This document shows positions 1-64,000 of a stretch of 64,000 bases of DNA, piece by piece. Source of the stretch: Brevundimonas sp. (GTDB taxonomy: Bacteria > Pseudomonadota > Alphaproteobacteria > Caulobacterales > Caulobacteraceae); the NCBI RefSeq assembly GCF_027487935.1, contig NZ_JAIYCP010000005.1, forward strand, positions 62,001 to 126,000, written 5' to 3'. A program made the translations under genes and the position numbers. The notes beneath the pieces are model-generated. The model was not told the origin of the DNA and did no database searches. It saw only the letters and a program-made list of their open reading frames with translations. Within the stretch, counting starts at the first letter, position 1, and each line of letters opens with the position of its first letter.

Positions 1-879
1 ACCGAGGTCATCCGGCTGTGGCCCGGGGCCGCCCCCGGTGGCGAGCGGGTCACGGTGACGCCTGAGGTCACCGAACGGTCGACCGATCCGGCCTTTCACG
101 ACCGTTTCGCCCGCTACACCACCGACCCCATCCTGACCGTGTTGCGACCCGATCGGCCGAACGGGGCGTCGCTGCTGCTGATCCCCGGCGGCGGCTACAG
201 ATGGGCCGTGGTCGACAAGGAGGGGCTGGACTGCGCCCGGGTGTTCGCCGCAGCCGGGGTGACCTGTTTCGTGCTGCGCTATCGCCTGCCCGGCGACGGC
301 TGGTCCGCGGGGCCGGATGCGCCGCTGCAGGACGCCCAGCGCGCCCTGCGGCTGATCCGGGCACAGGCGGTCACCCAGGGTCTGGACCCCACGCGGGTGG
401 CCGTCCTCGGGGCTTCAGCCGGCGGCCATCTGGCCGGGATGCTGACGGCGCGCGCAGACGTCACCTATGCCGCCGTGGACGAGGCCGATGCCGGGTCGCA
501 CCGACCCGATCTGTCCATACTGCTCTATCCCGTGGCGACCATGGCCGACCCCCATGTCCATGCGGGTTCGCGGCGTGAGCTGCTGGGCGAGACCCCGACG
601 CCGGAGGCGATCACGCGCTATTCGCTGGAGCGGATGGACTGGACCGACTGTTCGCCGACCTTCCTGCTGCACGCCATGGACGACGCATCCGTGCCCGTCG
701 CGAACAGCCTGCAACTGATCGCGGCCCTGCGCGCCGCCGCCGTTCCTTGCGAGGCGCACCTGTTCGAGGCGGGCGGCCACGGGTTCGGCATCCGTCTCAT
801 CGCAGGCAAACCCGCAGCCGTCTGGCCGCAACTGGCCCTCGCATGGGCCGGGCGTCACGGCTGGGCTGCGCCGACCTGA
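1..879 (+). CDS. alpha/beta hydrolase (acetylesterase/BD-FAE-like), 5' partial; frame stays open to the window edge
   Basis: Frame is open from base 1 (TEVIRLWPGAAPGG...); LLIPGGGYRWAVVDKEG, GASAGGHLAG nucleophile elbow, HGFG catalytic His region. Confidence 0.85.
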   Translation, partial: TEVIRLWPGAAPGGERVTVTPEVTERSTDPAFHDRFARYTTDPILTVLRPDRPNGASLLLIPGGGYRWAVVDKEGLDCARVFAAAGVTCFVLRYRLPGDGWSAGPDAPLQDAQRALRLIRAQAVTQGLDPTRVAVLGASAGGHLAGMLTARADVTYAAVDEADAGSHRPDLSILLYPVATMADPHVHAGSRRELLGETPTPEAITRYSLERMDWTDCSPTFLLHAMDDASVPVANSLQLIAALRAAAVPCEAHLFEAGGHGFGIRLIAGKPAAVWPQLALAWAGRHGWAAPT

Positions 880-942
880 TCTTACCCCTTGCCCCGCCGC
901 CCGCGCCGACTAAGGTCCGGGCGGGTTTTCAGGTAACGGACG

Positions 943-3357
943 GTGTTTCGAATGCGGATCGGTATGTTGCTGGCGTCGGCCGCCGGTATCTCCCTGCTGG
1001 CCACGGCCGCCCTGGCACAGCAGAGCGTCGGCCCGGTCGACCAGACGAAGGGCACGTTCGAGGACAAATTCCGCCAGTTCGAGGGCGAGGACTGGCCGAC
1101 ACCGACGGACTACCGCAATGCCTCCGGCGCCCCCGGGCACCGCTACTGGCAGCAGGAGGTCGACTACGACATCGACGTGTCCCTGGACGAGGCACGCCGC
1201 ACCCTGACCGGTCGCGAGGCGGTGACCTACACCAACCATTCGCCCGACGCCCTCGGCTATCTGTGGCTGCTGCTGGACCAGCAGAACTATCGCCGCGACT
1301 CCATGGCCGAGCGCAGCCGGACCTACACCGCCTCGGACACGGTCAGCGTCAATGAGGTGCTGCGCGTGCAGCGCATGCAGGACTGGGAGGGCGGTTTCAA
1401 CGACCTGAAGGTGACCGGCCCGGACGGCCAGGCCCTGCCCTTCACCATCGTCGATTCCATGATGCGGATCGAACTGCCGCGACCGCTCGCCACCGGCGAG
1501 CGCTTCGCCTTCACCATCGATTTCAGCCTGCCCCTGCCCGAGACCAATGTGGTCGGTGGACGCAGCGGCTATGAGTGTTTCACCAGGCCGGGCCAGGACG
1601 GCAACTGCCTGTTCCTGGCCGCCCAGTGGTTCCCGCGTCTGGCCGTCTATTCGGACTATGAGGGCTGGCACAATGCCCAGTTCCTGGGCTCCGGCGAGTT
1701 CACCCTGGAGTTCGGCGACTATGACGTCTCCATCACCGCGCCGGCCGATCATACGGTGGCCGCGACCGGCGAACTCCAGAACACCGACATCCTCAGCGCC
1801 GAACAAAGGGCCCGGCTGGCCGAGGCCCGGACCGCCGACGCCCCCGTCTATATCGTGACGCCCGCCGAGGCCGCCGCCGCCGAGGCCCGCCCGGCCCGCT
1901 CGGGTACCCGCACCTGGAATTTCAGCGCCGACAACGTCCGCGACTTCGGCTGGGCCTCGAGCCGCAAATTCATCTGGGACGCCATGGGCGTCGACCAGGA
2001 AAGTGCAGAACACCCCGTCGTCATGGCCATGTCCTTCTATCCGAAGGAGGCCCGGCCGCTGTGGGACACCTATTCGACGCGGTCGATCGCCCACACCATC
2101 GACGTCTACAACCAGTTCGCCTTCACCTATCCCTATCCGACGGCCCAGTCGGTCAACGGCCCGGTCGGCGGGATGGAATATCCGATGATCACCTTCAACG
2201 GGCCGCGCCCGGTCCGGGGTGACGACGGCAGCCTGACCTATACCGAACGCGCCAAGAACGGCCTGATCGGCGTGGTCATCCATGAGGTCGGCCACATCTA
2301 TTTCCCGATGGTGGTCAACTCCGATGAGCGCCAGTGGACCTGGATGGACGAGGGGCTGAACAGCTTCCTGCAGTTCCAGGCCGAAAAGCTCTGGGACGCC
2401 GACTTCCCCGCCCGCGGCGAGCCGTCCAGCATCATCGAATACATGATCAGCCAGGACCAGGTGCCGATCATGACCCAGTCGGACTCCCTGCTTCAGTTCG
2501 GCAACAACGCCTATGCCAAGCCGGCGACCGCCCTGGTGATCCTGCGCGAGACCGTTCTGGGCCGCGAACTGTTCGACCGGGCCTTCCGCGAATACGCCCA
2601 GCGCTGGGCCTTCAAACGCCCGACCCCGTATGACTTCTTCCGCACCATGGAAGAAAGCTCCGGCGTCGATCTCGACTGGTTCTGGCGCGGCTGGTTCTAT
2701 TCCACCGACCACGTCGACATCTCGCTGGAAAGCGTCACCGCGGCGACGCTGGAATCGGCCGATCCCGAGGTGCGCAACCGCGCGGCCCGCGAGCGGTTCG
2801 AGCAGGAGCCGATCTCGCGCACCGTCGAGAACAACCGCGGCATCGAGACCGTGGTCGAGCGCGACCCGGCGACGCGGGATTTCTACAATGAGACCGACCG
2901 CTTCACGACCACGGCCCAGCAGCGCCGCGACGCCGAAAGCGCCGCCCGTCGGGCCGATGCCGACCGCCGCGCGGCACAAGGGTTCGACGACAACATCTAC
3001 CGCTTCACCTTCCGCAACGTCGGTGGCCTGGTCATGCCGGTGATCCTGAAGCTGACCTGGTCGGACGGCTCGGACGAGACGATCCGGATCCCGGCCGAGA
3101 TCTGGCGCCGCAACAGCCAGCAGGTGATCTGGCAGCATGTGTCGTCGAAGACCCTGGTCTCGGCCGAGGTCGATCCCCTGCGCGAGACGGCGGACGCCAA
3201 CCGCTCCAACAACCTGTTCCCGCGCCAGATCGACGAGCGGACCCTGCGCCTGGCCCCCCCGCCGCCGCCCGGCGAGAACCGGATGCGGGACTCGGACGTC
3301 GAGGTCAGCCCGGACTCGACCGCGACCCGGGTTCGCCGCCCGGCGGCGGCCCGGTGA
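943..3357 (+). CDS. M1 family metallopeptidase, secreted
   Basis: Signal peptide; HEVGHIYFPMVVNSDERQWTWMDEGLNSF = HExxH(x18)E zinc motif; GGMEYPMI. Confidence 0.92.
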   Translation: MFRMRIGMLLASAAGISLLATAALAQQSVGPVDQTKGTFEDKFRQFEGEDWPTPTDYRNASGAPGHRYWQQEVDYDIDVSLDEARRTLTGREAVTYTNHSPDALGYLWLLLDQQNYRRDSMAERSRTYTASDTVSVNEVLRVQRMQDWEGGFNDLKVTGPDGQALPFTIVDSMMRIELPRPLATGERFAFTIDFSLPLPETNVVGGRSGYECFTRPGQDGNCLFLAAQWFPRLAVYSDYEGWHNAQFLGSGEFTLEFGDYDVSITAPADHTVAATGELQNTDILSAEQRARLAEARTADAPVYIVTPAEAAAAEARPARSGTRTWNFSADNVRDFGWASSRKFIWDAMGVDQESAEHPVVMAMSFYPKEARPLWDTYSTRSIAHTIDVYNQFAFTYPYPTAQSVNGPVGGMEYPMITFNGPRPVRGDDGSLTYTERAKNGLIGVVIHEVGHIYFPMVVNSDERQWTWMDEGLNSFLQFQAEKLWDADFPARGEPSSIIEYMISQDQVPIMTQSDSLLQFGNNAYAKPATALVILRETVLGRELFDRAFREYAQRWAFKRPTPYDFFRTMEESSGVDLDWFWRGWFYSTDHVDISLESVTAATLESADPEVRNRAARERFEQEPISRTVENNRGIETVVERDPATRDFYNETDRFTTTAQQRRDAESAARRADADRRAAQGFDDNIYRFTFRNVGGLVMPVILKLTWSDGSDETIRIPAEIWRRNSQQVIWQHVSSKTLVSAEVDPLRETADANRSNNLFPRQIDERTLRLAPPPPPGENRMRDSDVEVSPDSTATRVRRPAAAR

Positions 3358-3863
3358 TGCGGCGGGCGATGCTCGCTGCGGCCCTGGTCGCGGGCCTCGC
3401 CACACCCGTGGCGGCCCACCGCGGCCATGCCGGACTGACGGTGGTCGAGATCGATCCGGCCTCCGGCAGTGTCAGCGTGGTGCATCGCTTCGCGGCGCAT
3501 GACGTCGAGCCGGCCCTGGTCTCCATCGCCCCCGGGGCCCAGCCGAGTCTGGACGACCCCCGCGCCGTGGCGGAGCTTGAGACCCATCTGCGCCAGCGGT
3601 TTCGGCTCGACATCGACGGGGCCGCCATCCCGGTGACCCATGCCCGCACCGATCTGGCGGGCGACAATGTCCGGGTCGATTTCGTCGGCGAGACGAGCGA
3701 CCGCAGCATCGCATCCGTGACCATCGACCTCGACTTCTTCCCCGGCGTGCATGACGACCAGGAGCAGCAGGTCAATGTGCGGATCAACGGCGTGACCCGG
3801 ACGGTGGTGTTCCGGCCGGGATCGGCGGCCCAGACCGTGACCTTCGCGGCAGCCGGCGCCTGA
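3354..3863 (+). CDS. DUF6702-like secreted protein
   Basis: Signal peptide; 4-bp overlap with upstream gene; conserved-hypothetical style HRGHAGLTVVEI...VHRFAAHDVE. Confidence 0.65.
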   Translation: MMRRAMLAAALVAGLATPVAAHRGHAGLTVVEIDPASGSVSVVHRFAAHDVEPALVSIAPGAQPSLDDPRAVAELETHLRQRFRLDIDGAAIPVTHARTDLAGDNVRVDFVGETSDRSIASVTIDLDFFPGVHDDQEQQVNVRINGVTRTVVFRPGSAAQTVTFAAAGA

Positions 3864-4276
3864 CGACGGCGGAAAAAAGCTGCGGCGACTGCGGCCTTTG
3901 CTGCAAGCTGATGGGCGTGACGGCTCTGGGCAAGCCGGCCGGAAAATGGTGCCGGCAGTTCAGCAAGACGTCGGGCTGCGCCATCTATGAAGACCGGCCC
4001 GACGACTGCCGCGTCTTCAACTGCCTCTGGCTGCTGACCGGCGCGCTGGACGAAAGCTGGAAGCCGACCACGGCCGGCTTCGTCCTGCACAGCGAACTGG
4101 GCGGGGCGCGGCTGGTGGTCGAATGCGATCCGGCCCGGCCGCACGACTGGCGGCGCGCGCCCTATGAAGCCACATTGCGCCTCTGGGCTGCGGCCGAGGG
4201 CCAGGAGGTGCTGGTCTTCGCCGGCTCGCGTGGTGTGCGGCTGGGCGCGCCGGACACACCCGTACGTCGGGCCTGA
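3860..4276 (+). CDS. YkgJ-family zinc/iron-chelating cysteine cluster protein; start reassigned upstream of the ORF-track ATG at 3911
   Basis: Reading frame upstream of 3911 encodes TTAEKSCGDCGLCCKLMGV (CxxCxxCC), then WCRQF...CAIYEDRPDDCRVFNC. Confidence 0.75.
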   Translation: MTTAEKSCGDCGLCCKLMGVTALGKPAGKWCRQFSKTSGCAIYEDRPDDCRVFNCLWLLTGALDESWKPTTAGFVLHSELGGARLVVECDPARPHDWRRAPYEATLRLWAAAEGQEVLVFAGSRGVRLGAPDTPVRRA

Positions 4277-4283
4277 CCCCTCG

Positions 4284-5045
4284 CTAGCGGACGTCGACCG
4301 ACTGGGCGATCTGTTCGGCCAGGTCGCGGTCCGCCCCGTCCAGGCTCATGGTCCAGACGTGGATTTCGCGCGGTGCCACCGTCCGCTGGAACAGGTGCTC
4401 CACCGCATGGCGCACGCCGTCCTCGGTCGCGAGGATGGAGGCTCGGCCCGCCGCCTCGACCATCTGGCCGCTGTAGATCGGGAACTGCGAGGACGGTCCG
4501 GCATAGACCATGACGAATGACCGGGCACCGCGCCGGATCGTGTAGATGCGGAAGTCCGGACCCGGGCGGCCGGTGACGATCTCGAAGCCCGGTGGCAGGT
4601 CAGCTGTGAACGGCAGGGCGGCACGGGCGGCGCTGTCCAGCACGGTGACGGCCGGGGCGGCAGGCGGTGGCGGGGTCGCCACGACCGCCTCCAGCGGTAC
4701 CGTCGGCGCGGGCGCGGGGGATGCGGCTGGCGGCAGCAGGGGAGCCGGTACGACGGAGGGCGCGGGAGTCGTCGGTCGCGGGGCCGGGGTGATCGTTGCA
4801 GCCGGAGGCGGCGGTGCCACAGGCTGCGCGACCACGGGCTCGGGTGCCGGAGCCAGATAGACCGCCGGTGCGGGCGGGCCGCTGTTCAGATCACGGGTCA
4901 GGGTGCTGACCGGAGGGACCGGAACCGCCGACGGAGCAGGCGTCTGGGCCGGTGGCGTCTGATCCGGCGACGTCTGGGCGTGCGCGGCTCCGGCGAGCAG
5001 CAGGGCGGCGGCGGCGGGGACGAGCATGTTCATGCAGACCACCAT
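4284..5045 (-). CDS. secreted proline/alanine-rich protein of unknown function
   Basis: Signal peptide AAALLLAGAAHAQ; long P/A-rich linker; folded C-terminal region. Confidence 0.6.
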   Translation of the reverse strand: MVVCMNMLVPAAAALLLAGAAHAQTSPDQTPPAQTPAPSAVPVPPVSTLTRDLNSGPPAPAVYLAPAPEPVVAQPVAPPPPAATITPAPRPTTPAPSVVPAPLLPPAASPAPAPTVPLEAVVATPPPPAAPAVTVLDSAARAALPFTADLPPGFEIVTGRPGPDFRIYTIRRGARSFVMVYAGPSSQFPIYSGQMVEAAGRASILATEDGVRHAVEHLFQRTVAPREIHVWTMSLDGADRDLAEQIAQSVDVR

Positions 5046-5077
5046 CCCCCTTCAACCCGCCAACGGCAAGGCCCGGA

Positions 5078-6781
5078 TCAGGCGGCCGGAAGTTCGACCC
5101 AGAAGGTGGCCCCCTGGCCGAGGGTGGAGGTCACGCCGATCGAGCCGCCCTGCAGTTCGACCAGCCGCTTGGCCAAGGCCAGGCCGATACCGTGGCCTTC
5201 GACGGTCGAGCGTTCCAGGCCCAGGCGGTTGAAGGGTTCGAACAACTGGGTCTGTTTCTCGACCGAAAGCCCGCGACCACGGTCGACGACCTCGATCCGG
5301 ACCTGATCGCGGATCCTGCCGGCGCGGAGGACGACCACGCCGCCGGATCCCCCGTATTTGACGGCATTGGAGGCCAGATTGGCGATCACCTGGGTCAGGC
5401 GTTGGGAGTCCGCTAGAGCCACAAGGCCATCGCTTTCGCTGACGACATCCAGCTGGATATCCTTCGCATCGGGCCGGAGGGCGGTCGCACGACGCACATC
5501 CTCCAGCACGCCGGTCACGTCGGTCGGCCGCAATTCGACCTTGACGGCCCCGGACTCGGCCTGGGCCAGGTCCAGCAGATCCAGAGCGAGCGCCTCGACC
5601 TGACGCGCCGTCCTGACCAGCATATCCGCCATCTCGGCCTGGCTGCTCGAAACCGGTCCCAGCTGCCCGCCCTTCCACAACTCCCCGATGCCGATCACGC
5701 CCCCGACAGGACTCTTGATCTCATGGGCGACATTGGCGAGCAGGCGGGACTTGGCTGCGGATGCCTTCTCCGCCCGGACCTGACCCAGGTGGGCGCGTTC
5801 GGCGAAACGGTCGCGCTCCTCCAGAAGCGCCGCGACCAGCATGATCGGCAGATAGCCGAAGAGGACCAGCAACTCGGCCATCAGGGCGCGATCGCCGCCC
5901 TCAAGGACCAGCGCATAGGGCCCCAGCCCGTGCATGCTGCCGCCGACTGCAAGGAGGGAAATGATCATCAGCCCGACCGTGACTCCGGGCATGCGCAGCC
6001 GAACCGCGATGAGCAGCAGCAGCGGCATCGGGGCGAAGGTGATCGGCAACTGCTGCAGGAAAAACACGGCATAGGAGAGGGCGGCGAGCGTGCCCAGCAG
6101 CAGGACGGCCTCAGCGGCGCGGGCCGGGGTCCGGTAACGGGCCAGATCCCGCCCTGTCAGCGCCAGGCCAAGGCTCGACAGCACGGCGATGCTGAGCGCA
6201 TGGGCGAACCACCACGTCCGGGCGGTTTCCAGAAAATCCGCGCCCGTCATCCACCAGAGCATGCCACCGGCCAGGACGGCCGACGGAAGGGGCGCCACAA
6301 CGGCGGCGGCCAGGAGGAAGCGGCAGGCTCCCTGCACGGAATCAAGGCTCAAGGTCGGTGCGAACCGCCTCACCAGAAGGACGGCGAGACAGATTTCGAG
6401 CATATTGGCCGCGGTGAACATCAAGGTCAGCGCGGTCGAATTTCCGGCCAGCAGATTGCCCGCCGCGATACCGGCCGCGATCAGCCCGCCGAAGGACAGA
6501 TCATAGAGGGGGCCGCGCGATGTTCGCAGCCAGACCGCCAGGGCGACTCCGGCCGCGCCCCAAAGTGCGGCCACCACGCCGGCCGACCGCGCGAATGTCA
6601 GGGACAGCACGACCAGAACCAGCACGACAATCGCGGTGAAGACCGGAGCCATGGGCTGACCGGGACCCGGTACGCGCGCAGCCGTGCCGGTCGAGGTGCT
6701 GGCAGGGGTGCCGGCTCCGAACAGGGGCTGCGAGGTGTCGAGCGCATGGCTCATGGTCAGTTCGGATCCGGACGTCGGCAA
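5078..6781 (-). CDS. membrane sensor histidine kinase with MASE1-like N-terminus
   Basis: Multi-TM N-terminus; H-box LLANVAHEIKSPVGG; N-box NLASNAVKYGG; G-boxes DRGRGLS, GHGIGLALAKRLVELQGG. Confidence 0.85.
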   Translation of the reverse strand: MPTSGSELTMSHALDTSQPLFGAGTPASTSTGTAARVPGPGQPMAPVFTAIVVLVLVVLSLTFARSAGVVAALWGAAGVALAVWLRTSRGPLYDLSFGGLIAAGIAAGNLLAGNSTALTLMFTAANMLEICLAVLLVRRFAPTLSLDSVQGACRFLLAAAVVAPLPSAVLAGGMLWWMTGADFLETARTWWFAHALSIAVLSSLGLALTGRDLARYRTPARAAEAVLLLGTLAALSYAVFFLQQLPITFAPMPLLLLIAVRLRMPGVTVGLMIISLLAVGGSMHGLGPYALVLEGGDRALMAELLVLFGYLPIMLVAALLEERDRFAERAHLGQVRAEKASAAKSRLLANVAHEIKSPVGGVIGIGELWKGGQLGPVSSSQAEMADMLVRTARQVEALALDLLDLAQAESGAVKVELRPTDVTGVLEDVRRATALRPDAKDIQLDVVSESDGLVALADSQRLTQVIANLASNAVKYGGSGGVVVLRAGRIRDQVRIEVVDRGRGLSVEKQTQLFEPFNRLGLERSTVEGHGIGLALAKRLVELQGGSIGVTSTLGQGATFWVELPAA

Positions 6782-6827
6782 GGGAATGGCCAGCTATAGC
6801 CGACACCGTCCTAATATCCCCTGAAGC

Positions 6828-7487
6828 TCAGGCGTTCTGAGCCAGGGCCCGCTCCAGCGCCCGAACCGCTGCGGCCGGCCCGTCCGGATGGCCCCAGACT
6901 GCGGCACTGACGGCCACGAAATCAGCACCGGCCCGGGCCAGCCCCCCTGCATTGGCGGCCGTGATCCCGCCGATGGCGACACAGGGCACCTCGACCGTCT
7001 CCTGCCAGATGGTCAGGATCTCCGGATCGGGCCGGTGAACCGTTGCCTTGGTCGCGGTCGGATAGAAGGCCCCGAAGGCCACATAGTCCGCCCCCGCCTC
7101 GGCCGCATCCATGGCCAGTTCGCGGCTGTCGTGACAGGTGACACCGATCATGGCGTCCCGGCCCATCATGGTACGCGCCGCGCTGACCGTGCCGTCGGTC
7201 TGCCCCAGATGCACACCGTCACAGCCCGATCGCGCCGCCAGATCAGCCCGGTCGTTGAGGATGACCGCGACGCCCCGGCTCTGGGCGACCGGCTTCAGCA
7301 CCGCAACGGCGGCCAGGACGGCGGCATCGTCCAGGTCCTTGAGCCGGATCTGCAGCGCCGCCACATCCCCTGCGTCCAGCGCCGCCTCCAGATCGCGCGC
7401 AAAGGCAGCCAGATCCGGGATCGCCGGCGGCGTGATCAGATACAGCCGGCAGGGCGGGCGCTCGGGAACGACGGGGGGCCTGGACAT
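6828..7487 (-). CDS. thiE: thiamine phosphate synthase (likely start [14 protein letters not shown] track extends to 7583)
   Basis: [46 protein letters not shown]. Confidence 0.85.
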
Positions 7488-7601
7488 GGGCGGGAAGTGC
7501 GACGGATGGACCGCGCGGTCAACCGCCTGCTGCGAACGACTTGCATTCTCTGCCCGCACACTGCTATGGAGAACCATTCGCAATCACCGGGTCCGCCCTT
7601 C

Positions 7602-7787
7602 GTGTACGTCTGCAACTGCAACGGTCTTCGCAAACGGGATGTCGCCGCCGCCATCGAGGCCGGTGCGACGCGGCCGCGCGACGTCTTTGCCCGCAACCAG
7701 TGCTCGGCCCAGTGCGCCAAATGCGTCTGCGAAATGCGCGAGATGATCCAGGAAACGCGCCAGGCCTTCGCCATGGCGGCCGAATAG
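7602..7787 (+). CDS. bfd: bacterioferritin-associated ferredoxin; ATG alternative at 7566, GTG at 7602 gives a canonical M-YVCNCNG N-terminus
   Basis: YVCNCNGLRKRDVAAAI...NQCSAQCAKCVCEMREMI ([2Fe-2S] CxC...CxxC); directly upstream of bfr. Confidence 0.85.
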   Translation: MYVCNCNGLRKRDVAAAIEAGATRPRDVFARNQCSAQCAKCVCEMREMIQETRQAFAMAAE

Positions 7788-7940
7788 GCCCTGCCCTCCC
7801 CCACGGGAGATTCATTCGCATTTTCAATGTCGTGAGAAGTGTTCGCAGGTGAACACAAGGCGGTTTTGCGTGCTAGAAGCATCGCTCACAGCCGGTGATT
7901 CAGGGCGGTCGGGCCGACCGCCGCGCCGCTGACGGAAAGA

Positions 7941-8447
7941 ATGACGATGAAGGGCGACCCCGCGATCATCCGCACCCTCAACGCGGTGCTGACCAACGAA
8001 CTGACGGCCGTGAACCAGTATTTCCTGCACGCCCGGATGTTCGAGTCCTGGGGCCTGAAACACCTCGGCCAGATCATCTACGACGAATCGATCGGCGAGA
8101 TGAAACACGCCGACATGCTGATCAAGCGCGTGCTGTTCCTCGACGGCCTGCCCAATCTGCAGGACCTGCACAAGTTGAAGATCGGCGAGACCGCCGTCGA
8201 ATGCCTCGGCGCCGACCTGCAGCTGGAGCTGGGCGGGCGCGAGACGGTCAAGGCCGGCGTCGCCCAGTGCGAGGCGGCCCAGGACTTCGTCAGCCGCGAC
8301 ATCCTGATGCGCATCCTCAACGACACCGAGGAGCACATCGACTTCCTCGAGGCCCAGTTCAAACTGATCGAACAGCTGGGCGAGCAGAACTATCTGCAGT
8401 CCGCCATGACCGAGATCGCCCCGGACAAGAGCGCGACGGGGAACTAG
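7941..8447 (+). CDS. bfr: bacterioferritin
   Basis: MKGDPAIIRTLNAVLTNELTAVNQYFLHARMFESWGLKHLGQIIYDESIGEMKHAD. Confidence 0.97.
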   Translation: MTMKGDPAIIRTLNAVLTNELTAVNQYFLHARMFESWGLKHLGQIIYDESIGEMKHADMLIKRVLFLDGLPNLQDLHKLKIGETAVECLGADLQLELGGRETVKAGVAQCEAAQDFVSRDILMRILNDTEEHIDFLEAQFKLIEQLGEQNYLQSAMTEIAPDKSATGN

Positions 8448-8561
8448 GGGCTCCCGGCCGGCCACCGACGCCCCCGCCTTGCCCAGCGGGGCGGCTTCCT
8501 CTAGGGATCGCGACCGAATTCGCGCGCCCTCCTGGCTGCGCCCCAGCCCCGGCGATCCCCC

Positions 8562-9131
8562 ATGGCAAAAATCAACGGCAACAACATCAAGCCCGGCATG
8601 GTCCTTGAGCACAACAAGGGCCTTTGGGTCGTGACCAAGGCCAGCCACGTCAAGCCGGGCAAGGGCGGTGCCTTCGCCAACATCGAGGCCAAGAACCTCG
8701 AAACCGGCAACAAGCTGAACGAACGCTTCCGCTCGGAAGACAAGGTCGAGCGCGTCACGCTGGAACAGAAGGAGTTCTCCTATCTGTACGAGCAGGGCGA
8801 CGCCCTGGTGTTCATGGATGACGCCACCTACGAACAGACCGAGCTGCAGAAGGACTGGGTCGGCGAGGACCGCGTCGCCTACCTCCAGGACGGCATGAAG
8901 GTCGTCATCGAGATGCACGAGGACCGTCCGATCGGCCTGACCCTGCCCGACCAGGTCACGCTGGAAGTCGTCGAGACCGAGCCCACCGTGAAGGGCCAGA
9001 CCGCCTCTTCGTCCTACAAGCCGGCCATCGCCAACAACGGCGTCCGCATCATGATCCCGCCCTATATGGGCGTGGGTGAGCGGATCGTCGTCGACACCAC
9101 GACGGGCGAATACGTCCGGCGCGCTGAGTAG
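8562..9131 (+). CDS. efp: elongation factor P
   Basis: [43 protein letters not shown]. Confidence 0.97.
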
Positions 9132-9205
9132 GGCTTAGAAATTAGGGCTTAGGGCTTAGGGCTCGGAACCGCCTGCTTCCTAAGCCCTAAGCCCCAAGCC
9201 CTACC
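9129..9205. repeat. Inverted arrays of a heptamer (TAGGGCT)n ... (AGCCCTA)n downstream of efp
   Basis: TAGGGCT TAGAAAT TAGGGCT TAGGGCT TAGGGCT then CCTAAGC CCTAAGC CCCAAGC CCTACC. Confidence 0.85.
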
Positions 9206-9274
9206 CCCTTGAACTTCTCCGTCTGTCCGGGTCGCTCCGACCTTTTCAGGACCTTCGGACCAGGAGCTTCCCCC

Positions 9275-10078
9275 ATGGCCCTCGCCTCTGCCCTCGTTTC
9301 CGTCATGATCGACGCGGTCCGCAAGACCGCCCGGCCGATGCTGCGCGACTTCGGCGAGGTCGCCCAGCTGCAGGTGTCGCGCAAGGGTCCGGGCGACTTC
9401 GTCACCGCTGCCGACATCAAGGCCGAGGACACCCTGTTCGAACTGCTGATGAAGGCCCGCCCCGGCTACGGCTTCCTGGGCGAGGAGCGCGGCCTGATCG
9501 AGGGGACCGACAAGTCCCATATGTGGATCGTCGACCCGATCGACGGCACCACCAATTTCATGCACGCCATGCCGCATTTCGCGATCACGGTAGGCCTGCA
9601 GCGCACCGCCCCGGACGGCAGCTCCGAGATCGTGGCGGGCGTCACCTACAACCCCGTCATGAACGAGCTGTTCTGGGCCGAAAAGGGCAAGGGCTGCTAT
9701 CTGAACGACACCCGGATCAGGGTCGCCGCGCGCCGTGACCTGTCGGAAAGCCTGATCGCCACCGGCCTGCCCTTCATCGGCAAGACCGGCCACGCCCAGG
9801 CCATCAAGGACCTCCACGCCATCGGCCAGCGCGTCGCCGGCATTCGCCGTCTGGGCTCCGCCGCCCTCGACTTCGCCTGGGTCGCGGCGGGGCGCTACGA
9901 CGCCTTCTATGAACGCAACCTCCAGCCCTGGGACGTGGCGGCCGGCATCCTGTTCGTCACCGAGGCGGGCGGCATCGTCACCACCATCGACGGCGAGGGC
10001 CGCCCCGAGACGGGCGCCCAGATCCTGGCCACGAACTCGGACCTGCATCCGCAGCTGCTGAAGGTGTTGCGGGGGTAG
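9275..10078 (+). CDS. suhB: inositol monophosphatase family protein
   Basis: GEERGLIEG, WIVDPIDGTTNFMHAMPHFAITVGL, WDVAAGILFVTEAGG. Confidence 0.9.
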   Translation: MALASALVSVMIDAVRKTARPMLRDFGEVAQLQVSRKGPGDFVTAADIKAEDTLFELLMKARPGYGFLGEERGLIEGTDKSHMWIVDPIDGTTNFMHAMPHFAITVGLQRTAPDGSSEIVAGVTYNPVMNELFWAEKGKGCYLNDTRIRVAARRDLSESLIATGLPFIGKTGHAQAIKDLHAIGQRVAGIRRLGSAALDFAWVAAGRYDAFYERNLQPWDVAAGILFVTEAGGIVTTIDGEGRPETGAQILATNSDLHPQLLKVLRG

Positions 10079-10151
10079 GCCCCTCGCCTCCCGCAATGGT
10101 TGCCGCGCCCGGGGTTTGCGGACATAGTCCGGTGAAGATCGGGGACCCCTC

Positions 10152-11537
10152 ATGACCATGTATTTCGTTGCCGGCGCTGTCGCGTTCGGACTCTTCGCCA
10201 TTGGATTCCTGATCGCCCTGGTTCTGCGCCGGGTGGTCCCGACCAACGAGGTTCACATCGTCCAGCGTGGACGGTCCCGCGTCAGCTACGGGGCCAGTCA
10301 GGACGCCGGCAACGTCTATTACGAATGGCCCGCCTTCCTGCCCAAAATCGGCGTGCTGGTGACCAAATTCCCGGTCTCCATCTTTGACGTCAACCTGAAG
10401 GACTATGAGGCCTATGACACCGGACGCCTGCCGTTCCGCGTCGACGTCCAGGCCTTCATGCGGATCGCCAAATCGGACACGGCAGCGGAAAAGGTCGCCA
10501 ATTTCGACGAGCTGCAGCACCAGCTGTCCGGCATCCTCCAGGGCGCGGTCCGCAATGTGCTGGCCACCCACAAGCTTGAGGACATCCTCGAGGCCCGCTC
10601 CACCCTGGCCGAGGCCTTCACCGGCCAGGTGGACAAGCAGCTCCAGGCCTGGGGCGTCGAGACGGTCAAGAACATCGAGTTCATGGACATCCGCGACAGC
10701 GCCAATTCCGAGGTCATCGCCAACATCATGGCGAAGGAAAAGTCCCGCATCGATCGCGAGAGCCGCGAGGCCGTGGCGATGAACAGCCAGATGGCCCGGA
10801 CCAAGGAAATCGAGGCCGAGCGCATCGTCGAGGTCAACAAACAGGACGCCCTGCAGCAGGTCGGCATGCGAACGGCCGAGCAGGAAAAACAGGTCGGCAT
10901 CGCCAAACAGGTCGCCGAACAGGAGGTGCTGGTCGCCCAGAAGGACACCACCGAACGCGAGATGGATGTGAAGCGTGTCGCCGATACGCGCGCCGCCGAC
11001 ATCGCCAAGGGGGTGGCGGAGGTCCAGGCCGCGCAGGAGCGCGAGGTGACCATCATCCGGGCCGAGGGACAGCGCCAGCAAGAGGTCATCGGCGCTGAGG
11101 CCGAACGGCAAAGGCTGGAACTGGTCGCGCAAGGCACCCTGGCGCAGCAGAAGCTCGACGCCGAAGGCCTGCTGGCACAGGGCCAGAGCCGCGCCGAAGC
11201 CGAGCGGCTGCTGCTTCTGGCACCGGTCTCGACCCAGATCGAACTGGCCCGCGAGATCGGCGGCAACGACGGCTACCAGACCTATCTGGTGCGCGTCGAG
11301 CAGATCAAGGCCGGCCAGACCGTGGGCGTCGCCCAGGCCGAGGCCCTGAAGGCCGCCGACATCAAGGTGATCGTGACCGGCGGCGATGTGCCCGCGGGCA
11401 TGAACAACATCACCGAGGTGTTCAGCGCCAAGGGCGGCCAGGCCCTGGGCGCCATGCTGGAAGGTCTGGCCCAGACCGACGCCGGCAAGGCCGTGGTCGA
11501 ACGGGCCACCAAGGGGTCGGCCAAGCCCAAGGAATAG
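10152..11537 (+). CDS. flotillin-like SPFH/band 7 membrane protein
   Basis: Single N-terminal TM; SPFH domain; long EAERIVEVNKQDALQQVGMRTAEQEKQVGIAKQ coiled coil. Confidence 0.85.
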   Translation: MTMYFVAGAVAFGLFAIGFLIALVLRRVVPTNEVHIVQRGRSRVSYGASQDAGNVYYEWPAFLPKIGVLVTKFPVSIFDVNLKDYEAYDTGRLPFRVDVQAFMRIAKSDTAAEKVANFDELQHQLSGILQGAVRNVLATHKLEDILEARSTLAEAFTGQVDKQLQAWGVETVKNIEFMDIRDSANSEVIANIMAKEKSRIDRESREAVAMNSQMARTKEIEAERIVEVNKQDALQQVGMRTAEQEKQVGIAKQVAEQEVLVAQKDTTEREMDVKRVADTRAADIAKGVAEVQAAQEREVTIIRAEGQRQQEVIGAEAERQRLELVAQGTLAQQKLDAEGLLAQGQSRAEAERLLLLAPVSTQIELAREIGGNDGYQTYLVRVEQIKAGQTVGVAQAEALKAADIKVIVTGGDVPAGMNNITEVFSAKGGQALGAMLEGLAQTDAGKAVVERATKGSAKPKE

Positions 11538-11761
11538 CCGCCTTCAGGTCCGTCCAGCCGCCGGCGGGATCGACGGTCCGGTCTCGGGCCGTTGCGGACC
11601 TTGGCGGCGTCGCCGTTCCGCACCGGGGCTCGACCTTGCCCACCGTCATCCTCGGGCTTGATCCGGGGATCAGAGGCGAGAGGCGCTCCGGGTGCCGGTG
11701 TCGGCCACAGGCTCGCCCCCGTGCGATCTTCGACCGGGCCCCCTAAGGCCTGGTCCCCGGA

Positions 11762-12922
11762 TCAGCGCCGGCAACTCCGGAAGCAGCCGGGCGCGAACTG
11801 GGCACCCGTGAACGAGAAGTCACGTTTCGAACCTCCGGGCAGGATCAACGACCGGATGTCCGCGCCATCGAATCTGGCGTGCCACAGCAATGCACCTTTG
11901 AAGGAGGCACCGCGCAGGTCGGCGGATGTGAAATTGGCGTCGCGCAGGTCGGCACCATCAAAACAGGCTCCCTGAAGCTGGGCCCCGCTGAAATCAATGC
12001 CGACGGCGCAGGCTCCAGTTGCCGACAAGGCGGCGAGCTCCTTGCCTGCAAACAGGTTTCCTGTCGGGCGAAGATCCTGATTGTTGAGCATCGCCGGCCG
12101 TCCGACCCTGCCGTTTGTCTCGACCCATTGAATGTTTTCATGGATCAGGGCCGCGAGGGACGGAGCGAGGAGGAGCGCGGCCCGGGAAGGGTCGACGACG
12201 CAGTTGTCCAGGGCACCCGGATCGATGGTCGCTCGATCAAGGCGAACGCCCGTCATGACGGCCCCGGCAAGCTGGACACCGCTCAGATCCGATCCGGTCA
12301 GGTCGGCACCCTGTAGCAGGGCTCCACTGAGATTTGCCCATTTCAGCTTCGCATTCCTCAGCTTCACGCCCTTCATCGAGGCGTTCGACAGATCAACCGA
12401 GAACCGCTGCTCCAGGCCTTCGATGCTGTCGCCTTGCCGCAGCATCCGGAACCCGTCCTCCGTGTCGGCCCGGGCCAGCAGGGCCTGCCGCAGATCGGCG
12501 TCGTCGAGGTTCGCACCGGAGAGGTCAGCCCCACGAAGGTTTGCGCCTCGCAAATCGGCCTGCCGAAAATCGGCCTGCCGGGCATCTGTGCCGGGCAGGT
12601 TTGCGCAGTAGAAGGATGCGCGCTCGAAATTCACCTTCGAAAGCTTGGTGCGTTCGAGGTTGGCTCCGGTCAGATCGGCCTCGGCCAGCTGCCGCGCCCT
12701 GAAATCAAGATGGGGTGCCCGGATGTATTTGATCACCGCGCGACGGCCATTCGACTGACGCCGAACGTAACGTTCATGCGCCTCGAGGTAGCGATCCAGC
12801 ATGGCCTGGGTGAAGCTCGGAAGCTCCGCCAGGCCGTTATCGTAAGCGGATTTTGCTTCAGCCAAAACACGACATCCGGAGATGGCACGAATGTGCCTCA
12901 GTCCGCCGATCTTGATCCCCAA
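11762..12922 (-). CDS. pentapeptide repeat protein
   Basis: Repeated A(D/N)LxG: ADLTGANLERTKL, ADFRQADLRGANLRGADLSGANLDDADL. Confidence 0.9.
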   Translation of the reverse strand: MGIKIGGLRHIRAISGCRVLAEAKSAYDNGLAELPSFTQAMLDRYLEAHERYVRRQSNGRRAVIKYIRAPHLDFRARQLAEADLTGANLERTKLSKVNFERASFYCANLPGTDARQADFRQADLRGANLRGADLSGANLDDADLRQALLARADTEDGFRMLRQGDSIEGLEQRFSVDLSNASMKGVKLRNAKLKWANLSGALLQGADLTGSDLSGVQLAGAVMTGVRLDRATIDPGALDNCVVDPSRAALLLAPSLAALIHENIQWVETNGRVGRPAMLNNQDLRPTGNLFAGKELAALSATGACAVGIDFSGAQLQGACFDGADLRDANFTSADLRGASFKGALLWHARFDGADIRSLILPGGSKRDFSFTGAQFAPGCFRSCRR

Positions 12923-13121
12923 GCGTGAACTTCGGGATAACGGCAGTGTGCCAGGCGTTGGATGATCACGGGAGGGCCGGGTGCCAGAAGGTCCAGGCGT
13001 CCCCCGGACGTTCCGGCGCCGGGACGGTTGCGTCTTGCCTGCCTGCGGCTCAGAAACCTCAGGCCCGGTTCCGGGGACTGCCGGACCGTCCGCTTCCGGC
13101 GTCGCGTCCGCCCCTTGCCTG

Positions 13122-14822
13122 TTACCCGATCAGGCTTCTCGCCGCCGCCCGGGCCTCGTCGGTGACCACGGCCCCTGACAGCATCCGCGCGATCTCCTCG
13201 CGGCGGGCGTCATCGTCCAGCGCGTCGACCGTGGTCGTCGTCACCCCGCCCGCGTCGGCCTTGCGGACCTTCCAGTGGGCGTGGCCGCGGGCGGCGACCT
13301 GGGGGCTGTGGGTTACGACCAGGACCTGGGCACCCTTCGAAAGCCGCTCCAGCCGCGCGCCGACGGCCGAGGCCACGGCGCCGCCGACGCCCTGGTCGAC
13401 CTCGTCGAAGATCATCACCGGCTGGCGCTGGTCCTCGCGCCCGGCCAGGGCCGCCTTCATGGCCAGGGCGAAGCGGGCCAGTTCGCCGCCGGATGCAATG
13501 GCGTCCAGCGGGCCGAAGGGGGTGCCGGCATTGGTGGCGATCTCGAACCGGACCGTCTCGACGCCCAGCGGGCCGCGGCGGCCCTCGGTCACCGGCTCGA
13601 ACGCCACGCGGAAGCGGGCGCGCTCCAGCTTCAGCGGGGCCAGCTCCTCCATCACGGCGGCGGTCAGCCGGTCGGCGGCGGCCTCGCGGGCGGCGGTCAG
13701 GCGGCCGGCGGCCACATCATAGGCCTCGCGCGCGGCCGAGGCGGCGCGTTCGGCGGCGCTGATGGCATCGGCCCCGTCCTCGATCAGCCGCAGCTGTTCG
13801 CGGAACCGCAGGCGCAGGGCCGGCAGGCTGTCGACGGAGGCGTTCAGCTTGCGCGCGACGGCGCGCAGGGCGAACAGCCGCTCCTCGGCCTTGTCCAGCC
13901 GGCCGGGCTCGAAGTCGAAGGCATTGGCGGCGGCGTCGACGCAGGCGATGGCCTCTTCGGCCTCCACCATGGTGCGGTCGATGGCCTCGGCCGCGGCGGC
14001 CAGTTTCTGCAGCAGGGGGTGTTCGGGGTCGGTGCCCGCCTGCCCCGCCCGCGTTCGCGCATGTTCGACGGCGCGCAGGGCCGCCGACAGCTTCTGGGAC
14101 AGCTTGTCCCCGCCCAGCGACGCGCGGGCGTCGGCGAGGTCGGCGACGGCCTTTTCCGCCGCGCCGAGGATGGCGCGTTCGCCGGCCAGTTCGGTCTCCT
14201 CGTCGGCGCGCGGGTCCAGATCGTCGAGGTCGGCGAGGTTCCGGGTCAGCTCCTCGGCCCGCGAGGCGGCGTCGGCCGCCGCGGCCTTGAGGTCGGTGAC
14301 GGTGCGTTCGGCGGCCCTGAGCCGGTCGGCCGCCCGGGCGACCTCGTCCAGCGGGGGTTGCAGGCCGCCGTAGTTGTCCAGCAGGGCGCGGTGGGTCTTC
14401 CAGTCCAGCAGGCCCACGGTCTCGTGCTGGCCGTGGACCTCGACCAGGGCCTGGCCGATCTCGCGCAGGGCGGTGACGCCAGCCGGCTGGTCATTGACGA
14501 AGGCGCGGCTGCGGCCGTCGGCGGCCAGGGTGCGGCGCAGGATCAGCTCCTCGCCCGGGACCACGTCAAAGCCCCGCTCGCTGATCAGGGCGATCAGGGC
14601 GGGATCGTCAGGGGCGGTGAAGACGGCGGTGGCCGAGGCCTGTTTGGCCCCGGCCCGGACCAGACCGGCGTCCGCCCGCGCGCCCAGCGCCAGGCCGAGG
14701 GCGTCGAGGATGATCGACTTGCCCGCCCCGGTCTCGCCGGTCAGCACGGTCAGGCCGCCATGAACCTCAAGGTCGAGGGCGTCGACCAGCACAATGTCTC
14801 GGATGGACAGGGCGGTCAGCAT
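13122..14822 (-). CDS. recN: DNA repair protein RecN
   Basis: MLTALSIRDIVLVDALDLEVHGGLTVLTGETGAGKSIILDALGLALG; IFDEVDQGVGG. Confidence 0.96.
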   Translation of the reverse strand: MLTALSIRDIVLVDALDLEVHGGLTVLTGETGAGKSIILDALGLALGARADAGLVRAGAKQASATAVFTAPDDPALIALISERGFDVVPGEELILRRTLAADGRSRAFVNDQPAGVTALREIGQALVEVHGQHETVGLLDWKTHRALLDNYGGLQPPLDEVARAADRLRAAERTVTDLKAAAADAASRAEELTRNLADLDDLDPRADEETELAGERAILGAAEKAVADLADARASLGGDKLSQKLSAALRAVEHARTRAGQAGTDPEHPLLQKLAAAAEAIDRTMVEAEEAIACVDAAANAFDFEPGRLDKAEERLFALRAVARKLNASVDSLPALRLRFREQLRLIEDGADAISAAERAASAAREAYDVAAGRLTAAREAAADRLTAAVMEELAPLKLERARFRVAFEPVTEGRRGPLGVETVRFEIATNAGTPFGPLDAIASGGELARFALAMKAALAGREDQRQPVMIFDEVDQGVGGAVASAVGARLERLSKGAQVLVVTHSPQVAARGHAHWKVRKADAGGVTTTTVDALDDDARREEIARMLSGAVVTDEARAAARSLIG

Positions 14823-14870
14823 GAACGGCGGCGATTCGGCATCGGCGTCAGTCTAGCAAACTGCGGACGA

Positions 14871-15170
14871 TCAATCCGTGAAACCGGCGGCCTGTCGCAG
14901 GGCGCGGTTGATGCGGGATTGCCAGCCGTCTCCCCCGGCCCGGAAGTAGTCCAGTATCTCCGCGTCCAGCCGAAGCGTGACCTGTTTCTTTGCAGAGGGC
15001 GAGCGAGGCCGACCGGGCGACCGCTTGAACTGCGCCAGCACATATTCCGGGAAAACGTCCCTGGCCGGACGCAGCCTGGCGGCGCGCTCGGCGGTCAGCT
15101 CGGGCGTGTCATCGTCGTCATCGACCAGATACTCAACCGGCGCCTCCGAGACGCCCTTGCCGTTTGGCAT
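14871..15170 (-). CDS. brnA: BrnA family antitoxin
   Basis: KKQVTLRLDAEILDYFRAGGDGWQSRINRALRQAAG; partner BrnT overlaps upstream. Confidence 0.88.
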   Translation of the reverse strand: MPNGKGVSEAPVEYLVDDDDDTPELTAERAARLRPARDVFPEYVLAQFKRSPGRPRSPSAKKQVTLRLDAEILDYFRAGGDGWQSRINRALRQAAGFTD

Positions 15171-15417
15171 GCCGCTTCTCCCGTTCGTTCGCCTTCCGCA
15201 GGCTTATCGCGCGAGTCATGTCGTCCCGAACCACGAAGACCAGCACATAAAGCCTGCCGTCCAGATCACCGTAGGCTACCCACCGTCGTTCATCGTAGTC
15301 GAACCGGTCATCCGCTTCGACCAAGGAGTTCTCGAAAACGAAGTCTCGGGCGCGGCTCAACGACACGCCGTGTTTGGCGATATTCGCAGCGTCCTTCTTC
15401 GGATCGAAGATGATCAT
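15133..15417 (-). CDS. brnT: BrnT family toxin
   Basis: FDPKKDAANIAKHGVSLSRARDFVF...DERRWVAYGDLDGRLYVLVFVVRDD. Confidence 0.9.
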   Translation of the reverse strand: MIIFDPKKDAANIAKHGVSLSRARDFVFENSLVEADDRFDYDERRWVAYGDLDGRLYVLVFVVRDDMTRAISLRKANEREKRHAKRQGRLGGAG

Positions 15418-15439
15418 TTATGTAGCTACATAAATGATC
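15412..15439. promoter_or_regulatory. Perfect 28-bp palindrome at the brnTA promoter/start codon, candidate BrnA operator
   Basis: GATCATTTATGTAG|CTACATAAATGATC; contains the brnT ATG. Confidence 0.8.
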
Positions 15440-15454
15440 GCGGTCAAGGTCCGA

Positions 15455-16312
15455 TCAGCCCGGAATGATCCGGCGCAGCCAGCTTTCGCGCTGGGCGGTC
15501 GGAGCCACCTCGGGCGTGCGGCCGTCCTCGGACAGCAGGGCATAGGCCTCGGCGTACCAGGGGCTGCCCGGATAGTTGAAGCCCAGCACGGCACCGTTGC
15601 GGGTCGCCTCTTCCTTGAGGCCGAGCACCAGATTGACCTCGACCAGGCGGAACAGGGCCTCGGGCGTGTGCGAGGTGCGCTGGTAGGCTTCGTTGTCGAT
15701 CACCGCCTTGTAGCGGTTGATCGCCGCCAGCGGCTGGCCGGCGCGCTGGTAGTAGCGGCCGATGGCCATTTCCTTGCCCGCCAGCTGGTCATTGACCATG
15801 TCGATCTTGACCGTGGCGTCGATGGCATAGGAGGTGCCGGGGTAACGGCGCTGCACATCCTTGAGCCCGTCCAGCGCCGCTTGGGCATAGCCCTGGTCGC
15901 GGCCCACGTCGGTGATCTGTTCGAAATTGCACAGGGCCTTCATGTAGAAGGCATAGGGCGCGCTGGGATTGCCGGGGAACAGCTGGATGAACCGGTCCGA
16001 GGCGGCGATGGCCTCGGCGTAGTTGTTGTTCTGATAATAGGCGTAGATCTGCATCAGGATCGAACGACGCGACCACTCCGAATACGGATGCTGGCGCTCG
16101 ACCTCCTGGAAATAGTCGATCGCATCGGCCCAGCGTTTGCTCTGCAGGCGCTGGTAGCCCGTGTTGTAGAGCGCCTCGACCGGCCGCTCTTCATAGGCCA
16201 GACGGGGACGATCGGTGCGGGCACCGCAGGCCGAGAGCGTCAGGGCCGACACAGCCACCGTGGCCAGGACCAGGCCGGAACGGAATTTGGAAGCAGGCAA
16301 GGACGACCTCAA
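15455..16312 (-). CDS. bamD: outer membrane assembly lipoprotein BamD
   Basis: Lipobox LTLSACG; RPVEALYNTGYQRLQSKRWADAIDYFQEVERQHPYSEWSRRSILMQIYAYY. Confidence 0.93.
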   Translation of the reverse strand: MRSSLPASKFRSGLVLATVAVSALTLSACGARTDRPRLAYEERPVEALYNTGYQRLQSKRWADAIDYFQEVERQHPYSEWSRRSILMQIYAYYQNNNYAEAIAASDRFIQLFPGNPSAPYAFYMKALCNFEQITDVGRDQGYAQAALDGLKDVQRRYPGTSYAIDATVKIDMVNDQLAGKEMAIGRYYQRAGQPLAAINRYKAVIDNEAYQRTSHTPEALFRLVEVNLVLGLKEEATRNGAVLGFNYPGSPWYAEAYALLSEDGRTPEVAPTAQRESWLRRIIPG

Positions 16313-16520
16313 CTTGAAATGCCGGCGGGCGTGGACCCGTCGGCGCCCCCGGAAAACGAGAGGCGATCTCTACACCAGCGAACCTGCCCACGCCAATCCG
16401 CGAAGAAGAACGCCAAAAAGGCGCGCCGCGCCTTGTGGCCGGGCCATCCACTGGTATGAAGCGCGCCAGCGCCGAGGATCCATTCTCAGCCCGGCGATGA
16501 CGGCGAAAGGATGACCGGAC

Positions 16521-17456
<936 letters not shown>

Positions 17457-17540
17457 CGGTCGGAAAACGCTTCTCCACGCGTTATAAGGGCTTGGAACCC
17501 CGGTGCCTCGCGGCGCCGTGCTTCGTTGTGAGGATTTCGC

Positions 17541-18632
17541 ATGCTTCAGGCCCTTCCGCGTCGCGGCTTTTCCTTGGCGGCCGTTGCCGTCGCCGCCCTT
17601 CTGGCCAGTTGCGCCACTCCGGAGCCGGAACCCGCCCCCGCACCGCCCCCTCCGCCGGTCGTGGTCCATGCCCCGCCGCCGCCCGTCAGCCTGAACGAGG
17701 GCGTGGCCCAGGCGGCCTCCATCTATGTCGCCTTCATGCGCGAGGCCAGCTCCATCCAGGCCGGGTTTACCAGCGCCGAGGCGATCCAGGCGGCCATCCG
17801 CAGGGGTGCCGCCTATGAACCGGCCCAGCTGTCGCGCGGCATGATCGCCTATGGCTCGATCCTCGCCCTGCAGTCGCCGGAGTTCGTCCAGGGCGTCCGC
17901 GCCCTTGCCGCCGATCCGGCCGTCCGCAGCGATATCATCGCCAGGATCATCGCCGACCCCGCCTATGCCGCCAATCTGCCGGGCGCCGATGCCGCCGCCG
18001 GTCTGATCGTCGACACCATCGGTCGCGATTCCGCGGCCATGCTGCTGATCGCGGACGCCGTCGAGCAGGACGCCTACACCATCCAGGCCCGCAACGACCC
18101 CCGCCGCCGCTGGGCCACGGCCCACATCACCGATCGCGTCCGGCGTCTGGAGGGTGCCAAGGCCCTGTCAGCCGTCCAGATGCTGCCTTCGGCCGAGGAA
18201 TCGGCCCGTCTGTTCGCCGCGGCCAACTCGGGCACCGGCCTGGCGCTGAACCCGGCCCGCTCGGGGCCGCCCTATACCCCGGCGGTCACCCGGTCGCTGG
18301 CTGTGGCCGCCCTGGCGGCACTGGGGGCCGGTGGCGAGGACGCCCGGGCCAATACCGAGGCCCTGACCGTCGAGCAGAACAGCGAATTCTGCCTCAACAT
18401 GTCCAAGCTTATGCTGTTCCAGTGCCTCGCCGCCTCAAGGCCCAGCTATGAGGACATGTTCTGCGTCGGCCGCCATGTGGCGCGTGACCTCGCCACCTGC
18501 ACCGCCCAGAACATCACCCCGGTCCCAGCCGAGGTCTCGCCGACGTCGGTCGCGAGTGGTGCCGCTGATTCCGCCCCGGTGCAGACGCCCGTCGCCGAGG
18601 CGGCGGCTGCGGCCCTGAACAACGGCCGCTGA
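17541..18632 (+). CDS. lipoprotein of unknown function with P-rich linker
   Basis: Lipobox ALLASC followed by ATPEPEPAPAPPPPPVVV. Confidence 0.65.
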   Translation: MLQALPRRGFSLAAVAVAALLASCATPEPEPAPAPPPPPVVVHAPPPPVSLNEGVAQAASIYVAFMREASSIQAGFTSAEAIQAAIRRGAAYEPAQLSRGMIAYGSILALQSPEFVQGVRALAADPAVRSDIIARIIADPAYAANLPGADAAAGLIVDTIGRDSAAMLLIADAVEQDAYTIQARNDPRRRWATAHITDRVRRLEGAKALSAVQMLPSAEESARLFAAANSGTGLALNPARSGPPYTPAVTRSLAVAALAALGAGGEDARANTEALTVEQNSEFCLNMSKLMLFQCLAASRPSYEDMFCVGRHVARDLATCTAQNITPVPAEVSPTSVASGAADSAPVQTPVAEAAAAALNNGR

Positions 18633-18733
18633 CGCAGGTTTCCACTCCGGCGTCGCAATGACGTCGGGAGCGGTTGCGTCCGCGCCGGTTGGCGTGTAAT
18701 GACCCGCGCTCTTGAATTCAGGGTCCCGAGACC

Positions 18734-18772
18734 CCGCCGCGAAGGCTGACTGGTCAGCGCGGCGTTTGTGTT
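18734..18772 (+). promoter_or_regulatory. Leader hairpin plus T-rich tract before rplY (candidate attenuator/autoregulatory leader)
   Basis: CGCCGC-GAAG-GCTGAC-TG-GTCAGC-GCGGCG followed by TTTGTGTTGTT. Confidence 0.5.
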
Positions 18773-18786
18773 GTTGAGGCGAGGCG

Positions 18787-19404
18787 ATGGCCGAGATCAT
18801 TCTGAACGTGGACGTCCGTAGTGGCGTCGGCACCGGTGGCGCTCGCGCCGCGCGCCGCGCTGGCATGGTCCCGGGCGTGCTGTACGGCGGCGACAAGGCC
18901 CCCGTGGCCATCTCGGTGAACGAGCGCGACTTCCGCAAGTCGCTCTACACCGGCAAGCTGCTGGGTCACCTGGTGACGCTGAAATACGGCACGGAATCGC
19001 AGCCGGTCATCGCGCGCGATGTCCAGTTCGACCCGGTCACCGACCGCCCGCTGCATTTCGACCTCATGCGGGTCGATGAGACCCAGACCATCAAGATCGA
19101 GGTCCCGGTCCACTTCATCAACCAGGACAAGTGCGAGGCCTTCCGTCAGGGTGCCGTGCTGGAAGTCGTCCGTCACGCCGTCGAGGTGAAGGTCCGCGCG
19201 GATCACATCCCGGAAGACCTGATCGTCGACCTGGCCGGCCACAAGATGGGCGACACCATCCGCTGGGCGGACCTCAAGGCTCCCGCGGACGTCGCGCCCG
19301 TCATCACCGACCGTGACTTCGTGATCGCCCTGATCAAGTCGTCCTCGGCTGCCGTCTCGGCCGCGGCCGACGGCTCCGATGCCGAAGGCTCCGCCGAGGG
19401 CTGA
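18787..19404 (+). CDS. rplY: 50S ribosomal protein L25/Ctc
   Basis: GTGGARAARRAGMVPGVLYGGDKAPVAISVNERDF; RDVQFDPVTDRPLHFDLMRV. Confidence 0.96.
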   Translation: MAEIILNVDVRSGVGTGGARAARRAGMVPGVLYGGDKAPVAISVNERDFRKSLYTGKLLGHLVTLKYGTESQPVIARDVQFDPVTDRPLHFDLMRVDETQTIKIEVPVHFINQDKCEAFRQGAVLEVVRHAVEVKVRADHIPEDLIVDLAGHKMGDTIRWADLKAPADVAPVITDRDFVIALIKSSSAAVSAAADGSDAEGSAEG

Positions 19405-19427
19405 TCGCCTTCCCACCAGATGCTACT

Positions 19428-19468
19428 GGAACGGCCCCTTCCGGAAACGGACGGGGCCGTTTCCTTAT
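19428..19468 (+). terminator. Candidate Rho-independent terminator between rplY and pth
   Basis: GGAACGGCCCC...GGGGCCGTTTCCTT stem-loop. Confidence 0.65.
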
Positions 19469-19482
19469 CCGGACCTCGCCCC

Positions 19483-20112
19483 ATGATCATCATCGCCGGC
19501 CTGGGCAATCCGGGTCCCAAATATCAGGGCAACCGCCACAACATCGGCTTCATGGCCGCCGACGAGATCGCGCGGCGCTGGTCGTTCGGGCCCGAGCGGG
19601 CCAAATTCCAGTCGGTGATCCGCGAGGGCGAGGTCGCCACCGCCGCCGGGCCGGTCAAGGTCCTGCTGATGAAGCCCCAGACCTTCATGAACGAGAGCGG
19701 CCGGGCCGTGGCTGAGGCGGCGCGCTTCTACAAGGTCCAGCCCGGCGCGGTCATCGTCTTCCATGACGAGATCGACCTGGCCCCCGGCCGCTTCCGCATG
19801 AAGACCGGTGGCGGGGCAGCCGGCCAGAACGGCGTGCGCAGCCTGATCAGCCAGCTGGGCGCCGACTTCCGCCGCGCCCGCATGGGCGTCGGCCACCCCG
19901 GCGCGCCCGAACTGGTGCACGGCCATGTGTTGAGCGACTTCCACAAGGCCGACCTGACCTGGCTGGAGCCCATGCTCGACGCCGTCGCCGGTGCCCTGCC
20001 CTTCGCCCTCGCCGACGACGACGACCGCTACCAGGCCGAAGTCATGCGCCTGGCCCCCGCCCCCAAATTCAGCCCCCGTCAGGCCGCGGAGAAGGCGGCG
20101 CGGGGCGATTAG
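19483..20112 (+). CDS. pth: peptidyl-tRNA hydrolase
   Basis: MIIIAGLGNPGPKYQGNRHNIGFMAADEIA; KPQTFMNESG; FHDEIDL. Confidence 0.97.
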   Translation: MIIIAGLGNPGPKYQGNRHNIGFMAADEIARRWSFGPERAKFQSVIREGEVATAAGPVKVLLMKPQTFMNESGRAVAEAARFYKVQPGAVIVFHDEIDLAPGRFRMKTGGGAAGQNGVRSLISQLGADFRRARMGVGHPGAPELVHGHVLSDFHKADLTWLEPMLDAVAGALPFALADDDDRYQAEVMRLAPAPKFSPRQAAEKAARGD

Positions 20113-20185
20113 CCGCCCTTCCCTCCCCGCCGTCCCGCCTGTACGGCCGGGACGAAACCGACCGCCGCCACAAAGGCCTGATCCG

Positions 20186-20674
20186 ATGACCCGCACCCCG
20201 CGCCTCGCGCTCGCCCTCGCCTTGCTAACCCTGTCCGCCTGCAGTCCCGGTGGGACGGAGTCCGGGGCAACTTCAACCGTCGAGGTCGCCGGAGCCATCT
20301 GCCGGCCGACGCCGGTGGGGCGCCAGATGACGGGCTGTTACCTGACCCTGACCACGACGACCGCCGACCGGCTGGTCAGCGTCGCCAGCCCCGCCGCCAA
20401 TCTGGTCCAGATCCACGAGAGCCGGATCGAGAGCGGCATGATGATGATGAACGAGCTGAAGGAGGGCCTGCCCCTGCCCGCCGGCGAGACCGTCGCCCTC
20501 GCGCCGGGCGGCAATCATCTGATGCTGCTGGGCGTCAAGGAGCCGCTGGTGGCGGGGGATACCGTTGCCCTGACCCTGACCTTCGAGGCCTCGCCGCCGG
20601 TCGAGGTGACGGCGACGGTCGGCCAGCCGGCTGCGCCCGAAGGCGATCACGCGGCCGCGCCCGCCGCTCATTGA
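20186..20674 (+). CDS. copper chaperone PCu(A)C family lipoprotein
   Basis: Lipobox LTLSAC; IHESRIESGMMMMNEL...LAPGGNHLMLLGV (HxnM...HLM copper motif). Confidence 0.88.
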   Translation: MTRTPRLALALALLTLSACSPGGTESGATSTVEVAGAICRPTPVGRQMTGCYLTLTTTTADRLVSVASPAANLVQIHESRIESGMMMMNELKEGLPLPAGETVALAPGGNHLMLLGVKEPLVAGDTVALTLTFEASPPVEVTATVGQPAAPEGDHAAAPAAH

Positions 20675-20742
20675 CACCCGAGCCTGACAAACCGGTCGCG
20701 ACGGGCTAAAGGCTCGCGCTCACTCGAAAGCTCCCCAAGACC

Positions 20743-21837
20743 ATGGCCCTGAAAGTCGCGATCGTCGGCCTGCCCAATGTCGGCAAGTCCACCCTGTTCA
20801 ACGCCCTGACCCGGACGGCGGCGGCGCAGGCTGCCAACTATCCGTTCTGCACCATCGAGCCGAACACCGGGGATGTGGCGGTCCCGGAGCCGCGCCTGGA
20901 CGTCCTGGCGGAGATCGCCGGCTCGAAGGAGATCATTCCGTCGCGGATCACCTTCGTCGACATCGCCGGCCTGGTGCGCGGCGCGTCCAAGGGCGAGGGC
21001 CTGGGCAACCAGTTTCTGGCCAACATCCGCGACTGCGACGCCGTGGCCTTCGTCGCCCGCTGCTTCATCGATGACGACATCACCCACGTCGAAAACCGCA
21101 TCGACCCGATCAGCGATCTCGAGATCATCGAGACCGAACTGATGCTGGCCGACCTCGAAAGCCTCGAGAAGCGCGTGGTCAACGTCGAGAAGAAGGCCAA
21201 GGGCGGCGACAAGGAGGCCCAGACCACCCTGCGCCTGATCAACATGGCCCTGACGCCCTTGCGCGCCGGCAAGCCCGCCCGGGTCGTCCAGGTCGACAAG
21301 GAAGACCAGAAGGCCTGGCACATGTTGCAGCTGCTGACCTCCCTGCCCGCCCTCTATGTCTCCAACGTCGACGAGAACTCGGCAGACAAGGGCAATGAAC
21401 TGTCCGCACAGGTCGCCGCCCGCGCCGCCGCCGACAATGCCAAGGCCGTGGTCATCTCGGCCAAGATCGATTCCGAACTGGCCGTTCTGGACCCCGCCGA
21501 ACAGGCCGAATTCCTGGAAAGCCTCGGCCTCGCCGAGCCCGGCCTGAACCGTCTGATCCGCGAGGCCTATGCCCTGCTGGGCCTGCAGTCCTATTTCACC
21601 GTGGGCCCCAAGGAGGCGCGCGCCTGGACCATTCCGATCGGCGCCACGGCCCCCCAGGCGGCGGGCGTGATCCACACCGATTTCGAAAAGGGTTTCATCC
21701 GCGCCGAGACCATCGCCTTCGACGACTTCGTGGCGCTGCGGGGCGAGGCGAAGGCCCGCGAGGCCGGCAAGCTCCGCGCCGAGGGCAAGTCCTATGTCGT
21801 CAAGGACGGCGACGTGATGAATTTCCTCTTCAACTGA
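20743..21837 (+). CDS. ychF: redox-regulated ATPase YchF
   Basis: IVGLPNVGKSTLFNALTRTAAAQAANYPFCTIEPNTG. Confidence 0.97.
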   Translation: MALKVAIVGLPNVGKSTLFNALTRTAAAQAANYPFCTIEPNTGDVAVPEPRLDVLAEIAGSKEIIPSRITFVDIAGLVRGASKGEGLGNQFLANIRDCDAVAFVARCFIDDDITHVENRIDPISDLEIIETELMLADLESLEKRVVNVEKKAKGGDKEAQTTLRLINMALTPLRAGKPARVVQVDKEDQKAWHMLQLLTSLPALYVSNVDENSADKGNELSAQVAARAAADNAKAVVISAKIDSELAVLDPAEQAEFLESLGLAEPGLNRLIREAYALLGLQSYFTVGPKEARAWTIPIGATAPQAAGVIHTDFEKGFIRAETIAFDDFVALRGEAKAREAGKLRAEGKSYVVKDGDVMNFLFN

Positions 21838-21950
21838 CCCGGCCCGGTCTCAAGGGCCTCTGCAATGATCACGAATTCGAGCTCCGCCTTGCATCCGCCA
21901 CGAGATTTTGCGAGCGGAGCCGCAGTGTCGAGAACAAGGGGGCATTCCGC

Positions 21951-22214
21951 ATGACCCAGAGCACCAATCCCTGGGCGAAACCGATCGATCCGCTGGCGCA
22001 GGACATCGCCGCGGTGCTCAAACGCATGGGCGGTTCGGCCCATCAGCGCGACGTGGTCCAGTGCGTGGCGGCGATGAAGCGCCAGCGCGGCGAGAGCGTC
22101 GGACAGGATCTGGCCAACGCGATCGTCGAGGTCTTCGAACGCTACCGCGACCTGTTCTTCAAACCCTTCGGCGAAGGCTCGATGCGCTGGGCCCTGCAAC
22201 CCGGCGTCGCCTGA
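21951..22214 (+). CDS. hypothetical protein (87 aa)
   Basis: Intact ORF in an otherwise empty gap, plausible composition. Confidence 0.5.
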   Translation: MTQSTNPWAKPIDPLAQDIAAVLKRMGGSAHQRDVVQCVAAMKRQRGESVGQDLANAIVEVFERYRDLFFKPFGEGSMRWALQPGVA

Positions 22215-22231
22215 CACAGGGGTTGGACGAC

Positions 22232-24922
22232 CTAACGGTCCTTCTCGCGCGCCTCTCCCCCGCGCGACACCAGTGCCGCCTGGGCCGCCGCCAGCCGGGC
22301 GATCGGCACGCGGTAGGGTGAGCAGCTGACGTAGTCGAGGCCGACCTCTTCGCAGAAGGCGATCGACGACGGGTCGCCGCCGTGTTCCCCGCAGATGCCC
22401 ATCTTGATGCCCGGACGCGCCGCCCCGCCGCGTTCGGCGGCGATGCGGATCAGGTCGCCGACCCCATCCTGGTCCAGACGGACGAACGGATCGGTCTCGA
22501 AGATGCCCTTGTCCATATAGGCCTGCAGGAAGCGGCCGGAATCGTCGCGGCTGATGCCGAAGGTGGTCTGGGTCAGGTCATTGGTGCCGAAGGAAAAGAA
22601 CTCGGCGTATTCGGCCAGGTCGGCGGCACGCAGGGCCGCGCGCGGCAGTTCGATCATGGTGCCGACAAGGTATTCGACCCGGTCGCCGGCCCCGGCGAAG
22701 ACGGCCTCGGCGGTGCGGTCCGTCAGTTCGCGCAGATATTTCATCTCCAGCCCGAGGGCGACCAGCGGGTGCATGATCTCCGGGATGGGGGCCTCGGCCG
22801 CGGTCTGTTTCACCTGCAGGGCCGCCTCGAGAATGGCGCGGACCTGCATCTCATAGATCTCGGGATAGGCGACGCCCAGCCGGCAACCCCGGTGGCCGAG
22901 CATGGGGTTGGTCTCGTGCAGTTCCTTCGCCCGCCGCTTCAGCTTGGCGGCGTCGAGCCCCTGCGTCACCGCGAGCGCATCGATCTCGGCTTCGGTGTGG
23001 GGGATGAACTCGTGCAGCGGCGGGTCGAGCAGGCGCACGGTGACCGGCAGGCCGGCCATGATGGTGAACAGTTCAACGAAATCGGCCTTCTGGAACGGCG
23101 CGATCTTGGCCAGCGCCGCACGGCGACCGGCCTCGTCATCGGCCAGGATCATCTCGCGCACCGCGGCGATGCGGGCGTCGTCGAAGAACATGTGCTCGGT
23201 CCGGCACAGGCCGATACCCTCGGCGCCGAAGCCGCGCGCCGTCTTCGCATCCAGCGGCGTCTCGGCATTGGCGCGCACCTTCAGGCGGCGGACCTTGTCG
23301 GCCCAGGCCATCAGGGTCTGGAAGTCGCCGGTCAGCTCCGGCTCGATCATGGCCACGGCCCCGTCCAGCACCTCGCCCTTCGAGCCGTCGATGGTGATGA
23401 TCTCGCCGGCCCTGAAGGTGCGGCCACGGGCGGTGAAGGTCCCGGCCCTGTCGTCGATCGACAGCTCATTGATGCCGCAGACGCAGGGACGCCCCATGCC
23501 GCGCGCCACGACGGCGGCGTGGCTGGTCATGCCGCCGCGCGCCGTGACGATGCCGCGGGCCGCATGCATGCCGTGGATGTCTTCCGGCGAGGTCTCCTCG
23601 CGCACCAGGATGACGGCGTCGCCCAGCTGCGACAGCCGCTCGGCCTCATCGGCGTCGAAAACGATCTTGCCGGTCGCCGCGCCGGGCGAGGCCGGCAGGC
23701 CGGACGCCACCACGGTACGGCTGGCTTTCGGATCCAGCGTCGGGTGCAGCAGCTGGTCGAGCGCCGACGGCTCGACCCGGGCGACGGCCTCCTCCTCGGA
23801 GATCACCCCCTCGGCGGCCAGATCGACCGCGATCTTCAGCGCCGACCTGGCTGTCCGCTTGCCGTTGCGGGTCTGCAGCATCCAGAGGCGGCCCTGTTCG
23901 ACCGTGAACTCGATGTCCTGCATGTCGCGGTAGTGGCTTTCCAGCCGGCCGATGACTTCGACGAATTCGCCGAAGACGACCGGCATGGCCTCCTCCATCG
24001 AGGGGGCGGTCTCGCCCATCTCTTCCCGGCCCGCCTTCGTCAGCGACTGGGGCGTGCGGATGCCGGCGACGACGTCCTCGCCCTGGGCATTGATCAGGAA
24101 CTCGCCGTACAGCCGGGCTTCGCCGGTCGAGGGATTGCGGGTAAAGGCGACGCCCGTGGCCGAGGTCTCGCCCATATTGCCGAAGACCATGGACTGGACA
24201 TTGACCGCCGTGCCCCAGCTCTCGGGGATGTCGTGCATGCGGCGATAGAATTTGGCCCGGTCGTTCATCCAGCTGGCAAAGACGGCCGAGACGGCCCCCC
24301 AGAGCTGGTCATGCGGGTCCTGCGGGAAGGCGTGACCCAGCCGGTCCTCGACCACGGCCTTGTAGTCGGCGACGACTTTTTCCCAGTCCGAGGCGCTCAG
24401 GTCAGTGTCGATGGTAACGCCCAGCCGGTCCTTGTGGTCGTCCAGCACCTCCTCGAAATCGTCATGGCTCAGGCCGAGCACGACGCTGGAATACATGGTG
24501 ATGAAGCGGCGGTAGCTGTCGAAGGCGAAGCGGCGGTCGCCGGACAGGGCGGCAAGGCCTTCAACGGTCTCATCGTTCAGGCCGAGGTTCAGGACCGTGT
24601 CCATCATCCCCGGCATGGAGGCGCGGGCCCCCGACCGGACCGAGACCAGCAGCGGATTCCTCGCATCGCCGAAGGTCTTGCCGACGACCGCCTCGACGGT
24701 CTTCAGCCCGACGGCGACCTGGGCGGCCAGGGCCTCGGGATAGGTCTGGCCGTTCGAATAATAGTGGACGCAGGCTTCCGTCGTGATGGTGAAGCCCGGC
24801 GGCACCGGCAGGCCGAGCGACGACATCTCGGCGAGGTTGGCCCCCTTGCCGCCGAGCAGGTTCTTCATCGACGCATCGCCGTCGGCAGAGCCCCCACCGA
24901 AGCCGTACACCCACTGAGTCAT
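22232..24922 (-). CDS. ppdK: pyruvate, phosphate dikinase
   Basis: WVYGFGGGSADGDASMKNLLGGKGANLAEMS; GGMTSHAAVVARGMGRPCVCG; SFGTNDLTQTTFGISRDDSG. Confidence 0.97.
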   Translation of the reverse strand: MTQWVYGFGGGSADGDASMKNLLGGKGANLAEMSSLGLPVPPGFTITTEACVHYYSNGQTYPEALAAQVAVGLKTVEAVVGKTFGDARNPLLVSVRSGARASMPGMMDTVLNLGLNDETVEGLAALSGDRRFAFDSYRRFITMYSSVVLGLSHDDFEEVLDDHKDRLGVTIDTDLSASDWEKVVADYKAVVEDRLGHAFPQDPHDQLWGAVSAVFASWMNDRAKFYRRMHDIPESWGTAVNVQSMVFGNMGETSATGVAFTRNPSTGEARLYGEFLINAQGEDVVAGIRTPQSLTKAGREEMGETAPSMEEAMPVVFGEFVEVIGRLESHYRDMQDIEFTVEQGRLWMLQTRNGKRTARSALKIAVDLAAEGVISEEEAVARVEPSALDQLLHPTLDPKASRTVVASGLPASPGAATGKIVFDADEAERLSQLGDAVILVREETSPEDIHGMHAARGIVTARGGMTSHAAVVARGMGRPCVCGINELSIDDRAGTFTARGRTFRAGEIITIDGSKGEVLDGAVAMIEPELTGDFQTLMAWADKVRRLKVRANAETPLDAKTARGFGAEGIGLCRTEHMFFDDARIAAVREMILADDEAGRRAALAKIAPFQKADFVELFTIMAGLPVTVRLLDPPLHEFIPHTEAEIDALAVTQGLDAAKLKRRAKELHETNPMLGHRGCRLGVAYPEIYEMQVRAILEAALQVKQTAAEAPIPEIMHPLVALGLEMKYLRELTDRTAEAVFAGAGDRVEYLVGTMIELPRAALRAADLAEYAEFFSFGTNDLTQTTFGISRDDSGRFLQAYMDKGIFETDPFVRLDQDGVGDLIRIAAERGGAARPGIKMGICGEHGGDPSSIAFCEEVGLDYVSCSPYRVPIARLAAAQAALVSRGGEAREKDR

Positions 24923-25164
24923 CGCCTGGTCCCTGAAGTCTCGTCTTGTCCGGCCTGACTAACGTGCTGCGCCCGCGAAGGCGAGGCCGGGACTGTAACA
25001 AAGCGTGAGCGGATGTAGCGGCTCCGCAACGGGGTGCGGCACAGTCGGCACCCGCAGGCGGCGAACTGGACGAGCGGGCCCGTCTGCCGCTATGCGCAGG
25101 GGACCGGATCCAGCCCGCGCGGCGACGCGATGGACACCGGCAAGGTCCGCCAAGGAACAGCCCG

Positions 25165-26259
25165 ATGACGCTCTCTGAAACCGCAACGGCGGTCGCGACG
25201 CCCCCGGCCACCGGCACCGGACTGGTCATCCGCCGGCCTGACGACTGGCATGTGCACCTGCGCGACGGGGCCATGCTGGGCTCGGTCGTCAACTATACGG
25301 CCCGCCAATTTGCCCGCGCCATCGTCATGCCAAACCTGGCCCCGCCGGTGACCACCGTGGCGGCTGCCGAGGCCTATCGCGCACGCATCCTGGCGGCGGT
25401 CGAGCCGGGAACGGTCTTCACCCCCCTGATGACCTGCTACCTGACCGACGATATCGACGCAGCCGAGGTCGGGCGCGGCTTTGCGGCGGGTGTCTTCACC
25501 GCCTGCAAACTCTATCCGGCCAATGCCACGACCAACTCCAGCCACGGCGTGACCGACTTCCGCCGGATCTATCCGGTTCTCGAGGTCATGCAGCAGATCG
25601 GCATGCCGCTTCTGGTCCATGGTGAGGTGACGGACTCCCATGTCGACATCTTCGACCGCGAGGCGGTGTTCATCGACCGCATCCTGACCCGGATCATCGC
25701 CGATTTCCCGGCCCTGAAGGTGGTGTTCGAACACATCACCACCGCCGATGCCGTGGCCTTTGTCGAGACCGCCGGGGCGAATGTCGCCGCGACGATCACG
25801 CCGCACCACCTCGACTTCAACCGCAACGCCATGTTCCAGGGCGGGATCCGCCCGCATTTCTACTGCCTGCCGGTGGCCAAGCGGGAAGTGCATCGCCTCG
25901 CCCTGCGCCGGGCGGCGACCTCGGGTTCGGACCGGTTCTTCCTCGGCACCGACTCCGCCCCCCATGCCGTCGGGGCCAAGGAATCGGCCTGTGGCTGCGC
26001 CGGCATCTTCAACGCCCCGTTCGCGATCGAAAGCTATGCCCGGACCTTCGAGGAAGAGGGGGCCCTGCATTACCTCGAGGCCTTCGCCTCCGAGAATGGC
26101 CCGCGCTTCTACGGCCTGCCCCTGAACGAGGACCGGATCCGGCTCGACCGGGTCGCGCACCAGGTGCCGGAGATGATGATCGCCGCCGATACCGAGGTCG
26201 TGCCGTTCCACGCCGGTCAGACCCTCGGCTGGAAGTTTGCGGGCCTGGCCGGTCACTGA
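25165..26259 (+). CDS. pyrC: dihydroorotase
   Basis: [41 protein letters not shown]. Confidence 0.95.
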
Positions 26260-27426
<1,167 letters not shown>

Positions 27427-27429
27427 GCG

Positions 27430-28458
27430 TCAGCCCAGCCCCCGCTCCAGCGCCTTCCTGAATACCGTCGGCAGTGACGCCAGCGCCTCATCGGGATCGG
27501 TCCAGACGAAATCCCCCTGGCCCTCCGCCACACGCACGGTCAGCGTCAGCGAGAAATGGGTGAAGACGTGCTCGATCGCGCCCGCTTCGCGCCAGTCGGC
27601 GGCGACGGGCGGTGAGGCCTCTGCGGTTCCGACACGCCATTCCGACGTCGGCAGCCCCGTCATCCCGCCCAGCAGCCCCTTGTCCGGCCGCCGCTCCAGC
27701 GCCACCCGGCCCCGCCCGTCGCGCAGGACCCAGGCGATCCCGGTGCGGTGCGGACGGTCCGCCTTCTTCGTCTTCAGCGGCCAGCGCTCCGGATGGCCGG
27801 ACGCATGGGCGGCGCACCATTCGGTCAGCGGGCAGGCCTCGCACTGCGGCTTGCCGGGGCGGCAGACCGTCGCGCCCAGATCCATCAGGGCCTGCGGCCA
27901 GTCGCCCGGACGGTCGTCAGCCACCAGCGAACCGGCCAGCTGCCTGAGTTCCGGCTTCGCTCCCGGCAGCGGTGCCTCTACCGCGAACAGCCGCGCCATG
28001 ACGCGCTCGACATTGCCGTCGACGACATTGGCCGGGCGGCCGAAGGCGATGGCGGCCACGGCGGCTGCGGTATAGGCACCGACCCCGGGCAGGGCCAGCA
28101 GACCGGCCTCCGTATCGGGAAACACCCCGCCGTGATCCCGGGCCACGGCACGGGCGCAGGCCAGCAGATTGCGCGCGCGGGCGTAGTAGCCGAGCCCCGC
28201 CCAGGCCGCCATCACATCGCTGTCGTCCGCCGCGGCGAGGTCTGAAACCGTGGGCCAGCGGGCGGTAAAGGTCTCGAAATAGGGCGTCGCATGCGGGGTG
28301 GTGGTCTGCTGCAGCATCACCTCGGACAGCCAGACCCGATAGGGATCGGGTGGCGGAGCTCCCGGCGGCGCGCGCCAGGCCAGCGCCCGTCCGTGGCGAT
28401 CATACCATTCCAGCAAGGCTGCGCGGACGGCGGACACAGGATTGGGGACGGAACGCAT
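27430..28458 (-). CDS. mutY: A/G-specific adenine glycosylase (start reassigned to MRSVPNPVSAVRAALLEWY)
   Basis: WLSEVMLQQTTT; LPGVGAYTAAAVAAIAFG; C-x6-C-x2-C-x5-C FeS (CRPGKPQCEACPLTEWC). Confidence 0.93.
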   Translation of the reverse strand: MRSVPNPVSAVRAALLEWYDRHGRALAWRAPPGAPPPDPYRVWLSEVMLQQTTTPHATPYFETFTARWPTVSDLAAADDSDVMAAWAGLGYYARARNLLACARAVARDHGGVFPDTEAGLLALPGVGAYTAAAVAAIAFGRPANVVDGNVERVMARLFAVEAPLPGAKPELRQLAGSLVADDRPGDWPQALMDLGATVCRPGKPQCEACPLTEWCAAHASGHPERWPLKTKKADRPHRTGIAWVLRDGRGRVALERRPDKGLLGGMTGLPTSEWRVGTAEASPPVAADWREAGAIEHVFTHFSLTLTVRVAEGQGDFVWTDPDEALASLPTVFRKALERGLG

Positions 28459-28479
28459 CGACCGCGTTATAGACCGCAA

Positions 28480-29046
28480 ATGCGCCGCACGCTGCCCACA
28501 GACGCCGAGGCCCGCGAAATCCTGTCGCGCCGACGCACGCGCCCTGCACCCCGCCCGGCGCCCAAGGCCGGCCGGGCCCTGCAGGCGTTGATCAAGGAGC
28601 TGGACGGCCGGTTCGGCCGCGGCGCGACCGCGTTGGAACCGCGCTGGCGCGAGATCGTCGGCGACCGGCTGGCGCGGGTGACCCGGCCGCAGAAATTGAC
28701 CAAGGGCCGGGGCGGTGCCGGCGGAACCCTGGAGCTGCGCGTGGCCGGACCCGCCGCCCTGCTGGTGCAGCATCAGTCCGAAGACATACTGGCCCGGGTC
28801 AATCTGTTCCTGGGCGCGGGCAGCGTGGACCGGCTCAGGATCGCCCAGGGACCGGTCAAGCCGCCCCCGGACCTTGCGGCCGCACCGAAACGCCGTCCCG
28901 CCGCCCAGCCGCTGGCTGCGCATGAGGAAGCCGATCTGAAAGCCGCCCTCGACGGGGCACCCGACAGCCTGAAGGGGCCGCTGGAACGGCTCGGCCGCGC
29001 GGTTCTGGGCGATCCCGAAAAAGGCCGCGACCGTTCGGGCCGTTGA
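28480..29046 (+). CDS. DUF721 domain-containing protein
   Basis: LEPRWREIVGDRLARVTRPQKL...LELRVAGPAALLVQHQSEDILARVN. Confidence 0.8.
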   Translation: MRRTLPTDAEAREILSRRRTRPAPRPAPKAGRALQALIKELDGRFGRGATALEPRWREIVGDRLARVTRPQKLTKGRGGAGGTLELRVAGPAALLVQHQSEDILARVNLFLGAGSVDRLRIAQGPVKPPPDLAAAPKRRPAAQPLAAHEEADLKAALDGAPDSLKGPLERLGRAVLGDPEKGRDRSGR

Positions 29047-29094
29047 CAAAACTTCGCCGTTTCTGTTCTCGAAAGTGATCAGGCGCGCGTATCG

Positions 29095-29799
29095 GTGGGG
29101 AATCGCGCGATGCTATTCAGAATCCCGCCCGCAGTTGAGGACGACGCCATGAGCGCCCAGACCAAATACGCCGCCATGAGCCGCCGCGCGGCAATGACCG
29201 CAGCGGCCCTTGCCGCCATGGCCACGCTCTCGGGCTGCGGCGGTGGAACCGGATCGTCGGTCGAGGGTGACATGGCCCTCGGGGCACCTGAAGGTGCCAA
29301 GGTCACGGTTGTGGAATACGCCTCGGTCACCTGCCCGCACTGCGCGTCGTGGCAGGAAGCCGTCTGGCCGGCGTTCAAGGCCAAATACGTCGACACCAAC
29401 AAGGTTCGCTACGTCTTCCGTGAACTGCCGACGCCGCCGACCAATGTCGCGGTCGCCGGCTTCATGATCGCCCGCTGTGCCGGCGAGGACAAATATTTCG
29501 ACGTCATCCACGGGATCATGGCCAGCCAGAATGAATGGCGGGCCGGGGTCAATCCGCGCGACACCCTGTTCCGGGTGGGCAACGGCGCCGGTCTGAACAA
29601 TCAACAGATCGAGGCCTGCATCAAGGACCCTGACAATCTGAAGGCTGCAGAGGCGCGCAGCGAGGCCGCCGTCAAGGCCGGCGTCACCGGCACGCCCGCC
29701 TTCTTCGTCAACGGCGTCGCCATCGTCTCGCCCGGCTCGGAAGGCGCGACCCTGGCCGATCTGTCGCGCGCCATCGACGCCGAACTGGCCAAGGGCTGA
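29095..29799 (+). CDS. DsbA-family thiol:disulfide interchange lipoprotein (CPHC)
   Basis: VVEYASVTCPHCASWQEAVWP; TGTPAFFVNG. Confidence 0.9.
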   Translation: MGNRAMLFRIPPAVEDDAMSAQTKYAAMSRRAAMTAAALAAMATLSGCGGGTGSSVEGDMALGAPEGAKVTVVEYASVTCPHCASWQEAVWPAFKAKYVDTNKVRYVFRELPTPPTNVAVAGFMIARCAGEDKYFDVIHGIMASQNEWRAGVNPRDTLFRVGNGAGLNNQQIEACIKDPDNLKAAEARSEAAVKAGVTGTPAFFVNGVAIVSPGSEGATLADLSRAIDAELAKG

Positions 29800-29807
29800 T
29801 CAGCCTG

Positions 29808-30446
29808 GTGACCAACCGGCGGCGCTTCTTTCTGACCCTGACGCTGGCGCTGCTGGCGCACGCTGTCGCGGCTTCCGCGTCAGGGTCGGATTCCGCCCAG
29901 GCCCGTCAGACGCTCGCCCCGGTAACAGCGGCGGACCGCAGCATCGGTCGCGCCGACGCGCCGGTGACGGTGATCGAATACGCCTCGTTCGCCTGCCACC
30001 ATTGCGCGGACTGGCACCAGTTCGTCTATCCGGGCTTCAAGACCCGCTTCATCGACACCGGCAAGGTCCGGTTCGTGTTCCGCAACCTGCCGACCGACCC
30101 CCAGGAGATCGCCCTTCCCGGGGCCGCCCTGGCCCGGTGCGCCGCGCCCGAACGCTTCTTCGAGGTCGCCGCCGTCCTGATGCGGGGTCAGTCCGCCGTC
30201 CTCCGCGGCGGAAACCGTGAGGACTGGTATGGCCCGGCCATCGCTGTCAGCGGTCGCACCCAGGCCCAGATCGAAGCCTGCGCCACGAGCCCGGCGGTCG
30301 AGGCTGCCCTCGCCCGCGACATGGACAGCGCCGAGGCGGCGGGCGTCCACTCCACCCCGACCTTCTTCGTCAATGGACGTCAGGTGACGGACCGCTCGCT
30401 GGGCGGGCTGGAGGTCGCGATCCGGGCGGCCACCGCAGGCCAGTGA
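29808..30446 (+). CDS. DsbA-family thioredoxin-domain protein (CHHC)
   Basis: VIEYASFACHHCADWHQFVYP; VHSTPTFFVNGRQV. Confidence 0.88.
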   Translation: MTNRRRFFLTLTLALLAHAVAASASGSDSAQARQTLAPVTAADRSIGRADAPVTVIEYASFACHHCADWHQFVYPGFKTRFIDTGKVRFVFRNLPTDPQEIALPGAALARCAAPERFFEVAAVLMRGQSAVLRGGNREDWYGPAIAVSGRTQAQIEACATSPAVEAALARDMDSAEAAGVHSTPTFFVNGRQVTDRSLGGLEVAIRAATAGQ

Positions 30447-30460
30447 CGGCGTAGGAGCCG

Positions 30461-33400
30461 ATGCAGTTCCAGCGCCTCCGACTTGTGGGCTTCAAGTCCT
30501 TTGTCGACCCCGCCGAGGTGCATATCGAGCCGGGGCTGACCGGTGTCGTGGGCCCCAACGGCTGCGGCAAGTCCAATGTGCTCGAAGGCCTGCGCTGGGT
30601 CATGGGGGCCAACTCCGCCAAGGCCATGCGCGGTCAGGGCATGGACGATGTGATCTTCGCCGGTGCCGCCGACCGTCCGCCGCGCAACCATGCCGAAGTC
30701 CAGCTGACCATCGAAAATGCCCAGCGCCGGGCCCCGCAACCCTTCACCGACAGTCCGATGCTGGAGGTGTCGCGCCGCATCGACCGCGGTCAGGGCTCGA
30801 CCTACCGCATCAACGGCAAGGAGGTCCGGGCCCGCGACGTGCAGCTGCTGTTCGCCGACGCCTCGACCGGTGCCAACTCCCCCGCCCTCGTCCGTCAGGG
30901 CCAGATCAGTGAACTGATCGCCGCCAAGCCACAGAACCGCCGTCGCATTCTCGAGGAGGCCGGCGGCGTCGCCGGCCTGCACACGCGCCGGCACGAGGCC
31001 GAGCTGCGGCTGAAGGCGGCAGAGGCCAACCTCGACCGTCTGGACGACATCGGTCGCGAGCTCGAGACCGCGCTGACGCGGCTGAAGCGGGAAGCCCGGC
31101 AGGCCGAACGCTACAAGAAGATTTCCGCCGAGATCCGTGCCCTGCAGGCGGCCCTGCTGTTCGTCCGCTGGAACGACGCCCGCATCGCCGCCGAGGCCGC
31201 GGCGCAGGAACTGGCCGACGCCGAGCGGGCCGTCGGCGATGCGACCGCCGCCTCAAGCCGGGCCCAGACGGCGGCACTGGCGGCGCAGGAGGCGCTGAAG
31301 CCGGCCCGCGAGGAGGACGCCGTCGCCGGAGCCCTGCTGCACCGCGCCAGCCTTGAGCGCGACCGGCTCGACATGGCCGAGCAGGCCGCCCGGGCCGAGG
31401 TCGACCGCCTGACGGCCGAGGCCGCCCGGATCGCCGCCGACATCGGACGCGAGACGGCCATGGCCGGCGACGCCGGGGACGAACTGGCCCGGCTGGGCAC
31501 GGCGCTGGAGACCCTGACCGCCGAGATCGCCGGGGCCCCGACCCGCGGCCCGGAGCTGGAAGCCGCCCTCGCCGTCGCCGAGGACGCCCGCAAGGCCGCA
31601 GACGCCGAGGTCGAGCGCGTCGCCGGTGCCGCAGCCTCGGTCGAGGCGCGGGTCAATGCCGAAAGCGCCCGCAAGCGCGACGCCGAGGCCCGGGTGGCCC
31701 GGGCGGAGGCGCAGCTGGCTTCCACACAGGCCGAGCGCGCGGCGCTGGGGCCGCTGGAAACGCCCGAGATCGAGGCGGCGAAAACGGAGCTGGAAACGGC
31801 CCGGGCCGAGCTGGCGACCGCCCGCGCCGCGGTCGAGGCCGCCGAGACCGATCGCGGCGACCGCGCCCGTTGGGAGGCCGAGGCGCGCACCGCCGCCCGG
31901 ACCGCAGAGGACCGTCTCGGCCGGCTGCAAACGGAGGCGCGCGGCCTTGCCCAGCTGCTGATGCAGGGCCGACGGGAGTATCCACCGGCACTGGACCGGG
32001 TGAAGGCCGACAAGGGCTATGAGGCAGCCCTGGCCGCGGCCCTCGGCGATGATCTGGATGCGGCGCTGGATTCGCGGGCCGCGACCTGGTGGGCCGGGGC
32101 AGAGGTGCCCGCCCCTGTCTGGCCGACCGGCGTCGAACCCCTGGCCGCCCATGTCTCCGCTCCCGATCAGCTGAAAGCCCGCCTCGCCCATTGCGGCGTG
32201 GCCCCGGCGAGCGAGATAGAGCGACTTTCCGGATCCCTGCCGGTCGGGGCCCGTCTGGTCACGGTCGCGGGCGACCTGTGGCGCTGGGACGGCTTCGTCC
32301 AGCGCGCCGAGGCCCCGCGTCCGGCCGCCGTCCGCCTCGCCCAGCGCACCCGCCTGTCCGAGCTGGAGGCCGAGATCGACGCCGGCAAGCCGGCGCTGGA
32401 CAAGACCCAGACCGCGCTCAAGGCCGCGACCGAAGCCTTCCGCGCCGCCGAGGAGGCGGTGAAGACCGCCCGCGCCGCCCCCTTCCCGCTCGACAAGGCC
32501 GTGACCGCCGCCCGCGACCGGCTCGAAAGCCTCGGCCGCGACCAGGCGCGCAAGGAGGCGCGGGCCCTGGCGCTCGATGAGACCCTGACCCGGCTGACCA
32601 CCGAGGTCGAGGCCGCCCGGGCGGCCCTTGCCGAGGCGCAAGGGTCCGACGCCCCGTCCGAAACCCTCGACGGCCTGCGCGCCGAACTGGCCACGGCGCG
32701 GACCGCGGCGGACACGGCGCGTGGCGCGGCGGCCACGGCCCGGGTCGAACGCGATGCCGAGGCGCGCGAGGTCGCGGGCCGTCAGGCGCGGCTGGACGGC
32801 CTGACCCGCGAACGCGACGGCTGGGCCGCGCGGGCACAGGACGCCACGGCCCGGATCGCGGCGCTGGAGAAGGATGCTGAGAAGACAGCGGCGCGGCTGA
32901 CGGCGGCCGCAACGGCCCCCGAGCAGCTGGCCGCCCAGCGCTCATCCCTGCTCGACGCCCTGACCGTCGCCGAGACCCGGCGCAAGGCCGCCGGTGACGC
33001 CCTTGCGGTGGCGGAAGGCCTGGCCACCGAGGCCGACCGGACCGCGCGGGCCGCGGAAGCCACGGCGTCCTCAGCGCGCGAAGCCCGCGCCGGCCTGGCC
33101 GCAAGGGCCGAGGCCGTCGCCGAACGGCTGGTCGAGACCGAGGCCAATGTCCGGGAAACCGCCCAGATGTCCCCGGAAGAGCTGGGCCAGAAGCTGACCG
33201 ACGATGCCATCGCCCGCCCGCCCGACGCCGCCGGTGCCGAAAGCCTGTTGTATGGCCTTGAGCGCGAGCGCGAGGCCCTCGGCGCGGTCAATCTGCTGGC
33301 CGAGGAAGAGGCCATCGAATACGGCGACCGGCTGCAGACCATGAGGGTCGAGCGCTCGGATCTCACGACCGCCATCGCCAAATTGCGCGACGGCATCGAC

Positions 33401-33901
33401 GAGCTCAACGCCGAGGGCCGCGAGCGGCTGATCGCCGCCTTCGATGTCATCAACGACAATTTCAAGAGCCTGTTCGAGGCCCTGTTCGGCGGCGGCCAGG
33501 CCGAGCTGAAACTGGTCGAGAGCGACGATCCGCTGGAGGCCGGCCTCGAGATCTACGCCTGCCCGCCCGGCAAACGGCTGTCGGTCATGAGCCTGATGTC
33601 GGGCGGCGAACAGGCCCTGACGGCGGCGGCCCTGATCTTCGCCGTCTTCCTCGCCAATCCGGCCCCGGTCTGCGTCCTCGACGAGGTCGACGCCCCGCTG
33701 GACGACGCCAACGTCGACCGCTTCTGCCGCATGCTCGACGAGATGCGGAAGCGGACCGACACCCGCTTCATCGTCATCACCCACAATCCGGTGACCATGA
33801 GCCGCATGGACCGCCTCTACGGCGTGACCATGCCGGAGCGAGGGGTGAGCCAGTTGGTGAGTGTGGACCTGCAGCAGGCGGAAGAGATCGTGGCGGCATG
33901 A
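30461..33901 (+). CDS. smc: chromosome segregation protein SMC
   Basis: [80 protein letters not shown]. Confidence 0.98.
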
Positions 33902-34809
33902 GGATCCGGCTCCCGATCGGTCTGTTCATCGCGGGTACGGTGACCATTGCGACGCTGGTATTCGCCGGGGAACGTATCGCGTTCGAGGCCCAGGCCCTGC
34001 TGCTCCGACCAACGGATCACGTGAACGACGCAAGCAGCTGGGGACCGGAAGTCACGATCTATTGCGACAAGCCGGGCTGCGAACCAGGGATGATTTACTA
34101 CGAAGTCATTGTCGATGCGGCGGGGCGGCCACGCGCGCTTGTTAACGGGCTCGAGTTCCGATTCGACCCGTCGGCCCGCGGCAGGGCAGCAAGGGCAGCG
34201 CTCGCCGCCCGGTGGCCGGCGCCTGAGTCCGGTCGGCCATTCCGCGGATATCAGGTGGTGCTGAACGCGCCGCCGGAACGGCTGCCGACCCGTCACGTGC
34301 CCTTCCCCGATACAGAAGGTCAGGCGGTGAGCATTACCCTGGAGCGCGCCGGAAATTATGATCCCTACGGAATTTACTCGGTGACGCTCGACAATGACGG
34401 AGAGGTCGACTTCTGCGGGATGGGCCACGTCAAAGCGCTGGGTCCTCATCAGGCACGTATCAGCCGTGCGGCTTTTGAAGCCCTGGTTCAGAAATTCAGG
34501 GAGGCGGACTTCTTCTCGCTGGACGAGCACTACGTCTCCAACATAGCCGAAAGTGAAGACATCCATCTCCGCGTCCGGATCGGCGATCGGGAGAAGATGG
34601 TGATGGATTCCGCTGGCCGCCAAGTGGGCATGCCCGGCGTGATCAGAAGCCTTCAGAAGGCAGTGGACGAAGCGGCGGGAACCTCGCGATGGCTCGGCTC
34701 TCCGGACGAGTGGGCCTCTGACGGCGGCGACGTTCCGCAATGTCCGACAGACCTGTCTGAAGCGGGTCGGCGAGCCGTGGTGGCGAGCCGTAGGGCAGCG
34801 GGCGATTAG
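33898..34809 (+). CDS. hypothetical membrane-anchored protein, DUF6438-like region
   Basis: N-terminal [59 protein letters not shown] overlap with smc. Confidence 0.65.
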
Positions 34810-34858
34810 TCCCCTCCACCATGCTTCGCATGGTCCCCCTCCCCCAAGGGGGAGGAAC
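34808..34858. repeat. Mosaic hairpin element: ACCATGC-TTC-GCATGGT plus CCTCCCCC-AA-GGGGGAGG
   Basis: Two adjacent perfect stem-loops in the gap between two convergent genes. Confidence 0.6.
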
Positions 34859-35580
34859 TAGCGCCCGATGACCTCGGTCCTGAGGAACCAGCCCAAGATC
34901 GCCGGGCCTTCGATGACATAGCGGCGGAACATCCGGCGCGGCTGGCTCAGCAGGCGGTGCAGCCATTCCAGCGACAGCGTCTGGAAGATGCGCGGTGCCC
35001 GCTGCTGGCGGCCGGTCAGGAAGTCCACCGAGGCTCCGACGCACAGGGTCACGCCCGTAGTCCGCCCCGCAGCCCTCAGGGCGTGGGCGAACAGCTCCTG
35101 TTTCGGGAAGGAGACGCAGGCCAGCAGCACGTCCCACTCGGCCCCGGCGGCATGGCCGACAGCGGCGCGCCAGCCAAGGGTGCCGGGCGTCAGCATGGGG
35201 GCCTCGAGATATTTCAGGGTCTGGCGCGGATAACGGGCGGCCAGATCGTCGAACGCCGCGCGGTCGGGACCGAAGACGGCAATGGTCAGCCCCTCCGCCG
35301 CCGATGACGCCAGCAGGTCGGCCGTCATGTCCGAACCCGGATAGACCGGCAGGCTCACCCCCCGCAGCCGCGCCAGATGGCTGAGAATGCGGCTGTCGCA
35401 GATCTTCAGCGCCGCCCCCTCATAGACCTCGCGCCCCACCCGGCCGTCCATCAGCTTGACCACATGGTCGACATTGGGCGTCACCACATAGCCATAGGCC
35501 CCGCGCGCCATGTCCAGCACCCGGGCCAGCATCTGCGGCCGGTCGCCGTCGGCGAAATCGAGAGTCATGAACCGGGCCAT
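34858..35580 (-). CDS. WecB/TagA/CpsF family glycosyltransferase
   Basis: YVVTPNVDHVVKLM; VYPGSDMTADLL; WDVLLACVSFPKQELFAHALR; CVGASVDFLTGRQQRAPRIFQTLSLEWLHRL. Confidence 0.93.
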   Translation of the reverse strand: MARFMTLDFADGDRPQMLARVLDMARGAYGYVVTPNVDHVVKLMDGRVGREVYEGAALKICDSRILSHLARLRGVSLPVYPGSDMTADLLASSAAEGLTIAVFGPDRAAFDDLAARYPRQTLKYLEAPMLTPGTLGWRAAVGHAAGAEWDVLLACVSFPKQELFAHALRAAGRTTGVTLCVGASVDFLTGRQQRAPRIFQTLSLEWLHRLLSQPRRMFRRYVIEGPAILGWFLRTEVIGR

Positions 35581-35628
35581 GCGGACAAACTACTCCCGTC
35601 CCGGTCAACGCCCGGTTACGATGGCCGC

Positions 35629-36075
35629 ATGTTCCTGACCCTTCTGTCGCTGCTGTCCGCCCAGCCCGCCCAGCCGCCGCACCGGTTCGTCTTCCTCGGT
35701 GCCGACCGGTTCGCCCACTATGCCGACCTGGCCAGCCTTCAGCCGGAGGGATCCGGCGGCCGCATCCGTGTGTTCCAGGTGGTCGAGCCCGATTTCCGCG
35801 CCGCCGGCAATGCGTACTGGGGCGGCTGGTCATGGTGGTCATTCGACTGCAGCGCAGACGGCAAGGTCGACCGGCTGGATTTCGCGGCCGTGCGCGAAGG
35901 CGGCGCGGAAGGCCCGGCCACGCGCGACGATGCGCCGCCCTTCGACGCCGTTCAGGGCGACGAGGCCTTTGAAATGGTGGTCGCGGCCTGCAACCCCGAC
36001 GACTACGACACCGACGCCGTGACGCTGGAAGAGGCCGTCGCCCATGGCCGGATGAATCTGGCGGCTGTGGACTAG
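35629..36075 (+). CDS. hypothetical protein
   Basis: Intact ORF, hydrophobic N-terminus, stop overlaps the murG stop. Confidence 0.55.
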   Translation: MFLTLLSLLSAQPAQPPHRFVFLGADRFAHYADLASLQPEGSGGRIRVFQVVEPDFRAAGNAYWGGWSWWSFDCSADGKVDRLDFAAVREGGAEGPATRDDAPPFDAVQGDEAFEMVVAACNPDDYDTDAVTLEEAVAHGRMNLAAVD

Positions 36076-37160
36076 CCCGCCACCGCCTCAACCATGTCCG
36101 CCAGTTCCACGGTCGCGTCCGGCAGGGCCGCCGACAGCGCGCCCGCACTCATCGCCGCCAGCCGTGCCGGATCGCTCAACAGCGCCAGCAGCGCCGCCGT
36201 CAGCCGCTCGACCGTCGCCTCATCCTCCAGCACCACTTCCGCCCCGCCGGCCTCGACCAGGCTCAGGGCGTTGAAGCGCTGGTGGTCGTCCATGGCGATC
36301 TTCAGCGGGATCAGCAGCGACGGCAGGGCCGCCACTGCCAGCTCCGAACAGGTCGAGGCCCCGGCCCGGCCGATGACCAGATGCGTCGTCGCCAGCCGCC
36401 GCGCCATGTCGCCGAAGAAGGGCGCAACCTCAGCCTCGATCCCGGCCGCGGCATAGATGGCCCGTGCCGTCTCCAGCATCTCGGGCCGCGACTGCTGCTG
36501 CACCCGCAACCGCTTGCGCAAGGGGGCCGGCAGGGCGGCCAAGGCCTGCGGCACCGCCTCGGACAGAATGCGCGCGCCCTGGCTGCCGCCGGTGACCAGC
36601 ACATGGATGGGCCCGCGCGCCTTCGGGGCGGCATAAGGCCGGTCGGACAGGGTGCGGATGTCCGGCCGCACCGGATTGCCGATCAGGCTGACGCGCGCCT
36701 CGACGCCCGACGGCACCAGCCGCAGGTTCGGAAAGGACGCCGCCACCGCGCCGACATAGGGGCTGAGCCAGCGGTTGGTCCGCCCCAGCACCGAATTCTG
36801 CTCATGCAACAACGTCGGCCGCCCCTGGCTCAGCGCCGCCAGCAGGGCCGGGGCCGAGGGGTAGCCGCCGAAGCCCACCACCACCGCCGCGTCCAGCCGC
36901 TGCAGCGCCGACCGCGCCTTGAACAGGCCCCGCGCGATGGCCACGCCCGCCTTCGCCAAGCCGATCGGTCCGCGCCCGGTCGCGGCGTCCAGCGCGATCC
37001 GCGCCTCGGCCGGAAAGGCCTGGGCATAGGCCTCGCCCCGGTGATCGGTGGCCAGCACGATCCGCCAGCCACGCCGCGCCAGCTCGCGTGCCAGCGCCTC
37101 GGCCGGGAACATATGCCCGCCGGTACCCCCGGCGGCGACGACGCAGACCCTGGATTTCAT
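36072..37160 (-). CDS. murG: UDP-GlcNAc:undecaprenyl-PP-MurNAc-pentapeptide transferase MurG
   Basis: VVAAGGTGGHMFPAEALARELARRGW; LHEQNSVLGRTNRWLSP; VIGRAGASTCSEL. Confidence 0.96.
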   Translation of the reverse strand: MKSRVCVVAAGGTGGHMFPAEALARELARRGWRIVLATDHRGEAYAQAFPAEARIALDAATGRGPIGLAKAGVAIARGLFKARSALQRLDAAVVVGFGGYPSAPALLAALSQGRPTLLHEQNSVLGRTNRWLSPYVGAVAASFPNLRLVPSGVEARVSLIGNPVRPDIRTLSDRPYAAPKARGPIHVLVTGGSQGARILSEAVPQALAALPAPLRKRLRVQQQSRPEMLETARAIYAAAGIEAEVAPFFGDMARRLATTHLVIGRAGASTCSELAVAALPSLLIPLKIAMDDHQRFNALSLVEAGGAEVVLEDEATVERLTAALLALLSDPARLAAMSAGALSAALPDATVELADMVEAVAG

Positions 37161-37205
37161 AGGCTGTGTTTGCCCGATGGCGCGCCCGCCCGCCACTCCC
37201 TTCCG

Positions 37206-37356
37206 CTATCGTCATCCTCCGGCGACCCTCGCGAAAGCGGGGGGAGACCGGGGGACCCAGCGGCGCCAAAGGCGAAATGTCGGAGGCGAACCCGCTCCCG
37301 GCAGGTTCGCGCTATCGCGCGCCGCTGGGTTCCGGCCTTCGCCGGAATGACGATAG
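37206..37356. repeat. About 150-bp palindromic (MITE/RPE-like) intergenic element between ftsW and murG
   Basis: Terminal arms CTATCGTCATCCTCCGGCGA / TCGCCGGAATGACGATAG; inner arms GGGACCCAGCGGCGC / GCGCCGCTGGGTTCC. Confidence 0.75.
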
Positions 37357-37364
37357 CCGGGTGG

Positions 37365-38546
37365 TTAGGGCAAGATCCGCCCGCGATCCGGCAGGCTGGT
37401 TCCCGGCTCATAGGCGCCGGGACGACGTCGGGTCAGGGCCAGGGCCAGCCCCATGGTCAGCCCCATGGCCAGCATCGACGAGCCGCCATAGCTGATGAAG
37501 GGCAGGGTCATCCCCTTGGTCGGGATCAGGTTCAGGTTCACCGCGATATTGATACAGGCCTGCAGGCCGATCAGCATGAACAGCCCCGCCGCCCCGGTCT
37601 GTTCGAACGGATCGGTCAGCTTCATCGCCCGCCGCATCCCGCGCACCACGATGAAGGCATAGAGGCCGATCATGAGCAGCGACAGAACGAGCCCGAACTC
37701 CTCGGCCCCGACCGAATAGATGAAGTCGGTGTGCAGATCGGGGACGTGGCGTTTCATCACCCCCTCGCCGACCCCGCGCCCGACCAGACCCCCGGCGCGG
37801 ATGGCCTCGGAGGCACGGTCAATCTGGTGGGTGTCGGCGGTCTCGGGCGAGAAGAAGCGGCTCAGCCGGTCACGCATATGGCTGAAGGCGAAATACAGGC
37901 CCACGACCCCGCCCGCCCCCGCCGCCGCCAGGGCCGCCACCCATTTCAGCGGCACCCCGGCCATGAAGAAGACGGCCATGAAGGTGGTGGTGATCAGCAG
38001 GGTCTGGCCGATGTCGGGCTGGATCAGCATCAGGCCGACGCACAGGGCCCAGGCCGCGAAGGCGATGGAGACCCCGGGCACTCCCTGCCCCTTCTGCGCC
38101 TCCGAGAACATCCAGGCGGCGAAGACGATCAGTCCCGGCTTGGCGAATTCAGAGGGCTGCAGGCTGAACGGGCCCAGGTTCACCCAGCGCGCGGCCCCCT
38201 TCACCTCATTGCCGATGAACGGCAGGGCAGCCATGACCACGATGGCGCCGAGCAGGGCCAGAAGGGCGATCCGGCGAACACCGCGCGGCGACAGAAGGGA
38301 GGCCAGCAGCATGGCCGCCGTCCCGCCCGAGGCCCAGACGATCATCCGCCAGGAATAGTGGAACGGGTCCGAGATCGACTCATCGGCGAGGATGGCGGCC
38401 GGGCTGGAGGCAAAACTGAGCGCCACACCGAGCCCGACCAGGGTCAGGGCCGCCGCCAGCAGGCCGCGATCGATCGTCCAGAACCATTTGGCGATGGGGC
38501 TCTGGTCGTTGCGCGAAAAGGCCGGGGTGTAGTTGTGCGCGGTCAT
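37365..38546 (-). CDS. ftsW: cell division lipid II polymerase FtsW
   Basis: SEDS family; KGAARWVNLGPFSLQPSEFAKPGLIVF; MTLPFISYGGSSMLAMG. Confidence 0.96.
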   Translation of the reverse strand: MTAHNYTPAFSRNDQSPIAKWFWTIDRGLLAAALTLVGLGVALSFASSPAAILADESISDPFHYSWRMIVWASGGTAAMLLASLLSPRGVRRIALLALLGAIVVMAALPFIGNEVKGAARWVNLGPFSLQPSEFAKPGLIVFAAWMFSEAQKGQGVPGVSIAFAAWALCVGLMLIQPDIGQTLLITTTFMAVFFMAGVPLKWVAALAAAGAGGVVGLYFAFSHMRDRLSRFFSPETADTHQIDRASEAIRAGGLVGRGVGEGVMKRHVPDLHTDFIYSVGAEEFGLVLSLLMIGLYAFIVVRGMRRAMKLTDPFEQTGAAGLFMLIGLQACINIAVNLNLIPTKGMTLPFISYGGSSMLAMGLTMGLALALTRRRPGAYEPGTSLPDRGRILP

Positions 38547-38552
38547 GGTTCG

Positions 38553-39917
38553 CTAACCATGCCCTGAAGGGGTAGCGCCGAGGTTAAGGACGGCGGCCCG
38601 GAACGCCTCACCGCGCGCCTCGAAGTCGGGATACTGGTCGAAACTGGCGGCGGCGGGGCTGAGCAGCACCACCGCCTCGCGCCCGCTCGCGGCGGCAGCT
38701 TCCGCGGCGGCCTGCACGGCCGAGGCCATGTCGCCGCTGATCCGGTGCGGGGTGTCGCCCAGCCGGGCGGCGAAGGGCCCGGCCGACTCGCCGATCAGAA
38801 AGGCTTCGACGACCCGCGGGAACAGGTCCTCCAGCTCGTCGATCCCGCCCGCCTTGGCGCGCCCGCCCGCAATCCAGAAGCTGCGCTCATAGGACGACAG
38901 CGCCTGCCGCGCGGCGTCGGCGTTCGTGGCCTTGGAGTCGTTGATGAAGCGGACGCGGCCGAGACGGCCGACCTCCTCCATGCGATGGGCGAGGCCGGGG
39001 AAGGTCATCAGGCCTTCGACGGCGGCGTCATGCGGGACACCCACAGCGCGGGCGGCGGCGTATGCGAAGGCGGCGTTCTGGGCGTTGTGGCGACCGGGGA
39101 GCGAGCGGGCCGCAGCAAGATCGATGGTCTCACCCTCGGCCCTCAGCCGCCCGTCCGAGGCCTGAATGTCCGCAGGCGTTCCGCCGGTCGATACGGTAAG
39201 GGCACCAACCAAGGCCGCGGCAATGCCCCTGCCCCATTCCTCATCCACCCCGACCAGGGACAGGCCCGCATGGGCGAAGATCCGCGCCTTGGCGGCCACA
39301 TACCCCTCCATCCCGCCATGCCGGTCGAGATGGTCCGGTGAGATGTTCGTCAGGATGGCCACGTCGGGCGCAAAGCCGGTCGTCAGGTCCAGCTGGTAGC
39401 TCGACACCTCGATCACATAGACTCCCACCTCGGCCGGCGCCGGCAGGGCCAGCACGCCGATGCCGATGTTGCCGCCGACGGCGACCTTCAGCCCGGCCTG
39501 TTTCAATACCCAGCCGATCAGGGCGGTGGTGGTGGACTTCCCGTTGGTGCCGGTGATGGCGATGACCTTCGGCCGCACCGTCCCGGGCGTGCGCGCCATG
39601 GCGCGGGCGAAAAGCTCGATGTCGCCGATGATCTCGACGCCCGCCGCCTTCGCCTTGTCGACGCTCCAGTGCGGTTTCGGGTGGGTCAGGGGCGCGCCGG
39701 GGGACAGGACCAGGGCCGCGAACTGCGACCAGTCGGCCCGGCTCAGGTCCTCGACCGCAAAGCCCTCGGCCTCGGCCTGCATCCGCCCCGAGACGCCGTC
39801 GTCCCACAGGATGGGGATGGCACCCCCGGCGTGCAGCGCGCGCGCCGCCGTGATCCCCGACCGCCCCAGGCCGAAGACCGCGACGCGCTGCCCCTCGAAA
39901 CCGGGGACCGGGATCAT
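38553..39917 (-). CDS. murD: UDP-N-acetylmuramoylalanine--D-glutamate ligase
   Basis: VFGLGRSGITAARAL; ITGTNGKSTTTALIGWVLKQ; NISPDHLDRHG. Confidence 0.96.
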   Translation of the reverse strand: MIPVPGFEGQRVAVFGLGRSGITAARALHAGGAIPILWDDGVSGRMQAEAEGFAVEDLSRADWSQFAALVLSPGAPLTHPKPHWSVDKAKAAGVEIIGDIELFARAMARTPGTVRPKVIAITGTNGKSTTTALIGWVLKQAGLKVAVGGNIGIGVLALPAPAEVGVYVIEVSSYQLDLTTGFAPDVAILTNISPDHLDRHGGMEGYVAAKARIFAHAGLSLVGVDEEWGRGIAAALVGALTVSTGGTPADIQASDGRLRAEGETIDLAAARSLPGRHNAQNAAFAYAAARAVGVPHDAAVEGLMTFPGLAHRMEEVGRLGRVRFINDSKATNADAARQALSSYERSFWIAGGRAKAGGIDELEDLFPRVVEAFLIGESAGPFAARLGDTPHRISGDMASAVQAAAEAAAASGREAVVLLSPAAASFDQYPDFEARGEAFRAAVLNLGATPSGHG

Positions 39918-41027
39918 CTAGCGCAGCTTCAGCGTGGCGAGGCCGATCAGGGCCAGCATGGCGGAGACGATCCAGAATCGGATCACCACCGTCGACTCCG
40001 GCCAGCCCATCTTCTCGAAATGGTGGTGGATCGGGGCCATCAGGAAGATGCGCTTCTTGGTGGCCTTGAAATAGGCGACCTGGATCATGACCGAGGCGGC
40101 CTCGATGACGAACAGGCCGCCGACGATGCCCAGCACCAGTTCGTGCTTGGTGGCCACGGCGATGGCGCCCAGGGCGCCGCCGAGGGCCAGCGAACCGGTG
40201 TCGCCCATGAAGATCTTGGCCGGTGGGGCATTGTACCAGAGAAAGCCCGTGCCCCCGCCGATGATGGCCGCCGTGAAAATCGCCAGCTCGCCGGCACCCG
40301 GGACGTGGTGGACGCCCAGATAGTCCGAGAAGATGAAATTGCCGACCAGATAGCTGATGATGCCGAAGGCCCCGGCCGCCATCATGACCGGCACGATCGC
40401 CAGGCCGTCGAGGCCGTCGGTCAGGTTCACGGCATTGGAAAAGCCGACCATGGTGAAGGCGGCGAACAGGACATAGAACCAGCCGATATTCAGCAGCACG
40501 GCCTTGAAGAAGGGGAAGGCGATCGAGGTCTCGAGGTTCGGCGAGGTCGGCGAGGCCTTCATCCAGATCACGGTCAGGATGCCGGCGATGACCGAAACCA
40601 CCACCTGGGCCAGCAGCTTCTGTTTCGAGGTCAGCCCGGCCGAGGTCTGTTTCGACACCTTGGCATAGTCGTCGACGAAGCCCAGCAGGCCGAAGGCTGC
40701 GGTCACCCCGGAGACGATCCAGATATAGGGATTGGTCAGGTCGCCCCACAGGAAGACCGCCACGGCGATGCCCGCCAGGATCATCAGCCCGCCCATGGTC
40801 GGGGTGCCGACCTTGGACAGGTGCGAGACCGGTCCGTCGGCGCGGATCGGCTGGCCCTTGCCCTGTTTGAGCCGCATCCAGTCGATGAAGCGGCTGCCCA
40901 TGGTGACGGCCACGATCATGGCCGTGGCCATGGCCAGCGCCACCCGCACCGTCTGGTACTGGACCAGGTTGAGCAGCGGATAATCCTGCGCGATGTCGGC
41001 GTAGTGGAGATAGAGCAAGTAGAACAT
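39918..41027 (-). CDS. mraY: phospho-N-acetylmuramoyl-pentapeptide transferase
   Basis: [57 protein letters not shown]. Confidence 0.96.
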
Positions 41028-42424
41028 CAGGCAGCCCCTCCCAGAGCAGCAAGAGCCTTGGCGATCAGCGCCGCCTTCGATCCGTTGGAACCCTTGACCA
41101 TGACGATGTCGCCCGGGCCCACCAGCATGGCGGCCTCGGCGGCCAGTTCGGCGGCGGTCTCGCGCCACAGGCCCTGACGCGAGCCCGGCAGGTCGTCATA
41201 CAGCCGCTTCATCTCGGGCCCGGCGGCGTGGACCAGATCCAGTCCCGCGGCCTCGATCGGCCCGGCCAGGCCCTTGTGCAGGGCCTCGGACTGGTCGCCC
41301 AGCTCCAGCATGTCGGTCAGGACCACAATCCGCCGCCCGCCCGTGGCCGGCAGCGGCCTGGCGCCGAGGCTGCGGAAACCGGCCGCCATCGACAGCGGAT
41401 TGGCGTTGTAGCTCTCGTCGATCAGGGTGAAGGCCCCGCCCGGCGCATGGACCACAACCGTCTGCCCCCGCCCCGCCAGCGGCTGGAACTCCGAAAGGGC
41501 CGCCAGAGCCGTGTCCAGCGGCACGTCCAGAGAATCCAGCATCAGCAGGACACAAAGGCTGTTCAGACCCCAGTGGAAGCCGGACTGGGCCAGCTGGAAC
41601 CCGATCGTCCGCCCGAACAGCTCGGCCCGCACGCGCGCGCCGTTGTCGTGCGGCTGGAAATCGATCAGACGCGCATCACAGCCGGGGACCGTTCCAAAGG
41701 TCGCGATCCGCGCCCCGGCACGCCGGGCCGCACCGTCCAGCACGGGGGCGAAGACCACGTCGGCATTGAAGATCGCCACGCCGTCGTCGGCCAGTCCCTC
41801 AAAGATGGCCGCCTTCTCCGCCGCCACCCCGGCCTCGCCGTCGGCAAAGGCCTCGATATGCACGGGACCGACCGTGGTGACACAGGCGGCATGCGGCCGG
41901 ACCATCCGCGAAAGGGGCGCGATCTCGCCCGGCGCATTCATGCCGATCTCGAACACCGCCCGTTCGGTCGTGCGCGGCATCCGCGACAGGGTCAGGGGCA
42001 CGCCGATATGGTTGTTGTAGCTCTTGATCGAGGCGTGGGACGGCCCTGCCAGATCCAGGCCCGCCTTGATCGCCTGGGTCACACTGGTCTTGCCGACCGA
42101 GCCCGTGACCGCGCCGCGCCGGGCCGGGGTCCGGTCCCGCGCCGCCATGCCCAGGGCCTCGAGACCGCGCAGGGTATCGGCCACGACCACGCACGGGCCG
42201 CCCCCGACGGGATGTTCGGTGATCGCCCCCGCCGCCCCGGCGGCAAAGGCGGCGGCCGCGAAATCGTGGCCGTCCCGCGCGCCCTTAAGCGCCAGGAACA
42301 GGTCGCCCGGCACGATCTCGCGGCTGTTGTAGGTAATGCCCCCTGCCTCGAAGGCCGCGCCGGACAGGGTCCCACCCGTGGCGGCAACGATTTCGGCAGA
42401 GGTCCAGAGGGGTCTGTCAGGCAT
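41027..42424 (-). CDS. murF: UDP-N-acetylmuramoyl-tripeptide--D-alanyl-D-alanine ligase
   Basis: [45 protein letters not shown]. Confidence 0.95.
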
Positions 42425-43886
42425 GGATACGCAGGGCTTCGGCGGCTTCGGTGGCGTCGTCGAACGGGTGGGTCACGCCGCCGACGATCTGTCCCTGCTC
42501 ATGCCCTTTTCCGGCGATGATCACCACATCTCCGTCGCCCATCATTTCGATCGCCTCGCGGATGGCGGCGCGGCGGTCGCCGATCTCGCGCGCACCCGGA
42601 CAGCCCGCCCGCACCGCCTTGCGGATGGCCGCCGGGTCCTCCGAGCGTGGATTGTCGTCCGTCACAATGGCCACATCGGCCAGGCGGCCGGCGATCTCGC
42701 CCATCATCGGCCGCTTGGCCCGGTCCCGGTCGCCGCCGGCCCCGAAGACCACGATCAGCCGGCCCGTCGCATGCGGCCGCAGCGCCTTCAGCACCGTCTC
42801 CAGCCCGTCCGGCGTGTGGGCATAGTCGACATAGACCTCGCCCCGGCCGCTGCCCGGAATACGCTGCAACCGGCCCCGCGCGCCGGTGATCTTCTCCAGC
42901 CCGGCCAGCACCCGCTCGGGCGTCTCGCCGGCGGCGATGCACAGGCCTGCGGCGACCAGCGCATTCGAGGCCTGGAAGGCCCCGGCCAGAGGCAGCAGGA
43001 CCTCATGCAGGGTCCCCCGCGCATCGATCGTCAGCCGCTGGCCCTCAGGCGTCGCCCGGCGCGCGATCAGCGACAGGTCCCGCCCCCGCTCGCCCACGCC
43101 CATGATGCCCAGCCCGGACATGATCGAAGCCGCCGCGAAGCTGGAATAGGCGTCGCTGTCGGCGTTCAGAACCGCGGTTCGGCCGCGCGGCAGCAGGGTC
43201 TCGAACAGCCGCAGCTTGGCGCTGCGATAGCTGTCCATGTCGCCGTGATAGTCGAGATGATCCTGGCTCAGATTTGTGAAGGCCGCCGCCTGCAGGGTGA
43301 CCCCGTCCAGCCGGCGCTGGTCGATGCCGTGCGACGAGGCTTCGAGCGCCAGATGGGTGACGCCGCTCGCGGCCAGATCCGCCAGGATCCGCGCCGCGTC
43401 GGCCGCGTCCGGACTGGTCAGGCCGGGCCCCGTCAACGCCCGGTTAACGTTACCCATTTGTGCCAAAACCCCGAGGGTCCCCATGCTCGCGGCATGCAGG
43501 CCCAGGGCGGCCCAGATTTCGCGGCAGAAGGCGGCCACCGAGGTCTTGCCGTTGGTGCCGGTGACGGCCACGCAGGTCGCGGGCTGGGCGCCATAAAAGT
43601 CGCGCGCCGCGAGGGCATAGGCCCGACGCACATCGCCCGAGGTGATCAGGACCGGGGCCAGGCCCGCATCCGTGTCACTGGGGGCCAGCACCGCCGCCGC
43701 GCCCTGCGACAGGGCTTGCGGGATGAAGGCCCGGCCGTCAGCCACGCTGCCCGGCAGGGCTACGAACAGCGAACCCGGCGCGACCTTGCGGCTGTCGGCC
43801 GTGACTCCGGTGATCATCGGATCGGCGGCCACGTCGCGGCGCAGCAGTTCCGACAGCTTGATCGGGGCAGGCCGGGTCGCGTTCAT
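42417..43886 (-). CDS. murE: UDP-MurNAc-L-Ala-D-Glu:meso-DAP ligase
   Basis: ADSRKVAPGSLFVALPG; VTGTNGKTSVAAF; TNLSQDHLDYHGDM; VTDDNPRSEDP (DNPR). Confidence 0.96.
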   Translation of the reverse strand: MNATRPAPIKLSELLRRDVAADPMITGVTADSRKVAPGSLFVALPGSVADGRAFIPQALSQGAAAVLAPSDTDAGLAPVLITSGDVRRAYALAARDFYGAQPATCVAVTGTNGKTSVAAFCREIWAALGLHAASMGTLGVLAQMGNVNRALTGPGLTSPDAADAARILADLAASGVTHLALEASSHGIDQRRLDGVTLQAAAFTNLSQDHLDYHGDMDSYRSAKLRLFETLLPRGRTAVLNADSDAYSSFAAASIMSGLGIMGVGERGRDLSLIARRATPEGQRLTIDARGTLHEVLLPLAGAFQASNALVAAGLCIAAGETPERVLAGLEKITGARGRLQRIPGSGRGEVYVDYAHTPDGLETVLKALRPHATGRLIVVFGAGGDRDRAKRPMMGEIAGRLADVAIVTDDNPRSEDPAAIRKAVRAGCPGAREIGDRRAAIREAIEMMGDGDVVIIAGKGHEQGQIVGGVTHPFDDATEAAEALRIHA

Positions 43887-45619
43887 CGCCCGTCGCCTTC
43901 CAGATCCTCGAACGCCGGGATGCGCTCGCCGAGGGCCGTCCGATAGGGATCGGCCTTGCGCGCCACGCCGAGGAAGCCGGCGATGCGGTCGGCGATACGA
44001 CCGACAGCCGGGGCAGCGACGAAGCCGCCGGTCCGCGGATAGGTTTGCGGCTCGTCGATCAGCACCAGGATCTGGTAACGGCGGGCGTTCACCGGGCCGT
44101 CAGCGGGGAAGACCCCGGCGAAGGTGCCGACCGCATGGGCGGTGTTGTAGCGGCCGTTGACCGACTTGTTGGCCGAGCCGGTCTTTCCGCCGACCCGCAG
44201 GCCCGGCGCCTCGGCCCGGCCGCCCGAGCCGCGCACGACATTGCGGCGCATCAGGTCCAGCATGGTCAGGGAGGTCTCGGGCGAAACGATCTGGCGGCCC
44301 CGCACATCCGGCCGGCCGCCCTTGCGCAGCGTCAGGGGAATGAATCGACCACCGTTGGTCAAGGCTCCCATGGCCGCGGCCATCTGCATCGGTGTGATCG
44401 AGATGCCGTAGCCGAACGACAGCGAGGCCAGGGTCGAGTCCGACCATTCGCCCGGCAGAATGGGCGCTTCCGAGGGAATCTCGAACGGAGCCCGCGACAT
44501 CAGGCCGAACCGTTCGAAATAGTCGCGCATCACCCGCGGTCCCATCTCGGTCGACAGTCGCGAGGTGCCGATGTTGGACGAGTGGAGATACACCTCCTCC
44601 AGCGTCATCACCTTGTTCTGGGCATGGAAGTCCGTGATGCGGCGATTGCCGATCTGAAGCGCCTCGGACGCATCCAGCAGGGTGTTCATGTCGGCCCGGC
44701 CGGTGTCGATGGCAGCGGCGACCGTGAAGGTCTTGAACACCGATCCCATTTCATAGGTGGCGGCGGTGGCCAGGTTGCGTGAGTTGGACGCCGGCCAGCT
44801 GGCCATGCCGAGCACTTCGCCCGTCTGAACATCGGTGATGATGCCGACGGCACCGAGCGCCCCGGTCGCCTCGGCGGCCGCGGCCAGTTCGTTTTCCAGA
44901 ACACCCTGGACCCGCAGATCGATGGATATCTGGAAACTCTCGCCACGGGCACCCGCGGCCCGGATCTCGTCGTTGAAGGCGCGCTCGGCCGCGGACAGGC
45001 CCACCCCGCCGGTATCGACACTGCCGATCACATGGCGGGCGGACTCACCGAGCGGATGGACGCGGACGTCCTCGGGCTCGAAGCTGACGCCGCCGAGGGC
45101 CAGGTTGTGGACCGCCACCTTTTCCCGCGGGGTCAGGCGGTTGACGACCAGCAGACGACGATCGCCGTACAGGGCTGCCTGGAGCCGGGTCCGCGACACA
45201 CGCGGCAGGGCTCGCCGGATCTGCGCCGCCGCCGCCCGCCGGTCCCAGACCTGGGCCGGGTCGATATAGAGGCCGTAGTGGACGATGTTGGTGGCCAGCA
45301 GGGCCCCGTTGCGGTCAACCAGATCAGCGCGAACGACCGCATTGGGGTGGGAGTCCGCTCCGGCACCGGCTCCGGCCGTCAACAGGGCTGCGTGCACGGC
45401 CCCCAAGGTCAGGCAGACAAAGACCGCCGAGAAGGCCGACAGGATGACGAAGATCCGGACCCTTGTGTCCTCCTCGGGCCGGGCGACGGCACGGGCCCGA
45501 CCGAAGGCGTGTTCGACCCACCACATGGCTTCGGTCAGCCAGCGCCATGAGGGCGTGAAGCGACGCACATCCCAGGACGGTGCCGGGCGGGAACCCAGAT
45601 GCGGATCCTGGACGCTCAT
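43883..45619 (-). CDS. ftsI: septal penicillin-binding protein 3 FtsI
   Basis: DRNGALLATNI; YEMGSVFKTFTVAAAIDTG (SxxK); SSN; KTGSANK. Confidence 0.95.
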   Translation of the reverse strand: MSVQDPHLGSRPAPSWDVRRFTPSWRWLTEAMWWVEHAFGRARAVARPEEDTRVRIFVILSAFSAVFVCLTLGAVHAALLTAGAGAGADSHPNAVVRADLVDRNGALLATNIVHYGLYIDPAQVWDRRAAAAQIRRALPRVSRTRLQAALYGDRRLLVVNRLTPREKVAVHNLALGGVSFEPEDVRVHPLGESARHVIGSVDTGGVGLSAAERAFNDEIRAAGARGESFQISIDLRVQGVLENELAAAAEATGALGAVGIITDVQTGEVLGMASWPASNSRNLATAATYEMGSVFKTFTVAAAIDTGRADMNTLLDASEALQIGNRRITDFHAQNKVMTLEEVYLHSSNIGTSRLSTEMGPRVMRDYFERFGLMSRAPFEIPSEAPILPGEWSDSTLASLSFGYGISITPMQMAAAMGALTNGGRFIPLTLRKGGRPDVRGRQIVSPETSLTMLDLMRRNVVRGSGGRAEAPGLRVGGKTGSANKSVNGRYNTAHAVGTFAGVFPADGPVNARRYQILVLIDEPQTYPRTGGFVAAPAVGRIADRIAGFLGVARKADPYRTALGERIPAFEDLEGDGR

Positions 45620-46026
45620 CGCTCGGCCTCCGGCGCAGGCGCGGGCGCGGGCGGGACCGGCGCGGGCGTTGCGATGACGGCCGGTCCGGGCTCCGGGATC
45701 GGGGCCAGGGTCGGAAGATTCTCGACCCTCGCCTGACGATGCACATCGACAGGCACCAGGCCCGCCCCGCGCGACAGGGCCTCAAGCCGGTTGGGCTGTT
45801 CCAGCCGGGCCACCTCCGCGCGCAGCAGGCGCACTCGCTGACCATTGTCACTGATCTGCTGTTCGAGGTCCGAGATACGGGCGCTCTCGCGCGCCGCCCC
45901 TGCCTTGGCCAGATAGACCGAGAAGACCATGACCGCGACCAGCAGCACGCCGATGATCTCGATCCAGCGGATGCCGCGGATCTTCCAGGCGAAGAGACGG
46001 TTCAGGGTGGCGACGGCCGTATTCAT
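45616..46026 (-). CDS. ftsL: cell division protein FtsL (N-terminus reassigned to [12 protein letters not shown])
   Basis: Single TM ([19 protein letters not shown]) plus short coiled coil ([37 protein letters not shown]); between rsmH and ftsI. Confidence 0.85.
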
Positions 46027-46988
46027 GCAGCGACCCTCCCCTCGAAGGCACCCCAGGGGGCAGCCTCGGTCCGGACCGCGGCCCGGAGCTTGGCCGAGCG
46101 CGCCCGGGGATTGTCGGCCCGCTCCGTGTCGCCGGCCTCGCGCGCGCCCTTGAATGACAGGTTGAAGCTGGGCTTGCGGGTCTCGATCGCGACCGGAGCA
46201 TGGCGCGAGCCGCCGGGGGCGTTGCCCGTCCGCTCGGTCAGGAAGGCCTTGACGATCCGGTCCTCCAGCGAATGGAAGGTGACCACCGCCAGCCGACCGC
46301 CCGGCGACAGGGCCGCCTCGGCCGCCTCCAGTCCCTGACGCAGTTGTCCCAGTTCGTCGTTCACGGCGATGCGCAGCGCCTGGAACACGCGCGTGGCCGG
46401 ATGGATCGGCGCACCCCGGCGGCCGCCCAGCGCCTTTTCGACCACGGCAGCCAGATCCAGCGTCCGCTCGAACGGCCTTTCCACGCGCCGGCGCAGGATG
46501 GCCGTGGCGACCCGCCCCGACTGACGCTCGTCGCCGTACAGTTTGAAGATATGGGCCATCGGCCCGTGGTCCCAACCGTTGACGATGTCGGCGGCGGTCT
46601 CGCCCTCATCGCCCATCCGCATATCCAGCGGACCGTCGCGCATGAAGGAAAAGCCGCGCTCGGCCTGATCGAGCTGCATCGACGAAACGCCGATGTCGAA
46701 CACCACCCCGTCCAGCCGCGCCTCGCCGCTGTCGGCAAAGGCCTCGGCCAGGCCGGAGAAGGGCGTGCGCACCAGCCGGAATTGGCCCGGATAGTCATTG
46801 GCCACGGCCTCGGCGTGCGGCTGCACCGTCGGATCGCGATCGAGAGCGATCACCGTGGCTCCGGTGGCCAGGATGGCGCGGGTATAGCCGCCGGCCCCGA
46901 AGGTGGCGTCGATGATCACATCGCCGGCAACCGGAGCCAGGGCCTCGATCACTTCGGCCAGCAGGACGGGGGCGTGGGGCGAGGTCAT
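46023..46988 (-). CDS. rsmH: 16S rRNA (cytosine1402-N4)-methyltransferase
   Basis: [49 protein letters not shown]. Confidence 0.96.
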
Positions 46989-47431
46989 CCCGCCTCCCCG
47001 TTCATGACCTGCCGGGCCAGGGCGCGGCGGGCGTCGCGGCGGGCGTTCCAGCGCGCGCGGTCCCAGATCTGAAAGCGCGGCCCGAGGCCGACGATGACCA
47101 CATCCTCACCCAGCCCGGCATCCTGGCACAGGCTTTCCGGCAGGGTGATCCGGCCGCCGCCGTCGTAGGAGAGCGGGCGCTGGCCGGCGTAGAAGGTCTC
47201 TTCAAGGGCAGTGCGTTTGTCGCTGCCGAACGGCAGGGCCTCGATCCGGGCGACATATTCGGCCATCAGCCGGTCACCACCGGCCTCAAGACAGTCATCG
47301 GCCAGGGCGAAGAAGCAGAAGACGCCATGCTCGGCGCCATTGTCGGCGGTGCGGAACTCCTGCGGAATCAGCAGGCGCCGCTTGCCGTCCAATTGTTTCT
47401 CGTAGGTCGAGAGAAACACGCCCTGCCCCAA
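46985..47431 (-). CDS. mraZ: transcriptional regulator MraZ
   Basis: [58 protein letters not shown]. Confidence 0.93.
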
Positions 47432-47504
47432 CTCGGACCCTTCGGTCCGCCCCTCTGATCCCCGTGAACCTCACGCGGCGCACACCAACCCCGCGCCAGG
47501 TGAA

Positions 47505-47539
47505 TGGGATAGCATGGGATGAAATGGGTCTCAATGGGA
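47505..47539 (-). promoter_or_regulatory. MraZ operator: four TGGG(A/T) direct repeats at 10-bp spacing
   Basis: AATGGGATAGCATGGGATGAAATGGGTCTCAATGGGA upstream of mraZ. Confidence 0.85.
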
Positions 47540-47789
47540 TTAGTTGACGAAAGTTAACCTCAATTGGGGCAAGCAGAACTGCAACGGCGTGAACAGAGAC
47601 AGAACATCCCCAGTATTAACAGCCTGTGGGCCAATCCTGCGCCGCATTCGGGGCCAAGGGGTTAACAGAAGCGGAAGGGCCGACACCGGTCGCGGGGCCC
47701 GATACGACGCAGCCCGGGTCAAGTCGGAGGCTGACGATGCGCTCAAGCAGCGAGCCGCCGCGCGGCGAGCGTTAGCGCCCAAAAATTAT

Positions 47790-48170
47790 GTCAGACGGCC
47801 TGTAAGCCGGGTTCTGTACCGTCCGGAGACGGTGACGATCATTCCTCTGGACCGCCCGTTGCCGGACGGTTCTCGCGACCTACCCGGACGCCTCGGGCGG
47901 TGAACCCTGCGAGCAAGCTCGCGCGACGTCCCTATTCGGTCTTGCTCCAGGCGGGGCTTGCCATGCCGTCCCTGTTACCAGGCACGCGGTGGGCTCTTAC
48001 CCCACCCTTTCACCCTTCCCTGCCCCGAGGGGCAGGCGGTTTGCTTTCTGTGGCGCTATCCCTCGGGTCACCCCGGGCGGGCGTTACCCGCCGCCTCTTC
48101 ACCGTGGAGCCCGGACTTTCCTCGACGAGGGCAAAACCCCCGCCGCGACCGCCCGGCCGTCTGACGCGGC
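47790..48170 (-). ncRNA. rnpB: RNase P RNA (boundaries approximate)
   Basis: Minus strand: GTCAGACGGCCGGGCGGTCGCGG...GAGGAAAGTCCGGGCTCCACGGTG...GGGTAACGCCCGCCCGGGGTGACCCGAGGGATAGCGCCACAGAAAGCAAACCGCC...ACAGAACCCGGCTTACAGGCCGTCTGAC. Confidence 0.95.
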
Positions 48171-48202
48171 GACAGATGGGCCGGAAGAGGGTTGGCGTCA
48201 AA

Positions 48203-48300
48203 TTCTCCCTCCCCTTCATGGGGAGGGTGGCTGTCGCGCAGCGACAGACGGGTGGGGCACAGCCGCACGGTTCTCCCTCCCCACTTCGGGGGAGGGAGAA
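48203..48300. repeat. Mosaic intergenic element of three stem-loops downstream of amidase gene and upstream of rnpB
   Basis: CTCCCTCCCC-TTCAT-GGGGAGGG; CTGTCGC-GCA-GCGACAG; TTCTCCCTCCCC-ACTTCG-GGGGAGGGAGAA. Confidence 0.7.
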
Positions 48301-48308
48301 GGCGATGG

Positions 48309-49103
48309 TCAGTTCAACACCCCGGTCACACTCTCCGCCGTCGCCAGCTGGAGCACCCCCATCAGGGTCGCCCGCGTCTCGCCGTCCGCTACCCCGTCCA
48401 CCTGCCCCGGCCGCCAGTGGCGCTGGAAGGCCTCGACGGTGAGCCGGGTCGCCTCGTCATAGGTCCCGCCCGGCGTCAGGGCATAGCCCAGCCGGTGCAG
48501 GCCGGCGCGCAGGACGATCACCCCCAGCCCCTCGTCGCCGACACCCAGGGGCACGCCCAGCGCCGCGATCCGCTCCGGTGCCGGCTCGAACCACAGGCCG
48601 TGGCCGATCGCGGCCAGCCGCTTCCACGGAAACCGCTCGCCGGGATCCTGCTTCCGCTCCGGTGCCAGGTCCGAATGACCGATGATACGGGCGTCGGGAA
48701 TGGTCCAGCGGGTGCGGATGTCGTTGATCAGGCTGATCACCGCATCGATCTGGACCTCGGGGAAGTCGCGATAGCCGAACTCATGACCCGGATTGACGAT
48801 CTCGATACCGATGGAGGCGGCGTTGCAGTCGGTCTCGCCTTGCCATGCCCCCTTGCCGGCATGCCAGGCGCGGCGCTCCTCGGCCACCAGCCGCAGTATC
48901 GCGCCGTCTTCATCGACCACATAGTGGGCCGAGACCTGGGCTTCAGGATCGCACAGCCGCGCAACCGCCTCATCGGCCGTGCGCATGCCGGTATAGTGCA
49001 GCACCAGCATGTCCGGTGGGCCGCGCCGGGCGTTGAAGTTTGGGGACGGGACGTCCTTGACGCTGAGCACGGCGCGCTTACCGGCCGGGCCGCTCCCAGC
49101 CAT
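48309..49103 (-). CDS. N-acetylmuramoyl-L-alanine amidase (AmpD-type) with peptidoglycan-binding domain
   Basis: MLVLHYTGMRTADEAVARLCDPEAQVSAHYVVDEDGAI; IGIEIVNPGHEFGY; IGHSDLAPERKQDPGERFPW. Confidence 0.93.
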   Translation of the reverse strand: MAGSGPAGKRAVLSVKDVPSPNFNARRGPPDMLVLHYTGMRTADEAVARLCDPEAQVSAHYVVDEDGAILRLVAEERRAWHAGKGAWQGETDCNAASIGIEIVNPGHEFGYRDFPEVQIDAVISLINDIRTRWTIPDARIIGHSDLAPERKQDPGERFPWKRLAAIGHGLWFEPAPERIAALGVPLGVGDEGLGVIVLRAGLHRLGYALTPGGTYDEATRLTVEAFQRHWRPGQVDGVADGETRATLMGVLQLATAESVTGVLN

Positions 49104-49398
49104 AGGCGACCCACCCGCCGTCGACCTTGTGCGCCTCGATCACGTCATCGGCCCGACGGGCCCGGACGGCGGCCTTGCGGCGCGCGCCCATGGCCAGGCC
49201 GGCGAAGAAGACCAGAACAGCGACGAACAGGGCGATCACCGCCACGGCCACGGCGGTGAAAACCGCCAGCACAGCGCCCACCGTCATGGCGACGAGGGTT
49301 GCGATCACGCCTGCCAGCCACATGACCGGGGCCAGCAGTCCGTTCGACGGACGGCGCGACGACGGGCCGAAGATCAGACGGTCGGACTGGGTCATCAA
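49078..49398 (-). CDS. small membrane protein of unknown function
   Basis: Hydrophobic core; overlaps the amidase start by about 26 bp. Confidence 0.55.
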   Translation of the reverse strand: MMTQSDRLIFGPSSRRPSNGLLAPVMWLAGVIATLVAMTVGAVLAVFTAVAVAVIALFVAVLVFFAGLAMGARRKAAVRARRADDVIEAHKVDGGWVAYGWERPGR

Positions 49399-49499
49399 AT
49401 CACCTCAACAGACGCTGGAAGAACAACGTCGAACCCTCAATGTCGGTCCACACGGATGAACGGTCAATGACCGGATCCTTCACAGGCGAGTGTTCCGCC

Positions 49500-51281
49500 T
49501 CAATAGGGCTGTTCCGCCAGCACCGATGCGCCGGAAGCCCGGGCCCGCTCGGTCTGGATGCGGCGAACGGTCGCCTCGGCCGCCGGGTCATTCATGACCC
49601 CGCCGATCCCCACCAGAACGCGCGCCGCCTCGCCCGAGACGCCGAACGCCTGCGACAGGGCCTCGAACGGCGAGCTGACTTCCGGATAGCGTTTGAAGCG
49701 CACCGAATCCCCGGCCGGAATACGGGCCAGCTCGCGGGCCTTGGCGATGGCCTCCTCAAGGCCGCCCAGCTGGTCGACGAGGCCGATCTCCCGGGCCTGG
49801 GCACCGGTCCAGACGCGGCCGCGGGCGATCTCGCGCACCCGGGCGGGCGGCAGACGACGACCCGCCGCGACGCGAGCGATGAACTCCTCATAGGTACGAT
49901 CGATCTGGGCCGCATAAGCCGCGCGCTGCGCCGGGGTGAACGCCTGCGCCGGCGAGAAGGCATCGGCATAGTCACCGCCGACCGACAGGCTGCGCATGTC
50001 GACGCCGAACCGGCCCAGCGCATCGGCCAGCACGAATTTGCCGCCATAGACGCCGATCGAGCCGGTCAGGGTCGAGGGCTGGGCCACGATCCAGTTGGCT
50101 TCCGAGCTGATCCAGTAGCCGCCCGAGGCCGCGTAATCGCCCATCGACACCACCACCGGCTTGCCGGCCGCCTTGGCCGCGCGCACCGCCGCCAGGATCT
50201 GCTCGGACGCCTCGGGCGAACCGCCCGGCGAAGACACCCGGAAAACGATCGCCTTGACGCTGTCATCCTCGATCGCCGCATAGAGGCCCTCGGCGAGGTC
50301 ATCCGACAGGATCGAGGAACCGCCACCGAACGGGTCGGCGCTGCCGCCGGTACCGGTCATGATGGCACCCTCCCCGCCGACGATGGCGATCGCGTTCCGG
50401 CCCGAACCCTCCCGCGGGCCCTTGGACGAGGCGTAGTCGGCGAACTCCATGATCGCGGCATTGCGGCCCGCCCGACGCCGGGCCTCGGCCTCGGCTTCCT
50501 CGACCTGGCCGATCTTGTCGATCAGACGGCGCTGCAGCGCCTGGGCCGACGAATGGGGACCGGCCTCGATCGCGGCACGCAAGGCCGCCGGCGTCGTCCT
50601 CCGGTCCTGCGCCGCATGGGCGATGGCCGAGGTATAGATCGACGTCATCCAGGCCGTCATCGCCTCGCGATGGGCCGGGGTGTAGTCGCTCTGGGTGTAT
50701 TCATTGACCGCGTTCTTGTACTCGTAGCGCTGCTCGAACTCGGCGTTGACGCCGTATCGGTCGAGGGCGCGGCCGAGGAAGATGCTGTCGGCCGAGAAGC
50801 CCGCCAGCTGGAAACCGGCCGTGTTCTGCATCCACAGTTCAGACGCCGAGGCCCCGATCATATAGCTGGAGACCGTGGCTCCGACCGGCTGGAAGCCCTG
50901 GCTGTGGGCAATGACGGTCTTGCCCGTGCCCCGGAAGCGACGGATGGCCTGACGGATCTCATCGGCGGCGGCGGGGCTGATTCCGGCTTCCGGCAGGCGG
51001 ATCAGCAGGACCTTGACCCTGTCGTCCACCCCGGCCTGGGCCAGGGTGTCGACGATCTGAAGGGTCGACAGGCCCGAACCGCCGAAGATGGCGAAGGGGT
51101 TGTTGGGGGCCTGGTCGGTCACGCCCTCACGCAGGTCCAGTTCCAGCACCGTATTGCGCGGAGTCGGCTCCTCGGACGACGCCGAACCGATCGCGACCGC
51201 GATAAAGAGGAACGGCACCACCACGAGGAAGAGGAACATCCCGGCAAACACACCGAGCATCGTCAGGAAAAACTGCTTCAT
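49500..51281 (-). CDS. sppA: signal peptide peptidase SppA (67K type, S49)
   Basis: MKQFFLTMLGVFAGMF; FRVSSPGGSPEASEQI; SMGDYAASGGYWISSEANWIVAQPSTLTGSIGV. Confidence 0.95.
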   Translation of the reverse strand: MKQFFLTMLGVFAGMFLFLVVVPFLFIAVAIGSASSEEPTPRNTVLELDLREGVTDQAPNNPFAIFGGSGLSTLQIVDTLAQAGVDDRVKVLLIRLPEAGISPAAADEIRQAIRRFRGTGKTVIAHSQGFQPVGATVSSYMIGASASELWMQNTAGFQLAGFSADSIFLGRALDRYGVNAEFEQRYEYKNAVNEYTQSDYTPAHREAMTAWMTSIYTSAIAHAAQDRRTTPAALRAAIEAGPHSSAQALQRRLIDKIGQVEEAEAEARRRAGRNAAIMEFADYASSKGPREGSGRNAIAIVGGEGAIMTGTGGSADPFGGGSSILSDDLAEGLYAAIEDDSVKAIVFRVSSPGGSPEASEQILAAVRAAKAAGKPVVVSMGDYAASGGYWISSEANWIVAQPSTLTGSIGVYGGKFVLADALGRFGVDMRSLSVGGDYADAFSPAQAFTPAQRAAYAAQIDRTYEEFIARVAAGRRLPPARVREIARGRVWTGAQAREIGLVDQLGGLEEAIAKARELARIPAGDSVRFKRYPEVSSPFEALSQAFGVSGEAARVLVGIGGVMNDPAAEATVRRIQTERARASGASVLAEQPY

Positions 51282-51504
51282 GGCGAGGGAAGTCGTCCGG
51301 AGCACGGGCCGGGTCGTGGCCGCAATGGACCATAGGGCGGCAGACCTCTCCGTCAAATGAACGTCGCGTAACGCGCGACTGCGCGTCGCAGCATCGCATG
51401 CTGCATTGCAACGACCGCGATTGATGGGCCGCCCTGAAACCCCTATATGGGCCGTCTGCGAGCGGGGGCCGAACGCCCCGCGTCACATCCGGACCGCACC
51501 TCCC

Positions 51505-51861
51505 ATGCTGGTCACCCTGATGAAGGCCAAGCTGCACCGCGCAACGGTGACCCAGGCCGACCTCGACTATGAAGGCTCGATCGCCATCGATGCCGACCTG
51601 CTGGATGCCGCAGGCATCTTTCCGCACGAGCAGGTCGATGTGCTGAACATCACCAATGGCGCGCGCTTCACCACCTATGCCATCGAGGCCCCGCGCGGAT
51701 CGAAGGTCATCGGCGTCAACGGTGCCGCCGCCCGGCTGGTGCAGAAGAACGACAAGGTCATCGTCGTGACCTACGGCCAGATGCCCGAGGAAGAGGCCCG
51801 ACAGTGGTCCCCGACCGTGGTCCTGCTCGACGACGCCAACGCGATCAAACGCGCCGCTTGA
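51505..51861 (+). CDS. panD: aspartate 1-decarboxylase
   Basis: [29 protein letters not shown] (Gly-Ser cleavage site); [11 protein letters not shown]. Confidence 0.97.
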
Positions 51862-51905
51862 CGCCGGCAGCGTTCGGGACTCCCCTGCCCGCAGGGAGAC
51901 CGATC

Positions 51906-52184
51906 ATGGCACGAATGCTTCAAGGCCTGCAGTGGCTGCTCTTCGCCCTCTATGCGGTGGCGGGTGCCGTCGCCCTGCTGATTGCCACCCCCGCCGGACT
52001 GAAGCTGCTGGGCCAGCCCGAAGGTATGCTGACCTTCCTGCCGGCGAAGATCCTCGGCCTGCCCTGGAGCCTGCCGCTGTGGTTCATGGATGACGGGCCG
52101 ATCACAGCCCTGGCCGTGCTGGGCATCTGCTACGGCATGAACCTCGGCGTCGGCATGATGCTGGTGCGGCGTTCCCGGGGCTGA
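51906..52184 (+). CDS. small membrane protein of unknown function
   Basis: Two hydrophobic segments, intact ORF MARMLQGLQWLLFALYAVAG. Confidence 0.55.
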   Translation: MARMLQGLQWLLFALYAVAGAVALLIATPAGLKLLGQPEGMLTFLPAKILGLPWSLPLWFMDDGPITALAVLGICYGMNLGVGMMLVRRSRG

Positions 52185-52188
52185 GCGA

Positions 52189-52333
52189 GTGGCTGGTGGC
52201 GAGTGGCTAGTGGCTGGTGGCTGGTGGCTAGTGAAGAGCTGCAGGCGACGATGACTAATGGACAAGGGCTGGCGTGATGGGCGGATGGGCCCGCCCCTCA
52301 CCAATCACCCGCCACCAATCACCAGCCACCCAG
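52189..52333. repeat. Inverted arrays of a heptamer (GTGGCTR)n ... (CACCANN)n between convergent genes
   Basis: GTGGCTG GTGGCGA GTGGCTA GTGGCTG GTGGCTG GTGGCTA GTGAAGA ... CACCAAT CACCCGC CACCAAT CACCAGC CACCCAG. Confidence 0.85.
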
Positions 52334-52339
52334 ACCGCA

Positions 52340-53146
52340 TCAGCGCCCCAGATCATACACCCCCGTGATGTCGATCCGCACCGTCAGCTGGCCGGCCGCG
52401 ACCGGGGTCGAGCCGCCCGAATCCATGGCCATCTCCGCGCGGGCGAACATCAGCTGCGGCGGGGGCGCATAACCGCCGCCCTCCGACAGCGACCGGATGC
52501 CGGCCAGTTCCACGCCCAGGGCCTGTGCATAGAGGGCGGCCTTGGCCTGCAGATTGCGCACGGCGATCTGACGGGCCTGATTCTCGGCCGCCGACGGATC
52601 CTTCAGGCCGAAACCGATGCCGTTGATCTGGTTGACACCCGCCGCGACCACGGCATCGGCCGTCGTCCCCACCTTCGTCAGGTCATTGATGATCACCGTC
52701 ACCTGGTTCGAGGCCTGATAGCCGCGCAGCCGGGGCGGCTCGTTCTGGATATAGTCATACTGGGCCGACAGGTTCAGGCCCGAGGTCTGGACGTCGCGGG
52801 CCTCTATCCCGGCGCGGCGCAGGGCGGCCATGACCTGGTTCATCCGCGTCGCATTCAGCTGCATGGCCTCGGCGGCAGTGGTCGCCTCGGTGACCACGCC
52901 GAAGCTGATCGTGGCCATGTCCGGCGCGGTCCGGACCTCGCCATATGCCGACAGGTTCAGGGCCGGCGGGGCCGCCACGGCGTGCATCATCATCGGTGCG
53001 CCACCGGACGGCTGCGACTGGGCGTGCGCGGCCGGAGCGGCGGCGAACAGGGCGGCGGTGGCCATCATGGCACCGCCCAGCATCAGCACGCGGTTGGACA
53101 GGGCCGGAGCGGCGCAAACCCGGGCAGTGGCCTTGGAACGGATCAT
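52340..53146 (-). CDS. SIMPL (DUF541) domain periplasmic protein (start reassigned; ORF track extends to 53269)
   Basis: Signal peptide; LNLSAYGEVRTAPDMATISFGVVTEATTAAEAMQLNATRMNQVMAALRRAGIEARDVQTSGLNLSAQY. Confidence 0.88.
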   Translation of the reverse strand: MIRSKATARVCAAPALSNRVLMLGGAMMATAALFAAAPAAHAQSQPSGGAPMMMHAVAAPPALNLSAYGEVRTAPDMATISFGVVTEATTAAEAMQLNATRMNQVMAALRRAGIEARDVQTSGLNLSAQYDYIQNEPPRLRGYQASNQVTVIINDLTKVGTTADAVVAAGVNQINGIGFGLKDPSAAENQARQIAVRNLQAKAALYAQALGVELAGIRSLSEGGGYAPPPQLMFARAEMAMDSGGSTPVAAGQLTVRIDITGVYDLGR

Positions 53147-53357
53147 CTCGTGAAAACTCCTCGAAGCGGACGGCGGGCGTTGCACCCGAAGCTGGGCGAC
53201 AACCATGGCACCACCTTGACCGTCTGCACCTGAATGAACGCGCGAACTGCCCCGACAGGTTCCATTCATCGCGGTGAAATCGCCGTCACACTGGCGGCGG
53301 TTCGATGACGCTTGGCAATGCTCGGGCTCGCCTGCTAGGCGGGACCGTCGTCCCGGA

Positions 53358-53433
53358 GGGCGCGTAGCTCAATGGTTAGAGCCGACCGCTCATAACGGTC
53401 TGGTTGGGGGTTCGAGTCCCTCCGCGCCTACCA
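53358..53433 (+). tRNA. tRNA with CAT anticodon (elongator Met or Ile2; not resolved)
   Basis: GGGCGCG-TA-GCTCAATGGTTAGAGC-C-GACCGCTCATAACGGTC-...-GGGGGTTCGAGTCCCTC-CGCGCCT-A-CCA; cloverleaf closes, encoded CCA. Confidence 0.95.
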
Positions 53434-53440
53434 CCCCATG

Positions 53441-53482
53441 AAAACGGCCCCGGACGTGCTCACGCCGGGGCCGTTGTCGTTT
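53441..53482 (+). terminator. Rho-independent terminator after the tRNA
   Basis: AACGGCCCCGG...CCGGGGCCGTT then GTCGTTT. Confidence 0.7.
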
Positions 53483-53572
53483 CAGCTCCGGGAAGTCAAA
53501 GACTGGACAACAGCCTCCACGGGTTCTCACCCCCCTTGACAATTCCCTCCAGACTCAGGCGCAACCTCCGCG

Positions 53573-55168
53573 TTACTGCCGGTAGGAAAACCCAGCGTCG
53601 AAATCGATGTCAAAGGAGGCTTGCCCCACTCCAACGCCGATAAACACCCAGTTGAAATCGAACAGCGGTTCGCCGGGCAGTCTCGGGCAGTCCCGGGTCC
53701 AGCCACGTGATCCGCGCCGCCAGCGATCGTCAAACAAGTGCCGACGGTCGTCGACATACCGACCCTTGCAATCGTACCAGCCGAACCCGCTCTTGTAGCG
53801 ATCCCAACCTTCCGGTGGTTCGACATGAGGGTCGTATTCGACGCCCAACGCCTGCTCATCGCGAGCCCACCACTCGCGTGGATAGGGTTCGGTTTGACAG
53901 CTGTATCCGGATCGCCAATCAAGCGCCGCCATGCCATAGCGGTTGCCATAGCGTCGATCCCACGCCCATTTGTTTTCGCAAGCATACTTGGACCAAACAC
54001 GGTTGTGGTCCCCGGCAACCTGGCCCCGATCTTCATCAATCGGTCTGCGCATGCCGACCAAATGGCTGTTCGTTATCCGGCCGTTGCCCCCGATCGCCCA
54101 GACACCCACCTCCAAGGCGACGACGCGTGAATGATCGACACTGACCTCGCCGTTGAAGACGGTCACGCCATTCTGGGCCTTGCAGATGCGGACATGGTCC
54201 ACACGAACTGTGGCGCCTTCAACAACCACGGCGTCCGGATAGCCGCAGACCTTGCTGTTGGTGATTGCAACCTCGCCGTACTCCCGGCGCGCCTCGACCA
54301 GCAGACCGATTGAGCGAGGGCCGAAGTTGTTCGGACGGTGAGGCCCCAACAGCCGGGTACGATTGATGCGGGTCGGCGGTCCGTCGCCCGCGGTGACCTC
54401 AATGCCTGACTGGGCACCAGAGATCAGTACCTCGTTGGTCGTGAGCGTCGCGCGGTCTGCAACGATGGCGGCCGTCACGGTCTGGGCATCGATCGCCACT
54501 TCGCGCAGATCGACCAGCCCTCCATCAGTATAGATAGCGGCCTCATCTCCGGCATAGGTTATCCCCACCCGGTTCATGACGATCTCACCGCCGTAGCCGA
54601 CGATGCAGGCAGCGTCGCCGGCCCTAGGCGCGGAGAAGACAATATCCCGGAACTCAACCCGAACGCCAGGCGCCACGGTTGCGCACGGCAGGCCGTCAGG
54701 CGCAAGCATGGTAGGCTCGCCCTGTATGCCCCGGCTCACGTCGAAGCCGGCCTCACCGATGATGGTCATCGGCTTGTCGATATTCAGCCGGCCGACACAG
54801 GCGCCGCCACGGGCACGGATTATGAGGGTGCCGCCGGGACGAACCCGGCGCACTGCGCTCTCTACAGCCCCTGTACCCGGATTGCCGCCGCAGTCGAGCA
54901 GAACGACTTCCTCACCACCGTGCGTGCGGATGACCGGAGGGTTCACCACCCTCCAGCGGTGGTGGTTTCTTCGCGAGTTGCCGGCGTTTCGCGTCGGCGG
55001 GTCCAGCAGGACACCGAAATTGGGACGCGTCTGGCTCTCGACCCGGGCGGCGGTCTGGGCATGGGCCGGCCCGTCGCCGATGGCGAAGACGGAGAAGGCC
55101 GCAGCGAGGGCGGCGACACCGCCGATGATGCCGAAGGTCGCGCGGTGCGGGGTGCGGTGCGTGATCAT
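53573..55168 (-). CDS. secreted right-handed parallel beta-helix protein of unknown function
   Basis: Signal peptide; RPGGTLIIRARGGACVGRLNIDKPMTIIGEAG...; repeated beta-helix rungs; W/Y/D-rich C-terminal tail. Confidence 0.75.
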   Translation of the reverse strand: MITHRTPHRATFGIIGGVAALAAAFSVFAIGDGPAHAQTAARVESQTRPNFGVLLDPPTRNAGNSRRNHHRWRVVNPPVIRTHGGEEVVLLDCGGNPGTGAVESAVRRVRPGGTLIIRARGGACVGRLNIDKPMTIIGEAGFDVSRGIQGEPTMLAPDGLPCATVAPGVRVEFRDIVFSAPRAGDAACIVGYGGEIVMNRVGITYAGDEAAIYTDGGLVDLREVAIDAQTVTAAIVADRATLTTNEVLISGAQSGIEVTAGDGPPTRINRTRLLGPHRPNNFGPRSIGLLVEARREYGEVAITNSKVCGYPDAVVVEGATVRVDHVRICKAQNGVTVFNGEVSVDHSRVVALEVGVWAIGGNGRITNSHLVGMRRPIDEDRGQVAGDHNRVWSKYACENKWAWDRRYGNRYGMAALDWRSGYSCQTEPYPREWWARDEQALGVEYDPHVEPPEGWDRYKSGFGWYDCKGRYVDDRRHLFDDRWRRGSRGWTRDCPRLPGEPLFDFNWVFIGVGVGQASFDIDFDAGFSYRQ

Positions 55169-55180
55169 GTTCAGCCCTCC

Positions 55181-56653
55181 TTAGCGGCGCTGCTGCGAAC
55201 GGGAGACCTGGGCCAGCACGGCTTGCAGGCGGCCGGCCGAGGGACCGAACCCGAACAGGGCGGAGTCGATCCTCAGGGCCACGGCCTGGGCCTTGTCCTG
55301 GTCAGCCACCCCCGCGACCCCCAGCGCGAAATAGCTCGACATGGCGAATTTGGCTTCGGGGCTGCCCTGACGGGCCGCCTCCTCGAACCATTTGAAGGCG
55401 CGGGCATAGTCGGCGGGCAGGCCGATACCCTCGGCATACATGACCGCCAGCACCAGCTGGGCTTCTGACGAGCCGTTCACGGCGGCCATCTGAATGGCGC
55501 GGACGCGTTCCAGACTGGACAGCCGGCCCTCCATCGGGTTGCCCAGCATGGCCTCCAGAGTCTCTATCTGGCGTTTGGACAGCTCCTCCGGCCGTTGGGC
55601 GACCGTCTCCGAGACGCCCAGATAGCGCAGGGCGCGGCCGACGTGCAGGAACGGCAGCTCCCCGGCCATCCGGCCGAGGGCATATTCATAGGCGTCACCG
55701 CGCGGGCGACTCTCGTCAGAGAAGGGCACACCCGAACGCGGCGCAGCTGTCGGGTAGAATTCGAACGGCGGCGTCCACTGCCTTGCCTTGGTCTCGACGA
55801 AGCTCTGGTACTGGGCGCGGCTGGGTGCCGAGCGCTCGAAATCCTTCAGCAGGACATAGGCACCGACGTCGCCGGTCTGCACCGCCAGATAGTTGTAAAG
55901 ATAGGCGTCGACGTCGTTGCGCTGGAACAGGTTGGTCGCCGCACTGTAGCGAGGGCGGTCGGAGCCGCCCAAATCGCCATCATTTTTTCTGCCCAGGGCA
56001 TCGCGGGCCTCGCGATTGTCCTCGGGTTCGCCAAACGGGCCGTAGAGGCGGTCGTGCAAGCGCGCCAGGGTCCGGTAGCCATCGGCGTCCAGGGTGGAAA
56101 GGATATAGATGACGCGGTCGCGCACCGCCTCCTGCTCTTCCCGCGTCATCTGGCCCAGCTGGCGATCCAGCCGCTGATAGGCCGTGTGACGCTCCCAGGC
56201 GCGGCAGTCGTCATAGCGCGACAGGGGTCGCAAGTCGCCAAAGCCGTCGCTTTCGACGCGGTTGATCGGGGCGTAGCCCTCGTCATTGGCCAGCGCCATG
56301 GCATACCAGGTCGCGCTTTCGATCGGGTCCTCGATGTTCTTGTCGGTCGCCCGGAGCGCCGCATAGCGGCCCCCCAGCTCAAGCTGGGCGAAGAAATCAC
56401 CGCGGAAGGCCGCGCGCCGCAGGGCCCGCAGGCCCGATTCCTGGGCGTTGAACTCTGAACCGGTCAGGGACGCCGGTCGCGGGCAGGCGTTGGAGGCCAC
56501 CTCGCTGCGTTGCCAGAACTGCAAGCCGTCGCTGCACGAGACCATGGCGAAGGCCGTCAGGGCCAGCAGACCGGCGACGGCGGCGATAGCGACCGGAGCG
56601 CGGCCCCGACCAAAAGGGGAGCTGCCTTCCTTGTTGGATCGACTCTCGCTCAT
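55181..56653 (-). CDS. Sel1-like repeat (TPR) membrane-anchored protein
   Basis: N-terminal TM; GSSEAQLVLAVMYAEGIGLPADYARAFKWFEEAARQGSPEAKFAMSSYF. Confidence 0.85.
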   Translation of the reverse strand: MSESRSNKEGSSPFGRGRAPVAIAAVAGLLALTAFAMVSCSDGLQFWQRSEVASNACPRPASLTGSEFNAQESGLRALRRAAFRGDFFAQLELGGRYAALRATDKNIEDPIESATWYAMALANDEGYAPINRVESDGFGDLRPLSRYDDCRAWERHTAYQRLDRQLGQMTREEQEAVRDRVIYILSTLDADGYRTLARLHDRLYGPFGEPEDNREARDALGRKNDGDLGGSDRPRYSAATNLFQRNDVDAYLYNYLAVQTGDVGAYVLLKDFERSAPSRAQYQSFVETKARQWTPPFEFYPTAAPRSGVPFSDESRPRGDAYEYALGRMAGELPFLHVGRALRYLGVSETVAQRPEELSKRQIETLEAMLGNPMEGRLSSLERVRAIQMAAVNGSSEAQLVLAVMYAEGIGLPADYARAFKWFEEAARQGSPEAKFAMSSYFALGVAGVADQDKAQAVALRIDSALFGFGPSAGRLQAVLAQVSRSQQRR

Positions 56654-56918
56654 ACGCCCCTCGCACGGCTGGAAACGGGCCGCCTCACGCCCCTACGCTT
56701 ACCTCGCACGAGGCGGACAGTCCGGCCCCGTTAACCATCTGTCAAGGTAAACGCCGGTTCGTGACAAAGCGGTGGCGGATGGTTGCCTTTTTGCAGGGCT
56801 GAGTCAGTTTTTTACGGGAATCAGCGGGTTGCGTATTCGCCTGTCAGGGGAAAACCGGCCTCTCGCCAGTCGGACAGCGGCTCCCTATATGATTCTGCCG
56901 GACCTCTGGAGCGACCCG

Positions 56919-57410
56919 ATGGCCTATGCCGCCCGCGACGATCGACCCGCCGACAAGGCCGCCCGCTATGCCGAGGTCGAGGCCGAGATTCTGGCCGTTC
57001 TGGAGGGCGAGCCCGACCAGACGGCACGCATGGCCACGGTTGCCTCCATGCTGGCCGATGCCTTTCCCGCCTTTTTCTGGACCGGCTTCTACCGGGTGGA
57101 CCCGGACAAGGCCGATGAACTGGTCGTCGGTCCCTATCAGGGCACCCTCGGCTGTCTGCGAATCGCCTTCGGTCGCGGCGTCTGCGGCGCGGCAGCACGG
57201 GACCGGGTCACGCAGGTCGTGGACGACGTTCACGCCTTCCCCGGACACATCGCCTGCGACAGCCGCTCAGCCAGCGAGATCGTGGTCCCGGTATTCGACG
57301 CCTCGGGCACCCTGATCGCCGTGTTTGACGTGGACGCGACCGTACCCTCAGCCTTTGACGCCGTCGACGCCGAGGCCCTGGAACGGCTTATGGCCCGGGT
57401 GTTCGGCTGA
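56919..57410 (+). CDS. msrC: GAF-domain free methionine-(R)-sulfoxide reductase (start reassigned to MAYAARDD)
   Basis: FFWTGFYRVD...LVVGPYQGTLGCLRIAFGRGVCGAAA...VHAFPGHIACDSRSASEIVVPV, three conserved Cys. Confidence 0.92.
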   Translation: MAYAARDDRPADKAARYAEVEAEILAVLEGEPDQTARMATVASMLADAFPAFFWTGFYRVDPDKADELVVGPYQGTLGCLRIAFGRGVCGAAARDRVTQVVDDVHAFPGHIACDSRSASEIVVPVFDASGTLIAVFDVDATVPSAFDAVDAEALERLMARVFG

Positions 57411-57513
57411 TCGTCCGGACGCAGTGTAGGCTTCGAGGGGTGTTTCTGGCACCGATGGCCTTGGACATCGGACACTCCGGACACTCTGGACCGGGCTTTT
57501 TGGGGGACGTGAC

Positions 57514-58191
57514 ATGACGGATCGGGTGATCGCAATCACAGGCGGCCATGGCGTCCTGGGCCGGGCCGTCGTCGAGGCCGCCCTGGCCGACGGTCTGAAG
57601 GTCGCGATCATCGACCATGCCCCGGGTCAGTCCGCACCCGAAGGCGTGCTCGAACTCGGCGGTGTCGACCTGACCGATCCGGCCTCGGCGCAGACAGCGA
57701 TCGACCGGGTGGCGGCGCATTTCGGCCGGCTCGACGCCCTGTTCAATATCGCGGGCGGCTTCGTCTGGCAGACGACCGATGACGCCGACCCGGCCTGGGC
57801 CAGTATGTTCGCCCTGAATGTCGCGACCGCCCTGAACGCCAGCCGGGCTGCCCTGCCCCATCTGAAGGCCTCGGCTGAGGGCCGGATCGTCAATGTCGGG
57901 GCCAATGCGGCCCTGAAGAGTGCGGCGGGCATGGGGGCCTATGCCGCCTCCAAGGCGGGCGTCCATCGCCTGACCGAGAGCCTGGCCGAGGAGCTGAAGG
58001 ACACCTCGGTGACCGTCAACGCCGTCCTGCCCTCCATCCTCGACACCGCCCGGAACCGCCAGGACATGCCCGACGCCGATCCGGCAAAATGGGTCACCCC
58101 CGCCGACCTCGCCCGCGTCATGCTGTTCCTCGCCTCGCCCGAAAGTCGCGCCATCACCGGGGCGCTGATCCCGGTCACGGGCCGGGTCTGA
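57514..58191 (+). CDS. SDR family oxidoreductase
   Basis: ITGGHGVLGRAV (TGxxxGxG), NIAGG, YAASKAGVHRL. Confidence 0.92.
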   Translation: MTDRVIAITGGHGVLGRAVVEAALADGLKVAIIDHAPGQSAPEGVLELGGVDLTDPASAQTAIDRVAAHFGRLDALFNIAGGFVWQTTDDADPAWASMFALNVATALNASRAALPHLKASAEGRIVNVGANAALKSAAGMGAYAASKAGVHRLTESLAEELKDTSVTVNAVLPSILDTARNRQDMPDADPAKWVTPADLARVMLFLASPESRAITGALIPVTGRV

Positions 58192-59099
58192 TGTCGGCCG
58201 CGTCGGATCGGGAGGTCCCCCAGGGTCGAGGAGCGCGGCCAATCGCCTTGACCCGCTCCGTCCTCTATCTGCCTGCCAGCAATCCGCGGGCGATCGAAAA
58301 GGCGCGCGGCCTGGACGCCGACGCCGTCATCCTGGACCTCGAGGACGCGGTCGCCCCGGACGCCAAGGCCGAGGCCCGGCAGGCCGCCGTCGCGGCCCTG
58401 ACCGCCGGCGGCTTCGCAGGCCGGGTCGGGGTCCGGATCAACGGCCTCGACACCCCCTGGGGCACCGACGATCTGGCCGCCCTCGCCGGTCTCAGCCCCG
58501 ATTTCGTGGTCGCCCCCAAGATCGAGAGCCCCGAGGCCGTCCGGGCCGTCGCCGACCGCCTGCCCGCCGAGGTCGATCTGTGGATCATGATCGAGACGCC
58601 CCTGTCGGTGCTGCGGCTCGACGCCATCGCCGGGGCCGGCACCCCCCTCGCCGCCCTGATGCTGGGCATCAATGATTTCGGCGAGCGGATGAATCTGGTG
58701 CTCGGCCCGGACCGCGAACCGCTCAAGCCCTGGATGGCCGCCGTCGTCGCCGCCGCGCGCGGCCACGGCCTGCTGGCCATCGACGGCGTGGTCAATGCCA
58801 CCGACGACGCCGACCGGCTCAGGACCGAATGCCTGCAGGGCCGCGCCTTCGGCTTCGACGGCAAGAGCCTGATCCACCCGGCCCAGATCGAGACTGCCAA
58901 CGCCGCCTTCTCCCCCTCCCCCGAAGAGATCGCCCGGGCCCGTGAAGTCGTCGCCGCCTTCGCCGCCGCCGATGCGGAGGGCAAGGGTGCCATCCGGGTC
59001 GGCTACCGCATGGTCGAACGCCTCCACCTCGACGCCGCCCACCGCCTGCTGGCCCGTCACGCAGCGGCCTCGACGCCGTCCGGACTCAGGCCTATCTAG
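58191..59099 (+). CDS. HpcH/HpaI aldolase / citrate lyase beta-like (CoA ester lyase)
   Basis: RSVLYLPASNPRAIEKARGLDADAVILDLEDAVAPDAKAEAR; GKSLIHPAQIE. Confidence 0.92.
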   Translation: MSAASDREVPQGRGARPIALTRSVLYLPASNPRAIEKARGLDADAVILDLEDAVAPDAKAEARQAAVAALTAGGFAGRVGVRINGLDTPWGTDDLAALAGLSPDFVVAPKIESPEAVRAVADRLPAEVDLWIMIETPLSVLRLDAIAGAGTPLAALMLGINDFGERMNLVLGPDREPLKPWMAAVVAAARGHGLLAIDGVVNATDDADRLRTECLQGRAFGFDGKSLIHPAQIETANAAFSPSPEEIARAREVVAAFAAADAEGKGAIRVGYRMVERLHLDAAHRLLARHAAASTPSGLRPI

Positions 59100-59191
59100 T
59101 CCCTCCAGAAAAACAGAACCCGGCCCTCAAGTAGCGAGGCGCCGGTCGTCATCCCGGCGGAGGCCGGGAGCCGAGCGTTAGGGCCCCTCTT

Positions 59192-60313
59192 ATGACCAAC
59201 TCCGTCATCGCCGCCACCGGCCTGTTCACACCCGAACAGTCGATCTCCAACGTCGAGCTGGTCGCCGCCTACAATGCCTGGGCAGAACAGTTCAACGCCG
59301 ACCACGCCGCCGAAATCGCCGAAGGTGATGTCGCCGCCCTGACCCCCTCCTCGGTCGAGTTCATTGAAAAAGCCTCGGGCATCAAGAGCCGCTTCGTGCT
59401 CGACAAGGCCGGCGTCCTCGACCCGGCCCGCATGGCCCCGAACATCCCCGAGCGCGCCGACGAGGACCTGTCGATCATGGCCGAGATGGCCGTCGCCGCC
59501 GCGCGCCAGGCCATCGCGGCCTGGGGCAAGCCGGTCAGCGAGATCGGCGCCGTCCTGTGCGCCGCCTCCAACATGCCGCGCCCCTATCCGGCCCTGTCGA
59601 TCGAGGTGCAGCAGGCCCTGGGTATCGAGGGTTTCGCCTTCGACATGAATGTGGCCTGCTCCTCGGCGACCTTCGGCATCAAGACCGCCGCGGACTTCAT
59701 CGCCTCGGGCTCCGTCAAGGCCGTGCTGATGGTCAACCCCGAGGTCTGCTCCGCCCATCTGAACTTCAAGGACCGCGACAGCCATTTCATCTTCGGCGAC
59801 GTCGCCACCGCGGTGATCGTCGAGGCCTCGGACCAGGCCGGCCCCGGCGGCTGGGACGTCATCGGCACGCGGCTGAAGACCGTCTTCTCCAACAACATCC
59901 GCAACAATTTCGGCTTCCTCAACAACGCCGCGCCCGAGGGCATCGGCGCGCCCGACAAGCTGTTCATCCAGCAGGGCCGCAAGGTGTTCAAGGATGTGGT
60001 GCCCATGGTCTCGGACATGATCGTGGAACACGCCGGCGACCTCGGCCTCGACCCCCACGGCCTCAAGCGGATGTGGCTGCACCAGGCCAATATCAACATG
60101 AACCAGTTCATCGGCCGCAAGGTGCTGGGCCGCGAGCCGACGCCGGACGAGAACGTCATCGTCCTCGACGAATACGCCAACACCTCCTCGGCCGGCTCGA
60201 TCATCGCCTTCCACCTGCGTCAGCAGGACATGGCCCCCGGCGACACCGGCCTGATCTGCAGCTTCGGGGCCGGCTATTCCGCCGGGACCGTCTTCGTGCG
60301 GAAGCGCGGCTGA
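59192..60313 (+). CDS. beta-ketoacyl-ACP synthase III-like
   Basis: FDMNVACSSATFGI (Cys), WLHQANINMNQFI (His), DEYANTSSAGSI (Asn). Confidence 0.9.
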   Translation: MTNSVIAATGLFTPEQSISNVELVAAYNAWAEQFNADHAAEIAEGDVAALTPSSVEFIEKASGIKSRFVLDKAGVLDPARMAPNIPERADEDLSIMAEMAVAAARQAIAAWGKPVSEIGAVLCAASNMPRPYPALSIEVQQALGIEGFAFDMNVACSSATFGIKTAADFIASGSVKAVLMVNPEVCSAHLNFKDRDSHFIFGDVATAVIVEASDQAGPGGWDVIGTRLKTVFSNNIRNNFGFLNNAAPEGIGAPDKLFIQQGRKVFKDVVPMVSDMIVEHAGDLGLDPHGLKRMWLHQANINMNQFIGRKVLGREPTPDENVIVLDEYANTSSAGSIIAFHLRQQDMAPGDTGLICSFGAGYSAGTVFVRKRG

Positions 60314-60744
60314 TGGTCGACCGCAGCGATATCGGTGCCGTCGTCGACGCCATGTACGCCTGTATCTCCGGCCCCGCCGGACCGCGCGACTGGGCCACCC
60401 AGCGCGAGATCTTCCACCCCGAAAGCCGACAGGCCCGCACCGGCCTCGACGCCGACGGCCACCCGACCATGCTGGTCATGGGCCGCGAGGCCTATGTGGC
60501 CAACGTCACGCCCTTCTTCGCGGAGAACGGCTTCTTCGAGGTCGAGATCAGCCGGCAGATCACCGAGTTCGGCAACATGGCCCACGTCTGGTCCGTCTAT
60601 GAGGCCCGCACCCGGCCCGAGGACGTCCAGCCCGAGCGCCGCGGGATCAATTCGATCCAGCTGTGCCGCGGCCCGGACGGCCTCTGGTCCATCCTGCACA
60701 TGATCTGGGACAACGAGCGTCCCGGCCTTACGGCGTCGGCGTAG
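60313..60744 (+). CDS. SnoaL/NTF2-like protein
   Basis: ATG overlaps fabH-like stop (TGATG); MGREAYVANVTPFFAENGFFEVEISRQITEFGNMAHVWSVYE. Confidence 0.7.
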   Translation: MVDRSDIGAVVDAMYACISGPAGPRDWATQREIFHPESRQARTGLDADGHPTMLVMGREAYVANVTPFFAENGFFEVEISRQITEFGNMAHVWSVYEARTRPEDVQPERRGINSIQLCRGPDGLWSILHMIWDNERPGLTASA

Positions 60745-61957
60745 CAGCGTCAGCAGGCGGGGCGGCGGGCGCTGCGGCCGGCGCATTGGCCGGATGCGTC
60801 GCCTTCCACTCCATCGCCATGCGGATTCGGTTCTCGACCGAGGGGTGGTCGTAGAACAGGATTTCCTCGATCACGGTCGGCGACGGCGCGCGATATTCCG
60901 CCGTCTTGATCAGGGCCTTCGACAGCCCGTCCGGCTCATTGGCGTGGACCAGGGAGAACTGGTCGGCGTCCTGCTCGATCACCCGGATCATGGTGTTGGT
61001 CACCGGCGTCAGCAGCAGGCCGATCACCGCCGCGATGGCCGCCAGCACCGGCAAGCCCGCGGGGTCTGAGATATCCCCCACCCGGTTCGCCCCCAGCAGC
61101 CGCTTCGCCACCGGGAACAGCCGGTCGATCAGCCAGAAGACGATCGCCGCCAGCAGGATCATGATCCCGGTCATCCACAGCGAGTGCATATGGACATAGT
61201 GGCCCATTTCATGGCCCACGACGCCGCGCACCTCGGCCAGGTCGGCCCCCTTGGCGAACATCACATCGCTCATCGCCACCCGCGCCGAGCCGAACAGGCC
61301 CGAGACATTGGCGGTGTATCGGTCCGACTGCTTCGAGCCGTCATAGATGAAGATCTTGTCGTCCGGCGTGCCGGTCCGCTGCGCCAGCTCCACCACCGAA
61401 TCTCGCATCGCCCCGTCCGGGGCCGGGGTGTAGTCGTTGAACAGGGGCTCGATCAGGATCGGCGAGACGATCAGCATGAAGACGACGGCGAGGGCCGTCA
61501 GCCCCGCGCCCCAGGCCCACCACAGCCGCCGCGCATGCCGGATGATGAAATACAGGCCGACGATCAGCAGGCCGGCGAACACCGTCGAGATCGCCGTCCC
61601 CATCAGGGCCTCGGTCAGCCATCCGGCCAGCGGCTGACTGGTCAGGCCGTACTGGGTCTCGCGCCACCAGCTTTCATAGATCGCCCACGGCAGGGTCAGC
61701 ACGAAACTGACCAGCAGATAAACCACCCCGACAACCAGCGAGACCAGCTTCGGCCGCCTGCGCCGCCGCTCCAACCGGTCGCGGATGCCGCTGAGAAGGC
61801 CGGTGCGGATGATGAGCCAGCTCACGACGATCGCGACGATCGCCCCCCACAGCAGCAGCCAGTGGCCGCCGCGCGTATAGGCCACGGCCCGTTCCAGATC
61901 CTCGGGCGAAAGGGTCGCCAGCCAGCGCGCGGTCTCGGCCGCAGGGTCGATGCTCAT
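60728..61957 (-). CDS. M48 family (Ste24-like) metallopeptidase
   Basis: VRGVVGHEMGHYVHMHS (HExxH), multi-TM, DRYTANVSGLFGSARVAMSD. Confidence 0.94.
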   Translation of the reverse strand: MSIDPAAETARWLATLSPEDLERAVAYTRGGHWLLLWGAIVAIVVSWLIIRTGLLSGIRDRLERRRRRPKLVSLVVGVVYLLVSFVLTLPWAIYESWWRETQYGLTSQPLAGWLTEALMGTAISTVFAGLLIVGLYFIIRHARRLWWAWGAGLTALAVVFMLIVSPILIEPLFNDYTPAPDGAMRDSVVELAQRTGTPDDKIFIYDGSKQSDRYTANVSGLFGSARVAMSDVMFAKGADLAEVRGVVGHEMGHYVHMHSLWMTGIMILLAAIVFWLIDRLFPVAKRLLGANRVGDISDPAGLPVLAAIAAVIGLLLTPVTNTMIRVIEQDADQFSLVHANEPDGLSKALIKTAEYRAPSPTVIEEILFYDHPSVENRIRMAMEWKATHPANAPAAAPAAPPADAATPTP

Positions 61958-62041
61958 GACGGTGTCCTCCCTGACGCGCGAAGATGACGCCCGCAAGGAA
62001 CCGCTGTCAGCTTAAATCGCGGTCATGTGACCCCGACCGCG

Positions 62042-62788
62042 TCAGAACAGGAACGTCAGGGACCCGACGATCCGGCTGTCCGCCAGGGTGTCGTCCTCGA
62101 GATCCGTGTCGTGATAGCGGACGTCGATCAGGACCCTGTCGGTCAGCACACGGTCAACGCCCAGGTTCCAGGTGGTGTAGTCACCGAAGACGTCCAGGGC
62201 CTGATGGCCGACCGACCCGGACACGGTCCAGTCCGTGCCGACGATCACGGCGGCCCTGGCCTCGACATAGGTCGCCGTATCGTCCTCGCCGAAATAGTCA
62301 GGGGACCAGAAGACAGCCGCGCCCAGTGTGACCGGCCCGAAGGCCCGCGACGCAGCGGCCTTCAGCTCCACAAAGTCATAGTCGGCATTGTCCGGTTGCG
62401 AGGGGTAGAGATAGGCGACCGCCCCCAGATCGACCTCGAAGCCCTGAACCTCGCGCCGATAGCCCCCATAGAGGTCGATCTCCCCGTCGGTGCCGTTCGG
62501 ATAATCCACGTTCGAGGCCCACGCGCCGGCGTAGAAGTCACCGGCCGTAACATCGACACTTCCGAAAACCTGGCCGCCCTCATCCGTCTGGCTGAAGCCG
62601 CGAAAGACATAGTCGCTGGCCACACCGACCGTCCAACTGACCTCGGGCTGGCCCTGGGCCCGGGCGGGCGTGCTGACCGCAAGCCCCAGAAGCACCACCG
62701 CGCCGACCATCCATGATTTCATCGCGTCCATCCCCGATAATGGGCCCCGAACGACCGAGTCTTCAACATCGAACCCGGCCGGGACCAC
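62042..62788 (-). CDS. TorF family putative porin
   Basis: VSWTVGVASDYVFRGFSQTDEGGQVFGSVDVTAGDFYAGAWASNVDY...ideal C-terminal SLTFLF. Confidence 0.88.
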   Translation of the reverse strand: MVPAGFDVEDSVVRGPLSGMDAMKSWMVGAVVLLGLAVSTPARAQGQPEVSWTVGVASDYVFRGFSQTDEGGQVFGSVDVTAGDFYAGAWASNVDYPNGTDGEIDLYGGYRREVQGFEVDLGAVAYLYPSQPDNADYDFVELKAAASRAFGPVTLGAAVFWSPDYFGEDDTATYVEARAAVIVGTDWTVSGSVGHQALDVFGDYTTWNLGVDRVLTDRVLIDVRYHDTDLEDDTLADSRIVGSLTFLF

Positions 62789-62948
62789 AGCGTCATCAGC
62801 AGAACGACACGGAAGGCCCGACGATCGCCGGCATTGTGCGCGAGCGGCTGATGCTCATGCACGCGGGCGGGGCCCGGTGCCTGTCCGGCCATCCGGGCAA
62901 TCCGGGCAATCCGGAGCCTGTATTCGTGGATCGTGCCGGTATCGAGCC

Positions 62949-63749
62949 TCAGGGCGTCGGCGTCGCCCCCGGCGGCGGGCCGGGAGGGGCGGGGAAGGCC
63001 AACGGGTCCACCGCCGCACCCGGCGTTCCGGCGGCAACCGCATCATACAGGGCGGTTCCGACCGGAGAGTAGGTGATGCCCTGGATCGCCACGAACATGG
63101 CGAACATGGCGGCGATGCCCCAGCCCCAGGCCGGATGGACGCGACCGTTTCGCACCAGGTCCGCAATGATGCCGATCAGGGGGAAGATCAGGGTGGCGAC
63201 AAAGGTGGCTTCCCACGCCCAGGGCATGAGCAGAGGCAACGGCAACAAACGCCCCAGGGCCGGTCCGAGGAGTATGGCCATGGCAGTGAAGTGCAGGCGC
63301 TGATGCCAGTCTGTCGAACGCCGCAAGGCGATGGCCGCGACGGTCAGGCCTGTGAAGGCGATCAATGAAACGGGATCGAAGACCAGAAACTGGAGCGGCT
63401 TGAAGAAGAAGGGCACATGGGCCTGCCGGATCATGTTCTCTGTCACCAGCCAGCCGAGGACGAGCATGGGCACCATCCAGGCGGCCGCGATCCAGCCAAG
63501 CGGTCTGTGGAACCGGACTTGTCCGGTGGCGATCAGGATGTTCTGGACGAGAAAGATGGCGACCCAGCCCATGAAGACGACCGCATGGGCATGCACGAGC
63601 GGCGGCGCCTGGAAACTGGACCGTCCGGTGGCCAGCTGAAACGAGAACCCGGCCACGATCACCAAAACCATGACGATCGCGCTGATCAGGAAAAAGCGCT
63701 CCCCGCCCCGTTTTCCAGCGCGTCCGATGCCCGATGCCGTCATGATCAT
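62949..63749 (-). CDS. multi-pass membrane protein of unknown function
   Basis: About six or seven hydrophobic segments; LVHAHAVVFMGWVAIFLVQN. Confidence 0.65.
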   Translation of the reverse strand: MIMTASGIGRAGKRGGERFFLISAIVMVLVIVAGFSFQLATGRSSFQAPPLVHAHAVVFMGWVAIFLVQNILIATGQVRFHRPLGWIAAAWMVPMLVLGWLVTENMIRQAHVPFFFKPLQFLVFDPVSLIAFTGLTVAAIALRRSTDWHQRLHFTAMAILLGPALGRLLPLPLLMPWAWEATFVATLIFPLIGIIADLVRNGRVHPAWGWGIAAMFAMFVAIQGITYSPVGTALYDAVAAGTPGAAVDPLAFPAPPGPPPGATPTP

Positions 63750-63858
63750 CCCCCGATGCCCCGGGCATACTAGGACCGCTCGCGATACGGGTCAAAGAGG
63801 AGCGTGACCCGGTGCCGGGATCCCACCACCCGGGGCTGACACTCGCTCACTCTGGCCT

Positions 63859-64000
63859 TCACGGCCGGGCTGACAGTGCCAGGTCAATCGTTCCCGGGCC
63901 CACGCCGACCGATCTCAACTCCGCCTTGCGTACTTTTTCCGTGCCGGTCTTTGGCAAGCCGGCCATGAATTCGACGTAGCGAGGCTGCGCGAAGCGCGGC
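63859..64000 (-). CDS. AMP-dependent acyl-CoA synthetase/ligase, C-terminal fragment running off the window edge
   Basis: Minus-strand translation ...PRFAQPRYVEFMAGLPKTGTEKVRKAELRSVGVGPGTIDLALSARP*, matches the C-terminal YVEF..LPKT.T.KV.K..LR motif; absent from the ORF track because it has no start. Confidence 0.8.
   Translation of the reverse strand, partial: PRFAQPRYVEFMAGLPKTGTEKVRKAELRSVGVGPGTIDLALSARP

Follow-up and report, generated by a model that had tools for sequence, protein, structure and literature searches.

Paired, inverted heptamer arrays after stop codons in Brevundimonas: a dispersed repeat class with constant polarity and changing units, and a possible bidirectional hairpin at gene 3′ ends

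What is a pair of inverted seven-base repeat arrays doing in the narrow gap between two convergent genes of a Brevundimonas genome, and does it stand alone there? The window analyzed here (the whole stretch of 64,000 nucleotides, G000:C21:62001-126000) comes from an assembly of 2.65 Mb in 34 contigs, referred to below as G000; positions given without a contig are those of the window. A preliminary description had placed an inverted heptamer array at 52189-52333, and direct reading together with Tandem Repeats Finder confirmed that it is real. The left, G-rich arm (52188-52233, forward strand; about 6.6 copies of AGTGGCT) reads AGTGGCT GGTGGCG AGTGGCT AGTGGCT GGTGGCT GGTGGCT AGTG, for which Tandem Repeats Finder reported a period of 7, 6.6 copies, 84% match, and a score of 64 (a period of 21 scored 78). 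A spacer or loop of about 65 bp follows (52234-52298), in which we found neither a T-tract terminator nor a match to the core sequence discussed below. The right, C-rich arm (forward strand, from 52299 to 52330 or 52333) consists of five CACCNNN units, CACCAAT CACCCGC CACCAAT CACCAGC CACCCAG, mainly of the CACCAAT/CACCAGC type and complementary to GTGRYTG; it was detected at a period of 14 with a score of 57. Pairing between the two arms (GTGRYTG against GTGGCTR) is possible only with G-U wobbles and mismatches.

On the left, an 89-aa ORF without a Pfam match (51915-52184, forward strand) ends in a TGA stop (52182-52184), and the left arm starts 3 bp further on; on the right, the arm ends 6 bp from the stop of a SIMPL/DUF541 gene on the opposite strand (52340-53269; Pfam PF04402, E = 3.5e-59), homologues of which were present in 41 out of 41 genomes searched. 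Since the arms adjoin both stops, the pair fills the convergent intergenic gap. As RNA, the locus folds with -81.7 kcal/mol, a z-score of only -1.7 against dinucleotide shuffles, since any sequence that combines a G-rich and a C-rich part folds well. A companion locus in the same window (9129-9205) folds more clearly (z = -4.7): its left arm (9129-9163, forward strand), five copies of TAGGGCT, overlaps the TAG stop of the upstream elongation factor P gene (8562-9131, forward strand), its right arm is made of CCTAAGC units (9179-9205, forward strand), and an inositol monophosphatase-family gene (9275-10078) is co-directional with the elongation factor P gene. A search of the window against Rfam at the gathering threshold returned RNase P and tRNA only, and no known RNA family at the array. 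The RNase P RNA lies on the reverse strand at 47787-48164 (RF00010, 308 bits), where it is overlapped by spurious ORFs.

When 464 kb were scanned de novo (the window and a further 400 kb from two other contigs; periods 4 to 12, score of at least 14), 23 arrays with a period of 7 emerged and locally shuffled sequence yielded none, so the class supposed in the preliminary description withstood the comparison with shuffled sequence; periods 4, 5, 6, 8, 9, 10, 11, and 12 gave 0, 0, 4, 0, 5, 0, 0, and 7 arrays in the same 464 kb. Over the whole genome, GTGGCTNGTGGCTNGTGG had 86 + 84 = 170 matches against 1 + 4 = 5 for its reversed control, and TTAGGGCTTAGGGCTTAGGG had 141 against 13 for the reversed pattern (at most two mismatches, overlapping registers included). 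Scan and pattern counts both exceed their controls, and period-7 arrays are therefore far commoner than chance. The pattern GGGATTNGGGATTNGGG with two mismatches was set aside as uninformative, its control being as high as its signal. The idea that the GTGGCTR unit is private to the queried locus was rejected, as the genome holds dozens of copies; the TTAGGGC unit of 9129-9205 is likewise dispersed over dozens of loci. Unusually long TTAGGGC arrays were seen at C29:7-96 and C31:26193-26275 in G000; since the former sits at the start of its contig, assemblies may break at long arrays, whose number would then be underestimated.

We catalogued 47 loci in sampled stretches of G000, with genes called by a self-trained gene caller. 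Two unit families dominate, GTGGCTR and GGGCTTA/GGGATTA: the GTGG-type units are GTGGCTA, GTGGCTG, GTGGTTA, and GTGGCGA, and the GGG-type units are GGGCTTA and GGGATTA, with GGGTCGA and TGGGGTG as local variants. All 81 detected arms obey one order, the G-rich arm to the left and the C-rich arm to the right, and each strand therefore reads G-rich first. A strong complementary partner exists for 72 of the 81; moreover, the two arms at a locus have more 7-mers in common than do arms exchanged between loci of the same family (z = 2.6 and 3.5), and they form better duplexes than exchanged ones do (z of about -1.9 and -3.2). In 21 out of 21 usable co-directional loci an arm lies between -24 and +17 bp from the stop of the upstream gene (median 5), closer than to the next start codon (median 25 bp; Wilcoxon p = 4e-4). 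Enrichment was also seen for convergent gaps (odds ratio 3.3, p = 7e-4, for a set of loci taken partly from stretches chosen by pattern). The arrays of G000 thus form a genome-wide, dispersed class with a period of 7, inverted pairing, G-rich-first order, and a position at gene 3′ ends.

Orthologous sites in relatives reveal how readily the units change. The site 52184-52340 contains a pair with GGTGATT/GGTGGTT units in G012, whose SIMPL protein is 90% identical, and a related pair in G020; in G009, G018, G024, and others it contains a simple hairpin with flanking A- and T-tracts. The preliminary description had seen in the two loci of the window one architecture with a variable unit, and this was borne out: both are inverted heptamer pairs after stops, and at 9129-9205 GGGCTTA units in G000 correspond to GGTGGTT units in G012, with both arms changed. 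Elsewhere (C13:17724, C13:21990, C13:145656, and C13:130156) the spacer is kept and the arms differ in unit or length. In both G000 and G012, an intact intrinsic terminator makes up the spacer of C13:130156; as this spacer holds a classical terminator, the arms are not needed for termination there. G012's own unit, GGTGRTT, matches 108 times in that genome, compared with 7 times for the control; the two species thus differ in unit genome-wide. Such unit change at fixed sites is consistent with slippage and templated copying between arms, the generating process proposed at the outset.

At some sites the heptamer pairs are swapped with other hairpins: C14:45716 corresponds to a T-tract terminator in G009 and to a different palindrome in G012, and C13:28831 and C14:40646 correspond to different inverted repeats in G012. 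For C13:64430 and C14:2222, the site in G012 is empty and shows no obvious hairpin. Other intergenic palindromes, of types such as CTCCCCATC...GATGGGGAG and TTCTCCCA...TGGGAGAA, share slots with the arrays and stand in place of heptamer pairs in the G012 orthologues of C13:28831 and C14:40646 and in the G000 orthologue of G012:135181 (L287). At the C14:2222 site, empty in the closer relative G012, G009 has a heptamer pair with AGTGGCG units; a de novo scan of 120 kb of G009 found no arrays. In G012:C1, an extra gene, whose protein resembles the SIMPL family by eye, lies in the gap (L084, orthologous to 51862-51910 of the window) that separates panD from the orthologue of the 89-aa ORF.

The layout extends beyond the genus. 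An exact scan for three GTGGNNN units, 45-75 bp, and three CCACNNN units gave at least 118 stretches; the matches listed come from Acidobacteria, Gemmatimonadetes, Planctomycetes, Bacteroidetes, Firmicutes, Chloroflexi, Proteobacteria, and others, and among them the two arms are usually of one unit (GTGGAGA with TCTCCAC, for example), which varies by genome. Thirty-five such genomes have 443 G-first pairs vs 1 C-first pair, a count that includes overlapping registers and comes from genomes preselected for at least one G-first pair; the less conditioned checks agree with this polarity (the 81 out of 81 arms above, and 67 AGGG-type pairs vs 0 for the reversed, C-first control in 399 Pseudomonadota genomes). 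The sole C-rich-first pair, at G480:C62:13375-13461, has CCACCAG units followed by GTGGCT units. For co-directional loci of other phyla among the listed matches, a crude ORF call put the arm at a median of 6 bp from the stop; for 42 of the 118 listed, the call placed the locus within an ORF, a situation that so crude a method cannot resolve.

What, then, might these pairs do? Our leading reading, to which we give a probability of roughly 0.45, is that the queried locus belongs, as a single copy, to a widespread class of heptamer pairs after stop codons, which may act as an RNA hairpin at the 3′ ends of transcripts from both directions. A transcript arriving from either side would carry the G-rich arm and then the C-rich arm, which would fold into a long stem closing the 3′ end of the mRNA; the stem would serve as a bidirectional 3′-end element that blocks 3′ exonucleases, helps termination, or does both, and is distinct from the classical U-tract terminator. 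Slippage of units would lengthen and change the arms, and copying from arm to arm and from locus to locus would preserve their match. A dispersed, core-bearing element would be the ancestor of about half of the GTGG loci, with the queried locus as a core-less member of the class. The position of the arrays, their pairing, and the terminators and palindromes found in the same slots of relatives favor such a putative 3′-end hairpin working in both directions. Canonical terminators were found at 1 of 37 array gaps vs 31 of 223 (one-sided p = 0.04, two-sided 0.06, a borderline difference), a shortage expected if arrays are substitutes for them. TTTT within 12 nt after the arm was found for only 2 of 88 arms, and the arrays are therefore not ordinary intrinsic terminators; the classical intrinsic terminator was rejected as an explanation, the U-tract after the stem being absent. 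A symmetric hairpin function leaves the constant G-rich-first order unexplained, and polarity is the least explained fact about the class; its source could be the mode of array growth, or a need for the G-rich RNA to emerge first.

The strongest competitor, a quite possible one, is that the arrays are neutral or selfish DNA, which would arise by slippage at small palindromes, be copied between arms and loci, and be tolerated after stops without any 3′-end function. The extensive turnover of length and unit at orthologous sites would suit this, as would the empty orthologous sites, the patchy occurrence of GTGGCT arrays within the genus (16 of 61 genomes), and the dispersal of the core-bearing element, with its 27 copies in G000. 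Purifying selection could explain why arrays are fewer near starts and in divergent gaps, and Rehm et al. found no regulatory role for comparable repeats (PMC4692102). Harm avoidance alone, however, does not account for a polarity of 81:0 and 443:1, and it leaves the recurrence of hairpins and terminators at the same sites unexplained.

Polarity might also come from the way in which arrays grow. It is conceivable, though improbable in our judgment, that a polar process, dedicated or intrinsic, builds these arrays as a pan-bacterial class by adding G-rich 7-mers toward the center of the element on both strands, and that a genome's current unit overwrites old sites, gradually and in both arms. 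Slippage of the G-rich nascent strand at a hairpin would be one candidate for such a process, and a telomerase-like reverse transcriptase related to DRT10 another; DRT10 is a known bacterial precedent of tandem-repeat synthesis (PMC12632851). Inner units are indeed more uniform in G000 (p = 0.02), but not in G012, and across phyla the tendency is slightly reversed; growth toward the element center is thus not supported in general.

Another candidate is the G-quadruplex regulator proposed for GGGNATC repeats in Xanthomonas and Nostoc, in which at least four G-tracts after the stop would act in the sense RNA or the non-template DNA. Both transcripts do have the G-rich strand first, as a sense-RNA quadruplex requires, telomere-like GGG-type units (TTAGGGC) occur in the same genome, and GGGAATC and GGGGAYT repeats form quadruplexes in vitro (PMC4692102). 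Yet the queried locus, about half of the loci, and many GTGGNNN arrays elsewhere contain GG runs only, so that a three-tetrad quadruplex is impossible at GTGG loci and quadruplexes cannot define the class; a complementary arm would also be superfluous, and a strong partner is present for 72 of 81 arms. We thus regard a quadruplex at the queried locus as unlikely, judging by its GG runs, and as an explanation of the class quite implausible.

We give equally little weight to a non-autonomous transposable element (MITE- or REP-like) that would have the heptamer arms as its inverted ends and be moved by a transposase in trans, although part of the class does look copied. A homologous core of about 65 bp (consensus GTGATTGCnGCTTCnCTGnCGGCGGAAGGGCGGCGC...) is present in 13 of the 23 GTGG-type loci of G000, and also lies between arms in Brevundimonas and Caulobacteraceae records. 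By a sequence model, G000 has 27 core copies, G012 14, G020 10, G042 28, G045 20, G061 37, and G073 15, that is, 10-37 copies in mostly array-rich genomes; the 54 other genomes of the genus have at most three matches each, mostly weak. A good part of the class has therefore spread by copying. On this sequence comparison we accepted a shared-spacer element for the 13 GTGG loci, which combine a conserved body with terminal inverted repeats as MITEs do; this combination is absent from the queried locus. That all arrays are copies of one such element was rejected for the queried locus and most GGG-type loci. The earlier view that the array is not a copied mobile element consequently stands for the queried, core-less locus and fails for the class. 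Against a transposable element as the general explanation, the shared core is missing from the queried locus and from almost every GGG-type locus, G024 has 20 array matches and only one weak core match, and orthologous copies of one element differ in unit and in the length of their arms. The compared sites, which gave no clean pair of empty and filled sites, showed no target-site duplication. The core is mostly flanked by GGTGRTT arms in G012 and by GTGGCTA arms in G000, orthologous copies included (for example, G012:320571, L286, and G012:797408, L107), so the arms evolve faster than the core, on both sides together. Among 17 cores no compensatory changes were found (covariation term -0.07).

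Rho-dependent termination, in which the C-rich arm, poor in G and with a pyrimidine-C dimer recurring at 7-nt intervals, would give each strand a Rho loading site, is the least probable: the outer 35 nt of the C arms, summed over loci, do contain 738 C and 196 G, but the arm is constantly distal to the stop, beside the opposing gene, where a loading site is expected to be proximal and the role therefore fits poorly, and its complement precedes it and would sequester it.

Compared with known systems, the kind of repeat is not new. Rehm et al. (2015) described GGGNATC/GGGGAYT heptameric G-rich repeats in Xanthomonas and Nostoc, which are heterogeneous (2-26 copies), dispersed, intergenic, and located within tens of bp after stops (sense) or before starts (antisense); each Xanthomonas genome has 70-75 convergent inverted pairs, at sites kept between species with varying length (PMC4692102). 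The suggestion that the inverted heptamer layout was undescribed is thereby overturned. Like those repeats, the queried array is made of heterogeneous tandem 7-bp units, G-rich on one strand, and the arrays of G000 are intergenic, near a stop on the sense strand or before a start on the antisense strand. Its unit differs, being GTGGCTR with GG runs only in place of G-tracts of at least three, and the GGG-type loci of G000 have GGGCTTA/GGGATTA; further differences are that nearly every array of G000 is paired, that several unit families occur together, and that polarity across phyla, unit swaps at orthologous sites, and a core in a subset are seen.

In the SPADE survey, heptamers rank first in abundance among the intergenic tandem repeats of prokaryotes, and its authors see no clue to what they do (PMC6344855); the arrays of G000 resemble these in period, intergenic position, and presence in many species, while inverted pairing, polarity, and position at stop codons do not appear in the passages of the survey consulted here. 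The regularities reported here (polarity, placement at gene ends, matched arms, unit exchange, and shared slots) turn a vague abundance into testable predictions, which concern 3′-end formation and the way genomes rewrite short-repeat sequence. REP/BIME elements are likewise dispersed intergenic inverted repeats with suspected roles in termination and mRNA stability, and they are single palindromes of 20-40 bp tagged with GTAG or CGTC (PMC3733652); the queried locus has tandem heptamers and no such tagged palindrome. Intrinsic bidirectional terminators share the hairpin fold and fill the same convergent gaps in relatives, but the arrays have no U-tract after the stem (the 2 of 88 arms above), and their stem and loop are much longer and imperfect. 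The TAACTGA repeats of Beggiatoaceae, with 169 sets, one of them indirect (PMC4679880), are also intergenic heptamer arrays, in numbers well over a hundred; unlike the inverted pairs of G000, they are direct and AT-rich.

In the literature searched, to which most subscription journals do not belong, we found no description of this layout in Caulobacterales. The kind is already known from the repeats of Rehm et al. and the SPADE heptamers; what is new, as far as that literature shows, is that several unit families coexist in one genome, that polarity is near-absolute across phyla, that units are exchanged at fixed sites, that arrays occupy slots also used by terminators, and that one subfamily carries a core. 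The GG-only units are new as well, and they argue against G-quadruplexes as the defining feature of such heptamer arrays.
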